Position numbers and translations under genes: made by a program. Positions 1-64,000 of a DNA stretch of 64,000 nucleotides are shown one piece after another (position 1 is the stretch's first letter; every line of letters starts with the position of its first letter). Source of the DNA: Agarophyton chilense (taxonomy: Eukaryota; Rhodophyta; Florideophyceae; Gracilariales; Gracilariaceae); the NCBI GenBank assembly GCA_030374765.1, contig JARGXX010000080.1:1302001-1366000 (forward strand), given 5' to 3'. The notes beneath the pieces are model-generated. The model saw only the letters and a list, made by a program, of their open reading frames with translations. It was not told the origin of the DNA and searched no databases.

Positions 1-118
1 CATCTTGTCGAGCGGCGGATTGTTCCCAGTGTTTATAGGCTGAAAGATCCCCATTCTTCTCCAAAGCACATTAAAAAGATTTTTTTTCAGCTGCTCTGTG
101 TAAAGAAAGAGTAGTAAT
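1..118. other. Left-edge flank, nothing recognised
   Basis: This short stretch precedes the first LTR. It contains a T8 run and no open frame that can be supported. It is presumably the host or older-repeat DNA into which the first Ty3 element inserted. Confidence 0.5.
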
Positions 119-717
119 TGTCGTACAATCACCTCTAGGGTATGCAACTGTCTTGTCTCGGGAGCGTGGTGACGCTCAACCTTAGAAGGTAGACGTAATA
201 AACCTCGATGGTAACAGGGCACCGTGAAAACCCGCAGGGGCAAACGGCGGGGCAACTAGCCTATACCGTGTAGGTGAACGATGGTAGGCGTCGACACGCG
301 GGAAACCCTGTGTGGTAGTTGAGAAACAATGAACTAAAAGGTATAGTCGTGACCCAAGTGGTGCCTGTCTTTATCAGACTAGGGTGGAGGACGTGCAGTT
401 CTTTATATGCAGTGGACTGCACTTTTCAGATCACCCGGGAGGTGCCAGCAAGGCACGGTCTCTGACCTAGTGTCAGAGACCTGGCCAGCACTGGCTACAG
501 TGCCAGGTGGCCACTCCACTACTGCAATAGAATAAATAGAATTACAATCATAATTACTCAACCAGAAGGTACTTGTCAAGACTACACGTGGCTGACAACA
601 CCTAGATGGTAACTCGCCCGGAGCTGCGTGGCCGATGATCCCTCGCATCCATCACCTACAAGGTCAGTGTTGTATATCGACAACCTCAAAGGTCAGACCT
701 TCTGCCACTATACGACA
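119..717 (-). repeat. 3' LTR of element 1
   Basis: This is the left copy of a 599-bp direct repeat whose other copy is at 8849-9447. It has TG...CA ends inside a 7-bp terminal inverted repeat (TGTCGTA/TACGACA). Because the element reads leftward, this is the 3' LTR. The polypurine tract lies just outside it at about 718-732, read on the minus strand as AGGAAGGGGG. Confidence 0.92.
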
Positions 718-1617
718 GACCCCCTTCCTGCCCGTGAGACACGCCCAGTGTCTCCTTCCATCAAACCATAAAGGTATAGCGAGCGACAGCGGTGCGGGCA
801 TCGGAGTGGTGTCCGCCGGCGGTTGCTCACGGTGGGCGACGCGCGATCCGTTGAGGTTCAGAACTCGGTGCCAGTTTCGGTTGGGGAGAGCGAGCGGCGA
901 CGGCGGCGCACGAATTGAGCGAGAACCGTTCAGGTAGGAACTGTCATGAGGACGATGCAGTGTCAATAGCGCGCTCGCGGACACCTTTCGGTAGTGGGCC
1001 CATGCGTGCTTGCGTTTGTGCTTCTGCATAGCCCACCGTTCAACCAAGTTGGTAACGCACCTTGCTCGGTTGCTCAAACTTCATTTTCCTCCTAGGTCCC
1101 TGTGCGCGCCGTCCCGCCTGGTCGTTCCCGTGGCTGGACAACCCTTCAGGTATTGCTGCCCTTTCTTGTGGGCATCGCGACCGTAATCGTGCTTTCCGGC
1201 TTTCCTTGAAGGTTTCCTGGCTTCTCGACCTTTCAGATTTCGTCTACCTTTCAAGGATTGATTCGTGGCACCTGTTGGGCCTGAGCCAGCGTCGATACAA
1301 CCATTGAGGGTCTTGTGGCGGCCGCCTGCCCCTTGACTTCCTTAGTGTCTCCTTCAAGAAAATTGTTGTCTCTTCTTGTATCTTCTACTGTTACATTTGG
1401 TTGTTCTTTCGTGTCCTCCCTTGTAGGTAATCTGACAAGCATATGCGTCCGCTTTCTGCGGAAAACGACGTCTTTTCTCCCCCTTCCTTATGCCTGAGTA
1501 CCACGAAGGTCTAAGGTTAGCCGTCTGCAGGCATAGGCTCCTTGCGACGGCGCCAATACCTGATACGGAAGTGTGGGGGTGTTGCGGCTGGGGGTTCCAG
1601 GGTGTCCCCTTCTGGCC
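718..1617 (-). other. Element 1 untranslated region before the 3' LTR
   Basis: This lies between the chromodomain end and the polypurine tract of element 1. I see only short chance frames on both strands and nothing that can be named. Confidence 0.5.
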
Positions 1618-4600
1618 CTAGCAGTACCACCTGACGGTGTACTTCAGGCCATTGTAGGTTTGCGTATGGCCCACCAGACGGTCAACCGGAAAATCCTCTG
1701 AGGTGTGGTCCTGATCGTTCGAGGGAACGCTACCTCGAGGGTTCATATGTTCCGAGTTGGGAGCTTCGTGTGTGGGAACCGGGTCGGGAGCTCCCGCTGT
1801 TACCGTGTGAGGTTCCATTTCCGTCCCTGTTAGAGGGTTGTAATCCGGATCATCCCGTTGTAGTTCGTCATTCACCTCAATTGGGGTGGGGCCCTCCGAG
1901 AGTCGAGTGTGGAGAGCTACCACTCTGGGCTCTCGAGCTGAGGTGCCTGCCTCAATGCGATGTTGAACCGTTTCAGGTGCTACCGTCATACGGTCAATTG
2001 ATATTGTATTCGGTATTCCATCTTGGTCAAACGCAACGGTGTGGTCTGATGCGTTCAATACCTTATAAGGTTCCACTGATTTGGGTAGAAGCTTCGAATT
2101 GATATCTCTATCAATCGCTTCTTCGTCCGCTTCATCACCTGGTCGTGGTCTTTTACCTGAAGGTGAGTTGTCTATGTAGACATATTGTCCCGAAGATACG
2201 GAGACCAATTTGGTTACCCTACGGTGGTAGTCGGCCTTGTACCGCTTCTGGGCTGCAGTGAGGCGGCTCTCTGCATGTTTGAGAGCCCTCCTCAACCTCA
2301 CAAGGGTATTTTGCATGACGTGGGCAGGGGACAGTGCACCAGCTGCAGTGCTGGTGGTATGATCTCCCTTCACTACAATACCTGGGGCGTGTCGCGAAAG
2401 AACCAAATCAAAGGGAGTGGTCTGCGTTGACCGGTGTACCTGAAGGTTATAGGAGTAGGTGAGCGGTTGCATCAGCCCATCCCACCCAGTTTGGTGCTCT
2501 TTCGTATAGTGTCGTAGCCTTGATACCAATGTGTGGTTAAAGCGTTCGACCTATCCGTTCGTCTGCGGGTGGTAGGCAGTAGTGAAATAGGGCTTGGTAC
2601 CCAAGAGGTTACAGACTGCTTCGAAGAACTTCGATGCCAGGTTTGAACCATTATCGGTAAGTAGGTACAGCGGTGAACCATACGGGTAGAGCCAATTGTT
2701 GAGAAACAGGATCGCCAGCGTGGTTGACTTCGTCTCCTTTAAAGGTATCGCTCTCGTGAGCTTCAAGAACCTGTCTGTGATCACTAGAATGTGCTGATAC
2801 ACATTCTTGGTCTTGGGAAGTGGTCCTAGAAGGTCTATCGCAACAAACCCCAGTGGACCCGCTGCTGGAAACAGCTTGAGATACTTTCGATGCTTTCGAA
2901 TACCACCGCGGGTACGAACACAAGATTCGCATTGACCTACAAAGGTATTGACATCATGGGCGATATAAGCCAATAGAACTGTTGCCTCAAGGTGTAATAC
3001 ATCCTGGTGGCACCGGGGTGTCCCGATAGTCGAGGGTAGTGCGCGAGATACAAGACTCTCGGGCGCAGCGCCTTCGGAACCACCTTGTGAAGGCTACCAT
3101 TTAAGGTTGACATTCTCACGATGTACCCATTGTGGTCCATATCGAATTTTGATCCTTTGAAACCCATTTGGTCAGCAAGGGTTGTGCAGTACGCATCCTG
3201 GGCCTGTTCTCGTAGAATTTTTTCCAGGGTTACGGGCATGACGTTCGTTTCCTCTAGGGTCAGTATCTGCGTTGCCATGTCGGTGTTCCGCAAGGCACCT
3301 TCTTCAGGGAAGCCCCAACATCCTTCTAGGTGCTCGCCGGTACTCTTTTGGTTTGATGTCACTAAAAAGCAAGGGATATCATCGTCCACAGGTTCTTTCT
3401 CTATCCCTGAGCTGTTTAAGCGTGACATAGCATCAGCTATGTTATGCTTGATACTTGGACGGTACTATACGTCGTATTCCAACGCCGACAGTCTCAACCA
3501 CCATCGGGCAAGTCTACCAGACGCATCTGCGAGTTCGAGGATCCACCTTAGGGCGTCGTGGTCCGTGTGCAACGTAAAGCGCTCACCATAAATGTAGGGA
3601 CGGAGCATCAACATGCTCCACACTACTGCTAGACATTCCTTCTCGGTTACAGTGTAGTTCTGCTCTGCCTCATTCATAGCGAGGCTCCAGTACCCTATAG
3701 GTAGTTTGTCTCCGTTGTGCTGCTCCTGCATGAGACAACAACCAATTTGGGCATGGGATGCATCTGTATCCAGAGTGTATGGTAGACCTGTTTTCGGTAA
3801 CACAACAGCGCTCGTTTCAATTCCTCAAAGGTGTCCATTTCTTCGTTCGATAGATTCTCAAACCGTTCAGGTTCATCTTTCTGGGGCTTCTTGTTGAGGG
3901 GAGCCGCTATTTTCGCGAATCCCTTCACCAAGCGACGATAGACGTTACATAAACCTATAAAGGATCGTACGTCCGTCTGGGATCGTGGCACCTTGACCTC
4001 CTGTACGGCTCTAATGTTGCTCGGCGTAACCTCTAGGGTACAAGGGCCTATGATGTGGCCCAGGTATTCAACCGTTCTGGTATAGAAGACGCATTTGCGT
4101 AGCTTCAGCGTCACGCCCGCCTCAGCTAGGAGGATTAGTACGGTGCGTACGTGAGCAAAAAACTCTTCTCCCGATCTGGAATAGATGATTACAACATCGA
4201 TGTATACCAAGGCGGTTGTCCATTTAACCTTCGAAAGGATGATGTCCAGCGCCCTTTGAAAGGTGACTGGAGCATTGGGCAACCCGAATGGCATCCGCGT
4301 GAAGCGAAACAAACCTGCACGGCACGTGAAGGTCGTTTTGTCTCGATCTTCCTCACCTACAGGTACCTGCCAATAACCACAATTGGCATCCAACGTGGTA
4401 AATATCTGCGCATCTCCCAAGGAGTCGATGCACTCATCCATTCTAGGTATCGGGTACGAGTCCCTGACGGTCACACTATTGAGCCTGCAATAGTCCACAC
4501 AGAACCTCATACGGTTATCCCCTTTCTTCTGAACCACAACCACGGGACTAGCCCAATCTGAGTTGGCTGGTTCAATTACACCTTTTTGGAGCATTCGCTC

Positions 4601-7600
4601 CATTTCTTTGAGTTCTACTTCTCTTGCCTTCGGACCTGCACGGTATGGTTGCTGATAAATCGGCTTCGAGTCAGGGAGGAGCTCGATGCGATGATGTGTG
4701 GCCTTAATTTGGCCCAGATGGCCTGACCACATGGTTTCAAACTCCTCCAGAAGGTCGCGAATACGGCCTCGCAGTTCGCCGTTATCTTCACCGATCTGGA
4801 CTATATCTTGCTATTGCCTCTGAGGGTCATATTCCTTTTATTTGTCTTCCGATGCCTTATCGGTTAGCTTCGCTTCCAAGTTGGTATTTATCGATACCTT
4901 TGTGGTTATGGACGCATTTGTGCACCCCCCTTCCTTACCGAAGGCGACCTCGCCGAGATCAGTATGAGCTACGGTGAAAACCCCTTGTGGTGCCGGTAGT
5001 GCTTTGCCAACATTGGTATTTTTCGGCAACTTCACGTCGTGACTGCTGAAGTTGCTGAGACACGGCTTAAGGGGTTGATTTGGGATGTTATCGACAATCC
5101 CGTTGGCCGTCAAGGTGAGGTATCGATGTGCTAACCTCGGATAGTTTTGTAGTATGACCAGCCCGGGGGTAGTACACGACACCAGTACCAATATTTGGTG
5201 CATTGGCGGGATAACAGCATGTTTGGTAATGCGCACTTTGTTGGAGACGGTTTCGGTGGATTTCGTCTTTTTCGGTTTGACGAACCATCCCCGTTTGGTT
5301 TCCGTATTACCTAAAATTACAATTCGTCCCCCCTGACGTAGGGCGACGGTATGAGAACCAGGAAGGATTGCTTTGACATGTCTGTCGATGAAGTTAGTAC
5401 CTATTAGGCAGTCTGTTGGTAAACGGTCGACAACAAAGAATTGCAGTCTTACCTTGAGGGGTCTGAGCTGCACCACAGTCGTCAGCATACCTCGAAGGGT
5501 TAATGGGCGCTCATTTGCATCCACCAGCGGGTTGTTGTCGGGAGGTCGGCTCAAGTTCCGAAGTACCGCCTCAGGTATGACGCGGGAATTCAGGACGTTT
5601 GGACCGGCCCCCGTATTCAACACGCAGGTGATCAGAACCTCAAGGCGATCGCATAAACACATTGAAGCACGTACTTTATAGTTATTGTACTTCATATGAC
5701 AAACCGGAACCGGTTGTGACGTGTTCTCTTCCACCGTCATGGTTCTGGGTATCGATTGGCTTTTCACTTGCAGGTTGGGTTCGGCCATTACGCCAACCCT
5801 TCGGTGTTTTCCTCCTGTACGGGAGGGGTTGAGTCCAAGTTTGGTGTTTCCTCGATGGTATTGACCTGTACCGGTGTACGGGGTTGGAACCTATTTGGTG
5901 CTTGCGTTGAAGACCCATGGAGGCGTTGGTGATTCTGCATGCGAGCCTGAATCAACTGGTCTCTCATCCCTGGAGGTAAGTTAGCGCAATTGTTTTCCAA
6001 ATGGTCTGTCGTGAGACAAAACCAGCAAGCGAGGCCTCCAGTTTGGGGGTCTCGCGATACCATTGAGGGGGGCCTCGAAACCTGGTTGGTGGGAGCAGTG
6101 GCGTAGGATGTGGGTGGCGAGTTATGGGAGCTCGCTCCTGGCATCCTATGCGAGCTCACCGAACTTAGCGGCGATTGTACCGAGTTTGGTGTACGCGATG
6201 ACGACAAATTTCCTACCGTCGAAGGTTTCGAGAACCGCCCCTTGGTCGCTACCAAGTGGATAGAGGTCCCTGTAGGTACTTCGAGGTGCGAGCTACCCTC
6301 TGAGGTTGTGGTATCTTCAATTTCCATGACCGACCTTTTCGGTTTATCCTTCGAGCTTGGAGGCACGGCTGGTCTCTTCCCAGCCGAATGGTATCTCCAA
6401 GGCCGAATGGTATCTCCAAGGCCCTGGGAGTATCGAGCCAGCCCATTGTAGACTACCTTTCGGTTAGTGGCCAGGTAGTTGCGTATTTGGGAACGGATCG
6501 CTTTGTCGACATTGTCGGCAAATAGCGACTTTAACCGAGAGGTATTGAACACATTACCACAGCGGGTTGCCAGGTTCCACAGTGGGTTGCCAGATTCCAC
6601 AGCGCGAGCGAAAACTCCGATTCGCTTTGCCCAGACCTTTGATGGTAGGCGAGGACTTTCGAGTAAGCCTCTTGGATAGCCTCATGGGTGGCGTATGTTT
6701 CCAAAAGGAAAATGACCACTTCTGGGTATGACTCCAACATGTCTGTGCCATCCTCATCCACCGCTAAGGTATTGCCGCGTAGCCTACCCTTCAGCAAGTA
6801 GTATGCTTGTCCTTTAAGGTAAAACTGAAATAGCCACATAGCAGAGCCCTCAGAAGAACCATTTTGGTCACATGCAAGCTTGAACCTCTGTAAAAACTCA
6901 ATCACCGCAATAGGGTCCGTACTTGTGAAGATTTTGTCAGCCATTTGGAAGCTGAGCTTCTGGTAGTGCTTAGTAATTTTCTGAGCAACCTCTCGGGTGT
7001 ATTCAGACGACTTGTTGATCAACCGATAAGTTCTGTAATCAACCGCTTTGGTGAACATATCGTTCAACAGTTGGTGCACCTCCAGCTCCATTTTGGTGTC
7101 CGACTCAGAGTCGGCCGACTCATTGTATCGTGTTTTCCCCTTTCAGTTCCTTTTCGACGACTTCTTCGTCGACCTGTTCGGTTTCTTCTTCTTCTTACCT
7201 TTACGGTCATCATCCGACGATGAAATCGTATCGGAACTGGAGTTTGACCAGTCGGGGTCAGAATCATCCTCTCGACTCTTTCCCCTCTTCGTCCTCCGCT
7301 TCTTCCCTTTTCAGTTTCTTCACCTGTGTAGGTCAGGTTTCAGCGAATCCCTCGGAAACCCAAAGGTCCTGCACAGCGCGGTAAACATGCTCCCTAGCAT
7401 CTATGAAGAGATAATTTTTCACCATTTCAAGTATCGTGTCCGATAGCTCTTGAGCTGCTCGGTCAACTACAATACGGGTAAATGCATCGACGTCCATTGA
7501 GTGCGGAACCATCCGGGTATCCGACTTCTCCTTTACGGTTAATGCATCCTCGACCGCGAGGGTGACGAGCGCTTTCGCTCGCTCTTCGAGCTGAGGCCGT

Positions 7601-7617
7601 AGCTCCTCCGCTGCCAC

Positions 7618-8848
7618 CTCATTTGGTAATTACCTTTGAGGTTCCGTTGCCATAGGCGGCGGACCAAGTACCTTTACGGGTTTGTCCCGAGGGTGCCGGA
7701 GCAGCTCCTAGGGGGTTTCCAGAATCGGTTGAGCCGATGGGGCTCCTTTAAGACCTTTATGGCTTGGCGGGGTGATCGCACCACGCGTATTCCTTTTAGG
7801 TCGTTCCATTTGTGACCAATAGTGGTATTTGAAGGACAATGCCCTTCAAGGGGGTTTCTTCCCAGGACTTAGAGATTTCGCTCGCTTGAGGACTGGCTTG
7901 GTCTATGACAAGCTATACCGCTATTACGTGCCGACGGCCGGTTAGGACCGGAAGTGCACACTGGTGGAAAACGTGGACTACACGGATGCCGACGCTCGAG
8001 TGTGAGGCGTGTCACACGTGGCCAGGATTCTACCTAATGGTTAGTATTATTTAGTATTTTTTAGTATTTATTTAGCTACGCTATCGCTATTTAGTGTCTA
8101 TTTTTCGGGCGCGCGCCCACTGTCAGGGGCCACGCGCCACACTACTTGGGAGGTTGAGCACTTCTCCCCAGTAAACACCCTCTTGGGAGATCCCAAGGAG
8201 GGAGTTTTGGCTCTGAAATTTTCGCCTTCGGCGCGTCTTCACCGCATACTGCGTGAGCGCCCGTGGCACGTTAGTTCATCCACCCCTCTGTCAACTACAG
8301 TGCTACCACCACCGTGGGTTCATATTTAATCGCCGACACTTGTCGTAGTCTCGCCCCTGTAGAGGGTTTCGCCCCCGTTTCCTCTTGTTCTCCTTTTTGG
8401 CTCTCGTAAGTGGCCGCCTCACTCACCTCGCTCGTTCACCTCATACGAGTGTTTCCTCGCTCTTTTTCCGACAATCGCCGTGGTACCGCTACGTCTAGGA
8501 CTGGTAACACCCCGGACTGTGCCGTGCTCACCTAAACACTCTAGGTATATCCCGCCGGATTGGCCTCGGTCTTACACCCGACTTCGTCGTGCCTTTCCAG
8601 AGTGGCTCTGTTTCTGTGATCCGCTGGGACGCGTCTCCTCCGCCTGAGGCGTGTCTCTCAAGAGAGGAAGATCCTGAACATCCTCGTGGTGTCTCCGCTC
8701 CAAGCGTTGTCCTACAGTATTCTGTATTGCTTTGCGGGATTTCCTGAAACCAAATAGGTGTACGAGCGTCCAATCCTTCCCGGAATCTCGTGTGAACCGT
8801 GAAGGTACGACGAAAACTAAAAATACTTTCTAAGCCGGGAGACCAAAA
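7618..8848 (-). other. Element 1 leader with primer-binding site
   Basis: This is the 5' leader of the old Ty3 element between its gag region and 5' LTR. The minus strand next to the LTR reads TGGTCTCCCGGCTTA (8845 down to 8831), three bases inside the LTR edge. That is the expected place and form (TGG start) of a tRNA primer-binding site, and the same motif recurs in the two other Ty3 elements. A TTTAGTATT-rich AT segment lies at about 8040-8100. No gene is seen. Confidence 0.6.
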
Positions 8849-9447
8849 TGTCGTACAATCACCTGTGGGGTATGCTACTGTCTTGTCTCCGGAGCGTGGT
8901 GATGCTCAACCTTAGAAGGTAGACGTAATAAACCTCGATGGTAACAGGGCACCGTGAAAACCCGCAGGGGCAAACGGCGGGGCAACTAGCCTATAACGTG
9001 TAGGTGAACGATGGTAGGCGTCGACACGCGGGAAACCCTGTGTGGTAGTTGACAAACAATGAACCAAAAGGTATAGTCGTGACCCTAGTGGTGCCTGTCT
9101 TTATCAGATTAGGGTGGAGGACGTGCAGTTCTTTATATGCAGTGGAATGCACTCTCCAGATCACAAGGGAGGTGCCAGCAAGGCACGGTCTCTGACCTAG
9201 TGTCATAGACCTGGCCAGCACTGGCTACAGTGCCCGGTGGCCACTCCACTACTGCACTAGAATAAATAGAATTGCAATTAGAATTACTCAACCAGAAGGT
9301 ACATGTCATCACTACACGTGGCTGACAACACCTAGATGGTAGCTCGCCCGAAGCTGCGTGGCCGATAATCCCTCGCATCCATCACCTACAAGGTCAGTGT
9401 AGTATATCGACAACCGCAAAGGTCAAAACTTCTGCCACTATACGACA
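8849..9447 (-). repeat. 5' LTR of element 1
   Basis: This is the right copy of the 599-bp repeat of element 1, of identical length to the left copy and with the same inverted ends. Roughly 30-35 scattered substitutions separate the two copies by eye. Confidence 0.92.
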
Positions 9448-9467
9448 GTGTTCTAGCCAAAAGTTCT

Positions 9468-10382
9468 TGTAGAGCAACGCCCAGTTAGGGGATACTTGAA
9501 GATGCAACTCATAGAATGAGGATTGAACCCTCCGAGGGTTATGAATATGATCCCCTCTAAGGTGTGCTGAGGTGGCACTGTTTTCTGGTTAGAATTCGCC
9601 TATAAGGGAAAATTCGGATGGCCCATGGTTGGACTGGCCCCGTGATACACGTGGCTTAATTTTGGCACCGATTTTCAGATATTTGTTAGAACGTTGGATT
9701 TTTGGGCCCTGACAGTTGGATCTCCACGTGTATGGCCCTGAGCAGGTGTGCACTACTGTAGAGTTTAGTTAGTGGGCCCTACTTAGGGAGATGAGATCTG
9801 ACAGTCCGAAGCTCAAAGTAAATGGAAACCAAGGTTGGTCTTCGATACCTTTAGAGGTTCTTCGTCGCCATCGTTTCGGCCTTACAACCCAGAACGGGCT
9901 CTGGTTAGCAACGCCTGCGTAGGGTCACGACTCCACTTGGAGAGTGCCCACTTTTGGGTTCCGTGCAACCACCCCCTTGGGACCGCTCAGACGACCTGCG
10001 TGCACGATACCCCGTGGGGGTTCTGCTTACTTGTTGCGTGCTTTTTGTGTTTCCTTTCGAGGACAGGTTTTCGCCCCTGTATTGGGTTTCTTTTGTTGTT
10101 TCGCCCCTTTTCTGGTTCTCGGGTCCGGTGCCTGTTAGTGCCCGACCCTCGCCCCGTTTTTCCTCTTCGCTGGATTTTCCCCCATTCTTTGGGATACCTA
10201 TACCCATTCCCGATCCAACGGTTTCTACCCCTCACCTCCGTCGGTACTGCCGGAATTCCCCGTGGGAGTTACACCCCACACTACGGGTGGAACGGAGGGC
10301 TCTGTCTCTGAGTCTGCCTCCCCCAGGGAGCAAGGCTTCGAACACCTTGAGAGCACTTCCCGTCGCCGGGTTTTGCTCCACA
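9468..10382 (+). repeat. 5' LTR of element 2
   Basis: This is the first copy of the 915-bp direct repeat. It begins TGTAGAGCAACGCCC and ends GCTCCACA. It should carry the promoter and R region of the element; no transcription start can be assigned by eye. The first bases TGTAG.GCAACGCCCAG are shared with the LTR of element 3, which shows common descent. Confidence 0.95.
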
Positions 10383-10384
10383 AG

Positions 10385-10400
10385 TGGTCTCCCGACTTAG
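10385..10400 (+). other. tRNA primer-binding site of element 2
   Basis: TGGTCTCCCGACTTAG lies two bases inside the 5' LTR. The same motif, with at most one change, sits beside the 5' LTR of elements 1 and 3. The matching tRNA 3' end would read CTAAGTCGGGAGACCA. This is not the initiator-Met site TGGTATCAGAGC usual in plant Ty3 elements; I cannot name the tRNA. Confidence 0.75.
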
Positions 10401-10609
10401 AATCCGTTCTCGGGCTTTTGGGTTGGTCATCCACGTGTTGGAATATCTCTTGGAAGAGGAAGCACCGTCGTGAAGGTTTGTTGTAGTGGTCCCCTTTGGA
10501 AAGGGTGGAATTGGTTTTTATTTTTGTTTTGTGTTACGTCATCCGTTCTCCGGGAATCTCGTGATCGAATTTCATCGTTACCCCGAATCGTCGGTGTCGT
10601 GTCTGCAGC

Positions 10610-12640
10610 ATGACGCCGCCTACCCGCGGTTCTAGGACTGGATCGAACCGTCAAGCGGATTCAGTGCCCCCGGCCCCGCCTAGGTCGAGGAGCTCAATTT
10701 CCGAAGGTCGGAATGATTCCGGTATCGATCCGGACACTCGGAGAGCACCCTCAGTGGTTTCAGGTCCTCGAGAGGTCGTGGCTGTGGGCCCAGCTCCAGT
10801 GGTGGAGACCTCCTCAGCAGCACCCCGAAGTCGGGCCGACCCTGAATTACAGCGCCTGGAGACTCGAGTCGATATCGCCAACGCGGCTCACATCGAGCTC
10901 CTTCAGGAGGTTACTACCCTCCGCCTCAGGGTGGAGGACGCCCCGGTGCGGGGAGTCGCCGATGACCTTCATACCCTGAGGAGGGATGTGAACTCCCTTT
11001 TGGAAAGCTTTGGTACCCCTGGGGTCTTTATCCAGGAGTACCGGAGCCTCGTGGAGGAACACCGCGTGCAAGCGGAACGCTTCCGAGCTCGGCTGGACAC
11101 CCTCGAGGCCATTATCAGTATGGACGGAGACACAGAAGCCTCGAAGGATAAACCCGACGTTTCGGAAGACGAAGAACACCGCTCCGCTAAACGGGACCGC
11201 CGCAAGTCCAAGAAGAGGGTTCACCTCCAAGAGGGTTTATCGGATTCCGATCCCAATCGCTCGCCATCGAGTTCGTCCTCCGAATCTTCGGATAGTGAAG
11301 ATGAACGCCGGTCATCCCGGGCGACTCGGTCGAAGGCTACTTACACCTCTCAAGGGGCAATCCGTACCCGGAAGAAGGGTAGAAAACACCTTGGATTAAG
11401 GGAGCTGAAGCCGACGAATCCTCTCTATCGGAAGCTGCTATCGTACCGCTATTACCGGTTGGATAACCCTTCGGGAGATCGAACATCCCGCGCAACGGGT
11501 AAGGTCAAGGACTACATCAAAAGGCTGAGAATCACCCTACAGAAGAGGGAGTTCACAGGAACAGACCCAATTCTGGTGCTCGATTTCCTTGCGAGGTTCG
11601 TCCAGGAGGCTGACATCCTCGGTATGAGTGAAGTGCAAGCGTATCTTGCATTACCCTATTTCTTAAAGGGAATGGCTGAAGACCAGTTCAACTCCGTCCG
11701 TGGATCATCCCGAGCCTCGGAAGGGGGAGTCACGTGCTGGCCCGAAGCGGTGCAGTACCTCTTGAGGTCATACGCTACTGGAAATGCGATTCAGGAAGCA
11801 ATCCTTGCATTAAGGGATACGCGGCAGAAGCCGATGGAAACCGAAACGGTGTATTCAACTCGCTTGAATAAAGCGTTTCACCGATGCGGGAATGTATTCC
11901 CCGCCTACGAGAGATGCTCCATGTTTATGGATGGTTTGGAACCCTCGATAAGGGCATTGGTTGCCCGACATCGGGAAGAGAAGCGCAAGCTGACCTACTT
12001 GGAACTGGTTCAGTACGCCCAGGCTGAGGGGGATACTCTCCGTGCCCGGCAGAACCGAAAGAGTCGGCCGACACGTGCACTCCTCGCCGATGGAGGTAAG
12101 TCGTCTTTGTCACTCGCAGGAGGCTCTGCCCCTGTGGGGGTCAATGATAACATTCACTTCATGGGAAGTAACCCCGAGTCTATGGGTACGTCTGAGTTGC
12201 CGTCGACATCCGCTCCGACTACGGATGAAGACCCTGCGCTCTATACCCAAGGACGTAGGGTGCCAGCCGCATCGCTACCTTTTGCGAATACTGCTGCTCG
12301 GTTCTCTCGCCCCGGATGGAGGGATACAGCACCACGTCGCGTGGATTCACGTCCACAACCGAACCCGGCAGAGCTGATTTGCTATTTGTGTTACCTCCGT
12401 GGTCACAAAGCACCAGACTGCACATTTCCCCTGCGGGAGGGTTCACGAATTATCGCTCAGTACGAGGCTCTGACCCCTGAGGAGAAAGCTCGAGTCCCGA
12501 GTAGGTCCTGTGAGGAACAAAGGATACTCCGAGCTCACCTTGCTGACAGGGATACAGAACTTGTACCCGCGAACGGGGAACAACCGGTCCCCTTCGAGGC
12601 AGCTGCACCGAATTCGGTGGGGTCCGCTTCGAAAAACTAA
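10610..12640 (+). CDS. Gag-like protein of element 2
   Basis: This 676-residue frame lies between the primer-binding site and pol. The N-terminal third is Ser/Arg/Glu-rich and probably disordered, with a predicted coiled-coil-like stretch at about residues 75-165. A serine-rich acidic run (SSSSSESSDSEDE) follows. The central part at about residues 270-480 has the feel of a Ty3-type capsid domain, including the segment around FLARFVQEAD and the stretch YLLRSYATGNAIQEAI. A single CX2C knuckle-like motif (CYLCYLRGHKAPDC) lies near residue 590, typical of a nucleocapsid zinc knuckle. The position directly before pol supports the call. Confidence 0.85.
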   Translation: MTPPTRGSRTGSNRQADSVPPAPPRSRSSISEGRNDSGIDPDTRRAPSVVSGPREVVAVGPAPVVETSSAAPRSRADPELQRLETRVDIANAAHIELLQEVTTLRLRVEDAPVRGVADDLHTLRRDVNSLLESFGTPGVFIQEYRSLVEEHRVQAERFRARLDTLEAIISMDGDTEASKDKPDVSEDEEHRSAKRDRRKSKKRVHLQEGLSDSDPNRSPSSSSSESSDSEDERRSSRATRSKATYTSQGAIRTRKKGRKHLGLRELKPTNPLYRKLLSYRYYRLDNPSGDRTSRATGKVKDYIKRLRITLQKREFTGTDPILVLDFLARFVQEADILGMSEVQAYLALPYFLKGMAEDQFNSVRGSSRASEGGVTCWPEAVQYLLRSYATGNAIQEAILALRDTRQKPMETETVYSTRLNKAFHRCGNVFPAYERCSMFMDGLEPSIRALVARHREEKRKLTYLELVQYAQAEGDTLRARQNRKSRPTRALLADGGKSSLSLAGGSAPVGVNDNIHFMGSNPESMGTSELPSTSAPTTDEDPALYTQGRRVPAASLPFANTAARFSRPGWRDTAPRRVDSRPQPNPAELICYLCYLRGHKAPDCTFPLREGSRIIAQYEALTPEEKARVPSRSCEEQRILRAHLADRDTELVPANGEQPVPFEAAAPNSVGSASKN

Positions 12641-12642
12641 AC

Positions 12643-15600
12643 TTGGGAGTCTCCCCTGCGGGAGGGGCGTCTTCTAAGCCGGAGTTGAAGACGCCCGAGG
12701 CACTCCAGCTTCGCTCCCCAGCTGTGACTATCCTTTCAAGGAGAACGGCTGACACCGACGTTAACTCGGGATACTTTAGTGTCCTCCGTCGCCCGTGGAT
12801 ACGGTCCCGTAATCTCCGTATTCCGGATCGAGTTATGGTAATGGCCAAGCGGAATTATAAGGTATTCGCCGACTTCGGCCTGTCCAACCAGTTTATGGTT
12901 CGTCAAATATCTGTCCTGGATACAGGAGCCGCTCCTAACTTAATTCATGTTGAATTGTTACCCCCGCTGCTCCGGGTCCAAGTTCGTACTGGTCCACGTT
13001 TGGATATCGCCGATGCGAACAACAACCCGCTACGGACACTGGGTACAATTTCCCTCATGGTGAGGTTAGGCTCCTATCTCGTTCAGCTAGAGTTTATTGT
13101 ATGCAAGTCACTTGCAGCACCAGTCATACTGGGTTGTGACTTTTGCAACCGCTTCGTGGAAGCCATCCGTCCTCGGAATAGAACTGTGGAACTCGAAGAC
13201 GGGTCTACGATCCCAATCGTTCGTAAACCCTTACAGGGAGCAGCGCGAACACGCGTTCCTCTCCCTGTCGCGCAGGAATCTGTGAAGAAGGACCCGTTGT
13301 CTACACGGGTAAAGGTTGCGAAGTCAGTGGCTATCCCGCCAGAAACCCAGGTTTGGGTCACAGTTGTTACCAAGAAAATTGGTGTGCATGTGGTACAACC
13401 GAACCCGTCTCTGTATACGCGGCGTCAACTCGCCCTTGCGAATGGGGTTGTCTCCGTGAAACCGGATAAACCTTTCAAGGTTTTGGTAGCCAACTTTGGA
13501 AAGACAAAGCAGCATTTGGTCAAACACCAGATCCTGGGTTCTGTTCTTCCACACCCGCATGCGGTCGTACCTACAAAGATCTCTATCGCAGGGGTCCTTG
13601 TTGTGGCGGACCCTAAGGAGGGGGAGGACACTGCCGAAATCGCGGAAGACGGTGAGCATACGACTGCAGCTCCACACGCTGAACGCTTTAAACCTCAGGA
13701 GGTTACGGCCCCTATCACAGTAGCAGACCAGACGGATCCTGTTCAGGAATTGGAGAAATGGGATCTCAACCATGTACCCGCATCTCATCGGGAAAAGCTG
13801 AGGCACATGCTTCGTAAATTTACCCCCATGTGGGATGGTTCCCTTGGAACTATTGGGATTACAGAACACCGCATCGTCTTGTTACCGAACACTCGGCCTA
13901 TTGCCCAACACCCTTACAGGGCTGGACCGAAAGCTCGGGAAGAGGAGAAATCTCAGATGGAGAAGATGCTTAAAGCGGGCGTAATTGAACCTGCCCAGTC
14001 CGCTTGGGCTTCACCAGTGGTGTTAGTTCCGAAACCGGATGGATCGTGGCGTTTCTGCATCGATTACAGACGCCTGAACGAGGTAACCATTAAGGATGTG
14101 TACCCGATCCCTCGGATGGACGAATACATCGACTCCCTTGGGAGCGCTACTGTTTTCGCTACCCTCGACGCCAATTCGGGCTACTGGCAAGTCCCTATTA
14201 GGGAGGACGATCGAGACAAAACGGCTTTCGTGTGTCATCAGGGACTTTTCCGATTCCGGAGGATGCCTTTTGGGTTGACAAATGCCCCCGCAACGTTTCA
14301 ACGGGCGATAGACATTCTGTTGGCTCCCTTCAAGTGGAGGACGTGTCTAGTGTATTTAGACGACATTATTGTCTTCTCCAACAACCTGGATGACCACCTC
14401 GAACAAGTCAGGGACGTAATGAAGATACTCCGCGACGCGGGAATCACCTTGAAACTCAAGAAGTGCGAGTTTTTCACCGATTCGGTTAAGTATCTGGGTC
14501 ATATCATCCGTCCCGGACAGCTTTCAATCGATGAAGTACGAGTGAAATCCTTGAAGGAAGCAAAACACCCGAAAACTCAAACGGAGTTGCGATCCTTCTT
14601 AGGTTTGTGTAACGTGTATCGCCGATTCGTCCCGAACTTTGCGGATATTGCCACCCCCCTCAACAGGCTCCTGACGAAGGGACAACCAGTTGAACTGGAA
14701 CCTTTTGGCGACGCGGAAGCGTCTGCCTTCACGGCACTGGTGAATGCCGTAACATCACCGCCAATCTTGGCTCTACCCAATCCTGGGCTCCCTTACGAAG
14801 TGGACACCGATGCTAGTGCAAACCAAGTAGGTTGTGCACTGTTCCAATCCTCTGAGGATGGTGAACGTCACCCTATCGGGTACTGGTCACGTTCCCTGAA
14901 TGTTCATGAAAGGAACTACTCGGTCTCCGAGAAAGAATGTTTAGCCGTTGTGTGGGCCTTAGCCACACTTCGCCCCTATCTGATGGGTACTCGTTTCAAA
15001 GTCCATACGGACCACGCATGCTTGCGTTGGCTCCTGGAGATCTCCGAACCCTCGGGCCGCCTTATGCGCTGGCGTCTCCGACTGTCGGAATTCGACTTTG
15101 AGATCCTGTACAAGAAAGGGAAGATGAACACTCAGGCTGATGCACTATCCCGCTTGGGAACCACAGCGGAAACGGAACCCTACGAGGACGATGACATCCC
15201 ATGTTTTATGGTATCGGACCTCGAGGGAGGAGCTCAACCGCTGACGGATGATGTTTGTGACGATATACTCGTCCACGAGAGTCTGGATTCGCCGACCCGC
15301 TCTTTTATACCTATCTCTCCAGAGGAGATGATACGCAAGCAACAGCTCGACCCATTCTGTACACGGATTCGGGATCGCCTCAACGGAGGTTTTCAGTTAG
15401 CTTTCGAGGACGACGATCAGGGTTACCTAATCAGGACCGTTGGACCTCGCCCAAGGATAGTGGTGCCGCACGCCCTACAACAGAGGGTATTACACCTCAC
15501 TCACTATGTGAAGGTTGGCGCCGACCCCGGGGGAAGAAAACTGTACCTCACGTTGAGAAGGGACTTTTACTGGCCGGCATTGGCATTCGATTGTTACGCC

Positions 15601-17169
15601 GTCAGACGGGCCTGTGCCAATTGCGCCAAGAATGACGTCAAACTTCGGAAGCACTCTAAGAAGTTGATGCTGTTCCCGGCACGGGCTCCACTCGAATTCG
15701 TGGCCATAGACATCCTAGGGGAGTTTATCAGGATGCCCCGAGGTCATCGGTATCTGCTTGTCATTTCTGACAGATTCTCTAAGCTAACGAGAACTGTGCC
15801 GCTGAAGCGGATCACCGCCGCTACCGTCGCGCAAGCGTTCGTGACCCATTGGGTGTTCGTATATGGACCGCCGGTGCAGTTGTTATCCGACAACGGAGGG
15901 CAATTCGCATCAAAGTTCTTTCAGGATGTATGTCGAATCCTTGATGTAAGGAATTTATTTGTTACTACGTATCACCCTCAGGGGAATGGCCAGGTGGAGA
16001 GGTTTAACCGCACGATACTCAACGCTTTGAGATCGTATGTTGCGGATCACCCCAAAAATTGGGACTTGTACACAGACGCTATCACGTATGCATATAACAC
16101 CCAGGTACATCGGGTTACATCGTTATCCCCATTCGAACTGGTACTGTCGAGGACACCGCCGCCGGTCGCCATCGAGGCTCAACCGACGCTGTCGACGTAC
16201 CCGTCACCGGTATTGTACCGAGAAGCCTGGAAGGAGTGGCTTACGAAGATGGTGCCGATAGCCCGGAAAGCAATGGACAAAGCTCAACGCGCCTACAAGA
16301 AGGAATTTGACAATCGGGTTCGCAAACCTCTACCTCAGGTGGAGCCCGACGACTTCATCTTCCTTCGAAAGGAATACTACAATCCTGAAAAGGAACGTAG
16401 GCACAAGCTTTCCCCAATTGTGGACGGACCCTATCGTGTGGTTTCTGTTGACCCGGACACGGTGGTATTGGATATCGCTAACCGCCACGAACGGATCTCC
16501 AGGAACCGCATCACACGAGCGCCCAACCCAAATGTGGAAGTGGTGTCGGCACCAACGCCCTCCACAGGGAACGATTCAACGGAAGTTAACCCGTCAGGCG
16601 GAGATTCGAACACCCGCCCCGTTATACTTCCGCACCCGGAACGTGGTTTAACCGACCTACCGGAAGCTTCGGATACTCCCGAACCTGGGCCCGCTCCCTC
16701 AAGGGCCCAGTCAACGAACTCTTACAGAGTTACTCCCCCACCGGAGGTAATCAAGCCTCCTGGCTCTCCGCCTAAGGAGGGAGAGGAGGACTTAGTTCCT
16801 TCGCAGGACGATGTTTCGGCGTCAGCCAGTCGCCCTAACAGGGAATCTAGTTCTCACAGTGAGACGGCGAGTCCGACCGAGCCGGCGACAGAGAAGTCAC
16901 AACCCCAGCGTATGGGTAGCGACATCACCGCCGACCCAGCCGAGCACGACGTCAGAAAAGATGACGAAACCCCGCCTAGGGAGAGTCGCGTGGAGAACTC
17001 CGCACCCGGAACGCCTACAGAGCCGACGATCACCCGCCGCCGCGGAAGAGACACTGAGGTGTCGCACACTCAAACCCCGCTTTTTCGGGAAGGAGCTGTG
17101 TCAGCGGACCCGCACGGGGAAGATCTCGACGACGAGGTTGACCAAATTTGGCTCTCCGTTATGGAATAG
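12643..17169 (+). CDS. Pol polyprotein of element 2 (protease, RT, RNase H, integrase)
   Basis: This open frame of 1508 codons has all Ty3 enzymatic parts in order. An aspartic-protease motif LDTGAAPN lies near residue 91. Reverse transcriptase spans about 440-640 with YRRLN and the catalytic box LVYLDDIIVF near residue 570. RNase H spans about 710-840 with DTDAS near 720 and TDHACLRW. The integrase has a His/Cys zinc region (HLTHYVK...CANCAKN) near 945-1000 and a D-D-E core starting FVAIDILGE near 1020, with LLSDNGGQF near 1085. The C-terminal 250 residues are Pro/Ser/Glu-rich and unlike known domains. The protease-RT-RH-IN order is diagnostic of Ty3/Gypsy. Confidence 0.95.
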   Translation: MGVSPAGGASSKPELKTPEALQLRSPAVTILSRRTADTDVNSGYFSVLRRPWIRSRNLRIPDRVMVMAKRNYKVFADFGLSNQFMVRQISVLDTGAAPNLIHVELLPPLLRVQVRTGPRLDIADANNNPLRTLGTISLMVRLGSYLVQLEFIVCKSLAAPVILGCDFCNRFVEAIRPRNRTVELEDGSTIPIVRKPLQGAARTRVPLPVAQESVKKDPLSTRVKVAKSVAIPPETQVWVTVVTKKIGVHVVQPNPSLYTRRQLALANGVVSVKPDKPFKVLVANFGKTKQHLVKHQILGSVLPHPHAVVPTKISIAGVLVVADPKEGEDTAEIAEDGEHTTAAPHAERFKPQEVTAPITVADQTDPVQELEKWDLNHVPASHREKLRHMLRKFTPMWDGSLGTIGITEHRIVLLPNTRPIAQHPYRAGPKAREEEKSQMEKMLKAGVIEPAQSAWASPVVLVPKPDGSWRFCIDYRRLNEVTIKDVYPIPRMDEYIDSLGSATVFATLDANSGYWQVPIREDDRDKTAFVCHQGLFRFRRMPFGLTNAPATFQRAIDILLAPFKWRTCLVYLDDIIVFSNNLDDHLEQVRDVMKILRDAGITLKLKKCEFFTDSVKYLGHIIRPGQLSIDEVRVKSLKEAKHPKTQTELRSFLGLCNVYRRFVPNFADIATPLNRLLTKGQPVELEPFGDAEASAFTALVNAVTSPPILALPNPGLPYEVDTDASANQVGCALFQSSEDGERHPIGYWSRSLNVHERNYSVSEKECLAVVWALATLRPYLMGTRFKVHTDHACLRWLLEISEPSGRLMRWRLRLSEFDFEILYKKGKMNTQADALSRLGTTAETEPYEDDDIPCFMVSDLEGGAQPLTDDVCDDILVHESLDSPTRSFIPISPEEMIRKQQLDPFCTRIRDRLNGGFQLAFEDDDQGYLIRTVGPRPRIVVPHALQQRVLHLTHYVKVGADPGGRKLYLTLRRDFYWPALAFDCYAVRRACANCAKNDVKLRKHSKKLMLFPARAPLEFVAIDILGEFIRMPRGHRYLLVISDRFSKLTRTVPLKRITAATVAQAFVTHWVFVYGPPVQLLSDNGGQFASKFFQDVCRILDVRNLFVTTYHPQGNGQVERFNRTILNALRSYVADHPKNWDLYTDAITYAYNTQVHRVTSLSPFELVLSRTPPPVAIEAQPTLSTYPSPVLYREAWKEWLTKMVPIARKAMDKAQRAYKKEFDNRVRKPLPQVEPDDFIFLRKEYYNPEKERRHKLSPIVDGPYRVVSVDPDTVVLDIANRHERISRNRITRAPNPNVEVVSAPTPSTGNDSTEVNPSGGDSNTRPVILPHPERGLTDLPEASDTPEPGPAPSRAQSTNSYRVTPPPEVIKPPGSPPKEGEEDLVPSQDDVSASASRPNRESSSHSETASPTEPATEKSQPQRMGSDITADPAEHDVRKDDETPPRESRVENSAPGTPTEPTITRRRGRDTEVSHTQTPLFREGAVSADPHGEDLDDEVDQIWLSVME

Positions 17170-17673
17170 GAATAGGAACTCCTATGGAGACACTGGAACC
17201 CTCAGGAATGGGAAAGAAATGAGTGAGACCCGTCGGGGACAGCTCAGGAGAGTGCTAGCGCGTGTCGGAAGAGCCACCTCACATCCGCTTGCGTAGTGGT
17301 AACCGGCGCCTGCGCATTTATGTGGCACACGTCGAATGGCACCGAGCCAATCAAAAGGCTCTGACGACCAACCGTCGCGCAAACCGCCTCCGTCGCACGG
17401 CGCGTTGCACAAGAGCAACCTTCGTCCCCGTAGCTCGGGTTGACGTTGAAGTCTTACCCCCCTGAGATTGAAGACGCTGCCGCGTCGCTGTTTCTCAACC
17501 GTCACGAAATCTAAGAACACCGTTGTTATCGGGAAGATCTCAGCTTTAAGAGGAACCCAAACTGAGCCGTTTTGACTCCGTAAACGGAAGTTACAACGTA
17601 GCCCACAGGCCACTCGGCGCCGTTTGGACGAAGTGCTGAGACCCGCTCGCAACACGGAAAAGAACCCACCGGG

Positions 17674-17964
17674 GTGTGTCTAGACCCTACGTTGACACCC
17701 TCAAGGGAACTAGAGCGTTCCAAGATGGAAGAGAAGCCCGAACAGGGAAAAGTGTACCCGCAGGAATTCGTTATCGATCGCATCGTGCGTCACATCTACA
17801 CCCCCGAGGGAGAAGTTCGCTACCAAGTCCGATGGTACGGATTCTCGCCTGAGGAGGAAACAGTGGAACCCATTGAGCACCTTCCGAGGTCTAAGGTTTT
17901 ATCCTATCACCGACGCGCTCGGGTAACCTTGCCTCCAAATCTGGATCGTGCCCAAGTCGGGTAA
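17674..17964 (+). CDS. Chromodomain part of element 2
   Basis: This 97-codon frame lies about 500 bp beyond the pol frame. It carries a chromodomain-like core: VIDRIVRHIYTPEG, then YQVRWYGFSPEEETVEP and the end LPRSKVLSYHRR. Chromodomains normally sit at the integrase C-terminus of chromoviruses and steer insertion toward modified histones. The same core, with the LPRSKV.SY ending, closes the long frame of element 3, which supports it as a true part of this lineage. Whether it is made as part of a longer product is not shown by the sequence. Confidence 0.75.
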   Translation: MCLDPTLTPSRELERSKMEEKPEQGKVYPQEFVIDRIVRHIYTPEGEVRYQVRWYGFSPEEETVEPIEHLPRSKVLSYHRRARVTLPPNLDRAQVG

Positions 17965-18138
17965 ACCACCACGGGAACTGGTGTGGATGCGACCTCGAAG
18001 TGAGGAAGATGTTGGACCTCTGAAGAGGAATTGAGGAGAGTATCCCGAAGAACACGTATTGAGAGGGAATGTCTACTGGCCCTCGGCCTAGCGCCGTTAA
18101 CCGGGGAACACAACACCGGTTATCGGGACAGTTTATAA

Positions 18139-18300
18139 TGAAAAAGGAAAAGAAGACCCACGAAGTGGAGAAGAAGATTAAGAAGAAGATTGGACCCTAG
18201 GAAGGGAAGAAGATGAAGAAGAAGATGAAGAAGATCCTAAGAAGGAAGAAGAAGGGAAGTAGAAGTTAAGATCCTAGGAAGGAAGACGAAAGGAAGTTAT
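18139..18300 (+). repeat. Purine-rich (GAAGAA) tract in element 2
   Basis: About 160 bp are almost entirely A and G, with repeated AAGAAGA units and two copies of the string GATCCTA.GAAGG. The tract lies between the chromodomain part and the end of the antisense frame. On the opposite strand it is a pyrimidine-rich trailer just behind that frame's stop. It could act as an internal polypurine primer or in transcript ending; both are guesses. Confidence 0.7.
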
Positions 18301-18363
18301 GCAAATATCAGAAGTTTACTATTGTCGCCAAGCTATGGACTCCACAATTGACCGAAGGCGGAA

Positions 18364-20259
18364 CTACGGAAAGCCCAAGGAGGGACCCGCCCCACCGTTG
18401 GGATTCTGACCCTGATGGTACGCCGAGGCGAAAGCCAACATCTGGCTCACATCCGTCATACCCGGGGGAATCGGAATGCCTGCGTTCACGAGGCCTTGTC
18501 GCACACTATCCGCTTGCGGAGTGGCAACCGGCGCCTGCGCAAGGGTGTTCACACCCCACCCGGGGGGAGCAGATGGACCGCCACCGGATGCATTCGCCGC
18601 CGCAGCTGAGGTCGTTCCCACTGGTTGGAAGGGTGCAGATGGCTCCACAGGAAGTACTCCACTAGGAGCTGGCATGTCGTTATCCAACGCTGGATCGTCC
18701 AGGTCTACTGGAGGCTCGTACTCGTAATCGTCGGTATAAATGAACCCCGTCGGGTGTCCCACGGGCATCGGTCGAGGCGAGTCCATCAGCGCCCGTGCTT
18801 GCGCCGCGCTGATGCGAACCCCTTCGAAGGGATTGTAATAGACCCAGTTACCGGAGCCCGGATCGTACCGGCCAGGAGACTTGTCTCGCGCGGATCCTTC
18901 CCCTGCGGGCTGATTTGCCACTGGAACTCGATCCCATTGGGTGTTGTCGATCACGTCCAAGATTGGATACAGGTTCTGCACGTTGCTGGCCGAACCCAAC
19001 GCTGGGACAAGGTCGATCTGACGCATGATGGTCCGTAGCATCGGAGGAATATGCCAGATACGGAAATGGTCATGAGCATCCCAGAGGAGGTGCGCCGCTA
19101 CGCGGGCTTCCCACTCGGCTGCAACGAGGGCCCAGTATCCCGAGTTCGGGTCGTGCATCAAACGAGACCCGATATAGTAGATGCATGGGGGCAGTTCAGC
19201 AAAGCACCCTCGGGGGACCTCGACCCTACTCCACCAAGCTGGAAGGGGCACGAATCGCCCAACCTTCGCCGTGTTACGGATACGCTCCAGTTCCACGTGA
19301 GGATACGGGACAAGGAACCCGAAACGGGAGCGCGAGCGGCGCTCGAAGCGCACGCGTCGATCGAACCCATATTGGGTAAACCGCCGTTGAAGGTACCTGA
19401 ATTCAGCCCGAAGGATGGAACGACTCCATTGGAGCATATCTTCTCGGAGAGGAAAACCCGGTCCGCGGAACTCGGCTTCGGGAAAAGCTGCCAGGTTATC
19501 CCCGTAGGAGACCTCACCGTACGTGCGGTAATAGGCGACATCGAACCCGTACTCCGGGGGAACCAGATGGTCAAAGCGTGACCTCTCCAGTCGCTGGTAG
19601 GCCAGAGCCGCCATCGCTGCACGCGCCTTGTCCAGGGACTCCCCGCGACTGCGGTATAGATACTGAGGCTCTATGGCTACCCGCGCCCTCCAATCGGGAG
19701 AACGTACAACCTCGACAGGTAGGCCACCCGGCAATAAGCCGTCCTCCACGTAGGAGTCGATGAGCTCATCGTCGCAAACCGCTGCCGGATGGAACCACGG
19801 AGCGCGGGAATATATCACCGGATCGGTAAGCGGACTCCACCTTCGAAAGGATTCGTTTGAGATCCAACCTCTGGAGTTTGCTACCAAGGGCATCGCATGA
19901 GCGGAGTTCCACGCCACCGCGTTAATGTCCAAATCCTCCTGAGGATGTCGGTTGACCGCCGAGGCGGAAGGTTCGGTACCTGACGGAGCCGCATCCAAAC
20001 CGGAGAAATATCCACCCTGCTGGGGAGCTTCGTTGTCCGCCGGCGCGGAGGCCGATGGCCCCGAGAGTGGGTTGAGGACGTATGGGTTCATTCCCTTGAG
20101 AGGGCTAGTCGAGAACGCTGTTGCGAGAAGTTGCTTATCGCCGAAAGTCGGAGGAGTAGAAGAAAGTTGTACCGATGTGCCGGTTTTGTGGCGATCCTCA
20201 GAAGTGGTGAAGGACCCTATTGGGAAAGAAGTATGTATAGTGATCGGAAAGTTAGACAC
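18364..20259 (-). CDS. Antisense 631-residue open frame in element 2, unknown function
   Basis: A frame of 631 codons without a stop lies on the strand opposite to gag and pol, between the chromodomain and the 3' LTR. The predicted product has a Ser/Thr/Pro-rich N-terminus (to about residue 130). A charged, aromatic middle follows (about 130-440), rich in Arg, Tyr and Trp, with runs such as RRVRFERRSRSRFGF. The C-terminus is Pro/Gly/Ala-rich (about 480-631). I recognise no domain. The middle looks like a folded protein rather than a chance frame. Long antisense frames at this place are known in some plant Ty3 elements, so a real accessory gene is plausible. The matching sense strand has no long frame there. 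Confidence 0.6.
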   Translation of the reverse strand: MSNFPITIHTSFPIGSFTTSEDRHKTGTSVQLSSTPPTFGDKQLLATAFSTSPLKGMNPYVLNPLSGPSASAPADNEAPQQGGYFSGLDAAPSGTEPSASAVNRHPQEDLDINAVAWNSAHAMPLVANSRGWISNESFRRWSPLTDPVIYSRAPWFHPAAVCDDELIDSYVEDGLLPGGLPVEVVRSPDWRARVAIEPQYLYRSRGESLDKARAAMAALAYQRLERSRFDHLVPPEYGFDVAYYRTYGEVSYGDNLAAFPEAEFRGPGFPLREDMLQWSRSILRAEFRYLQRRFTQYGFDRRVRFERRSRSRFGFLVPYPHVELERIRNTAKVGRFVPLPAWWSRVEVPRGCFAELPPCIYYIGSRLMHDPNSGYWALVAAEWEARVAAHLLWDAHDHFRIWHIPPMLRTIMRQIDLVPALGSASNVQNLYPILDVIDNTQWDRVPVANQPAGEGSARDKSPGRYDPGSGNWVYYNPFEGVRISAAQARALMDSPRPMPVGHPTGFIYTDDYEYEPPVDLDDPALDNDMPAPSGVLPVEPSAPFQPVGTTSAAAANASGGGPSAPPGWGVNTLAQAPVATPQADSVRQGLVNAGIPIPPGMTDVSQMLAFASAYHQGQNPNGGAGPSLGFP

Positions 20260-20288
20260 CCGCGGCTCGGAATGTTCTTCCTCGTCTT

Positions 20289-20301
20289 AAGGAGGGGGAG
20301 A
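20289..20301 (+). other. Polypurine tract of element 2
   Basis: AAGGAGGGGGAGA abuts the 3' LTR start at 20302. It is the expected plus-strand priming site. Elements 1 and 3 have G5 purine runs in the same place. Confidence 0.8.
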
Positions 20302-21216
20302 TGTAGAGCAACGCCCAGTTAGGGGATACTTGAAGATGCAACTCATAGAATGAGGATTGAACCCTCCGAGGGTTATGACTATGATCCCCTCTAAGGTGTG
20401 CTGAGGTGGCACTGTTTTCTGGTTAGAATTCGCCTATAAGGGAAAATTCGGATGGCCCATGGTTGGACTGGCCCCGTGATACACGTGGCTTAATTTTGGC
20501 ACCGATTTTCGGATATTTGTTAGAACGTTGGATTTTTGGGCCCTGACAGTTGGATCTCCACGTGTATGGCCCTGAGCAGGTGTGCACTACTGTAGAGTTT
20601 AGTTAGTGGGCCCTACTTAGGGAGATGAGATCTGACAGTCCGAAGCTCAAAGTAAATGGAAACCAAGGTTGGTCTTCGATACCTTTAGAGGTTCTTCGTC
20701 GCCATCGTTTCGGCCTTACAACCCGGAACGGGCTCTGGTTAGCAACGCCTGCGTAGGGTCACGACTCCACTTGGAGAGTGCCCACGTTTGGGTTCCGTGC
20801 AACCACCCCCTTGGGACCGCTCAGACGACCTGCGTGCACGATACCCCGTGGGGGTTCTGCTTACTTGTTGCGTGCTTTTTGTGTTTCCTTTCGAGGACAG
20901 GTTTTCGCCCCTGTATTGGGTTTCTTTTGTTGTTTCGCCCCTTTTCTGGTTCTCGGGTCCGGTGCCTGTTAGTGCCCGACCCTCGCCCCGTTTTTCCTCT
21001 TCGCTGGATTTTCCCCCATTCTTTGGGATACCTATACCCATTCCCGATCCAACGGTTTCTACCCCTCACCTCCGTCGGTACTGCCGGAATTCCCCGTGGG
21101 AGTTACACCCCACACTACGGGTGGAACGGAGGGCTCTGTCTCTGAGTCTGCCTCCCCCAGGGAGCAAGGCTTCGAACACCTTGAGAGCACTTCCCGTCGC
21201 CGGGTTTTGCTCCACA
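20302..21216 (+). repeat. 3' LTR of element 2
   Basis: This is the second copy of the 915-bp repeat, with the same ends as 9468-10382. It is followed by the target-site duplication GTTCT at 21217-21221. About four substitutions separate the two copies by eye. Confidence 0.95.
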
Positions 21217-21782
21217 GTTCTGTTTTAGATCTATGGCTGATTTTCAAACTGTGACCCTTATTAATCTTTCTGAACATAGTTACAGTGCAAGATAGAAGAA
21301 AATTATAGAGCTTAGTTTTTCCGCTTCGAAATAGGAGATAAAGTCTACGTTCTGCATTTGTATTACATCGGATGTCAACGACGAGAGAGAGCGCTTTCTA
21401 CAACTCGAATTTTTATGTTGGGCCATGGAATCTTCTTGGCATGGCGTGAATTGGTGTTTAAGCGGGCTTCGGCGAGGCAGAGTATGCTGTGGACTGTGTA
21501 AACGATTATTTACACAAGGTTGGAGACGAAAATCTTGTGTGGAAGCTTTTTGAGGAGGAGAGTTTAGAACGCTTTCAAAACAATGTGACACTCCCAGAAT
21601 GGCAGAGGTTTTCCATTTGTGCGCCGCATGTTGCGAAATGGGTTGATTTAGTGCTGCTGTCGGAGGCCCTGGACTGTTAGAGGACGAGGTCAATGCGGGG
21701 TTCGACATGGCGGAAGCCAAAACCCGAAGCAATACCAAGGTAAAAGGGGAGCTTAAGTAGAGGGAAGGAAGGTTTGCATATA
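21217..21782. other. Flank between element 2 and the Tc1 element, no gene seen
   Basis: This is 566 bp of single-copy-looking sequence with short frames on both strands. None has a recognisable domain, and a 173-codon minus-strand frame here is Ser/Pro-rich without any family signature. It is probably old repeat or intergenic DNA. Confidence 0.4.
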
Positions 21783-21788
21783 CAGTGC

Positions 21789-21910
21789 GTTTCAAAAACA
21801 TATCCCTTTACAAAAACTGCGCCAAAAAGGCATTTCACGTACTGTAGAGCACATTTCACAACAAATAAAAACCACTAAGTCAATAACACTGTTTCAAAAG
21901 TATATCCTTT
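21789..21910 (+). repeat. Left terminal double repeat of the Tc1 element
   Basis: Outer copy GTTTCAAAAACATATCCCTT (21789-21808) and inner copy GTTTCAAAAGTATATCCTTT (21891-21910) differ at few positions and flank about 80 bp of AT-rich spacer. In IR/DR elements both copies bind the paired-like N-terminus of the transposase. Confidence 0.8.
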
Positions 21911-21930
21911 ATACAATCATTCGCTCAATT

Positions 21931-22925
21931 ATGGCTCGTGGCGCACCTCTGACACGCTCTGAACAGCTGGAAATCATGGAATTAGTAGGTCAGGGTATGA
22001 TTACAGCAGATATAGCCCGAAAACTCAAGCGCAGCCCAAAAACAATCAGCAACTTCATCAAAAACCCCGCTACATACGGAACAAAGCGTTCAACCGGCCG
22101 TCCTACGGCACTATCTCCGGCCGATAAGCGTGGAATTAAGCGAGAACTATGCCGTAACACTTCATCTTGCGGGAAAATTGTGAAAAATATAAATTTGCCT
22201 CTATCAAGATCTACAATAGGGCATGAAGTCAACCGTCAAAATTTGTTCAAGTACACAAAAATGAGGAAAACTTTTTTTTTAAAAGATAATCACAAGAAAA
22301 ATCGAGTTGAATGGTGTGCTAAAAAGGCTTATTGGAAAACGGAATGGAATAATGTTATCTTTTCCGACGAAAAAAAGTTTAACCTTGATGGTCCAGATTG
22401 CTATAAATTTTATTGGCATGATCTACGAAAAAAAAGAAGGAATTTGTGATTAGGCATTCAGGAGGCGCATCAGTAATAGTTTGGGCTGGAATCTCTACGA
22501 AAGGAGCAACTGATATGGCTTTTGTTGAAACTACAATGAACTCTGAGAAGTATGCTGAGGTTCTAGAAAACTATCTTTTACCTTTTTCATACTGTATGCA
22601 CAGAGAAGAATTCATTTTTCAGCAAGATAATGCACCTGTGCATAAGTTTAATTCTATGAAACAGTGGTTCAATAGTCTAAATATTTCAGTTATGGAATGG
22701 CCTGCGCGCTCTCCTCACCTCAACCTTATCGAAAGCATTTGGGGAATGTTGGCCCGAATGGTTTATGGGCCAGGAAGGCAATTTGATACAGTTTTTGATC
22801 TGAAAAATTGTATTAAAGATTGCTGGGAAAAGATTGACTGTAATGATATCAATCCTTTTATAGAATCAATGCCAAAGCGTTGTATAAGTGTTATACAGGC
22901 TAGAGGAGCAAAAATAAACTACTGA
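21931..22925 (+). pseudogene. Tc1 transposase (DD34E), two overlapping frames
   Basis: The first frame (21931-22449) starts at an ATG 20 bp inside the left repeat. It has an N-terminal helix-turn-helix (SEQLEIMELVGQGMITADIA) and a second, HTH_Tc3-like, region with GRPTALSPADKR. The first catalytic Asp lies in IFSDEKKF. The second frame runs through 22925 with the second Asp in FQQDNAPVH and the Glu in HLNLIESIWG. Exactly 34 residues separate them, the Tc1 hallmark. Combined length near 330 residues fits the family (about 340). The frames overlap around 22428-22449 beside an A8 run followed by G; the second lies in the -1 frame. Simple loss of one base is the plain reading; ribosomal slippage is an alternative. 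Confidence 0.9.
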
Positions 22926-22954
22926 ACTCGCGTTAGAATAAAAAGGATGCAATA

Positions 22955-23077
22955 AAGGTTATGATTTTGAAACAGTTTTTTTACTTGAAAATATTTTCAC
23001 ACTGATTTTGTTAGTTTTACTGTAGCCAAAACGTCGATTTTTGGAAAATTTGCCCGAGGGATATGATTTTGAAACAG
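22955..23077 (-). repeat. Right terminal double repeat of the Tc1 element
   Basis: Inner copy (22955-22975, reading AAGGTTATGATTTTGAAACAG) and outer copy (23057-23077) are inverted relative to the left pair. The outer copy, GGGATATGATTTTGAAACAG, is the inverse of the left outer motif with one or two changes. Confidence 0.78.
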
Positions 23078-23081
23078 ACTT

Positions 23082-24160
23082 TAGGTTCAAGGGTAGTGCA
23101 TTTCCATGCGCCACAAGTGTGAAAAAAGTTGGACGCCTTGTTGTAGAACAAGGCGGTCCAAAATTTTAAACAATTGGCCTTGATAGCGCCAAGTGTCGAT
23201 ATATCATTTCTCGGGCTAGAATTACTTACAGTAAGGAGCCATGGGAACCCATTCAGGTCCAGTTTAAGAAATGTTCCCTACAGCCAATTGGAGGGCGTAA
23301 CGCGTTCATACACATGTTCATGCACACTGTTAAGAACGGCCCTGACAAGCTGTCACACACGTGTCTCGTTTACCAATCTCGCTCGCACATGAGTTGGTCT
23401 TCTTGGACTGGTTAGTAATCGGCTTGTACTTCATATTCCTATCGGTTGTACCTTGGAAGAAGAATGCCTCTTAAAAATAAAGCGAACCAAACGTCAGGTG
23501 GCATCGCACGAAGCCCTGGCAAAAAGCTAAAGCTACCGAACAGAAACAGAACTCGAGATTTCTCGAAGAGCGACACATTGCGGCGGCGAGCACGACATCG
23601 AGACGTTCGCCAAGCTCTCTCTCTTCTCGCGAGGAACACACACGAGGTGAGCTAGCGCATATTGTGCAGCGCTGGGAGCGCGGACTTAGCGATTTCGACG
23701 CAAGCTGAGATACATTGATTATGCGCTGTTGTGAAAAGTTGTCGAACACAGCACGGTTATTATTGACAGGTATGCGTATTCTTTACAACTTTTCATAGTG
23801 GTGTATCCCAACAGCGTATGACAGAGAGCTTGAGATAGGGAGTCAACAAAGACGACATTTTGTCCACGGGCATGTTCCCAGTGGATTGAATATATTGTTC
23901 CATGTTGAACATAGGAATAGCAGTCAGGCACACGGTAACCTACTGGATATCGTTCAGGAAGGTGTATTTCTGTAGCGGGGCTGGCACATGCACTTGAAGT
24001 CTACTCCAAGCAGCAGAATAGTGCGAAACATGGGGGAGCGTGTGTGGAAGCAAGTGACAGCGTACACGAAAAAGAAGTGAAAAAGCTTCGAACGACGTTA
24101 ACAGGCGAGTTGCAATGATAATAAAGCAAGCGGCAGTAATGTGTAACGAATAAAACGATG
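23082..24160. other. Intergenic stretch, no supported gene
   Basis: This lies between the Tc1 element and the RS-protein gene. A basic 60-codon frame starts at 23464 and runs to a GTGAGC that could be a splice donor at 23646, but no continuation exon is convincing. Nothing else is recognised. Confidence 0.4.
23464..23655 (+). CDS. Possible small basic ORF or first exon, unknown
   Basis: The frame begins MPLKNKANQTSGGIARSPGK and is strongly Lys/Arg-rich for about 60 residues. It runs into a GTGAGC string at 23646 that could be a donor site, with TTGACAG at about 23763-23769 as a possible acceptor. No family is recognised. The tail faintly recalls an H3 N-terminus, but no histone fold follows. 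It may be chance. Confidence 0.15.
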   Translation: MPLKNKANQTSGGIARSPGKKLKLPNRNRTRDFSKSDTLRRRARHRDVRQALSLLARNTHEVS

Positions 24161-24973
24161 CTATTCGTTGCTAGAATCCGAGTAGGTTCCATCCTTAGAT
24201 CTGGATCTTCTTGAGCGGCTCCTACTCCTGGAGCGGCTCCCAGACTTTCTTCCGTTCCGGCTCGAACTGCGTTCCCTGTCACGCCTGTGACGGTGGTGAT
24301 GGTGATGATCATCGTGATGGCGATCACGGTGGTGGTGGTGACGGCGGTGATGACGACTCTTGGCAAGAGTTCTGATGAGAAGCGCCTCGGGATCGGGCCC
24401 CATACGACCAGGATTTGAATAGTAAAGGTTATAGAGCTTGACGTAGACATCATCGGGGTCATCCGGGACAGACTGGGGCGGGAGACCGCGTTTGGCCAAC
24501 AAAAAGCCGGCGAGGAAGGTGTACTTGGCGTACTTGTGGCGACTAGGCTGCTCACTGTCCAAACCGCCGTACTTGCTGGCCTTTTCAAGCAAGTACAGCA
24601 CGTCAGGATCATCGTTCACGGAAGCGTCGTGCGTTGGGAGCACAAGCGCCAGCTCGGACGGAGGAACAATCTCGTTGGCAGGCATGTCAGCCAAATGCGA
24701 AAGCTGCACCATGGGGCGCGCCATATACGACATGGGCGCGTAATACGGCGCCATAGGAGGCGGTGCGTACAGCATCTGTGTAGGCGGATACGCCATGGGC
24801 GCCGGCGCCGGCGCAGCATACGCAGGCGCGTACGGCGCAGGCGCCGGTGCAGGTGCAGGTGCAGGTGCAGGTGCAGGGGCGGCGGCTGGGGGTTGGGCGG
24901 CGTAGGCGGCGTATTGTGCGTAGGACTGCTGTTGTTGGGACTGGCCGTACGGCTCGTTGTACGGGGAGTTTGA

Positions 24974-25013
<40 letters not shown>

Positions 25014-25168
25014 TTGGGGTCGGGGGCGTCGGGGGCGTCAGAGGCGGATGGTGCGGCGACTGCGGGGTCATTGGGCTGCGCGGCGTAGGGCGCGGAGGTT
25101 GTGGGCGGGTAGGGATCGCCTGGCTGCGGGTAATCCTGCACGGCGTACGCGGCGTTGGGCTGCTGCAT
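24161..25168 (-). CDS. Low-complexity protein with His-rich and RS tail, unknown function
   Basis: This is a single frame of about 335 residues. In order it has a Pro/Ala/Tyr-rich N-terminus, a run of 13 Ala (about 53-65), a Gln/Tyr-rich patch (about 76-90) and an Ala-Pro dipeptide array (about 97-125). A more ordinary segment with DDPDVLYLLEKASKYGG and FLAGFLLAKRGLPP lies at about 165-265. A His-rich stretch follows (about 271-293), then an Arg-Ser tail (SRSRSRSRR) near 309-322. The RS tail and His-rich speckle-type stretch are features of nuclear splicing-related proteins, so a nuclear RNA-processing role is a fair guess, not shown. The GC-rich microsatellite codons make this locus prone to length change. 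It is divergent from the SHMT gene, 500 bp apart. Confidence 0.7.
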
Positions 25169-25667
25169 GGCGGCACGGCGAGGAAAGGGGCTAGGGAGGG
25201 AGCAGAGGAGATAGGGATGGGGGCGGTGAAGGAATCGGTGAAGGGGACGGGTACGGCGATAGGGACGAAGAACGAAAAGAGAGAGCGAGCAGATTGGTGA
25301 GCGACGGAAGTTTTATGTGATGAGGCCCGTAGCGGAGAAGGGCGTAAATAACGTTACGCAGCGTTGCACTGAGCGCGCCGCGTGCGATGACCTGGATTAA
25401 GCTGTGACAGTGGCACAGTGCGCCGTGCCACACGTGGGCATGGTGGCACCGCTGGCCTCGTTGGCGGCTCGCCGAATCTCACACGTGGCGCACATGCGCC
25501 GTGCCAGCAGTGGGCTGCTTTTATGAAAGCGGATGTGACACGCAGCGCAACCTCCCCGCACGAAATTACGAAGGGTACCTATCTCCGTCGCCCGCGGCTC
25601 ACCCCTCTCGCAAACATCCCCCCTCTCGCAAACTGCCCCCCTCCCGCAATTACCCCCCACACGCAAC
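25169..25667. promoter_or_regulatory. Divergent promoter region between RS-protein and SHMT genes
   Basis: This 499-bp gap separates two genes that diverge. It contains the 11-mer GCGCCGTGCCA twice (about 25419-25430 and 25497-25507). CACGTG-type boxes lie nearby (CCACACGTGG near 25428 and CACACGTGGCG near 25480), partly in inverted order. A C-rich run with three CCCCTCxCGCAA-like repeats (about 25614-25650) lies just before the SHMT start. No TATA box is evident. Shared regulation is an inference from layout. Confidence 0.45.
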
Positions 25668-27206
25668 ATGTGCACGCCGGCGTTCACCACCCCGCTTCCG
25701 TTCTTGGCGCCCCGCTCGCCTTCACAGTCTCTATGCCCGCTCAAGTTTCCTTCGCCTTCTTCTTCCGCCTCCAATAGCAGAATGCCCCCGAAAATGGTTA
25801 TCTCCCGTCCGAAACCCCTCATCGGACACGTTCCGCTTAACGAACAGGACCCCGAAGTCTATCATCTCGTCGAGCTCGAAAAGTCCCGCCAGTGGCGCGG
25901 CCTCGAGCTCATTGCATCCGAGAACTTCACCTCCACTGCCGTCCTACAGTGTCTCGGTTCCGTCTTCACCAACAAGTACTCGGAGGGCTACCCCGGCGCA
26001 CGTTACTACGGCGGCAATGAATACGTCGATCAGCTCGAACAGTTGTGCAGAACGCGTGCCCTAGCCGCCTTTGGTCTCGACTCGCACCAATGGGCCGTCA
26101 ACGTCCAACCCTACTCCGGATCGCCCGCCAATTTCGCCGTGTACACCGCCTTGCTTAAACCGCACGACCGCATCATGGGGCTCGACTTGCCTAGCGGCGG
26201 CCACCTCACGCACGGTTTCTACACCGCAAAGAAGCGAGTATCGGCCACCAGTATTTATTTTGAAAGTCTTCCGTACGTCGTTGACCCCAACACCGGCCGA
26301 ATTGACTACGACGATCTTGAGCGTCGTGCCACAGCCTTCCGTCCAAAACTCATCATCGCCGGCGGCAGTGCGTACGCTCGCGAATGGGACTACAAACGAT
26401 TTCGTCAAATTGCCGATGAATGCGGAGCTTATCTGCTTGTGGACATGGCCCATATTTCTGGTCTTGTTGCCACGGGAGTGGCCGATAGTCCTTTCGAATA
26501 CGCAGACGTAGTTTCTTCTACCACCCACAAGTCGCTCCGTGGTCCTAGATCGGGAATCATCTTCGTCAGGAAGAATGCTTTGGCCGCGCTTGGTCAAGGC
26601 GTCGACATGGAAGCCGCGATCAATGGTGCTGTATTTCCCAGCTTGCAAGGAGGCCCGCACAATCACCAAATAGCTGCCCTGGCTGTGCAGCTTAAAGAAG
26701 TTGCAACCGATCACTTTCGGGAGTATTCGAAGCAAGTTGTGAGAAATGCCCGCGCCATGGCCGACCAACTCATGAAACACGGATACAAGCTTGTCACGGA
26801 CGGCACCGATAACCATCTTGTGCTCTGGGACCTAAGACCGTCAGGCTTCTCAGGGAGTAAAGCTCAGTTGCTGTTTGATAAGTGTAGCATAACTCTCAAC
26901 AAAAACGCGGTGCACGGCGACAAAAGTGCCCTTAGCCCTGGCGGCGTTCGTATCGGATCCCCTGCTCTCACCAGCAGAGGTTTTACAGAGGATGATTTCC
27001 GCAAGGTGGCCGACTTTCTGCACAGAGGTGTCCAAATTGGTCTCAACATTCAAGAGAAAACCGGCAAGAAACTTGTCGATTACAAGCCAGCACTGGAAGC
27101 CCGTCCAGAATTGGAATCCCTTCGCAAAGATGTCGAGGCATTTGCCTCGTCGTTTGATATTCCCGGCTTTGACGTGGAGGAGATGGAGTATAATCAGCTG
27201 GAATGA
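25668..27206 (+). CDS. SHM: Serine hydroxymethyltransferase
   Basis: This PLP enzyme converts serine and tetrahydrofolate to glycine and 5,10-methylene-tetrahydrofolate, central to one-carbon metabolism and, in plastid organisms, photorespiration. The single 512-codon frame shows family signatures along its length: LIASENFTS near residue 83, [14 protein letters not shown], and the PLP-binding [11 protein letters not shown] with Lys at residue 288. LQGGPHNH and [17 protein letters not shown] follow. The first 38 residues are Pro/Ser-rich and lie before a second Met (25782, MPPKM) where homology begins soon after. The extension could be an organelle targeting peptide, with the inner Met giving a cytosolic form; this is inference. 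No intron is seen. Confidence 0.96.
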
Positions 27207-27803
27207 TATGTCAGCGTTTGAGTGGATTTACATATAGACAAGGTAGACCACCACTTCTTCCTTCTCATTTGATTTCTCCAAAACTTTTTAGTGCACTGCC
27301 TGCAATTGATGAGGAACCGCGGAAGACCCGATGATCTGTTTTGCTGGACGGAAATCCTCGAAGTAGATACGTTATGGGTTTATCATCTCGATTCGAGCTA
27401 ACTGAGCCATCGGTCGTTGAAAGAAAAACCAGGAAAGCATGACAAAACTTTCGCGTCACAACCGGAAACGTACAGGTTTTTCAGACCACCATAAATGGTC
27501 GGGAAGATGACGGAACAATAAACTGCGTAGGCGGTATCTATACACGAAGGTAAATTTTACACACGTCAAACAAAAGCGCATGTCCTATTTCTGCCCAAAA
27601 TTGTGCATGCGTGGTTGGCGCAGTTAGCATATATTTCCGGCGCACACTGTAGTCATCTTCCAAGTGTGTAGATGTGTGCTCCATCTTGAGGATGGAATGA
27701 CACGAGCGGGCTTGGCTGTCGTGCTTAACGAAAAGGCAACCAGCCCCACACTCTCGGGAGAACTCAAAAGTTCAAGGCACGTCGACATTGTTCTCTCTGC
27801 AGA
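27207..27803. other. Intergenic region between SHMT and the TMEM62-like gene
   Basis: This is 597 bp with no supported gene. It must contain the SHMT 3' end and the promoter of the next gene; no clear polyadenylation hexamer stands out except an AATAAA at about 27517. Confidence 0.4.
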
Positions 27804-29720
27804 ATGACATCGGCAAATTGCCGCGGTTCTGCCGCCAGGAAGTCTTTTCAAACCGCATTAATACTCAGCGTTCCGTACGCTCTTTATGTTCTAACTCTTG
27901 CGTTTCTAATGGCGATTTACGGCGGTCATCACTACGCCTATCTTCTGTCCAACCCCTTTTGCTCAATACCATCGCCTCCGTACGGTACCAATGCTCCGCG
28001 CCTAATTTTGCACATTTCTGATCTTCATGTCAGTGATGTTTACAAAGGTATGGCCAAACACAGTTTACGCAGCTTCGCCACACAGTCTCTTCCGAAGTGG
28101 GCACCATACAGCTCCGCACTTCTCGTCACGGGGGACCTCGTCAACTCTGCCATAAAGCAACCGTACCCCCTAGGAAAGAAAAGCAAACAGATTCACTCAG
28201 AGTGGGAGTGGCTTCAATCATTCGCTGCTTCTGTGAATGACTCTGTCTTATGGAAATCTGTGCCTGGAAATCATGATTCTTTTGGAGGATACGACCCGTT
28301 GCATTTCGTGAAGGGTTGTACTGGTCCTCTTACTGACACTGCGTCATCTCGCGTGGATGAATATGTAGCAGTGGGAAAACCGCCACTTACAATGTACGGC
28401 ATCGATGCTACACTGCCAAGACCGTTGCATAGACCCCTCAATTTTTTTGGGGATGCTAAAGATTTGAGTGCGCAATTGGACAACAAGCTCAGCAGTTCTA
28501 GTGAAGATGGTGATGTCCTTGTGTACGGTCACTATCCATCGTCGACGATGAAAATGGGCGAACGTGTGCATATGGTAGCGCTCCGAAAGGACTCTTACAA
28601 GTGGAAAAGACCACGGTTCTCCGCTTATTTGTCGGGTCACTTGCACACGCTTTACGGGCTGGCAGAACAGGGCTTGCAGGCTGTGTCTATCTCAGGCACA
28701 TTGGAGCTGCAGTTGCCAGATATGGTGCGGTCTCGAGCGTACAGAGTACTTATCTTCGATTCTGGATACATGTCTTTCAAAGATTTTAGAGTAGGGAAAG
28801 ATGAAGGCCTGGAGCAAGTCGTAGTAATGAACCCGCCAAGAGCAGGGCTTTGTTCAGCTGGAGCTGGTTATGGCGCAAAGCAGTCAACTCACGTGCGTCT
28901 CTTCAGCGCAGGGTTGAATCTTGTAGAAATAGCTGCTCATGTATGGATCAATGGGGAAGATATTGGTCCCATATCAAAACTTCTATGTTCTGATGAAGAA
29001 AGCATGGAGCGTGGGAGTACCACATGCGATCACGTATACGGAGTGCGATGGGATCCGAGTCGGTATGCGAGTGGAACACATCAGCTTTCCATTCGATCCG
29101 GGTCGGAAAATTCCATATCGTTTGCCTTCTCATTAGACGGGTCTCCGGAGAAGAACTGGGCTCCATGGCTAGAACGGGTGGTGGGGACCTTGTTCGGTCT
29201 TTCAAACTTTCCATCAATGGCCAAAGCTCTGATCAGGGTTGCCTTCTTGTTTTGTGTATTCATTAGCGCCAGAGGAGTCTTCAGCCGTAATCTTGTCTCG
29301 CTTGGCTTGGTGCTCTTGTCCTTCTTTCTCTTTCTGGGCCCAATTTTGATTGCTCGCGATCTCATAGATGGAGAACCAGGATGGAGCTTTATTGGGATCC
29401 ATTATATGTACATGCCTACTGGGATATATCCTGCCGGAATTGACCCCTCCTACCTACTTGCGAGTGCAGTTGTGTGGCGCTCGCTACTACCGTTTTGCTT
29501 TCTTAATGCTTTAGCGCATCGCGGTCGGATTAAGACCTTTTGCCGAAAGACCTTTCTTGGCTTCTTACTTCTGTATAACTATGGCAGTCTTTCTTGGAGC
29601 TTGAATATTTGGGGCGCTCATGGGTTTCTTGAATGTATTATAAGTCCATCATGTCTTCCGCTAACCGTAGGATGTATATTAACCACAAGGAAAGCATTGA
29701 GACGGACAGCCTGTGAATGA
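27804..29720 (+). CDS. TMEM62-like membrane metallophosphoesterase
   Basis: This 638-residue protein has a calcineurin-type phosphoesterase domain between membrane segments. An N-terminal hydrophobic helix lies at about residues 16-40. The metal-binding motifs follow in order: ISDLHVSD near 71-78, TGDLVN near 109, PGNHDSFGG near 154, GHYPSS near 242 and GHLHTL near 277. A beta-rich segment to about 460 precedes about five hydrophobic helices (about 470-638, e.g. LGLVLLSFFLFLGPILI). This layout matches the TMEM62 family and related plant proteins, whose substrate is not settled. The gene converges on the RAD5-type gene with 13 bp between the two stops, so their 3' ends must overlap or be very short. 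Confidence 0.88.
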   Translation: MTSANCRGSAARKSFQTALILSVPYALYVLTLAFLMAIYGGHHYAYLLSNPFCSIPSPPYGTNAPRLILHISDLHVSDVYKGMAKHSLRSFATQSLPKWAPYSSALLVTGDLVNSAIKQPYPLGKKSKQIHSEWEWLQSFAASVNDSVLWKSVPGNHDSFGGYDPLHFVKGCTGPLTDTASSRVDEYVAVGKPPLTMYGIDATLPRPLHRPLNFFGDAKDLSAQLDNKLSSSSEDGDVLVYGHYPSSTMKMGERVHMVALRKDSYKWKRPRFSAYLSGHLHTLYGLAEQGLQAVSISGTLELQLPDMVRSRAYRVLIFDSGYMSFKDFRVGKDEGLEQVVVMNPPRAGLCSAGAGYGAKQSTHVRLFSAGLNLVEIAAHVWINGEDIGPISKLLCSDEESMERGSTTCDHVYGVRWDPSRYASGTHQLSIRSGSENSISFAFSLDGSPEKNWAPWLERVVGTLFGLSNFPSMAKALIRVAFLFCVFISARGVFSRNLVSLGLVLLSFFLFLGPILIARDLIDGEPGWSFIGIHYMYMPTGIYPAGIDPSYLLASAVVWRSLLPFCFLNALAHRGRIKTFCRKTFLGFLLLYNYGSLSWSLNIWGAHGFLECIISPSCLPLTVGCILTTRKALRRTACE

Positions 29721-29733
29721 GTTTGGATAACGA

Positions 29734-32700
29734 CTATGAAGTAGAGAACAAAAGCTTCAACTCTGATAGCCTGACTTTCTTTCTGTCCTCATCAGTTGCG
29801 ACTTCAAGAGCACCGTCAGCTAAATTCTGTTTCCGAGATTGCACTTTCAGTAGTTGCTCCTCCACCGAGTCTTTGATAATGTATCTTTTCACTGTAACAT
29901 CCCTGGTCTGTCCATGTCGATGAATGCGGTCTTGAGCTTGCGCATCCACTTGTGGATTCCAATGAATGTCGAGCAATATAGCAAACGAGGCGGTCACCAG
30001 ATTTAGGCCTACACCTCCTGCTCGAAGGGATACAAGTAGAATGTTAGAAGAGTCCTTTGACAGTTCGTTCTCGTTCTCAAACCTTTCGAGAATCAGGGCG
30101 CGCTGTGCTTGAGGAACCGAACCATCGATTCGTAACCAATGAAAGTTTTCCCGGTCGAGCGCGGTTCCCACTAAATCCAGCATACTGGTGAACTGCGAAA
30201 AGATGACGGTTTTCCCAACACCCTTACCCTTACTTTCGTCTCTTAGAGTTTGTCGTATTCTGACGTCTTTCAGTAGTTCATCAATCTTTGCACTCGAACG
30301 CCATTTTTTGCTCAAGTCAACAGAGAATCTGTTCTTCCGTGGTAGTGTGACAACACTCTCGCGAGATATCGGGATTCGGCAAACTGGGCACTTATTCGCT
30401 CTCTTGAGAGACTCCGTCATGCACATCCGGCAGGCTGGGTGGCCGCATTCCTTTGGGGCAACGGGATCATCAATGACATCAAGACAAAGCGGGCATTGGG
30501 ATGTTTTCCCCATTTCCCCAGATTGTGCATCTTTGAAAACCTTCTCTACGTACTCCGCTGAAGACCCAGCGTCCATGAATTGTTTGAAGAGTTTGTCCCG
30601 GTCTTTCATGACAACCGAATCCTTGCTTGGAGCCGCAGCAAAAACAAGGTAAGGATGATCACAAGCCTGTCGGAGCCGCAGCAACAGCTCCAGAACAGAG
30701 GCATAGTTATTCATCACCTTGTCTTCAGCAAGATAGGTATCGAACTGGAGCTTTGATCTTTGGTGAATAGCAGAGTAAAAGTCCCTCTCTTGAGAGGAGG
30801 GTGTAAGTTCTACAAGGGTAACAGTTTTCTTCGTTAGTTGAACAATAGACTGACCCCGCGAATCTTTCGTGGTTTTCTTTCGACGTAGCGTAACCGAGGA
30901 GATGATATCGCGAATTAAAGACATTGCTGTTCTCTGATGCTCTATTTTGCTGGACTCCAGGTTCGATACAATCAAACGATTCCAAAACGCCCAGGACGAC
31001 CATGGTTTCAAATCCAGGAAGTGGAGCAGACTGAAAACATCGTTAACGTGATTGTGAATCACCGTCCCCGTTACGCACCAACGTCTTTCAGCCTTGATTT
31101 TGTAAGAAGCCTTTGCCCATTTGGTGACTCGACTCTTGATAGTATGTGCCTCGTCCAGTATAATCCGACGCCACTGAAGTTGGAAAAGAGGTCCATCTCG
31201 CGGACAAATATTTTCTCCAATAGAGGTGTCCTCCGAACACTCCGCAGCCAGCGTTCCATAGGATGTCACGACGACATCAGCACCAAGAAGCGAAATAGAG
31301 CGAGCGTCGCCGCGGCCTTGACCGTAATGTGTTGTCACGCGAAGAAAGTTAGGAATGACATGCAGGTCAAGTTGATTCATCCACTGTGTAACTAACGATG
31401 TTGGGCATACGATCAACGTTCCTCCACATGAAGCCTTCTTTACGGCGGTTGCCATCAGCTTTGATATCGCGGACGGGGCCTGTCCCACCTTCTTGCGACG
31501 CTTTCTTCTTGGCTGGGATGCACGCTCTTTCATATCCATCCAATCGTCGTCGCTGCTAGCAAAATTCTTAGATTCCTCTTCGTCCTTCTCTGATGGATCG
31601 CCTATGCATTCCATTTCGGACCCTTTTGTAAGACCATCTATGCCTGGTTCAGAGTTTTCCGAATTCTCTCGACGTGTTCGCTTCGCTTGCATCGCCCGAG
31701 AACGCAAGCTAGCTCGTCGAGGACTCCTGAGTTTACTGTCATTGTTAATTATGCACTCTCTGTTCAATTTCGTCGACATATGCGTATCTCCCTCGCGAAA
31801 AGGTCTTTGAGCGACCTCTTCCGTAGGCTTGAGCGCCTTAATGTGATCATCTTCGTGAAGCATCTCCACCTCCATCCCGCTGCTTGGTTCGTAGATTGGA
31901 CTCACTGTCCTTTTGTCTTGCGGAACTAGAGAGCTGCGTTCACTCCTACCCAAAGAACCCTCAACGGCTCCCGTGCTCAGGGCATTGTTTTCTTTCTGGT
32001 GCACAACCTTTGATTCGCTCATTTGTTCCTCTATATCGTGAAGAATGCATGCAATACATTGGACGGTTTTCCCAAGCCCCATTTCATCCGCCAAGATGCC
32101 ACCATAAGGTCCTCCATTAATTTCGATAGGAGAATCCAGAGAGAGACAACCCGTGGTAGTGTTCATGTAAAACACGCCTCCATCGGGAAAGGCGCATTTT
32201 CTCCACAACGGATTTATGAGATCTGGTGCCGAATTGCGAACAGACCTTCCGTGCTTCTCTTGAGCTGTCATCCACAATACTCCAATTCGCTGATACTCCC
32301 TTAGCGTGCAGGATAAGCTCCTCGGCGGCTTATACTTGGAGGCCTCTTGCTCGCTGATTTTCTCAACGGTTTTGTAGTAGGACTCTACAGCTCCCTCGTC
32401 AACTGCTCCTGGATCTTCCGCGTTCAAGGACTTATCCACAATGACACGATCTGCAGGTGCTATTTCGGCTCCCGATTTCTGACAAAGCTTCAAGGCTGAA
32501 ATCATGCTTACAACATTGACTCGCTTCGCATCAATACCTTCACCATCACCGTCCAAGCCAGCTTCTACAACATCCTTATTGCCTTCGAATGCCTCTTTTT
32601 TTATGAATACAGAAACTTCCAAATCGACATCCGTGAACATTCGGATCTCGGGAGGGGCCCAAAGGACTTTGGCAAAGCCAAGAATGAATCCTGACTGCAG

Positions 32701-33843
32701 GCCCGGTGCGAGGGCATACGCGAGATCTGGAGCTAAACGGCCCATTTCTCGTCCCCGCAGGGAAAAGCGAACGAGCCGAACGGGTTCCTTCTTTTCTCTT
32801 GGCTTTCCTGCGCGAAGAGGAGGCACGCTGAGCTCTAACTTGTGTCCCACTTTGAGCAGTTTTTTCCCGCGAGTCAACATAATGCCTCTGCAGTTACGAG
32901 TAACAAGCTCGCGGGGCCACTGGTGAGCGCGCTGCAATTCAATGGGATGGGATGTAAGTGGATTTGTATGCGTTACTAGATCCCTTTGTTCGCATTTTAG
33001 CTGTTCATAGGGACAGGTTTTTGTTTGACTGTCTTTTCTATCATCGTCGAGTTGTGATTTGTGGGGCGAATCGAAACCGGTTTTCGTAGAGGAAGACTTG
33101 GCAGTAGGAAGCCCTGAAGGTGATGACTTGCTTGGTTCTGTGGTCGTGGACTGCTTTTCGCCGGCTCGAGCAGCTGGGTTGTGAATGTGAGCCTCGTCGC
33201 TAGCACTGGGCCCGGTGTGGGCTGAGCTTGGAGCATTGGTGTTCACGTTTTCCGTGGCGCAGTTCAGATGAGATTTGGATGCATTCGTGGCTTTGGGAGT
33301 TAGTGGCTGCTCTGGAGCATCCTTCTTCGCTTCCTCATCAACCTGGCGTTGTATTTCGCTCATGTACGCCTCCCGTCCCCTGGAACCGAGATTTTTCCAT
33401 AATGCGACGATATGAGCATCAACAGCGTTCCTCTCAGAACCAACTTTGCTCACGGCGCGTTCATACTGCTGGCAATAGAACGTACGCCAGGCCAAGCGGC
33501 GCAGGTGCGAATGGGTCTTTTTCCTAGCTCCAGGAAGCCCTGTTTTGCTCTGTGCAGCTGACCGTGCGCTTGCCGAGGGAGGCGGCTGTGGCGGGCGCGC
33601 AGTCGACGACGATGGTGTGTGCGAATTCTCGCAAAGAAGGCGCGACGCAGCCAAGTTGAGATCGCCCGCGGAACGGATGAGGGCGGAACGGAGCTTGGAG
33701 TCCGGGAGAGTTGTGCCTGCAACGGAGCGAAGAAGGTCGAGCTTTTCCGCGCTGTGCACATCGGACATGGTTCGCCCCCCGTCGCCGAAGCATCCTGTCA
33801 CTCCGCCGCGAGCCTGAGCAAAGGAGGCTGCGACACGGCGCAA
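29734..33843 (-). CDS. RAD5: RAD5/HLTF-type SNF2 helicase-like protein with RING finger
   Basis: This is a 1369-codon single frame. RAD5/HLTF proteins remodel stalled replication forks and poly-ubiquitinate PCNA in error-free damage tolerance in the nucleus. In order it has a UBA-like helix bundle (about 33-72, ending GDLNLAASRLL), an HMG-box-like segment (about 116-175) and a disordered linker. A HIRAN-like region lies at about 335-420, then the SNF2 ATPase with ADEMGLGKT near 590 and ILDEAH near 897. A C3HC4 RING (CPLCLDVIDDP to CPVCRIPI) spans about 1114-1160. Helicase-C with VIFSQFTSML, LRAGGVGLN and QAQDRIHRHGQ completes the protein. The RING set between the two helicase lobes is diagnostic. 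The second Met (33768, MSDVHSAEKL) is a likelier start than the first. Confidence 0.94.
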   Translation of the reverse strand: MRRVAASFAQARGGVTGCFGDGGRTMSDVHSAEKLDLLRSVAGTTLPDSKLRSALIRSAGDLNLAASRLLCENSHTPSSSTARPPQPPPSASARSAAQSKTGLPGARKKTHSHLRRLAWRTFYCQQYERAVSKVGSERNAVDAHIVALWKNLGSRGREAYMSEIQRQVDEEAKKDAPEQPLTPKATNASKSHLNCATENVNTNAPSSAHTGPSASDEAHIHNPAARAGEKQSTTTEPSKSSPSGLPTAKSSSTKTGFDSPHKSQLDDDRKDSQTKTCPYEQLKCEQRDLVTHTNPLTSHPIELQRAHQWPRELVTRNCRGIMLTRGKKLLKVGHKLELSVPPLRAGKPREKKEPVRLVRFSLRGREMGRLAPDLAYALAPGLQSGFILGFAKVLWAPPEIRMFTDVDLEVSVFIKKEAFEGNKDVVEAGLDGDGEGIDAKRVNVVSMISALKLCQKSGAEIAPADRVIVDKSLNAEDPGAVDEGAVESYYKTVEKISEQEASKYKPPRSLSCTLREYQRIGVLWMTAQEKHGRSVRNSAPDLINPLWRKCAFPDGGVFYMNTTTGCLSLDSPIEINGGPYGGILADEMGLGKTVQCIACILHDIEEQMSESKVVHQKENNALSTGAVEGSLGRSERSSLVPQDKRTVSPIYEPSSGMEVEMLHEDDHIKALKPTEEVAQRPFREGDTHMSTKLNRECIINNDSKLRSPRRASLRSRAMQAKRTRRENSENSEPGIDGLTKGSEMECIGDPSEKDEEESKNFASSDDDWMDMKERASQPRRKRRKKVGQAPSAISKLMATAVKKASCGGTLIVCPTSLVTQWMNQLDLHVIPNFLRVTTHYGQGRGDARSISLLGADVVVTSYGTLAAECSEDTSIGENICPRDGPLFQLQWRRIILDEAHTIKSRVTKWAKASYKIKAERRWCVTGTVIHNHVNDVFSLLHFLDLKPWSSWAFWNRLIVSNLESSKIEHQRTAMSLIRDIISSVTLRRKKTTKDSRGQSIVQLTKKTVTLVELTPSSQERDFYSAIHQRSKLQFDTYLAEDKVMNNYASVLELLLRLRQACDHPYLVFAAAPSKDSVVMKDRDKLFKQFMDAGSSAEYVEKVFKDAQSGEMGKTSQCPLCLDVIDDPVAPKECGHPACRMCMTESLKRANKCPVCRIPISRESVVTLPRKNRFSVDLSKKWRSSAKIDELLKDVRIRQTLRDESKGKGVGKTVIFSQFTSMLDLVGTALDRENFHWLRIDGSVPQAQRALILERFENENELSKDSSNILLVSLRAGGVGLNLVTASFAILLDIHWNPQVDAQAQDRIHRHGQTRDVTVKRYIIKDSVEEQLLKVQSRKQNLADGALEVATDEDRKKVRLSELKLLFSTS

Positions 33844-34170
33844 CCGGTTTCTGTCCGGCTGTCAATTTGGCGGGAAAGCGCGCGCCCTTCGAAGATTCCG
33901 CGCCAACAAAATTATTTCAATACAGATGTAATTGAAGACAACCATCGATGCCACGTGGCAGCGCTGTGCAGCACCATGATGCACAGATGCAGCGCACAGA
34001 ATTGGGTTGCTCTTGCATTGCCGAGTTTGACGCAAATGCGCGCTGTCTGCATTACAGCACTGGTGTAAGGCGTGCTTCTGATCCAGTGCGTCGCAGCGCA
34101 CTGCTTTGTGCATCTTGTACAGCGTGGTGAGTGAGCAGATTGCGCACGCACGACGCTGGGGCGGCAGCTA

Positions 34171-34233
34171 CCTTCGTATGTACGAAGGGTAATGCCCACC
34201 CTTAGTAAACGAAGGACGCGTACGATTCGTACG
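34171..34233. repeat. Short palindrome cluster upstream of RAD5
   Basis: CCTTCGTA-TG-TACGAAGG (34171-34188) is a perfect inverted repeat with a 2-base spacer. The string CGTACGATTCGTACG (34219-34233) is palindromic but for its centre. Both lie 330-470 bp upstream of the RAD5 starts. They could bind a dimeric regulator, but there is no direct evidence. Confidence 0.35.
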
Positions 34234-37200
34234 TATCGTAGAATGCAACGCACTGCGACTTCCAGGAAGACGAACGAAATCAATAACTCTTCTTTCAATG
34301 TCTTGGCTGCCACTCCGCCAGCTACATACGCCCCATAGACACTTGTCCTACTGAATATGAGCAGCCTATGATCCCCGAGCCCTAATCTCACATCGCGCTA
34401 CGAAACAAGTCCACACTTCTCTTCCCATCCGTGCCACGACGCAATTCCGTGAAACCCAACCATGTGCACGACTTGTAGCGGTCAGGTGCGCCCCTTCGTG
34501 TCGCAAAGGTCACAGTGCACCAGAACAACTCTTTTCCTTTACTGGCAGACAACGCTCGTTCAATAAGCCAGCTCTGTAAAACATTGAGTGCCCAACCACT
34601 CCATCTGTCAGTGCCGGCAACCTGCGCAACTTCGCACGATCTGCATGCGAAATGTCCGCGTCAATGTTCGTGATACCCTTTTTCTGCCCCGCGTATCGTC
34701 AAAAGTATGACAACCGATGATACTTGCGTGTTTTCAACAATGCCATCAAAACATGTCATCACTTTAAAACAAATAATAGCTGGAGACCCTTTTTCTGTAG
34801 TCTTCCATCACAAAAAGTATCCGGCTCCCCCCGCAGGTTCGTTGCTTTTCTCGAGAATTCACATCCCATTGAAACCATTACATCTGTTGGCGTCAAAATC
34901 GCTTGTCCCAATGCCACCTCCCGGTACCGGATTTCGCCCTCGTCACTGCTTTGCACCCTTCCGCTTCTTCCGCCATTTCGATGATTGGCGTGCATGAGTT
35001 TTGTGCAAACGATGATCGAAGGTGCATAGTTTGCAACCAATGTTATGCGCTCGACCAAAAACATACCCCCAGCTTCATGAAATGTTGGATAGCTGTTAAT
35101 CAAGGAGTGAAGGACTCAAGTATTGGTGCAACAAAAGTCAAAAACGCAGCCTCGGCACAATGCTCATCGCTTGGCCGTCAAGCGGCGCAATCGGGGTGAC
35201 AGCAGATGCGCTCCGCAACTGGTGCACATTTGGCAAGGAGACTCGAGCGGCATGGATCGGTGAGACATTGTGTAGACAGAAAGACCCAGAAAGGTTTCCG
35301 CACGACCCACCCGCACACGGAAAGCACCATCAGCCGGTCGTCAATCCTTCCGCTCGCCGCGACAGAGCGATTGCGAAGGTCGATCGAACCCGACACGCGC
35401 GGATACGGACGGTCGAGGCGCGTCTCGACAGCTTTCGTCCACCCGCCAACGGTTGCCGTGCTCACAATCAACGTCGAGGATGCTGAACGCACAAGTGTGA
35501 ATGCACACGTACCCTTGTAACGAGCATCATACAGTATTGTGCGCGTCATTTGCACATGTTTTATTTTTTTCCGGCGCTTGTTCTTTTTTTCCCAGTTCCG
35601 TGTTTCTTTTTTTTGGAATACATGCCGCGTAGCTCCCCCTTACGGTGAGCTTTGAAGGCACCGCAGCCCTCAGCAGACTCTTCCTTCCGGGCGCACTATC
35701 TTCTCGAAAATAACTGCCTTTTTCTTCTTCGAATGTCCCGTCTATTACTCGGCACACAGACCTCCCTTCTGAAGAAAAAAAGAAGCTAACGAATCTCCCC
35801 TTTTCTCACGGAGAGGAGAGGCCCTACTTCAAGTTCTGCTTTCCCCAGACGCTTCAAACTCTGAACATCAGAAAAGCTACAGTAGGCGTCTGGAACGAAC
35901 CCCTGCTCCAGCGGTCCCGCGAGGGTATATCTAATCTGCCGACCTTCGCTGAGAACTGAGACCATTCGTGCTTTTCTTTTGTAGCATGAAATCACAACAG
36001 AGAATGTACGCGGGTTGAATGATGTCTGTTCTGTTCCGTCGCGGACTGAGCATTTCCATCAATGCCATATTCAACGCTCACCATGTTTCTCTGCATCTAC
36101 AAACCAAGGCATAAACGGGATGAGTTTCGTGGCCAATTTGCCAACGCAACTGAGAAAGATATGCAGCACACTCGACTTGGATTGAATCGGCGTCATTTAA
36201 CACATGTAATGTCTCTTAACTTTTTAGAAGCATCTGGTGAATACGTGACAAAGACTTTCCAACCGAAAACTGGTAGAAATGAAACCATACCAGATCATGC
36301 TAGTTTATGACAACCGGAACAACGGATGTACCAAAGCTCCAGAGTCTCCGTTTAAAAATCTGATTGACATTGATCTCGCTCACTATATTGCACCCTTTTT
36401 CCAATACATCGAATTAATCAGAAACAAACCTATTTCGAGTCCCTGGAATTGGTAATTCAACCGAAGCATCCATCTTCTGGAAATTTGAGCAAGTAGCTTA
36501 GACGAGTTCAACCCACCCAATGGCGATCTATCGCTCGCATCCGAAAAGATCTCTCTCTTTATGCGACTTGTTAACGAAATCACATGTATCTGGGCGTGAC
36601 GACCCTTCGTCTTGATGATCCATTGCATGGTGCATGTCTGTGCACGTCTAGCATGTCAAGAGACGTGGTTGGCCGCTGAAAACGATGCTCGACTCTGTCC
36701 TACCATAACAACTTGGACAACTTGTTCATCATCAATACTCCACTTGCAAGCCGAGTTTGGAAGTCTCCTGATTATATTTCAAAGTTTGCCTTGCTCGGTA
36801 TGACAAAGAAGAGGCATCATTTCTCGCGTAAGCTTGTGAGCTCTCGTTTATTCGTGGAACTCTTCGCCCCTATTTTTAGTGATTCTTCTTTGATTTGCGT
36901 GTGTTGCGATGAATATGTATATACAATATTCTAAATCTCCGTATTTAACTCCAGTTGGACATGCAAACATCGAGATTGAGCCTCTGTTAGTTCTGGTCTG
37001 GATAGTCCTGCGTGACACAACGGAAGCAGTTATTGCGATGCTGTAACATCCAACTCGAGAGGTACCGCAGGTGAAAGATTGTTTCCACAATGGGACAGAA
37101 TTCATGTTGGTTGGCGGGTAAAGACTATTTCTCTAATCGATAGCATTTCGTAAGTCTCATAGGGGTGTTTTCGATAGTGCACAATAAACGAGAGCTAATA

Positions 37201-38292
37201 GCCCGTCGTTTGTGCTCTGCTTTCTATCTTCATTTTGTATCGGACCACAGTTTTGCCTGCAGAAAAAGACGCATTTCTGATGTGAACATTGTGCTCATGA
37301 AAAGTTGTCACTCGTCATTAAGGAATAGTTCACATGCACACTTGAAGCAGGAAATGGTCACTTGCACAGTTGCTGAATATCTTAATGTTCACCATATTAT
37401 GCCAGGTTCCTGTTTTAACTTGTAAAGAACTGGAAAATCATTCGCTTTTTGGCGCTTCTTTTCATATGTTCCCCACTGCTGGAAATGGAAGTTGGACAAT
37501 TAGAACGCCACCCATGCCATTCCAGATCTAAGTGGATGTACGAAACTGACTTGAGTCCATTTTCGAAGGATGTGGAGACAAGTGACAACCAAGGACAAGT
37601 TGGTTCAGTTTCAAAAACACGTCAGAGCTGAAGCGAGATAATTCGATATCGTCTTGTCGAATTGATAAGAGACTCGGCCTTCCATCTGAATGTGCTGGAC
37701 TTCGGGTTCATAGCAAACCAATCACAAAAATAACTATGCGCAGATACTTTTTTGAAAGCATCGCATTGCTCGCGAAAGTGCGGGTAGGGGGGCTTCTATG
37801 CCTTCTTGTCTCAAGAGATGGGCCAAGATGTAACCAAAAATATTTTAATAGACATTGTCTCACAAATATGACTCGCGATACACATACCTGGACAGACTAC
37901 TGGCACAGCGGTGAGTAAGGTATTGCTGTATTGGAAGCAAAAACGGGACATTTTCCTTGCCGAGTTCCCACAAAAAGGAGAAGCAACGTAGCTTACATCA
38001 ATTTAGTTTCTCTTCTGCGTTTGAGGATACAGCGATTTTCATGGAAGAAGAAACCCATCGAGAAGCACGGAAATGAGTCGCTTGCAGCCTACTGTGTTTT
38101 CAGCAACGACTTCCCCATCACAATGATCGAAAGATGACTCCTCAGCGAAGACTGGCATTAACCGATTCTGACACAATGTTGAAGATTGCGGCCGGGCGAT
38201 TGGATGAAGCTGTCGTCAAGAACGATAGTGGCGAGAGAAAGGCGAGTCAAAAACAAGGTCCGAGGAGAAGTAGATCCAATGCCTGTGGCTTG

Positions 38293-38430
38293 TGCCGAAT
38301 CTCGAGAACAGCGCTTAGGTAACGGGGTGGATGTCCTGGGATATGGGCAGTAGGGACTGTGACTCTTCTAGCACTCTTCACGTCCCAGAACATCCAACTC
38401 GTGGCCTAAGCGCCGAGTCGAGATTGGCCA
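38293..38430. repeat. Long imperfect inverted repeat (fold-back)
   Basis: Left arm 38293-38340 and right arm 38384-38430 are inverse copies over about 48 bp with few mismatches. Matching blocks include AATCTCGA, GCGCTTAGG, TTGGATGT/GTGGATGT and CTGGGA. The loop is about 43 bp. RNA from either strand would form a strong hairpin of microRNA-precursor or fold-back-MITE size. Pairing may continue weakly outward to 38281. No TIR-flanking duplication was found. Confidence 0.55.
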
Positions 38431-39736
38431 AGCTAGGCCGGCGGTGAAGTGGGAGACAAGCGGGGTTGATTAAAGGGGTGTCGAATAGAGCAGGGGGACA
38501 AATACAACCGGAGTGTAGTAGGCGACCCGAAGGCGGACTTCTTAAAAGGGAAATTGGCTTCACGCGGAGTGGTGGAGTAGAGGGCACGCATGTGCATTGT
38601 GCGTTGTGCATGCCGTGACACAGTGTGCACACTTTCGCAGTGTCATTGCATTAGGAAACTGTTCACCGCCGCTGCCTAAAACAGCCGCCTATAAGGAGTG
38701 TTTGAGACCAGCCGTCGGGACTAGTGTGACGGGGCACGCTGTCACGAATACAGCTTCTCGCTTTATTTCGTTTATCTGCGTCCTCCGCATTCACTAGATC
38801 TCTCTTTCAGCAGCAATCTGCATCATTTGATTGCGAACGTCGACGCTCTCATAAATCCACTGGTGTGGTGCCATCCAAGTCTTTTGTTTGCAGCTCAGCA
38901 CCATTCTTCCACGTGAAGCCTTTGCACACCACATGGCGTGCAGTAGATTGCATACACCCCACTCACCAATGGGCACCCACCTTTCATCCCTCAAGCTCTT
39001 TTATCTGTCTAATCATCATGACCACACAAACGGACAAACCACTTTCAACCCATTTTGATACCCTTTGTGTTTACTTTTAGCAGAATGGCGGCTGTCTAGA
39101 TTCTGCATTTGTGGAGAATAATAAAGCTTTTCCACATGTGTTCGGGGTCACCCACACAAGCTCTCTCAGTCACTAATTTTGGTCCGCCTCCATATTTCAC
39201 ATTACGGCAGGTGATCTCGAGAAAGGCGTCCAGGAGGAACTATCGAGGATGCGCTTCTGTCTTCCTGTGGTCCGCCCTCTTTCTCTTGAGACAGTCGACA
39301 TACTGCCAAAAATTCCACAACTCAAGTTCTACCCATCTCCTGCATTGCTGTCGTCAACGGATTGATATTTGTACAATGTCGCCAGTGCTTCACGCCTCAA
39401 CTTGAAACAAAGCTCTGGAAGAAGTCATAAAACCACCTCACGACCCTATCTCCGGCGCATATCTTGAATGTTGCACCTCCCTCGCCTACTCTGGGTAGCG
39501 AATTTGGTTCTCATTTCAAGTACAAGGATTCTTTTTGGTATAATGAAAGTTTTCTCATGCTAAATTGACAGCTTTCGCTTTGTTCACAGAATCGGCGCTA
39601 GCACCCCTTGAGACCCATTCAATCCAAGAGTGATGCTAAACAAAGCCAACTTATCACGTCTCTGCTGCTCAATAAGTACAGAGCTGCAAAATAGCCTGCA
39701 AAATGAGTCACTCGCGAGACAGAAGTTGGCAGTACG

Positions 39737-39979
39737 TCAATGTTTGATAGGTTTTAGAAGAAGAAAGAGAGCAAGATTGCGATTAAAACAGCATTGCGCA
39801 GACGGATTTCGATGAATATGCGGTGCGATATTCATTGTTTCGCCAAATTCGGAAGGTAAATCGTTCCAGCTGCGCACAGAACATAAAAAAGTTGAGGGTT
39901 TCTTCTTCACATACATGGGTTTCACCAGGAGACTCGATCTGTAGAACAAGTGCTTCTGTCTGTAGAAACAACCATCCAT
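39737..39979 (-). mobile_element. Possible 3' scrap of a LINE-type ORF2
   Basis: The 80-codon minus frame contains KKPSTFLCSVRSWNDLPSEF, which matches the common non-LTR retrotransposon ORF2 ending of the form SF...VR.WN.LP. It then continues with a hydrophobic and basic tail. No reverse transcriptase is seen upstream, so if real it is a small remnant. It could also be chance. Confidence 0.25.
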
Positions 39980-40944
39980 ATGATGAAATTGTTGTATTGG
40001 GGTCTAGCTAAGATGTTCTTTGAAGATGCAGCAGTGCGAGGTCACCAGGCAGATCGGTTAATATTGAAAAACGAGACGTTTGCATGGTTCAAACGCTCAA
40101 TGAAAGTGACTGAGGAAATAGTTTGGGGAAAGTACCGTCACAATTCGGGGGGAAGTGCAATACCTGCGAAATATTTGTACGTAGATGTATTGTTCTTGAC
40201 CAGCTAAGTAGTGGACACTTAAACGTGAGACTGATTTGCAAATGCTGTTGAGAGAACGAATATTTGGAAGCGCCCATTTCGTGATTTGTGTAATGTGGGT
40301 GGATGTGCGGAGTGGAAGAGCGAATTATGGGTGGTGGAGTTTAGTTGGGCGAGTGATATTTAAAACGAGCCGGACGTTTTTTGCTGGCAGTGGGTATTGA
40401 TTGCCAAGAGTGTGAGCAGGGCATTGGCAATATTAATGGAGGGTGGGGGGGTTGGTTTTTGATAGGGTGCGTAAGGTGGTGGTCGCAGGAACGGAGATGG
40501 GGTCTCGAATTTCAAAGGCGTGTCAACGAGAGTCGGGGACACGGGGTTTCCCGCAGGCGGAGGGGAGGGTGGAGACTGACACACATATAAAAAGAGGGAC
40601 GCACGTGCGCAGTTGTGTGAGAGAGGAAAGTTGGAACGTGGAGGAGAATAATCCATTCGGACAAGCACAAGAATAAGAGTTTGGTGGGGAAAATCGCGCG
40701 CACAAAACATTGATGATTATATCGGAGAGCTTTGAGAGAGACTGAGGTGCAGAGCGAAGCGGGCCGGGCCACAGCCTTCTCTAGAGGGATGGGATGCTGT
40801 AGCGTTGATGGAAAGGGGAAGGAAGGCAGATGAAGCAGCTCACATTAATGTTGCATTGCCGCACAAGTCGGGGATCGAGAGGGGGCACGAGGGTGGGTGG
40901 ATATGGTCGCATATGCAGAGCACGCGACGCTCTCTTGCAAGCGT

Positions 40945-41170
40945 CAGCTACCGGTGACGCGCCGGCAGTTTGCAGCTACCGGTGCGTAACCTTACAGCCG
41001 GTGCACGAACCACGGCAAAGTGCACGTGGTGGCTTGCGCGCACGTGGAAACGATACACACGTGGAAGTGCCGGCTAGTGAGAGCCATTGCCGACAGTGCG
41101 TGGACAATGACGCACAGCGCATACAGCGCGCACAGCGCGCACAGCGGAGACAACATGTACAGCGCTGACA
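40945..41170 (+). promoter_or_regulatory. Direct repeats upstream of the malic-enzyme gene
   Basis: CAGCTACCGGTG occurs twice 28 bp apart (40945-40956 and 40973-40984). Further on, ACAGCGCGC-type units repeat four to five times (about 41112-41165). They lie 230-450 bp before the probable start at 41395. They could be promoter elements; function is inferred from position only. Confidence 0.35.
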
Positions 41171-41394
41171 GCAGAGAGGCATGCACCTGAGACACACATG
41201 GATGTGAATACAGTACGGACATCATTGGGACAAGGACGTGTCATAGCTAGCGTGGCACCGCCGATCACATGCATCTCGATCGCGCGGATGATGATGAGGG
41301 TGACTTCCACAAGCTGCTGAGTCTTCACTCGTCTCTCAACTCATCGATACACCATCGGTATCTACAGCGCCGCGGCTGCCGTCGCCCGCCCGCC

Positions 41395-43212
41395 ATGATG
41401 CCGTGCGCGCTGCGCCGCGCTGCGCGTCGCGCATGCGCGCTGTGCATTGATAGTGCGGCGCTCCGTGGTGTGTCCGTCGCCCACGCTGCGTCGCCTCGTG
41501 GCTGTCATGTGGGCGCAGAGCCAGATCGCTCCGATGAGATGGTCATGACATCACACCGCCGCCTCTCCGTCATCCATGACCCCGCGCTCAACCGCGGCAC
41601 CGCCTTCTCGGCCGATGAGCGCGAGCGTCTGTTGTTACGCGGCTTGGTGCCGCCGCGCCAACAGCCGTTGCATCACCAGGTCAAGCGTGTCATGGAAACC
41701 TACAGCACGCAACGCACCAACCTAGACAAGTTTCAATTTCTTTCGCTCTTGATGGATCGAAACACCGTTCTCTTTTACCGATGCCTCGTCGATAACTTTG
41801 AGCAGCTGGCCCCCATCGTGTACACCCCCGTCGTGGGTGAGGCCTGTTTGAAGTTTCATGCCATCTACCGCCGAACCAGGGGCATGTACTTCTCAGCTCA
41901 CGATCGCCCGCATTTCCGCACCATGGTTTACAACTGGCCTACCGATGATGTCGACGTCATCGTCGTCACTGATGGCTCTCGCGTCCTGTCCTTAGGCGAT
42001 CTGGGCTGCAATTCCATGAATATCCCCATTGGAAAACTCTCGCTGTACGTGTCGGCCGCCGGAATCACACCCTCCAGAACGCTCCCTATTGTGCTCGACG
42101 TCGGCACCGACAACCTGCAGCTGCGCGAAAACCCGCTCTACCTTGGGCTCAACCGACCACGACTGCGTGGAAAACCCTACTACGACTTGCTTGATGACTG
42201 GATGTCCGCCATTCGTCACAGGTGGCCTGACACTCTCATCCAGTTTGAAGACTTTGCAAGCGAGCCTGCGGAAACGCTCTTAGCCCGGTACCGTGTGTCC
42301 AGCGCCCCATGTTTCAACGATGACATTCAATCCACTGGATCCATCGCTGTAGCTGCTCTGCTCTCCTCGTTGCGTGCCAGGGGCCTCAGCATGCGTGACA
42401 TTCAGCACGACAGAATTGTTTGCGTGGGTGCTGGATCGGCCGGCGTGGGTGTGTGTGAAGGGTTGGTTCAAGCCATGCATTACTATGGTATGAACAAACA
42501 AGACGCCTATCGCAATTTCTACATGCTCGATGAAAACGGTTTGCTCGCGCGAGCTCGCAGTCTTCAGGGCAGTCGCGCCAACTTTGCGCGCGATGATTTG
42601 CCGGACGGTATGAGCCTCTTGGACGTGGTGAAGACGGTGAAACCCACAGTGCTGCTGGGTCTGTCGGGAGTGAGCGGGCTGTTCACGGAAGCGGTGGTGC
42701 GCGAAATGGCCAAGCACGTGGAAAAGCCAGTCATCTTTCCCATGAGCAATCCGTCCAACTCGACTGAGTGCACACCAGAACAGGCGTTCACTTGGACGGA
42801 TGGTAGAGCGATAGTGGCCACCGGCTCGCCGTTTGAGAACACCACACTCAAAGACGGCTCCATCGGTTATACCAACCAGGCCAATAACGTATACTCGTTT
42901 CCGGGGATGGGGCTCGCCGTCACCGTGGCGCGCATCTCGTGCGTAACGGACGAAATGTTTCTGGCGGCGGGGCGGCGTGTTGCGCAGCTTTCAAGCGCGG
43001 AGGAGGTGCGCAAGGGCATCTTGTTCCCGCCCGTCACACAGCTGAGGGACGTGAGCGCGGAGATTGCGGCCACCGTGGTGTTCGTTGCAAGGGCGGCCGG
43101 GCTGGTGCGTCGACGCCTGCCGGATGTGGCGTGGGAATCGCATGATAGTATGGTGCACTTCATGAAGATGCAAATGTGGGAGCCCAAGTATGGGCACCTG
43201 GTGGCCAAGTAG
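41395..43212 (+). CDS. Malic enzyme (probably mitochondrial NAD(P)-dependent)
   Basis: The enzyme decarboxylates malate to pyruvate with reduction of NAD or NADP. I chose the ATG at 41395 (MMPCALRRAARRACAL), 42 codons inside a longer open frame. Its first about 35 residues are Arg/Ala/Cys-rich without acids, like a mitochondrial presequence. Signatures: VYTPVVGEAC near residue 142, VVTDGSRVLSLGDLG near 183, QFEDF near 281, FNDDIQST near 307, GAGSAGVGV near 345 and FPMSNPSNSTECT near 459. The usual metal-site box is DDIQGT; here the Gly is Ser. Length of about 605 residues fits plant- and animal-type enzymes. No intron is seen. Confidence 0.93.
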   Translation: MMPCALRRAARRACALCIDSAALRGVSVAHAASPRGCHVGAEPDRSDEMVMTSHRRLSVIHDPALNRGTAFSADERERLLLRGLVPPRQQPLHHQVKRVMETYSTQRTNLDKFQFLSLLMDRNTVLFYRCLVDNFEQLAPIVYTPVVGEACLKFHAIYRRTRGMYFSAHDRPHFRTMVYNWPTDDVDVIVVTDGSRVLSLGDLGCNSMNIPIGKLSLYVSAAGITPSRTLPIVLDVGTDNLQLRENPLYLGLNRPRLRGKPYYDLLDDWMSAIRHRWPDTLIQFEDFASEPAETLLARYRVSSAPCFNDDIQSTGSIAVAALLSSLRARGLSMRDIQHDRIVCVGAGSAGVGVCEGLVQAMHYYGMNKQDAYRNFYMLDENGLLARARSLQGSRANFARDDLPDGMSLLDVVKTVKPTVLLGLSGVSGLFTEAVVREMAKHVEKPVIFPMSNPSNSTECTPEQAFTWTDGRAIVATGSPFENTTLKDGSIGYTNQANNVYSFPGMGLAVTVARISCVTDEMFLAAGRRVAQLSSAEEVRKGILFPPVTQLRDVSAEIAATVVFVARAAGLVRRRLPDVAWESHDSMVHFMKMQMWEPKYGHLVAK

Positions 43213-43410
43213 CTGCAATTTGCTGCGCACGCATTCATTCATTGGGCTGCGCGTCTAGTTGCCGGCGCCGATTTTTTTTGGTGGCGTTAGATTCTTGCCT
43301 ATGTATGCCCGCGGAAGGAGGTCGATGCTCATCCCCAGCCCCGCAAGGGCTTCTGTAGCACGCCTATCCCCCCCCCCTCCTTCTCTTCCCGCTCCAGGCT
43401 CTCTGATAAT
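43213..43410. other. Short gap between malic enzyme and signal peptidase genes
   Basis: Only 198 bp separate the two same-strand genes, with a T8 run near 43272 and a C9-rich run near 43369. This space must hold one 3' end and the next promoter. Confidence 0.4.
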
Positions 43411-44361
43411 ATGTGTTGTTCTTTCCTCTCACCGCCCCTTCCAGCCACGCGCCCCCGCTCAACTGCCGCCCCCGGGCGCCGAGCGCCGCCAACCTGTCGT
43501 CGCCCGTCATGGCGCGACATTATCAATCAGCAAGCCAACGAGCTTCGCAAGAATTCGCTAGCCGTTCCACGTCACCTGTGGAACCGTCGTATGCGCCAGA
43601 AGGGAATTTATCGCTCTGTTGAGTATGTAGTGGAGAAACTTTCTCTTGACGGCCGTGAAGTCCCTAGCACTGCTGTGGTACCACCCTCCAGACTTCATCA
43701 AGTCGTTGCCTCCATTCGCCCCCTCAACCCGTTGCTACCGCGTTTTGAGCGCGCGTGGCCCGTGCATGTCGCCCTGGGCGATGCCGTCTTGTGGACGTAC
43801 AAGCAAGATCTTATTCGATCTGCACTTGCAACCATTGCAATGTCAGTGTCATTTGTAGTTGGCGGGCTGCTCGCCCCGTCCGTGCTCGGCATTTACTCCA
43901 TTCCTACCGTCTCCATGGAACCTTCTTTGCACGTTGGCGATGCTCTTTTGGTCGAAAAGCTTTCTCTGCGCGATACGCCTCCGCGAGATGGAGAGATAGT
44001 TTTGTTCACGCCTCCATCCAGACTTCAGAACATTCTCTTGTCATCGGCACAGCGCCAATCATCCTCGCGATTGCCTAGGCGGAATGATCTCTTCGTCAAA
44101 CGTGTCGTTGCAGTGCCTGGCGATGTGATTGAAGTCCGTCTCACTGGCGTATATGTCAATGGCCGCAAAGTGGACGAGATCGTTCCGAACAGCCCTGTTG
44201 TCGAGCCGCGCAGCATTCCGGAAGGCTTCGTCTTTGTTGTAGGTGATAACCCCAATCAAAGTCTTGATTCAAGATACTGGGGTCTTCTTCCAATCGATTG
44301 TGTCGTTGGGCGGCCTGTTGCGCTCATTTTTCCGCCGCAAAGATTGCATATGCCTGTGTAG
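43411..44361 (+). CDS. Type I signal peptidase, plastid (thylakoid processing peptidase) type
   Basis: This serine protease of family S26 removes signal or thylakoid-transfer peptides from exported proteins. The 316-residue protein has a long basic, Pro/Ser/Arg-rich N-terminus resembling a plastid transit peptide. One membrane helix lies at about residues 136-160, just before the catalytic box IPTVSMEPSLHVGD with Ser at 168. Box D/K follows with NDLFVKRVVAVPGD (Lys at 230), then VGDNPNQSLDSRYWGLLP. The Ser-Lys pair, the GDN..S.DSR box and the single N-terminal helix fit Plsp1-type enzymes more than the two-helix bacterial form. A mitochondrial IMP is less likely because of the extra residues between boxes. 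The exact start is uncertain. Confidence 0.9.
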   Translation: MCCSFLSPPLPATRPRSTAAPGRRAPPTCRRPSWRDIINQQANELRKNSLAVPRHLWNRRMRQKGIYRSVEYVVEKLSLDGREVPSTAVVPPSRLHQVVASIRPLNPLLPRFERAWPVHVALGDAVLWTYKQDLIRSALATIAMSVSFVVGGLLAPSVLGIYSIPTVSMEPSLHVGDALLVEKLSLRDTPPRDGEIVLFTPPSRLQNILLSSAQRQSSSRLPRRNDLFVKRVVAVPGDVIEVRLTGVYVNGRKVDEIVPNSPVVEPRSIPEGFVFVVGDNPNQSLDSRYWGLLPIDCVVGRPVALIFPPQRLHMPV

Positions 44362-45267
44362 GAAGCCAGTCTTTTTGTCGTTCGTCTGCTCCTGCATGTC
44401 AATGTAGCTGCGACTGCGCTTTGGTGTGTACATGGTGTACGCGCACCAAAATTTGTAATACCTGTTCTATCTTCTGCTACTGGAACTCGAACGTATAATA
44501 GTTGTTTCAAGACGAACCCTAGTCGTGTGTAGTGTTATACCCAAACTGCCCGATAGTTGTTACCTCAGAGACACGGCGAAAAGAATAAACCTCTCGATGA
44601 ATAAAAACTTCACAGTGTGAAGCTGTACCTCATTGACTAGTAGATTCCCTCAGTTCGTCGCTGACTTGTGTCTACCGACCGTGAATTCATACTGGCGGGA
44701 AGCTCTTGATAGTATTGCACACTTCAGAAGGGCAATCAAGATGCTGTTTAAAAGTCATAATAGAAAACACCCAAAGATTTCATAAGATTTTTGAAAATTC
44801 CCGAAAAACCCTTTCGTGCCGAGTCGAGAGAAAAGATGAAGGTAAGCTTTCACGTCTTACCCAGCACTGGCGCAAATTTCAAGGTCCAAGCCGAGGCCCA
44901 CTGGTTCGGCCTCTGCTTCACACGAAGTGGAGTTGCGTGACTCCAGTGAGCACAAAGCAGTCACCCGCGCCATACAAAGTCGTTTCATTCAGCAAAGCAT
45001 TTGCGTAGTCACTTTCTTCAAAGAGAATAGCATATTTATGTTTTTCTCCCCCACCACATCTGACGTGAAAGGTACGTTAGTCTGTTGCGTACAGGAAAGA
45101 TCTATGCTCGTAGGTAGTAAGCAAAACTGACCCTTGTAGAGATATAGAAATCCGATAGCTACGAGGACCAGCCAAACAATATTCACCCATCTATTACCGT
45201 TCAAAGATTGGTCGGCAGAGAAAGCCATTTTGAGACACAGATCATCAATTCTGAGCCTCGTAGTATC
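44362..45267. other. Region between signal peptidase and DMC1 3' ends
   Basis: About 900 bp lie between two converging genes. There are two AATAAA hexamers at 44584-44589 and 44600-44605, some 220 bp behind the signal peptidase stop, that may serve as its polyadenylation signals. A small minus-strand frame at 44989-45228 is listed separately. Confidence 0.4.
44989..45228 (-). CDS. Small ORF with one membrane helix, unknown
   Basis: This 79-codon frame begins MAFSADQSLNGNRWVNIVWL and has one strong hydrophobic helix at about residues 16-31 (NIVWLVLVAIGFLYLY) followed by a mixed tail. It lies 39 bp behind the DMC1 stop on the same strand. Single-helix microproteins of this size exist in mitochondria, plastids and the ER, but I recognise no family. 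It may be chance or a DMC1 trailer. Confidence 0.25.
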   Translation of the reverse strand: MAFSADQSLNGNRWVNIVWLVLVAIGFLYLYKGQFCLLPTSIDLSCTQQTNVPFTSDVVGEKNINMLFSLKKVTTQMLC

Positions 45268-46532
45268 TTAGTCGGAAGCATCGCAAATCCCTCCTTCTCC
45301 GATAGCAAAAGTAGCTTCCGCCTCTGCGAACATGGGAGAATCAAAGATCTTGCAAATGCGCTGCTCTCCGCGACCCTTACGCAACGCCAACCGAGTCGTA
45401 CTCGCATGGGCCATGACGTGACCTTTGTTATTACAAATAATCATGACAATGGGAAACAAAATCATGTCAGAATCCTCTCAACATGACCTAGTAGCAGTTC
45501 TATCTGTGGAAAAATGATTGAATACACATACCTCCAATTGGTTTCTTATCAGCGGCAAATGCCATGGCATCAGGTGTGCTCATTACTTGGTTCGTAATCC
45601 ACACCGCAACGTTAAACTGCTCTGCAATCTTCGTGAGAGAGCTCATGAACTGGTTCAATCTTTGTTGCCTGGAGGCAAGCTCTCCCCTTCCCGTGAAATC
45701 GACACGAAACAACGCCGTGGCAGAATCGACGACTAACAAGGCAAAACGCTCAGACGCCATTCTCGCGGCGACATGGTCCAACAACTCATACTGGTGCTCT
45801 GAAGTGTATGCGCGTGCCACCAGGATATTGTCAAGGACATCGTCGGAGTTTAAGTCGAATCGAGCACATATTTCTATGATTCGTTCCGGGCGGAAAGTGT
45901 TCTCCGTATCTATGAAAGCCACGCGGCCGTTTCCCCCTCCCATATCATGTGGAAGCTGTGCAGTGACGCAAAGCGTATGAGAAAGCTGAGTTTTTCCGCA
46001 CCGAAATTCGCCTAATGTTTGTAGTAATTGAATGAGTTAGGGACTAGCGCTTGAGGAGAAAACAGCAATTTTCCTTCAGCACTTACCAAAAGCCTCCGTG
46101 ATTGAACTAGACTCGATACCACCGCCAATGATTTCGTTCAAAGCCTGACTTCCGGTACTGACGTTGAACACGTTCAATCGCCTTTGACGAACTTCATTAC
46201 CGGTTATGAATCCCGCACCGATCATCTTTAGGGCGGCGTCGCGAATCTTATCGATTTTAGGCTCGCTGAGACCCTTCACTTCGCATAATGCTTTCTTCGT
46301 GTGCATCAGCACCGAAGCCACTGTGTGATATCCAGCATCTTTCATTCTTTAATGATAGAATGATTGGAGTCAGAAATCGTCGTCGAGAAGGTACAAGAAT
46401 GAGATGGACATACTTCTTGATATCTGCCGCAGCAATTGCGAGTTCGCATAGTTTATCGATTTGTTCAATGCTTGTCGTCTCTTCCTCCTCTACGACGTGC
46501 TCCTCCATCTGAGATGTGGCTGCTCGGCTCAT
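45268..46532 (-). CDS. DMC1: DMC1 meiotic recombinase (four exons)
   Basis: This RecA-family ATPase assembles on single-stranded DNA and carries out strand exchange between homologues in meiosis. I read complement(45268-45422, 45532-46011, 46087-46346, 46414-46532), 337 residues, close to the usual 340. Introns of 109, 75 and 67 bp all have GT...AG ends and keep frame. Signatures: [11 protein letters not shown] in the N-terminal DNA-binding helices, [16 protein letters not shown], Walker [10 protein letters not shown] (usually GEFRTGKT) spanning intron 2, and [39 protein letters not shown] (Walker B) and [17 protein letters not shown] follow. [12 protein letters not shown] and the AYTSEHQ-ELLD string favour DMC1 over RAD51. 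Confidence 0.93.
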
Positions 46533-47674
46533 CGTTGGATTCAGTGAAGTGGCAAACCGAGAGAAGAGACTCTGAATGTCACTCCGGTGATTGTTCAGAA
46601 GGACGAGTATACGGACTTGCTGTTGTTGATATTGTTTTTGTTTTCGATTGATTGAAGTTCAAGGAGAATAAACGCTTTAGAAAACAAGAAGGCTTGATTG
46701 ACATGAGCACTAGATCGGGGAGAACGCGCCATGAATCGAAAGTGTCTATTGGGAATGGGAAATTGGCGAAAGGAAATCTAAAGCTTTTTGGGAAGAAAGT
46801 GAAGCGAAAAGAAAGTGGCCCTCCTACATCCGAAGAGTGGAAAGTATGTCTAAATCGGCTTTCAAAGATTTGGTGGTTGCGAAGGGAACTGGCGACTAAA
46901 GATACTCAATGTGCTCACGAGTGTTGGAGAAGTCGTGAGAACTGATTATTGTAACTACCCTCGTATTGTTAAAACATATTTGGGGTGTACTGCTTTTGCA
47001 TTTGATTTGTCTGGACGGTGAAACGACTCTCGAGCAGGATGACGATCATCGAGCAATGCTCACGCGGACGTGCACGTTGCAGCCGTGAACCATTAGTGGC
47101 TCTTTCACCTAGTGAGTATTAGAATGCTGCGCCATTCGGATTGGTACAGTCTTGGTCTCGTCCAACTGGACTGCTGTGATCCTGTACTGCTTCTGCCGAC
47201 GGAGGTCGTGGTGGGCTCGAATATCAGCGGAAGTTACCCTGGCATTAATAAGCACAAAACTCGAAAGTTAAGCACTTCTAGTTTTTCTGATCTTTCCAAG
47301 CGCTGTATGGTTGCTCGCAATTCGTTTCAACCTTTAACTGTGCTCGACTTTACCACAACGATAACTTTGCAACCTATGTAGATAACAGTACTCCGGCTGT
47401 CCGGGAGGCGGGACTGGGAGGGGGGTGCAACTATCGATTCCATCCACCGACAAACCTGACTCAGCCAACCAGTTCCAATTACTATTTTTCTGTTTTAATT
47501 TGTTTTGTATGTCCAAATGAGCTCAAGGAGACCAACTCGAAAAACGACAAGTCAGCTCCCACTTCTTCCACTGAGCTCCTGCTAGTACGGCATTTTCAGT
47601 ACAAACGAGAAGCAACATCTACATATTTAGGCTAACATACAAAGCGAGCGTCAAAAACTACGATTTCGGCTGCA
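46533..47674. other. Intergenic region upstream of DMC1
   Basis: This is 1.1 kb between divergent DMC1 and the PAP/fibrillin-like gene. One basic 80-codon frame from ATG 46703 (MSTRSGRTRHESKVS) is possible but has no family signature; the rest shows nothing. Confidence 0.4.
46703..46945 (+). CDS. Possible small basic ORF, unknown
   Basis: This 80-codon frame is Lys/Arg-rich (KGNLKLFGKKVKRKESG) with a short Trp-containing segment (SKIWWLRREL) and two late Cys. It starts 171 bp from the divergent DMC1 start. No homology is recognised; coding status is doubtful. Confidence 0.2.
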   Translation: MSTRSGRTRHESKVSIGNGKLAKGNLKLFGKKVKRKESGPPTSEEWKVCLNRLSKIWWLRRELATKDTQCAHECWRSREN

Positions 47675-48379
47675 ATGAGGAATGCATTCATATCACCGAT
47701 ATATACCGTTCGAAGCAATAATCCTCGGCGTCACACGCTGCTTCAAAGAGCCAAATGTCCTATCAGATGCGAGCAAACCGCATCTAAGACAGCCGAAACA
47801 GATGCAATGACAGCCGCTGCAGCGACATTTATTCTCCAAAGAGCCGCCCATGCATACACAAGAGGTGGCATGAAACCGGCACCAGTCGCAGTGGCGCAGG
47901 CTATGTTGGAACTCGAAAAGGCCCAAAAACGGAGAAAGGCCACTATCAATGGAAAAAAGATCCTTGGTCAATGGAGATTGGTTTTTATTGCAAACCCACG
48001 TCGCAAATACAAATGGCTTCGATTTCTGTACTTTCCTCTTCGAGCGCACCAAACGTTCACATCGGAAGAGGAAGGTAGCGAGTTTGATAATGCCGTGCAT
48101 TTTGGCATCGGAAAGTTTCGAGTGACTGGGCCGTTTCGCTGGATTACTGGGAGGAATCGACTCGAGTTTACCGTGAACAGATTTGAGTTTGCTCTTGGAC
48201 CTTTTAAATGGCGGCAGGATAACCGCGGAAAAGAGGACGTTCCTTTTGAAGAAAAGAAGGTCCGGTCTCTTCCTTTCTTTACCTTCTTCCTACTCAGGGA
48301 CAATTTGGCCACGGCCAGAGGGCGAAGTGGTGGTTTGGCTCTATATGCACGGGTACCTCGAGGCGAAGAATTGCACTAA
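47675..48379 (+). CDS. Probable plastid lipid-associated (PAP/fibrillin-like) protein
   Basis: This 234-residue protein has a basic N-terminus of about 45 residues without acids until TAETDAM, fitting a plastid transit peptide. A helical segment follows (about 46-95). The beta-rich core then has the lipocalin-like pattern of this family: GKKILGQWRLVFIANP, FDNAVHFGIGKFRVTGPFRW, NRLEFTVNRFEFALGPFKW and the end LATARGRSGGLALYARV. Family members sit on thylakoids or plastoglobules and bind lipids or quinones. The match rests on pattern only, so another beta-barrel family is possible. Confidence 0.65.
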   Translation: MRNAFISPIYTVRSNNPRRHTLLQRAKCPIRCEQTASKTAETDAMTAAAATFILQRAAHAYTRGGMKPAPVAVAQAMLELEKAQKRRKATINGKKILGQWRLVFIANPRRKYKWLRFLYFPLRAHQTFTSEEEGSEFDNAVHFGIGKFRVTGPFRWITGRNRLEFTVNRFEFALGPFKWRQDNRGKEDVPFEEKKVRSLPFFTFFLLRDNLATARGRSGGLALYARVPRGEELH

Positions 48380-48825
48380 AACACATTCAGTACACTACGC
48401 TAAAATTTTTTCATGGATCATTGATAAACATGAGTGGAATAGAGGTTATAAGAGCTTGATATCAATATGAAAGCTATCCGATATTTCTTGTTTGGCTACC
48501 CACGATACCGAATTTGACCGCCCATCACTGAACTTAAAGGAATGCGGTAAAAATTTTGTGTATAGCCTGGGACATCTATACCGTTGGTGTTTCAATCTTA
48601 ACAAAAGACAAGGAGCGTATGTTTACTTAGTGTTTAGTTGAGATTGTTGGCTGAAAGAAGTTACCATAGGACCATCTGTGCCGGAGCGCTGCACAAGTTT
48701 CAAAATTGGTTTTCGGAATTTACAATGCGTAACAGGAAAGCAAAGCAAATAGTTTGTCGACTTCGGTTGCGTACCATCCATGTCGCATGGACCGGTATGT
48801 CAATGAAGGACCTCGGGCCTCACTG
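48380..48825. other. Gap before the flavoprotein gene
   Basis: This 446-bp stretch contains only short frames and no recognised signal; it should hold the promoter of the next gene. Confidence 0.4.
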
Positions 48826-50383
48826 ATGAATGGAGACAAATTGCTAGAGCAACTTTCTGGTGAAGCCCAAGTATGAACTTCAGACTATGAAACTGTTTGT
48901 TACCGACAATTAACACGCGTATGAATTTGTGTTTCAGTGGCGCAGGATCTAATTACCAACATGCCAACGCCGATGAAACCAACTATCTTAGTGGTTGGTG
49001 GGGGATTCGCGGGAAGATCCGCAATACGCACGCTTGATGATCATGGAGATGAGTTTCGGGTTGTTCATGTCGATGAAAAGCCATTTTTCGAGTTCACGCC
49101 TTCTATATTGCGATGTATCGTCCAGCCGGCACACCTCCATAACATCACATTTCCCCACGACGATAGTGACGAAAGAATATTTGCTGTCGGACGAGTAACT
49201 CTAATCACCCCGTCAGAAGCTACAATCAAGAGACATGACGGTAATCGTATCACATATATCTCTGTTCCTTTTGATTACTGCATATGGGCTACAGGAGTGT
49301 CTTTTACTCAACCCATTCATTCTGGTCACACGTACGATGAAGTATGTACAATTCAGAAACGCCATTTTGAGCTAGAGCGATACCGCTTGAAGTGCACCGC
49401 AGGTGACGAGTATGTAATAAGTTTCTTCGAGAGGACGAGTTGTTCTTCAAGCAATATTTATTATCTGAACTTTGGCCTCTGACAGTTTATTTTTTCCCCT
49501 TCTATTCTCACCAAACAGAATCCTCGTTGTTGGAGGGGGGCTGGTAGGAGTGGAGCTATGTGCTGAGCTCACATCTCTCTTGGAAACGCAAAAGAAAACT
49601 CGGATAACATTAGCATGTTCCCCAAGAGGGCTTTTACCTCGCCTTCCTGAGAGAGCGGGTAAGTTCGCCGAAAAGTGGCTCTCTAAGCGTGGCGTGAAAA
49701 CTGTCTACGCCCGAGTCAGACCCGACGTGGTCGACGACGGTGGTATCTTACGATATGTCTCAGACTCAGATCCATCGCTCGTATTACGCGCAGATGTTGT
49801 TTTCAACTGCTGCGGTGCGAAATCAAATGGCGCAGCAGAGGCTCTGGTGGCAGGTGGCGTTATAGAAGCGAAGTTCGTTCGTGCGGACGGCTCAATATCA
49901 GTCCAAAGCACCTTGCAAGTGTGGGATGTTCCACACTTTTTTGTCGCAGGAGATGCGAGCTATATAAATGGTGAATTTGATATGGAAGGTTTAGGATGCG
50001 AGAAGACGGCATATGCCGCTGAAGAATCCGGGAAGTTGGCAGCCCTCAACGTGATGAGAACGATGCGCGGGGAACGGCTGGTATCGCGGATGTCAACAAG
50101 GATGAAGCGATACCCAATCAACGCCTTTCCGTTCGGAAAGTTTCCTCGTTTGTTCGTTGTCAGTCTTTACAAATACGATGGGATTCTTTGCTTGGGTCCG
50201 CTTGTTGTTTGTGGGAAGCTTCCAGCTCTTTTCAAGGCTATCATAGAGTTCCTCGGTGTTCGGTCCGCACGAATCAATGGGGTTTGGTCTTTCATCTTTC
50301 GATATTTGGAATACATAGCATATGTCGTTGTCGGTTTGCTTCAACTTTTTCCCAAGTCTTCGAGTCGCCCTGCGGTGGATTAA
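48826..50383 (+). CDS. FSP1/AIFM2- or NDH-2-like FAD oxidoreductase (two or three exons)
   Basis: This single-domain flavoprotein has two nucleotide-binding folds; relatives pass electrons from NAD(P)H to quinones on membranes. The second and third exons are firm (48938-49409 and 49519-50383; intron of 109 bp, GTATGT...ACAG). FAD-site ILVVGGGFAGRSA lies near the start, NAD-site ILVVGGGLVGVEL at the second splice, and FFVAGDASY closes the FAD fold. A hydrophobic C-terminal helix (YLEYIAYVVVGLLQLF) may anchor it. Coding begins either at ATG 48961 (MPTPMKPTILVV) or, as I prefer, at ATG 48826 through a 34-nt exon (48826-48859) joined by a 77-bp intron to TTTCAG/T at 48937. The latter gives 456 residues. 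Confidence 0.82.
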
Positions 50384-51263
50384 GAAGCGCCCAGAAACTT
50401 TCTGCTGACAAACCCACAACGGATTCCGTTTACGCATTGTACCAACCCACCTTAGAAATAATGTGCTGACGAGATATACATGCAAATTGTTTTACAAAGG
50501 GAACAAAAGGTATACCCCTGCGCGCCCTCAACACCGTTATTGTGGTTCTTTCTTCTGAACGTGGCCATGCGATTTGACAGAACCGAAAATCGGGAAAACT
50601 ATTGCGAACCTAGTAGAAACCATCTCATGAAGCTCTCGGATCGTCTGTTTCTGACTCGTTGGAACAAAAAGATCCATTTCACTACTTTCGAGTACCGCAA
50701 CTATGACACTGTAAAAGAACAAGGAAGATGACAAGAACGCTTTTGATCCGGGAGATGCATATAACACATAAACAGGAACACGTACATTGGGGGAATGAAC
50801 AAGAATTTCTCTTGGGTCTGCACGTTCGAAATGAAACTGAGGCAAATGCCACGGCATAACAGTCACAACCCGACTCGAGCAATTACAGTTGAAGTAGTCG
50901 ATTACGTTTGTCTCCTTGGTAGTTAAAGATTTTCGGTAAACAATAGTGGTCTTGCGCACGGCCTCCATTGATGTATCACAATCACAGTACTTTCAAAGGT
51001 AATGGAGATTACACGCTGCCTGATGCCACCAAGAGCGGAGGCTTACAAGTTTTCACGTAGTAATAGGAAAGAGAATTACAAATATGTCCACAAACACGTC
51101 CCAAGGCACCTCCGGTATTTGCAAACTTGAGTCGTTTCCTTGGATTAACATTAAGAGAACAAGTCAACAGCTCTAAGGGTCAGATTCCTTCCCGTTTCCA
51201 CATTTCGAGCAGACACTAGCGACACCCAATCGCATGAGATGCATGCATGGACGGAAGAAATCG
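50384..51263. other. Region between converging flavoprotein and transporter genes
   Basis: About 880 bp without a supported gene. A 143-codon minus-strand frame (50537-50968) has no recognised domain and irregular composition; I treat it as chance. Confidence 0.4.
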
Positions 51264-52505
51264 TTATAATAGCTTAAAGGACCTCAAAAGCCAATCCAGT
51301 GCCCAACCAGCAAAGCTACCGACAAAAATTCCCGAGATTAACATGGCAAACATTAGCTTACCAACAGTATCGAGTCGATTATCAGAAGTCATGCTAGGAG
51401 CGTTTACGAAGGCCATGTTCATGATAAAGCCGTTGAGAAACCCATGAAAAAAGACGGTACCATACGCGAACATCAAGGTGACTGGCAATCCATTAATCCA
51501 TTGCAGTACGTGAAAGGGAAGCACAATCAATCTTGCACAGCTCATCCAGGTCAGCGCTTGCGGATAGTACAAAACAAGCTCTCGAGACCAAAGTAATCGT
51601 CCAGCAGTATCTCCAAAAGCTAGGGAGGCGACTGCAATGAGTGGAAACCATGATCCCACGTTGTCGTTCCGAAGTTGTGCTGGTACCTGAGTGAGAATGC
51701 CGGGGAAAAGCATCATCGTTCCGAAGAAACAAAGAAACAGGCATGTAGCGGGCTCCGCAATATCATGGAGCGTATCGTAAGCTGAAGTAAGTTGAGTAGC
51801 AGACGTCTTTGGAACTGCTTCATATTCCCGCGTCTTGGTCAAGTTGTGAAACACAACAAGACATGCGATACTAAGAAAGGTGCACACAACAAAGAATAAT
51901 CGAACCCCAGTTTTCATTGACTCGGCACTATCTTCGCCGCCCATCGCGAGCCGAGTTAAAATGCGCAAGGTGACTATGACGGCACTCGCGGCACCGCAGC
52001 CCGCGTTGAAGGCGGTGGTTGCCACGCCTCCCGGGAAATAATTCATTGCCCCAAAGAGCAAACTCTGCAACAAACCGCCGCAAAGCCCCATGAAAACGAC
52101 GACAACGGACGTCGCTGCCACGCTGTGTGCAACACATGGGAGGATGGTTGTGATAGCTGCCAGCCAACCGAAACACACGAGAATGGAAACTGTGGTTTGA
52201 AAGGCCAACCCTGTGAGCGGAAGAAGTCCAGAAACCAACAGGGGTGCCGAGTAAGAATTAGTAATGTATTGAGCTATAGGAATATCCTTGTGAACCGTCG
52301 CGTAGTAGTCTAAGGATGAAATCATCGCATTCCATGGTAAGAGAACACCCAATCCAAGTATAAAAAAGGTGGCAAAGAACTGTTGTGAGGAGACTTGAGG
52401 GTTCGGAAACTCGGGCTTAGAGTACAAGGGAATTTGAACCTCTGAGTCTTCGTTGGCGTCCATGTTTCTTTGTACAGTCAAGCGCTCGCTATGTTCCAAA
52501 GCCAA
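51264..52505 (-). CDS. Equilibrative nucleoside transporter (SLC29/ENT family)
   Basis: This 413-residue polytopic membrane protein carries nucleosides or nucleobases down their gradient across the plasma or vacuolar membrane. After a polar N-terminus of about 40 residues, the first helix carries the ENT hallmark LGLGVLLPWNAMISSLDYY. A helix with GLCGGLLQSLLFGAMNYF (about residue 140) and a charged loop with TREYEAVPK between helices 6 and 7 (about 230) follow. Helix 8 carries FGDTAGRLLW, matching the family pattern of an Asp and Arg there. About eleven helices can be counted, as expected. No intron is seen. Confidence 0.92.
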   Translation of the reverse strand: MALEHSERLTVQRNMDANEDSEVQIPLYSKPEFPNPQVSSQQFFATFFILGLGVLLPWNAMISSLDYYATVHKDIPIAQYITNSYSAPLLVSGLLPLTGLAFQTTVSILVCFGWLAAITTILPCVAHSVAATSVVVVFMGLCGGLLQSLLFGAMNYFPGGVATTAFNAGCGAASAVIVTLRILTRLAMGGEDSAESMKTGVRLFFVVCTFLSIACLVVFHNLTKTREYEAVPKTSATQLTSAYDTLHDIAEPATCLFLCFFGTMMLFPGILTQVPAQLRNDNVGSWFPLIAVASLAFGDTAGRLLWSRELVLYYPQALTWMSCARLIVLPFHVLQWINGLPVTLMFAYGTVFFHGFLNGFIMNMAFVNAPSMTSDNRLDTVGKLMFAMLISGIFVGSFAGWALDWLLRSFKLL

Positions 52506-53509
52506 AACGCTCGCCCTCTTCCAAAACCGCCGGGATACTTGGGTTCTTTGCTCTCACGAGTTATTCATCGTGAATCGCTCCGGAACGCGCAATTTCAATG
52601 TGGCATTCTAACCAAGCCATTGGTTGACTCCGCTGACGCCACCCGTAATCGTCAGCGAACGGAAATGGGCAATGGGAAATTCCCTCTTTTGAGTTGCCCC
52701 TGCAAATCGTCGGTGAAGTTGGACCGAACATTGGCTGGCTCTCTCTCCACGGCAAAAGGCCAAAATACACGACGTCTGGTATGTATGATATAGACTAGAT
52801 GTAGACCAATTAAAATTCTGGCCGCATTTCAGATACCGTCCAATGCACCGTGGCCCCCAACTCGGAGTGCGCTCTCTGAGCTCGCATGGCAGCAAGCCGG
52901 CCGCAACTCGAGCTCTTTCTCCCCAAATCACCTCGCGCCAAGTCCTCGCCATGTAGCTAAGAAAAATGGCGCGACATTTGAACCTGAGAAAGGGTCGTTG
53001 AACCTGAGAAGGGGTTGTGCGACTAGATGGTGGAGCAGACATCCGTCCCTCTCAGGTTCAGGTCTCTGCTTTCATGACTATAACTATAACACACGTCTTG
53101 TGCGTGCAGCAAAAATCGCTCTGCCGCCGTATCACGTCGCAGAGAGAGCAAATGTTAGGAATTTTGTAAGTGTTAATACTCATAATAATACTGAAGGGGC
53201 TTTTATATTATTTTACTTACGTTGAACAATTTCTATGATTTCTATTGCTCTGACCTGCGCGTTTTGTATCTCAGATTGGGACAGTAGATTCATGGTTTGA
53301 GATTGAGAGCCATGAACGGCAGTAGTTTAAGACTGTGGAGCACCATGTCGTTGCGTTTTGGTAGCCAATCTCTCGGTGAAGCTCTTCTTTCGTTTTGAAG
53401 ACCTCACAGATGACTCGAGTGGTGGTAGCATTTTGGAGAAGTCTATTTGGTCAACCGATGAGGAATCGTAGTGGTTGGTCCCTGCCGAATTGGTTAGACT
53501 CTCAGGTTC
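52506..53509. other. Region between the transporter gene and the MULE remnant
   Basis: About 1 kb without a supported gene. It contains the repeated TTGAACCTGAGAA hairpin listed separately. The outer border of the MULE remnant probably lies here but no terminal repeat could be recognised. Confidence 0.4.
52977..53063. repeat. Tandem plus inverted repeat around TTGAACCTGAGAA
   Basis: TTGAACCTGAGAAAGGGTCG and TTGAACCTGAGAAGGGGTTG stand in tandem (about 52977-53017). An inverse copy CCTCTCAGGTTCAG follows at about 53047-53061. The three together can fold into a hairpin with a loop of about 35 bases. Confidence 0.5.
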
Positions 53510-53953
53510 TTAATTGGTAATTAGGGACAGTGAAGGAATAAAACCATCGGAAATCATTTTCTTCACTGTTTTGAGGAGCCTATGTACTCTCTGAAGTACA
53601 ACATTGCCCATGTTTGAAGCCAGGCAATGTATATGGTTGTACATGGCCTTTCCATTTGAATAACGGCCGTAGTTTCGAAGCTCTACATCCGACTTTCCGG
53701 TTACCAGATCACTTATTTCTTCATTGTTGTCTTCCATCCCACCAATGGGCAAGAACATCGACTTTGACGCATCTGCATCAATCACACCTGCAGTTTGACG
53801 AATGTTGGACACTCTCGAAATGTTCCACTCCTCGGAGTTTCTCTTCTAGTACGTATCAAACAATTTGTCGATTGCAATGTACTCCGAGAGTACTACCTTA
53901 AACCGCGGCTGACGTAGAACCTCTTCCCCATACACCATCGCGCCCCGAACTAC
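53510..53953 (-). pseudogene. C-terminal end of a MULE-type transposase, cut off by element 3
   Basis: Reading leftward from the Ty3 insertion, the frame continues from the SWIM finger with GAMVYGEEVLRQPRFKV and then, after one in-frame TAG at 53846, runs to a stop at 53510 (ending FIPSLSLITN). The reading frame, the strand and the shared target duplication ACTAC connect it to the part at 61897-63804. The helix-like VLQRVHRLLKTVKKMI fits a transposase tail. Confidence 0.65.
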
Positions 53954-54807
53954 TGTAGTGCAACGCCCAGCGGCGAAAACACACGAAGATGTGCGAGCCT
54001 TCCTCCAAGGAGGGTAGCACGGCGACGGAGCCTCTCCGGAGTGAACACGACTAAGTCGGGGTGTAAGGCCGAGGTTCACCGGCACGCCAAGCGGGGAGAG
54101 TGCGGGATGCTATAAGGGAGCAGACCAGGTATGAGCTGTATTCCACGGGAGTGGGCAAGTCTCGAGATCGAGTAATGCACCCACAGGAGTGGCGGTAAAC
54201 ACGGTAAGCCGGCGCGCGGCACACGCGCGAGCGGCACGAATAACCAACCACAAAGCAAAAGGGGGAGCTACCACGAGAGTGGGTAAGCGATAAAGGGGAG
54301 GACCACCCAGTGGGGGCGATCGGGGGCATGGGCCACGAGAGCCAAAAGAAATATGTAGCAAACCCAATACTGGGGCGAGAACACGGCAGTGGTATGAAAG
54401 ATATACACGCTAACAACGGTGAGTCTCCTGTTGACGCAGGATGGATAAGTCTACCGTTTGTAACGCGGCTTCACCTCCGTAGAGTGTGGAAGACTCGCGA
54501 AAGCGGAAAAAGACTTAGAGCCAAGAACCCTGGTTGGGGAAGTTTACTGAGTGTCAGGGCGAGATCGCCCTGGCACTATATAGTGTAGAATACTGTAAAG
54601 AGCTCCCTAACCTTGTGTAATAAAGCTAAATAAATAGAGAAATATCCAGCTATGCTGTGCCAACCTGTCCTGGGCCACCCGTGGTACACGTGGGTAAGTC
54701 ACACCCGAATCGGGGCCACGGCGCGCTGCAGCTACGCCGTGCGCATCCGAATGTTTCGGGAAAATTACTAAGTCCTTCAGAACCCCTCCCAGAGGGCGTG
54801 CACCACA
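53954..54807 (-). repeat. 3' LTR of element 3
   Basis: This is the left copy of the 854-bp repeat, TGTAGTGCAACGCCC...GCACCACA on the plus strand. A minus-strand polypurine tract GAGAAGGGGGATA abuts it at 54808-54820. Confidence 0.93.
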
Positions 54808-56293
54808 TATCCCCCTTCTCAGACGGAGCGACAACCTCGACGAGGGACGTCGACGCCGTCGGGAATACATCCGCTGTGCACGTCCACATTTCGGTTACCT
54901 GTAGACACCTCCGCCTCGAGCGAATCCACTCCGATTTCATCGGCTCATCCTCATGAGAGAGAAATTCGATCTGCGATCGCAGTGCGCCCCGCGAGTTGCG
55001 GTTGTGATCCTCAGCAAGAGTGAAGCGCAATCACCAAGTTTCTCGACCATTCCTTGTCGGGTTCCCTTGTTGTGGATACTGTAGTCCGCCATCCCGATTG
55101 TTCGGTTGTGTTGCACCTCTGCTTGCGCGGTATATCCCTCCATGAGGTGTTTTTGTCAGCTTCATAGCCTTCACATTCCTCCCTGAGGCGTTTCGATTCC
55201 TCCCTGAGAGAGTACGCGGCCACCGAATCATCGGACCACCTCCCCCCCGCAAGGGTAGGAGCGCACGAGCTTCGTCAACACGGCTAGTGCCCGGTGTCGT
55301 GGGTCTTGACTTCCAGTGTCCTTCCCGTGCTGTCTACTAACTCCCAAGGGAGATCGTTTCTCGAACCGAGTTCCAGCTTCCCGCGGACGGGCGGTTTTTC
55401 CACCGGTCCAAACCAGGATTACCGGGTTCAAAGCGGTCCACAACGCAAAACGCGGATAACTTCAGATGCAGAAGTCCTGGCACTAAACCGACTAGTCGGC
55501 GTATTCACAAGAAGCAGAACGTTCAATTGCACTCAAGAATGGGAAGATTGAACACCATTAAGTGGGATGTCGCGACCTGTTTCAGTTCAGGATAAGAATA
55601 GAGCGGCAAACTGAAAAGATGTCATATCTCTGACGTTTTCCAAGATAATTGGGTTCCGTCTTCGCCAAGGCGCTTTTATATCTCCAGAATAGTCTGTGTC
55701 CAAGTCTCATCCGAATCAGAGTAGTATTCTTGAAGTAACGGGGTTTTCGCAACTGGAATCCAGGTATTACTGTAGAGATGAAACATCCGATTCCGGAGAA
55801 AGCAACCGTAAGCAAACGGGGAGCCGAATCGTTCTGAACGATTAATAAACAAACGAGGAAGGTCTCCAGGTGACCTGTAGTGTACAGTAGCACCCGCGCA
55901 GCGGTGATGGACCAAGTCCACATCCCAAGTTTGGGGCTTCACCACCACGACTCGTGGGCGACCAGCGGCAACAAAGCTGATCAAGAAACGATGCAATCGG
56001 TTGTTGTACACCATAACGAATGGGGAAAAACCGTGATTACGGATCACAGAAGCAATCGTGAACCAGCAAGCTGGATGAAAAACCCATCAAGTGTAAACAA
56101 CCGAAAACGAAAGGGGCGATCAGACACGACAACAGTCGGGACCCGACCGCTAAGATCGAGCATTGTTGTGACCTCACACCAAGTGAGAGCCACTCCCGTA
56201 TGAACGGCATGAATAATAAAGCCAACCATACTCCTTCTTCTCCATTTCCGACCAAACAACCATAGTTCTCCTTCTCTCCACCAAGGTGGGCTA
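54808..56293 (-). other. Element 3 region between its long frame and the 3' LTR
   Basis: About 1.5 kb internal to element 3. It has only short frames on both strands, the longest near 120 codons with no domain. In element 2 the corresponding place holds the long antisense frame; no such frame is present here. Confidence 0.5.
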
Positions 56294-59200
56294 CTATCCC
56301 ACTTGGGCTTTCACCACCGATGCCGGGATTCCCGTCCGCGTCCTGCGCTGATATGAAACCACTTTAGAACGTGGGAGGTGCTGCATTGGCTCAACGGAAT
56401 CCCATTCGGGACCCAACCCGTGCCAACGGACGCGATACTGTATGTAACCATCCCGATGGTAAGAATGCTCCACGGCGTGGTCGATAACGAACTGGTCGTA
56501 TAATTTCCGGCCCTGCCGTGTCTGTGTCACAGTGCCATACTGGCAGCTTTCCGCCATCGCGTGTGGGCTACTGTGTCCGTCCCCGCAGGGGTCCACGGCT
56601 TGGTACGGCCTTTCCCTGACCTGGGTACGGATACGAACCGGTTTCTGGGAGGCTTTGACCGCTTGGCGTGGTACTTCCGCCATGGCATCGTGACGAGAAT
56701 CGTCATTTCGACGGCTTCGGCCGAAGGCCTTCCTATAGGGCAATTGTCCCAGTTTTCGGGTCGGGGAGCTTACCGAGACTTCTCGTGCAGAAACCACCCT
56801 TCGGGGGAACGCGGACTCATCCCAAAGCTGGGTTTCTGGATCGCTCTCCGCGAGTTTCCTTAGTGGAATCCGTCGCGACGGTGATGAACTTGACGCAAGG
56901 GGCGGTTTTGCCACGGGGCGTCGTCTCTTGAAGGTTGAATCGCCTCGAGCGCCTATTGGTGCATCTCCCCTGTCGGGTGCCACTTGGTCACGTGACGTGA
57001 CCAGCTGATGGCGGGGAGCGCTCCGCGCCGTGCTGCGTTCCGCCTCCTCACGTGAGGGCGTGTGCAACGGCGTTGCCGGTGTGTCGGCTAGCTTCGGCGA
57101 CAAAGTACCACGTCGGGCGTGCATCTCCGGCTCAACCGTGTCTCCATCACGAACGTGCTGTGACGTTTCCTGCGAATTGTCCCTCTGGGAAGCAAGGTGG
57201 TCACAAACTATCCCTCTCGAGGGTCCAACTTCACTCGGCGACGAGGTGCTTCCGTCATCGACGTGTCTGTTCTCCGGAGTGACCGGTGCGACTTCGACAA
57301 TACTGTCGGGGTCAACCGAGACAATCGGAGTGTATCCGCGACTGCGCGAGCGTCCTGAACCAGTGTCAAGCGTGCTGGGTGTGTTTCTCCCGTCCTGTAC
57401 GGTGTGCTTGCCCGGCCTAGCCGGTGTGTCCTGCCGTGCAGTTGGTGTCCACACTTCCGGTGTAGTCGGCTCAGAGAATCCCGAGAGGGCCTGCTCTGTA
57501 GTGTCCAGCGTAGCTAGTGTCGACGAACCGTGACCCACGGGCTGCGGATCAACGCTCGACGGCACAGCCGGTTCAGTGTCGCAAGCGCGAAAATAATCCT
57601 TCGAAAAGATCGCTTCGGCGAGAGATTTTCCACTTTGTGGCAAAACAACAGATGTTGAATCCCATTGGCGGGCACCATCCGACACAAAAGCGGTAGACCT
57701 TCCCCAAAAGGGCAAAAGATCCAGAGTGGATGTTATGAATAGCGTAGTTCCATCATAACCCGGAATGTCCGGCTCCCCTCTGTCATCTTCGACGTGTAAA
57801 GCATCCGGAATAACCCGTGCGTCCACGACGACAGTTTTGGTAACAACCGAGACATTCGGGTTTCTCTCGCACATTTGCGGTTGATCGACATCAGATTCCA
57901 GTGTCCTGGGTTGGGTTTCCTCGCGAGGTACGGTGTGCTTGCCTGGTATAACCGGTATGTCCTTCCGTACTATACGAGTTGAGCCGTCGGACGAGATCGG
58001 CTTAAGGGAGCCCGCGAGGGCATTCCATTCAGTACCCAGCAATGCTGTCGAAAGAGAACCGTGATTCACGGGATGCAAATGCAAAGAACCATGAATGTCT
58101 TCCAACGGCGGTGCCGGTGATGTTTCGCGAGCGCGACTAACTTTCAGCAACGACTTCGCTTCGGCGCGAGACTTTCCATTGTGTGGCGCTTTCTGCAAAC
58201 CAGAATCCCCGGGGGGAGTGCCATCGTGCACAGATGCGGTAGAGCTTCCTCGAGAGGACTCAGCATCAGTGGCACGGTGCAGATGAGTGCAGGGCACGTC
58301 CGTCGACGAAGCTTTCGGTCCACCAATATCCATTTCGATGTGTCCAGAGCTCCGTGTACCACCGTTATCATGACGCAACGAAGCGGTAACAGTCTCTCGA
58401 CGAGAGTCAACATCCTCTTCCCCTTCCTTAGACGGAGCGGCATCGAGAGTGGTAGAAACGCCCAACTGGCGGGGATAGACACCGCGCAGTGGCGTGAGAG
58501 AAGAAAGGCCATTCAGGCCAGCGTCCGATTGAATCGGTATATCAGAGAGTCCCACGGGTGGGTTGTAGAGCGGGAATCGCTTATTGGCGGGTAAAGCAAC
58601 CATCTGGATGGGATAGATTAGCCCTACCGTAGAAACGGGAACTTCCGCAATATGCGAGGGATTCTGAGAACCATCCTCGTTGCGAGGGGCTGAAGCATCC
58701 AGAGTTCTGTTAAATGGCCCTCCTCTGCGCCTTGGGCGTATGCAGGCCATCAAACGCTGAACAGCGGAAGGCATTACTGAAAGCCACGAGTTCCAGCAAC
58801 TCTCATGATCCGAACAATTCGGTAGCCCATCCAGCAATGGCTGGGCTTTGAAAATCACCAACTCAGGTGGTATCTTTCCGACGTCAGTCGTGCAGAACCG
58901 ACGATAGTCGATGACAACAATCCAAGAACCATTGGATAACTTAACCAGTACTACTGGTGGCGACACACACGGCAGTGTGGATAAGTTCACCGTAGACTGG
59001 GGACCTCCGACGAGATTATCCCCCTCCTCAGAGTGACCCATTCCGGTTGAACCGGTACGATCCCCTTGAAGGGTAAAGATAGACATGAGGTGAGGAGCAA
59101 CTCTTCCAATGACTTGGTTCCTAACCAGATACTGGTGTTTCTCTCCAAAGTTGGAAACACATACACAAAACGACTTGTCGGGCTCAATGTGAACCATTCC

Positions 59201-59515
59201 ATCCGCGAAAGCGAGTTGATGCCTGTTCGACAGTGATGGTATCGGTCGAACGATTCGAGTACCGTGCTGACGAGAACTGACACGCACCCAAGAGTGGGAC
59301 TTTGGCGGAATGCAAATCGACTCGTCGACACGAAGCTTTGTAGACTCGCGAAAAGCGGCGGGGAACTCCTGTGCAGCAGGAAGAGGAACATGCTTCTTCG
59401 ATGTACGCTTCGGCGGACGGCGGACGATGGGAACAGAGGATCCATCGTCCAATTCCACACTCTTTAAGCGGGGTACAATCGCTTCGACGAAACGGTCGCA
59501 AAAATCACAACCCAA
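56294..59515 (-). CDS. Long hydrophilic frame of element 3 ending in a chromodomain
   Basis: This open frame of 1073 codons begins inside protease-related sequence (VPLPAAQEF is shared in kind with the element 2 pol) and contains a small RT-like scrap (WIVVIDYRRF). About 700 residues then follow that are rich in Ser, Pro, Thr, Asp and Arg, with loosely repeated blocks around TARQDTPARPGKHTV and DIPVIPGKHTV. It ends in a chromodomain (FVIDHAVEHSYHRDG, YRVRWHGLGPEW, LPRSKVVSYQRR). The repeated blocks suggest internal duplication. A function for the long middle is not known. Confidence 0.7.
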   Translation of the reverse strand: MGCDFCDRFVEAIVPRLKSVELDDGSSVPIVRRPPKRTSKKHVPLPAAQEFPAAFRESTKLRVDESICIPPKSHSWVRVSSRQHGTRIVRPIPSLSNRHQLAFADGMVHIEPDKSFCVCVSNFGEKHQYLVRNQVIGRVAPHLMSIFTLQGDRTGSTGMGHSEEGDNLVGGPQSTVNLSTLPCVSPPVVLVKLSNGSWIVVIDYRRFCTTDVGKIPPELVIFKAQPLLDGLPNCSDHESCWNSWLSVMPSAVQRLMACIRPRRRGGPFNRTLDASAPRNEDGSQNPSHIAEVPVSTVGLIYPIQMVALPANKRFPLYNPPVGLSDIPIQSDAGLNGLSSLTPLRGVYPRQLGVSTTLDAAPSKEGEEDVDSRRETVTASLRHDNGGTRSSGHIEMDIGGPKASSTDVPCTHLHRATDAESSRGSSTASVHDGTPPGDSGLQKAPHNGKSRAEAKSLLKVSRARETSPAPPLEDIHGSLHLHPVNHGSLSTALLGTEWNALAGSLKPISSDGSTRIVRKDIPVIPGKHTVPREETQPRTLESDVDQPQMCERNPNVSVVTKTVVVDARVIPDALHVEDDRGEPDIPGYDGTTLFITSTLDLLPFWGRSTAFVSDGARQWDSTSVVLPQSGKSLAEAIFSKDYFRACDTEPAVPSSVDPQPVGHGSSTLATLDTTEQALSGFSEPTTPEVWTPTARQDTPARPGKHTVQDGRNTPSTLDTGSGRSRSRGYTPIVSVDPDSIVEVAPVTPENRHVDDGSTSSPSEVGPSRGIVCDHLASQRDNSQETSQHVRDGDTVEPEMHARRGTLSPKLADTPATPLHTPSREEAERSTARSAPRHQLVTSRDQVAPDRGDAPIGARGDSTFKRRRPVAKPPLASSSSPSRRIPLRKLAESDPETQLWDESAFPRRVVSAREVSVSSPTRKLGQLPYRKAFGRSRRNDDSRHDAMAEVPRQAVKASQKPVRIRTQVRERPYQAVDPCGDGHSSPHAMAESCQYGTVTQTRQGRKLYDQFVIDHAVEHSYHRDGYIQYRVRWHGLGPEWDSVEPMQHLPRSKVVSYQRRTRTGIPASVVKAQVG

Positions 59516-59976
59516 GATGAGAGGGGCGGGGAGTGACCGACAGACAATAAAGTGCAGCTACACGACGCAGGGTCCAAATCGTACCACCAAATCGATCACT
59601 CCAACCGTTTCTAACGGTTTCTTACCAGCGTCAGCGGCGTCTAATGCTACGCCACGGCGGATTTGCGACTGCAAAGCAGGTGGTAGGATAGATTCCACGA
59701 CGAAGTTCGGTTCTGTACCTGTATCCAACACAGTGAGAAAACGCACCATGAATTTGGTAGTAAGGCCTAGGTCAGCGTAAACTTTAAAGTTTCGCTTCGC
59801 CATGACCATGACTCTTTCCGGGAACCGGTTGTGATGTACCCGTTTCCACGGTCAACGTAAAACACCAAAGTGTTCAGAGTCCACGTCTGAGACGGCCTGT
59901 TTCCTTGAGAGGATTTTGACCTGGGAGAGAGGCGGGGACGCCTCTCCCGTGCGGGAGACTCCCATACTCAGTTTTC

Positions 59977-60852
59977 CTAAGACTGAACCGCCTGGGGCGG
60001 GGCCTCAGAATCCTGAACCACTAGCCGTGGGGCGCTAGCAGCGGTGTCCATGCGAGATGGACAGTGGTTGTTAACCTGTACCACAGGGTTGCTCAACGCG
60101 TCACGCAGTTTCACGTCCGGCACCGTTCCGGGAAATTCCGCATTCGCGCGCACATACGAATCTATCGGACTGATCTGCATCTCTTCATGAGATGAGGATT
60201 CAAAATCACCGATGAATCGGGTTGCATCTCTCAAAGAGACATTAGAGTGCGGCGAAAAAAGAAGACTGCCAAGCGACGAGTCTGAAGATTCCGACGAATC
60301 CGACGAATCTGAACCATATGAATGGTACGAATCCTGTGAAGACAGTGCCGAATCCGACGAGTCGGAACTATAGCCAGTGTGCTTCTTACGTCTACGGCGG
60401 TTGTCCGAATTGCTATGGTGCTTCGCTTTGAGCGGTCCAGCAGCCTGCTCTTCCGAGACGCTATCATCCATCAAGATGATTTGCTCTAACGTCCGTAGAC
60501 GGGCATTGTCACGATAGAATCGGCTTTCAACGCTTTCGACATAGTCGGCGGAGCCACCAAAAATCTTCAACAAGGCGTTGACATCCGACCGCAGTAAGCG
60601 GAGGTCTTCGACCATTTCCTTCACTGAAGTGTCGTGCAACCTGTAACGCAGGGACCCGAACTCCTCCACGAGGGCATTTTGAGCTTTGCCAACAGCGCGG
60701 ATTTGCTCTTGTACCCTGGCCTCTGTATCGGGATAAAACTCACCCCCTGGGGGTTCGTGCGAATCGGCGGGAGCCGCGATATCCACGGCAGGAGCCGGCC
60801 CATCCCCAGAATTGGGAGCTTCTTTCGACACAACCGACAGCTTCCGACGCAT
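59977..60852 (-). CDS. Gag-like N-terminal part of element 3
   Basis: This 291-codon frame, next to the 5' LTR of element 3, resembles the N-terminal third of the element 2 gag in order and style. An Ala/Pro-rich start, a helical stretch (GKAQNALVEEFGSLRYRL; DLRLLRSDVNALLKIFGG) and a Ser/Asp-rich run (SSDSSESSDSSLGS) appear in turn. The part of gag that would hold the capsid core and zinc knuckle is not seen. Confidence 0.7.
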   Translation of the reverse strand: MRRKLSVVSKEAPNSGDGPAPAVDIAAPADSHEPPGGEFYPDTEARVQEQIRAVGKAQNALVEEFGSLRYRLHDTSVKEMVEDLRLLRSDVNALLKIFGGSADYVESVESRFYRDNARLRTLEQIILMDDSVSEEQAAGPLKAKHHSNSDNRRRRKKHTGYSSDSSDSALSSQDSYHSYGSDSSDSSESSDSSLGSLLFSPHSNVSLRDATRFIGDFESSSHEEMQISPIDSYVRANAEFPGTVPDVKLRDALSNPVVQVNNHCPSRMDTAASAPRLVVQDSEAPPQAVQS

Positions 60853-61023
60853 GCTGCTGACAGTTCACCGTTACACGGGAAATTTCCAGACCACCAGGAA
60901 CTGGTACAGACTGTTCAGAAACTTCCACGAAATGGGCGCGAACCAAAAAATTGGGAAGCAAACCTCAAGAAGAGAACACAACCACAGAATGTGAGAACAA
61001 CCAAACCAGGTCCGCTTAGCCTT

Positions 61024-61039
61024 CTAAGTCGGGAGACCA
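61024..61039 (-). other. tRNA primer-binding site of element 3
   Basis: On the minus strand TGGTCTCCCGACTTAG lies three bases inside the 5' LTR. It is identical over 16 bases to the site of element 2, showing use of the same tRNA primer. Confidence 0.75.
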
Positions 61040-61042
61040 GTT

Positions 61043-61896
61043 TGTAGTGCAACGCCCAGCGGCGAAAACACACGAAGATGTGCGAGTCTTCCTCCAAGGA
61101 GGGTAGCACGGCGACGGAGCCTCTCCGGAGTGAACACGACTAAGTCGGGGTGTAAGGCCGAGGTTCACCGGCACGCCAAGCGGGGAGAGTGCAGGATGCA
61201 AGAAGGGAGCAGACCAGGTATGAGCTGTATTCCACGGGAGTGGGCAAGTCTCGAGATCGAGTAATGCACCCACAGGAGTGGCGGTAAACACGGTAAGCCG
61301 GCGCGCGGCACACGCGCGAGAGGCACGAATAACCAACCACAAAGCAAAAGGGGGAGCTACCACGAGAGTGGGTAAGCGATAAAGGGGAGGACCACCCAGT
61401 GGGGGCGATCGGGGGCATGGGCCACGAGAGCCAAAAGAAATATGTAGCAAACCCAATACTGGGGCGAGAACACGGCAGTGGTATGAAAGATATACACGCT
61501 AACAACGGTGAGTCTCCTGTTGACGCAGGGTGGATAAGTCTACCGTTAGTAACGCGGCTTCACCTCCGTAGAGTGTGGAAGACTCGCGAAAGCGGAAAAA
61601 GACTTAGAGCCAAGAACCCTGGTTGGGGAAGTTTACTGAGTGTCAGGGCAAGATCGCCCTGGCACTATATAGTGTAGAATACTGTAAAGAGCTCCCTAAC
61701 CTTGTGTAATAAAGCTAAATAAATAGAGAAATATCCAGCTATGCTGTGCCAACCTGTCCTGGGCCACCCGTGGTACACGTGGGTAAGTCACACCCGAATC
61801 GGGGCCACGGCGCGCTGCAGCTACGCCATGCGCATCCGAATGTTTCGGGAAAATTACTAAGTCCTTCAGAACCCCTCCCAGAGGGCGTGCACCACA
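61043..61896 (-). repeat. 5' LTR of element 3
   Basis: This is the right copy of the 854-bp repeat, equal in length to 53954-54807 and followed by the target duplication ACTAC at 61897-61901. Confidence 0.93.
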
Positions 61897-63804
61897 ACTA
61901 CATGACGGCATGGGAAACCCATGCTGATGCTGTTTCTACAGCTGCAGCGCAATTCCAGGTTTCTCTTCGCTTCTGTGCCACTTCTACTTACTCTGCAAGC
62001 GAAAAGCACGGTGATGGGTAGTACTGGCTATGACTTCGCAATGGAAATTAAAGTTGATGGCGGATTTGGTTGCGGAAGTGGTTTGGACGCTGTGGCATAC
62101 TCCTTTCTTCACGATAACTCGAACTTCGCCACAGGGCCAACATAGCTCCCATTTTGTACCACCTCACTCCATTCCACAGCTTCGATGTCTACCAATGTTG
62201 CGCTTAGAACTGCGTAGGACTTCGACGGAACTGTACTGAGCTCTCCAAACTTCAAGAGCGCGTAACTGGTGTACTCGTTGATCATATAGTTCAGAACTGG
62301 GGGGGCGATAGGGAGTTGTGTGTCTCGGATTGATCTATGAAGCGAGCTGAGCGGAGTAAGGGATCTGAGGTGTGAGAATCGCCTTTCAACTCTCCTTTTC
62401 CATGTCAGTCGAAGCATTTCATAGGGGATCTTAGAGAAAGGCACCTTCTTCGACAGAATGTATGCCCGGTAGCCAGAGTTAGATGCCTCCGTGTAGCCTG
62501 TACCCTGAAAAAGATATCTCTTCGGTACTGCTGCATCTCTGAAACAGACCACTAACATGTGCGGTTTGGAGAGGTAGAGGTACTTGAACCAAAGCGGAGG
62601 GTTGCGTTGGAAACCGTAAAAGTATTGTCGTTCGAACGCTTCTCTTCTACACACAAAACTGGATATATTTCTCGACCTTCTCAAGTTGAAGAGGTCTCGG
62701 GACATAACATCACACCTTTTGCTCCTTCCTATCTTTCCACACCATGAAGAGACCTTCTTCATCTGGTTGTGATTTAGATGCCACTCGTCAAGTGATATGA
62801 AAGATGTATCAAAGACATTCTCCGTCGAGTTAATACATGGGACGCTCTGTTGTATAGTTATCATTGCCGGAGAGAACAGGATAATGGACTTGAAACGCGA
62901 AAGTACCTGAACGAAATCCCCTTCTCTCTCCGGAAATGAAACCCATGAAGAACGTTAGCGTGAACCCATCATTCGACCTCCCATTGATGGTAAACAACGG
63001 ATATCCAAACCGATTTGCTACAGCCTTACAATCCACCGAGATGCCTGGCACAATTCCGTATTCCTCGTAGTCATTAAGCAACTCCTTGAAATTCCAACAC
63101 GCCGACATCATTCTTTCAGAGCTGTCGCAGTTGAAAAAGAACTTGTTACCAGGGTCTTCTTTGTTGAGGGCAACTAGTGCTTCACAAGTTCTCATGCATT
63201 CCAAATCCTTTGGATTGCTTAGCGAGCCAGCGTATCCCAGTTGCTTCCGAGCCGCTATAGGATTGATTACTTTCTTATACTTGTCCTCCAAGTATCTCAA
63301 GGTATCTTGGAAGGACATTATCAGAGTGTTGGTCATGTGAAGCGCTTCAGAGCGCATCTTTTGGGCCAGACGCTTCACCCCACAGCTTTCTGCAGGTTTA
63401 TGATTGTGTCTAGCCCCTGTGAAGTCCGCGACGTAGGATTTATTGCCTCCTTCTTCGTCTGAACCGACTGTCTTGATAGTCAGAGAGAAATTGCATCGCC
63501 CAGGTGGCTTCGAGTTGTACTTCTCGCGCTTCAGGAGACCCTTTTGTAGCACACGACGGTCTCCAGCCACTCCATTTGCTTCAGTTCGCTTCCTGTCGCC
63601 TTTGTAGATCGATGTCCTCGTATAGAGATAGTATCCCATACAATCGGCGACGTCCTGCACTTCTTTCATTACATCGTGGCCGGGGGCATCGAAAGAAAGG
63701 CTTTGAAAGTAAGCAATGACCGCCGACTTAAAGCATTCTTCAATATGCTCCTTGTCGTCTTCCACCTCGCCAGTCTTACTCTCAGCTAAGCTTACCTTCT
63801 CCAT
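61897..63804 (-). pseudogene. MULE/FAR1-type transposase, main part, interrupted by element 3
   Basis: The minus frame from 63804 has a WRKY/GCM1-like zinc finger (GRCNFSLTI, then ARHNHKPAESC). A MULE core follows with FFFNCDSSERM, GISVDCKAVANRFGYPLF and FFMGFISGE. The frame changes at about 62830-62864 and goes on with SLDEWHLNHNQMKKV, the expected H...N segment. Just before the Ty3 insertion the strand reads CSCRNSISMGFPCRH (about 61903-61947), a perfect SWIM finger (CxC-x9-CxH). Further stops and shifts lie at about 62109 and 62035. The copy is dead. A TAA at 63814 separates it from an acidic in-frame stretch upstream. Confidence 0.75.
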
Positions 63805-63813
63805 CTTTTCTTT

Positions 63814-64000
63814 TTATCCATCCTTGACATGTACGTCATCTTCATCATCAGATTCATTGTCGTCATCTTCTTTGAAAGATTCGTCTACGTGGAGAATATC
63901 GAAAGGAATCTCTTCCTCGTCATCTAAAAACAGAAATCGATCGATCAGTTCTGAAGTACTCTCATCCAGTCCAATTTCATCATGTATCCCTTCCGTACCA
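63814..64000 (-). pseudogene. Acidic in-frame start of the MULE transposase, runs off the window
   Basis: This open minus-strand frame from the window edge to TAA at 63814-63816 is very acidic (FLFLDDEEEIPFDIL, KEDDDNESDDEDD). It is in the same frame as the transposase start at 63804, 10 bases further, so the original product probably began beyond the window and the TAA is a later change. Alternatively it is a separate gene end. Confidence 0.45.

What the first reader, a model, noticed from the sequence alone, without database searches (positions are those of the whole stretch)
18364..20259. A 631-codon antisense gene candidate inside a young Ty3 element
The frame lies opposite to gag/pol, 3' of the chromodomain, and its product has a globular-looking Arg/Tyr/Trp-rich middle between two disordered ends. 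No sense-strand frame explains it, and I recognise no family. Long antisense frames in this position are described for some plant Ty3 elements; one in an algal chromovirus-type element would be new to me. It is the best candidate for an undescribed accessory gene in the window.
Basis: partly seen in the sequence, partly recalled or inferred. Interest (0 to 1): 0.78.

Follow-up and report, generated by a model that had tools for sequence, protein, structure and literature searches.

The report
Conserved antisense gene in algal retrotransposon
A jumping gene in what is probably a red alga carries a real extra gene written on its opposite strand, kept by selection in two distantly related families of the element and with relatives elsewhere, although what its protein does is not yet known.

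Summary
An uninterrupted antisense frame lies between the chromodomain ORF and the 3' LTR of a young Ty3-type element (9468-21216; LTRs 99.6% identical). It is a genuine gene: 640 codons stop to stop, where 2000 shuffles gave at most 427. The likely start is ATG at 20091, so 575 aa, not 631. Three database relatives match it (52, 41, 38% identity), one from the red alga Gracilariopsis chorda. A second element family in the same genome carries it in the same antisense place; pol is 59% and this protein 36% identical (L048). Between families, fourfold sites are randomised (24% identity, 27% expected) while codon positions 1 and 2 stay 49 and 57% identical: long purifying selection on the antisense frame. 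Indels shared by copies number 1 in its 1728 nt, against 18 in 555 and 14 in 399 nt of spacer. No domain or fold was found. It sits in the slot of plant antisense aORFs (Retand, Grande, RIRE2), but has no TRP28 match and lies in a chromodomain element. Transcription and function are untested.

The parts
9468..10382 (+). 5' LTR (915 bp, TG...CA)
   Evidence: aligned to 20302-21216, 911 matches, 4 mismatches, no gaps
9463..9467 (.). target-site duplication GTTCT (left)
   Evidence: read from the printed flanks
10610..12640 (+). gag-position ORF, 676 aa, no Pfam match
12643..17169 (+). pol ORF: reverse transcriptase, RNase H, integrase zinc-binding and core domains in the order RT-RH-IN
17602..17964 (+). 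separate chromodomain ORF (first ATG at 17725), in the pol frame but behind the pol stop
   Evidence: Pfam PF00385 E=1e-07
18364..20091 (-). the antisense gene: 575-aa protein, ATG at 20089-20091, stop codon at 18364-18366
20092..20286 (-). upstream in-frame open stretch that is more variable than the gene; probably 5' leader, not coding
20289..20301 (+). polypurine tract abutting the 3' LTR
   Evidence: read from the sequence
20302..21216 (+). 3' LTR; inferred site of the antisense promoter (not tested)
21217..21221 (.). target-site duplication GTTCT (right)

Best explanation
It is a conserved protein-coding accessory gene of a chromodomain-bearing Ty3 element lineage, encoded on the strand opposite to gag and pol between the chromodomain ORF and the 3' LTR. 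SHOWN: the frame is open, its protein has relatives covering 64-97% of it, two divergent element families in one genome carry it in the same place and orientation, and it has been under purifying selection for longer than synonymous sites need to saturate. INFERRED: it is translated from an antisense mRNA that starts in or just beside the 3' LTR, since only about 210 bp separate the ATG from the LTR. It can therefore be made only from an integrated (or other double-stranded) DNA copy and not from the packaged sense RNA. Its protein, which has no membrane segment, would then work in the nucleus on the element's own expression or integration, as is proposed for plant antisense aORFs and known (recalled) for HBZ of HTLV-1. 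My confidence is about 0.95 for a selected coding gene, 0.6 for an antisense mRNA from the 3' LTR region and 0.4 for a nuclear regulatory or integration-helping role.
For: Frame length beyond the maximum of 2000 shuffles. Relatives P0001, P0002, P0003 at E=0, 2.3e-267 and 1.8e-103, covering 97, 83 and 64% of the query, with the three-sequence profile (P0001 and P0002 were in that profile, P0003 was not). A second family in the same genome: of three places fetched, L048 and L049 have integrase, and L049 the chromodomain, on the other strand; L050 was fetched without that context. Window against L048: codon positions 1/2/3 identical at 49/57/28%; fourfold sites 24% identical against 27% expected by composition (n=108); L049 and L050 give nearly the same; BLASTP in the aORF frame E=2e-82 (36% over 475 aa), in two sense shadow frames 1e-10 and 9e-21. 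Indels shared by 2 or more of 46 copies: 1 in the aORF (1728 nt, 2 copies), 0 in the pol part (1570 nt), 1 in the 210 nt upstream of the ATG (4 copies), against 18 in 555 nt and 14 in 399 nt of spacer and 9 in 915 nt of LTR (alignment may split one spacer indel into several). Sites with variants in 4 or more of 40 sequences: 2.7% in the aORF against 9.1% just upstream of its ATG, 6.5% and 5.0% in the spacers, 6.8% in the LTR, 1.2% in the pol part. Variants shared by 3 or more copies: 24 synonymous, 27 non-synonymous, 0 stops; 14.9 synonymous expected, P=0.0025. Start triplet ATG in 16 of 16 copies whose next 18 bases match the window exactly, out of 46 looked at. Highest 19-residue hydropathy 0.78-1.33 in 4 of 4 proteins.
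Against: No transcript evidence of either strand. Variants private to one copy show no bias in the true frame, as expected after insertion but giving no support; 9 of the 10 private indels in the aORF are not multiples of three. The synonymous excess at 3 or more copies is the best of the thresholds tried (2 or more: P=0.065; 4 or more: P=0.029), and wrong frames reach similar values: the antisense frame shifted by one shows an excess for private variants (203 against 172.8, P=0.0025) and sense frame 1, whose third positions coincide with those of the antisense frame, for shared ones (22 against 14.9, P=0.026; 16 against 10.0, P=0.019); those frames hold 14 and 21 stops. So the within-family synonymous test is weak. 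Codon usage does not single out the antisense frame: a sense frame correlates better with gag, pol and a host gene. Only 10 of 37 pol-chosen copies keep 600 aa or more open. No fold or domain supports any particular biochemical function.
Confidence: 0.6

Rival explanations
1. Antisense copy-number or silencing control by RNA: the conserved feature is an antisense transcript that pairs with sense RNA, and the protein is incidental.
For: Antisense transcription of retroelements, with dsRNA or siRNA consequences, is discussed for plant aORFs (PMC7264820, passages).
Against: RNA pairing does not need a reading frame, yet codon positions 1 and 2 are kept while fourfold sites are randomised, and shared indels are rare in the gene. 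No Rfam family reaches its gathering score in 9300-21400.
Confidence: 0.07
2. A structural or packaging protein (a second Gag-like or nucleic-acid-coating protein) made from the antisense strand and entering the particle.
For: Arg- and aromatic-rich conserved core (10.8-12.4% Arg, 5.1-5.9% Tyr, 3.0-3.8% Trp in five proteins) with an E-R-x-x-R-S-R-x-G stretch invariant in seven sequences.
Against: No profile relation to this element's own gag (hhalign probability 0.1%); core pI 6.0-6.9 in four of five members and 8.7 in P0001, so not generally basic.
Confidence: 0.15
3. A captured host gene carried as cargo (transduction).
For: The Gracilariopsis chorda relative is annotated simply as a hypothetical protein, so a host locus is not excluded.
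Against: [quoted passage not shown] here at least 70 places of one family and 68 other places that P0003 hits (three examined) carry it, at 36% identity between families. No Pfam family matches. An ancient capture is still possible.
Confidence: 0.12
4. Chance open frame in G+C-rich antisense DNA without function.
For: Antisense frames can be open by composition (59% G+C here); private variants are neutral.
Against: Longest frame in 2000 shuffles 427 against 640 observed; relatives in other organisms and a second family.
Confidence: 0.01
5. An envelope-like gene placed in reverse.
For: [quoted passage not shown]
Against: Antisense orientation; maximum 19-residue hydropathy 0.78-1.33 in four proteins, no membrane segment by that measure.
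Confidence: 0.02

Closest known systems
Retand-lineage antisense ORFs with the TRP28 domain (PF04195), plants
   Same: Antisense ORF between pol and 3' LTR, found across the lineage's clusters; function unknown, DNA binding and a regulatory role proposed (PMC11963269, abstract and passages).
   Different: No PF04195 match reported in any of 7 family members nor over the cut-off anywhere in this genome; Retand is a non-chromovirus lineage and TRP28 is reported only from flowering plants, while this element has a chromodomain and is probably red algal.
Maize Grande gene23 and rice RIRE2 antisense aORFs
   Same: Same slot and orientation; gene23 is transcribed in antisense from a promoter upstream of it and its product goes to the nucleus (PMC7264820, passages and section 7).
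   Different: Direct sequence comparison not made; the protein searches found three relatives and no plant protein, scoring about 8000 candidates each.
HTLV-1 HBZ (antisense gene of a retrovirus)
   Same: Works-like model: an antisense-encoded nuclear protein that regulates the element (named in PMC11963269; an antisense promoter inside the HTLV 3' LTR is named in PMC7264820).
   Different: No direct comparison made; 575 aa here, HBZ is a small bZIP protein (recalled).
Chromodomain Ty3 elements (chromoviruses)
   Same: RT-RH-IN order and a chromodomain 3' of integrase.
   Different: Chromodomain sits in a separate ORF behind the pol stop; an antisense gene follows; RT clade not tested.

Membership tests
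Ty3/gypsy LTR retrotransposon | pol domain order RT-RNase H-integrase | tested here: met
   RVT_1 462-622, RT_RNaseH 714-817, Integrase_H2C2 941-998, rve 1015-1112
Ty3/gypsy LTR retrotransposon | paired LTRs with target duplication | tested here: met
   915-bp LTRs, 4 mismatches, GTTCT duplication
Chromovirus | chromodomain 3' of integrase | tested here: met
   PF00385 E=1e-07, though in a separate ORF
Chromovirus | reverse transcriptase falls in the chromovirus clade | not tested
   no reference RT set fetched
Retand antisense aORF (TRP28) | antisense ORF between pol and 3' LTR | tested here: met
Retand antisense aORF (TRP28) | PF04195 domain | tested here: not met
   not reported for any of 7 members (limit E 10, though HMMER's filters drop most matches above about 0.1); one sub-threshold match in the genome (20.2 bits, cut-off 26.2), not at a listed place of either family
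Retand antisense aORF (TRP28) | non-chromovirus element | tested here: inconclusive
   chromodomain present, which speaks against Retand, but the RT clade that defines the lineage was not tested
Env-like aORF | sense orientation | tested here: not met
Env-like aORF | transmembrane segment | tested here: not met
   maximum 19-aa hydropathy 0.78-1.33 in 4 of 4 proteins
Antisense accessory gene (kind, as HBZ or gene23) | antisense transcript | not testable with these tools
   no RNA data
Antisense accessory gene (kind, as HBZ or gene23) | selected coding frame | tested here: met
   chiefly; in support

The most novel reading that the evidence does not exclude
Red algal chromodomain Ty3 elements evolved, independently of flowering-plant Retand and Grande elements, a dedicated antisense gene in the pol-3'LTR slot. 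Its product, a protein family unlike any described one, is made only from integrated DNA and acts as an HBZ-like switch on expression or integration. The repeated use of this slot would then reflect a general rule of element control rather than chance.
Probability: 0.3. Interest if true: 0.8.

Novelty: new variant of a known kind. Interest (0 to 1): 0.58.

Why it matters
In the reviews I saw, antisense accessory ORFs of LTR retrotransposons in this slot are described from flowering plants and their role is open. A second antisense protein in the same slot, without sequence relation to the plant TRP28 domain, in chromodomain elements of what is probably a red alga, with clean evidence of coding selection over saturated divergence, argues that the arrangement evolved more than once and does something for the element. 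It gives two defined families in a small genome in which antisense promoters, proteins and their effects can be tested. It also warns annotators: the Gracilariopsis chorda relative is listed as a hypothetical protein with nothing in its name to suggest a mobile element; whether it lies in an element was not checked.

Tried and rejected

A mistake of mine: the chromodomain rows used 17726-17962, one base out of frame (the ATG is at 17725). Its N/S numbers are invalid and dropped; its divergence and site-variation figures are little affected. In some searches a few copies with large deletions or other insertions are poorly aligned, which inflates singletons; searches use BLAST pieces instead. 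Two fetched stretches (L018, L047) overlap by 977 bases. In some searches and 58 sequences covering under 90% of a region were dropped: of 40 sequences 34 stayed for the aORF; of 47 (46 copies and the window) 41 stayed for the aORF and 40 for the pol part. One search counted open frames only in the 37 of 39 copies that reach past the aORF. The protein searches scored only about 8000 candidates each, so more relatives may exist. Genome searches scored only the best candidates (70 of 1866, 77 of 1823, 40 of 773, 68 of 1833 first-look candidates), so copy numbers are lower bounds, and the 68 places were not all examined (three were); comparing the printed lists by eye, none of them is in the list.

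Papers: PMC11963269 abstract and passages; PMC7264820 abstract, passages and one section; PMC12477816 and PMC10388701 passages only; PMC12502185 searched for five terms without a hit; others only in search listings. That I know of no report of this gene rests on those searches of an open-access library only.

Full report
WHAT IS THERE. The window is part of an 80-Mb genome in 135 contigs. Positions 9468-21216 hold one complete LTR element: two 915-bp LTRs that differ at 4 sites, flanked by GTTCT. On the plus strand follow a gag-position ORF of 676 aa (10610-12640), a pol ORF (12643-17169) with RT, RNase H and integrase in Ty3 order, and after the pol stop a short ORF with a chromodomain (17602-17964, first ATG 17725). 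On the minus strand, between the chromodomain ORF and the polypurine tract, is the frame in question.

THE FRAME. It is open for 640 codons; 2000 shuffles of the region gave at most 427. The GTG start is an artefact of the bacterial start-codon list. The first in-frame ATG, at 20091, agrees with the start of relative P0001 and with an M(D/N)P in the second family. In 16 of 16 copies whose next 18 bases match the window exactly (of 46 looked at) the ATG is intact. Sites with variants in 4 or more of 40 sequences are 2.7% inside the gene and 9.1% in the stretch upstream of that ATG. The product is 575 aa.

RELATIVES. A search of 5.8 billion proteins found two relatives, and a profile of the three found a third (it covers 64% of the query); adding the second family's proteins found no more. 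P0002 is a hypothetical protein of Gracilariopsis chorda, a florideophyte red alga. P0001 and P0003 are ENA proteins without a name. The core (about residues 87-450) is densely conserved, with an E-R-x-x-R-S-R-x-G stretch and P-R-G invariant in seven sequences; a conserved segment near the C-terminus is modelled as two helices (low confidence overall). Searching this genome with P0003 gave 68 places, none of them in the list, many with frames of about 611 codons. Three were fetched. In L048 and L049 integrase, and in L049 the chromodomain, lie on the opposite strand upstream, as in the window; L050 was fetched without that context. Between window and L048 pol is 59% identical over 502 aa (L049: 54 and 51% in two pieces) and the antisense protein 36% over 475 aa.

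SELECTION. Between window and L048, fourfold-degenerate sites in conserved codons are as different as chance allows (24% identical, 27% expected, n=108), while codon positions 1 and 2 are 49% and 57% identical and position 3 28% (L049 and L050 nearly the same). Synonymous change is saturated and the protein is kept: this is the strongest single result. Sense-strand translations show only weaker shadow similarity (E 1e-10 and 9e-21 against 2e-82). Within the first family, 39 copies chosen by pol DNA, to which add 7 copies chosen by the antisense protein, form a shallow set in which private variants are neutral in pol and in the antisense gene alike. Variants shared by 3 or more copies are biased to synonymous (24 against 14.9 expected, P=0.0025; no stop among 51); at 2 or more copies P=0.065 (54 against 45.0, 5 stops among 148), at 4 or more P=0.029 (16 against 10.2). 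The pol part with only 24 variants at 3 or more shows no bias (8 against 7.7). Among the 46 copies, indels shared by 2 or more number 1 in the gene, 0 in the pol part and 1 in the 210 nt upstream of the ATG, but 18 and 14 in the two short spacers and 9 in the LTR; private ones number 10, 6, 1, 18, 26 and 17. Variation shared by 4 or more sequences is lower in the gene than in the spacers, its upstream stretch and the LTR (Fisher P from 0.024 to 8e-7) and higher than in pol (P=0.004; pol was the selection query, which favours it).

RESULTS AGAINST. Only 10 of 37 pol-chosen copies keep 600 aa or more of the frame, against 18 of 37 that keep the 523-codon pol part. Of the 70 best-scoring places, the window included, 42 have no stop inside (counted), but that list favours intact ones. 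Nine of 10 private indels in the gene are not multiples of three, as expected of decay after insertion. Wrong frames also give low P values: the antisense frame shifted by one for private variants (203 against 172.8, P=0.0025) and sense frame 1 for variants in 3 or more copies (22 against 14.9, P=0.026), the latter explained by coinciding third positions; they hold 14 and 21 stops. The within-family synonymous test is therefore weak, and the case rests on the comparison between families. Codon usage does not favour the antisense frame. No RNA evidence could be had.

HOW IT MAY WORK. The ATG lies about 210 bp from the 3' LTR, so the mRNA leader must begin in that gap or, more likely, in the LTR itself (inference). 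Such a gene is expressed from DNA copies only. Plant antisense ORFs in this slot can be transcribed from an upstream promoter (Grande gene23), some have nuclear products, and they are suspected of regulating the transposition cycle (PMC7264820, PMC11963269). By analogy I take a nuclear, regulatory or integration-helping protein as most likely, at about 0.4. It is not envelope-like (no membrane segment) and shows no relation to the element's gag. A particle component and ancient host capture remain possible. Structure prediction failed, probably for lack of relatives, so no biochemical activity can be named.

WHAT IS KNOWN. Antisense ORFs between pol and the 3' LTR are a recognised kind in plants, where 97% of Retand clusters encode a TRP28 domain (PMC11963269, abstract). 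This protein has no TRP28 match and sits in a chromodomain element, whereas Retand is a non-chromovirus lineage. Literature searches for antisense ORFs or chromodomain Ty3 elements in red algae returned no listing that describes it (open-access library only, mostly seen as listings). I therefore rate it a new variant of a known kind: same slot and orientation, apparently unrelated protein, different element and host lineage.

VERDICT. It is a real, conserved and apparently undescribed antisense gene, moderately surprising to a specialist; its function is open and testable.

Noticed in passing
17167-17964: The chromodomain lies in a separate ORF behind the pol stop. The spacer is full of shared indels (18 in 555 nt), including a 50-bp insertion at 17340, so the chromodomain frame relative to pol differs between copies: same frame in 15, different in 17, motif not found in 8 of 40 sequences. 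How the chromodomain is expressed is unclear.
   Followed up: partly
L049:2456-4399 (-): In this second-family copy too, pol ends at a stop and an in-frame 257-aa ORF with the chromodomain follows directly.
   Followed up: partly
18140-18300: A purine-rich, indel-rich tract (GAAGAAG-like) on the sense strand lies just beyond the 3' end of the antisense gene; it might mark transcript ends or be a second polypurine tract.
   Followed up: no
21931-22925: A Tc1/mariner-type transposase in two overlapping frames lies about 700 bp behind the 3' LTR (HTH_38 and HTH_Tnp_Tc3_1 in the first part; the second part was not scanned).
   Followed up: no
P0003, about residues 555-648: The most distant relative carries an extra C-terminal tail with Lys/Arg groups that look by eye like nuclear-localisation signals, though a count of 5 Lys/Arg in 8 residues found none in P0003; the window protein lacks the tail.
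   Followed up: partly
window 18409-18531 (protein residues 521-561): Both low-confidence models show the same two-helix unit near the C-terminus, with block means of pLDDT mostly 53-79; it might be a small separate domain.
   Followed up: partly
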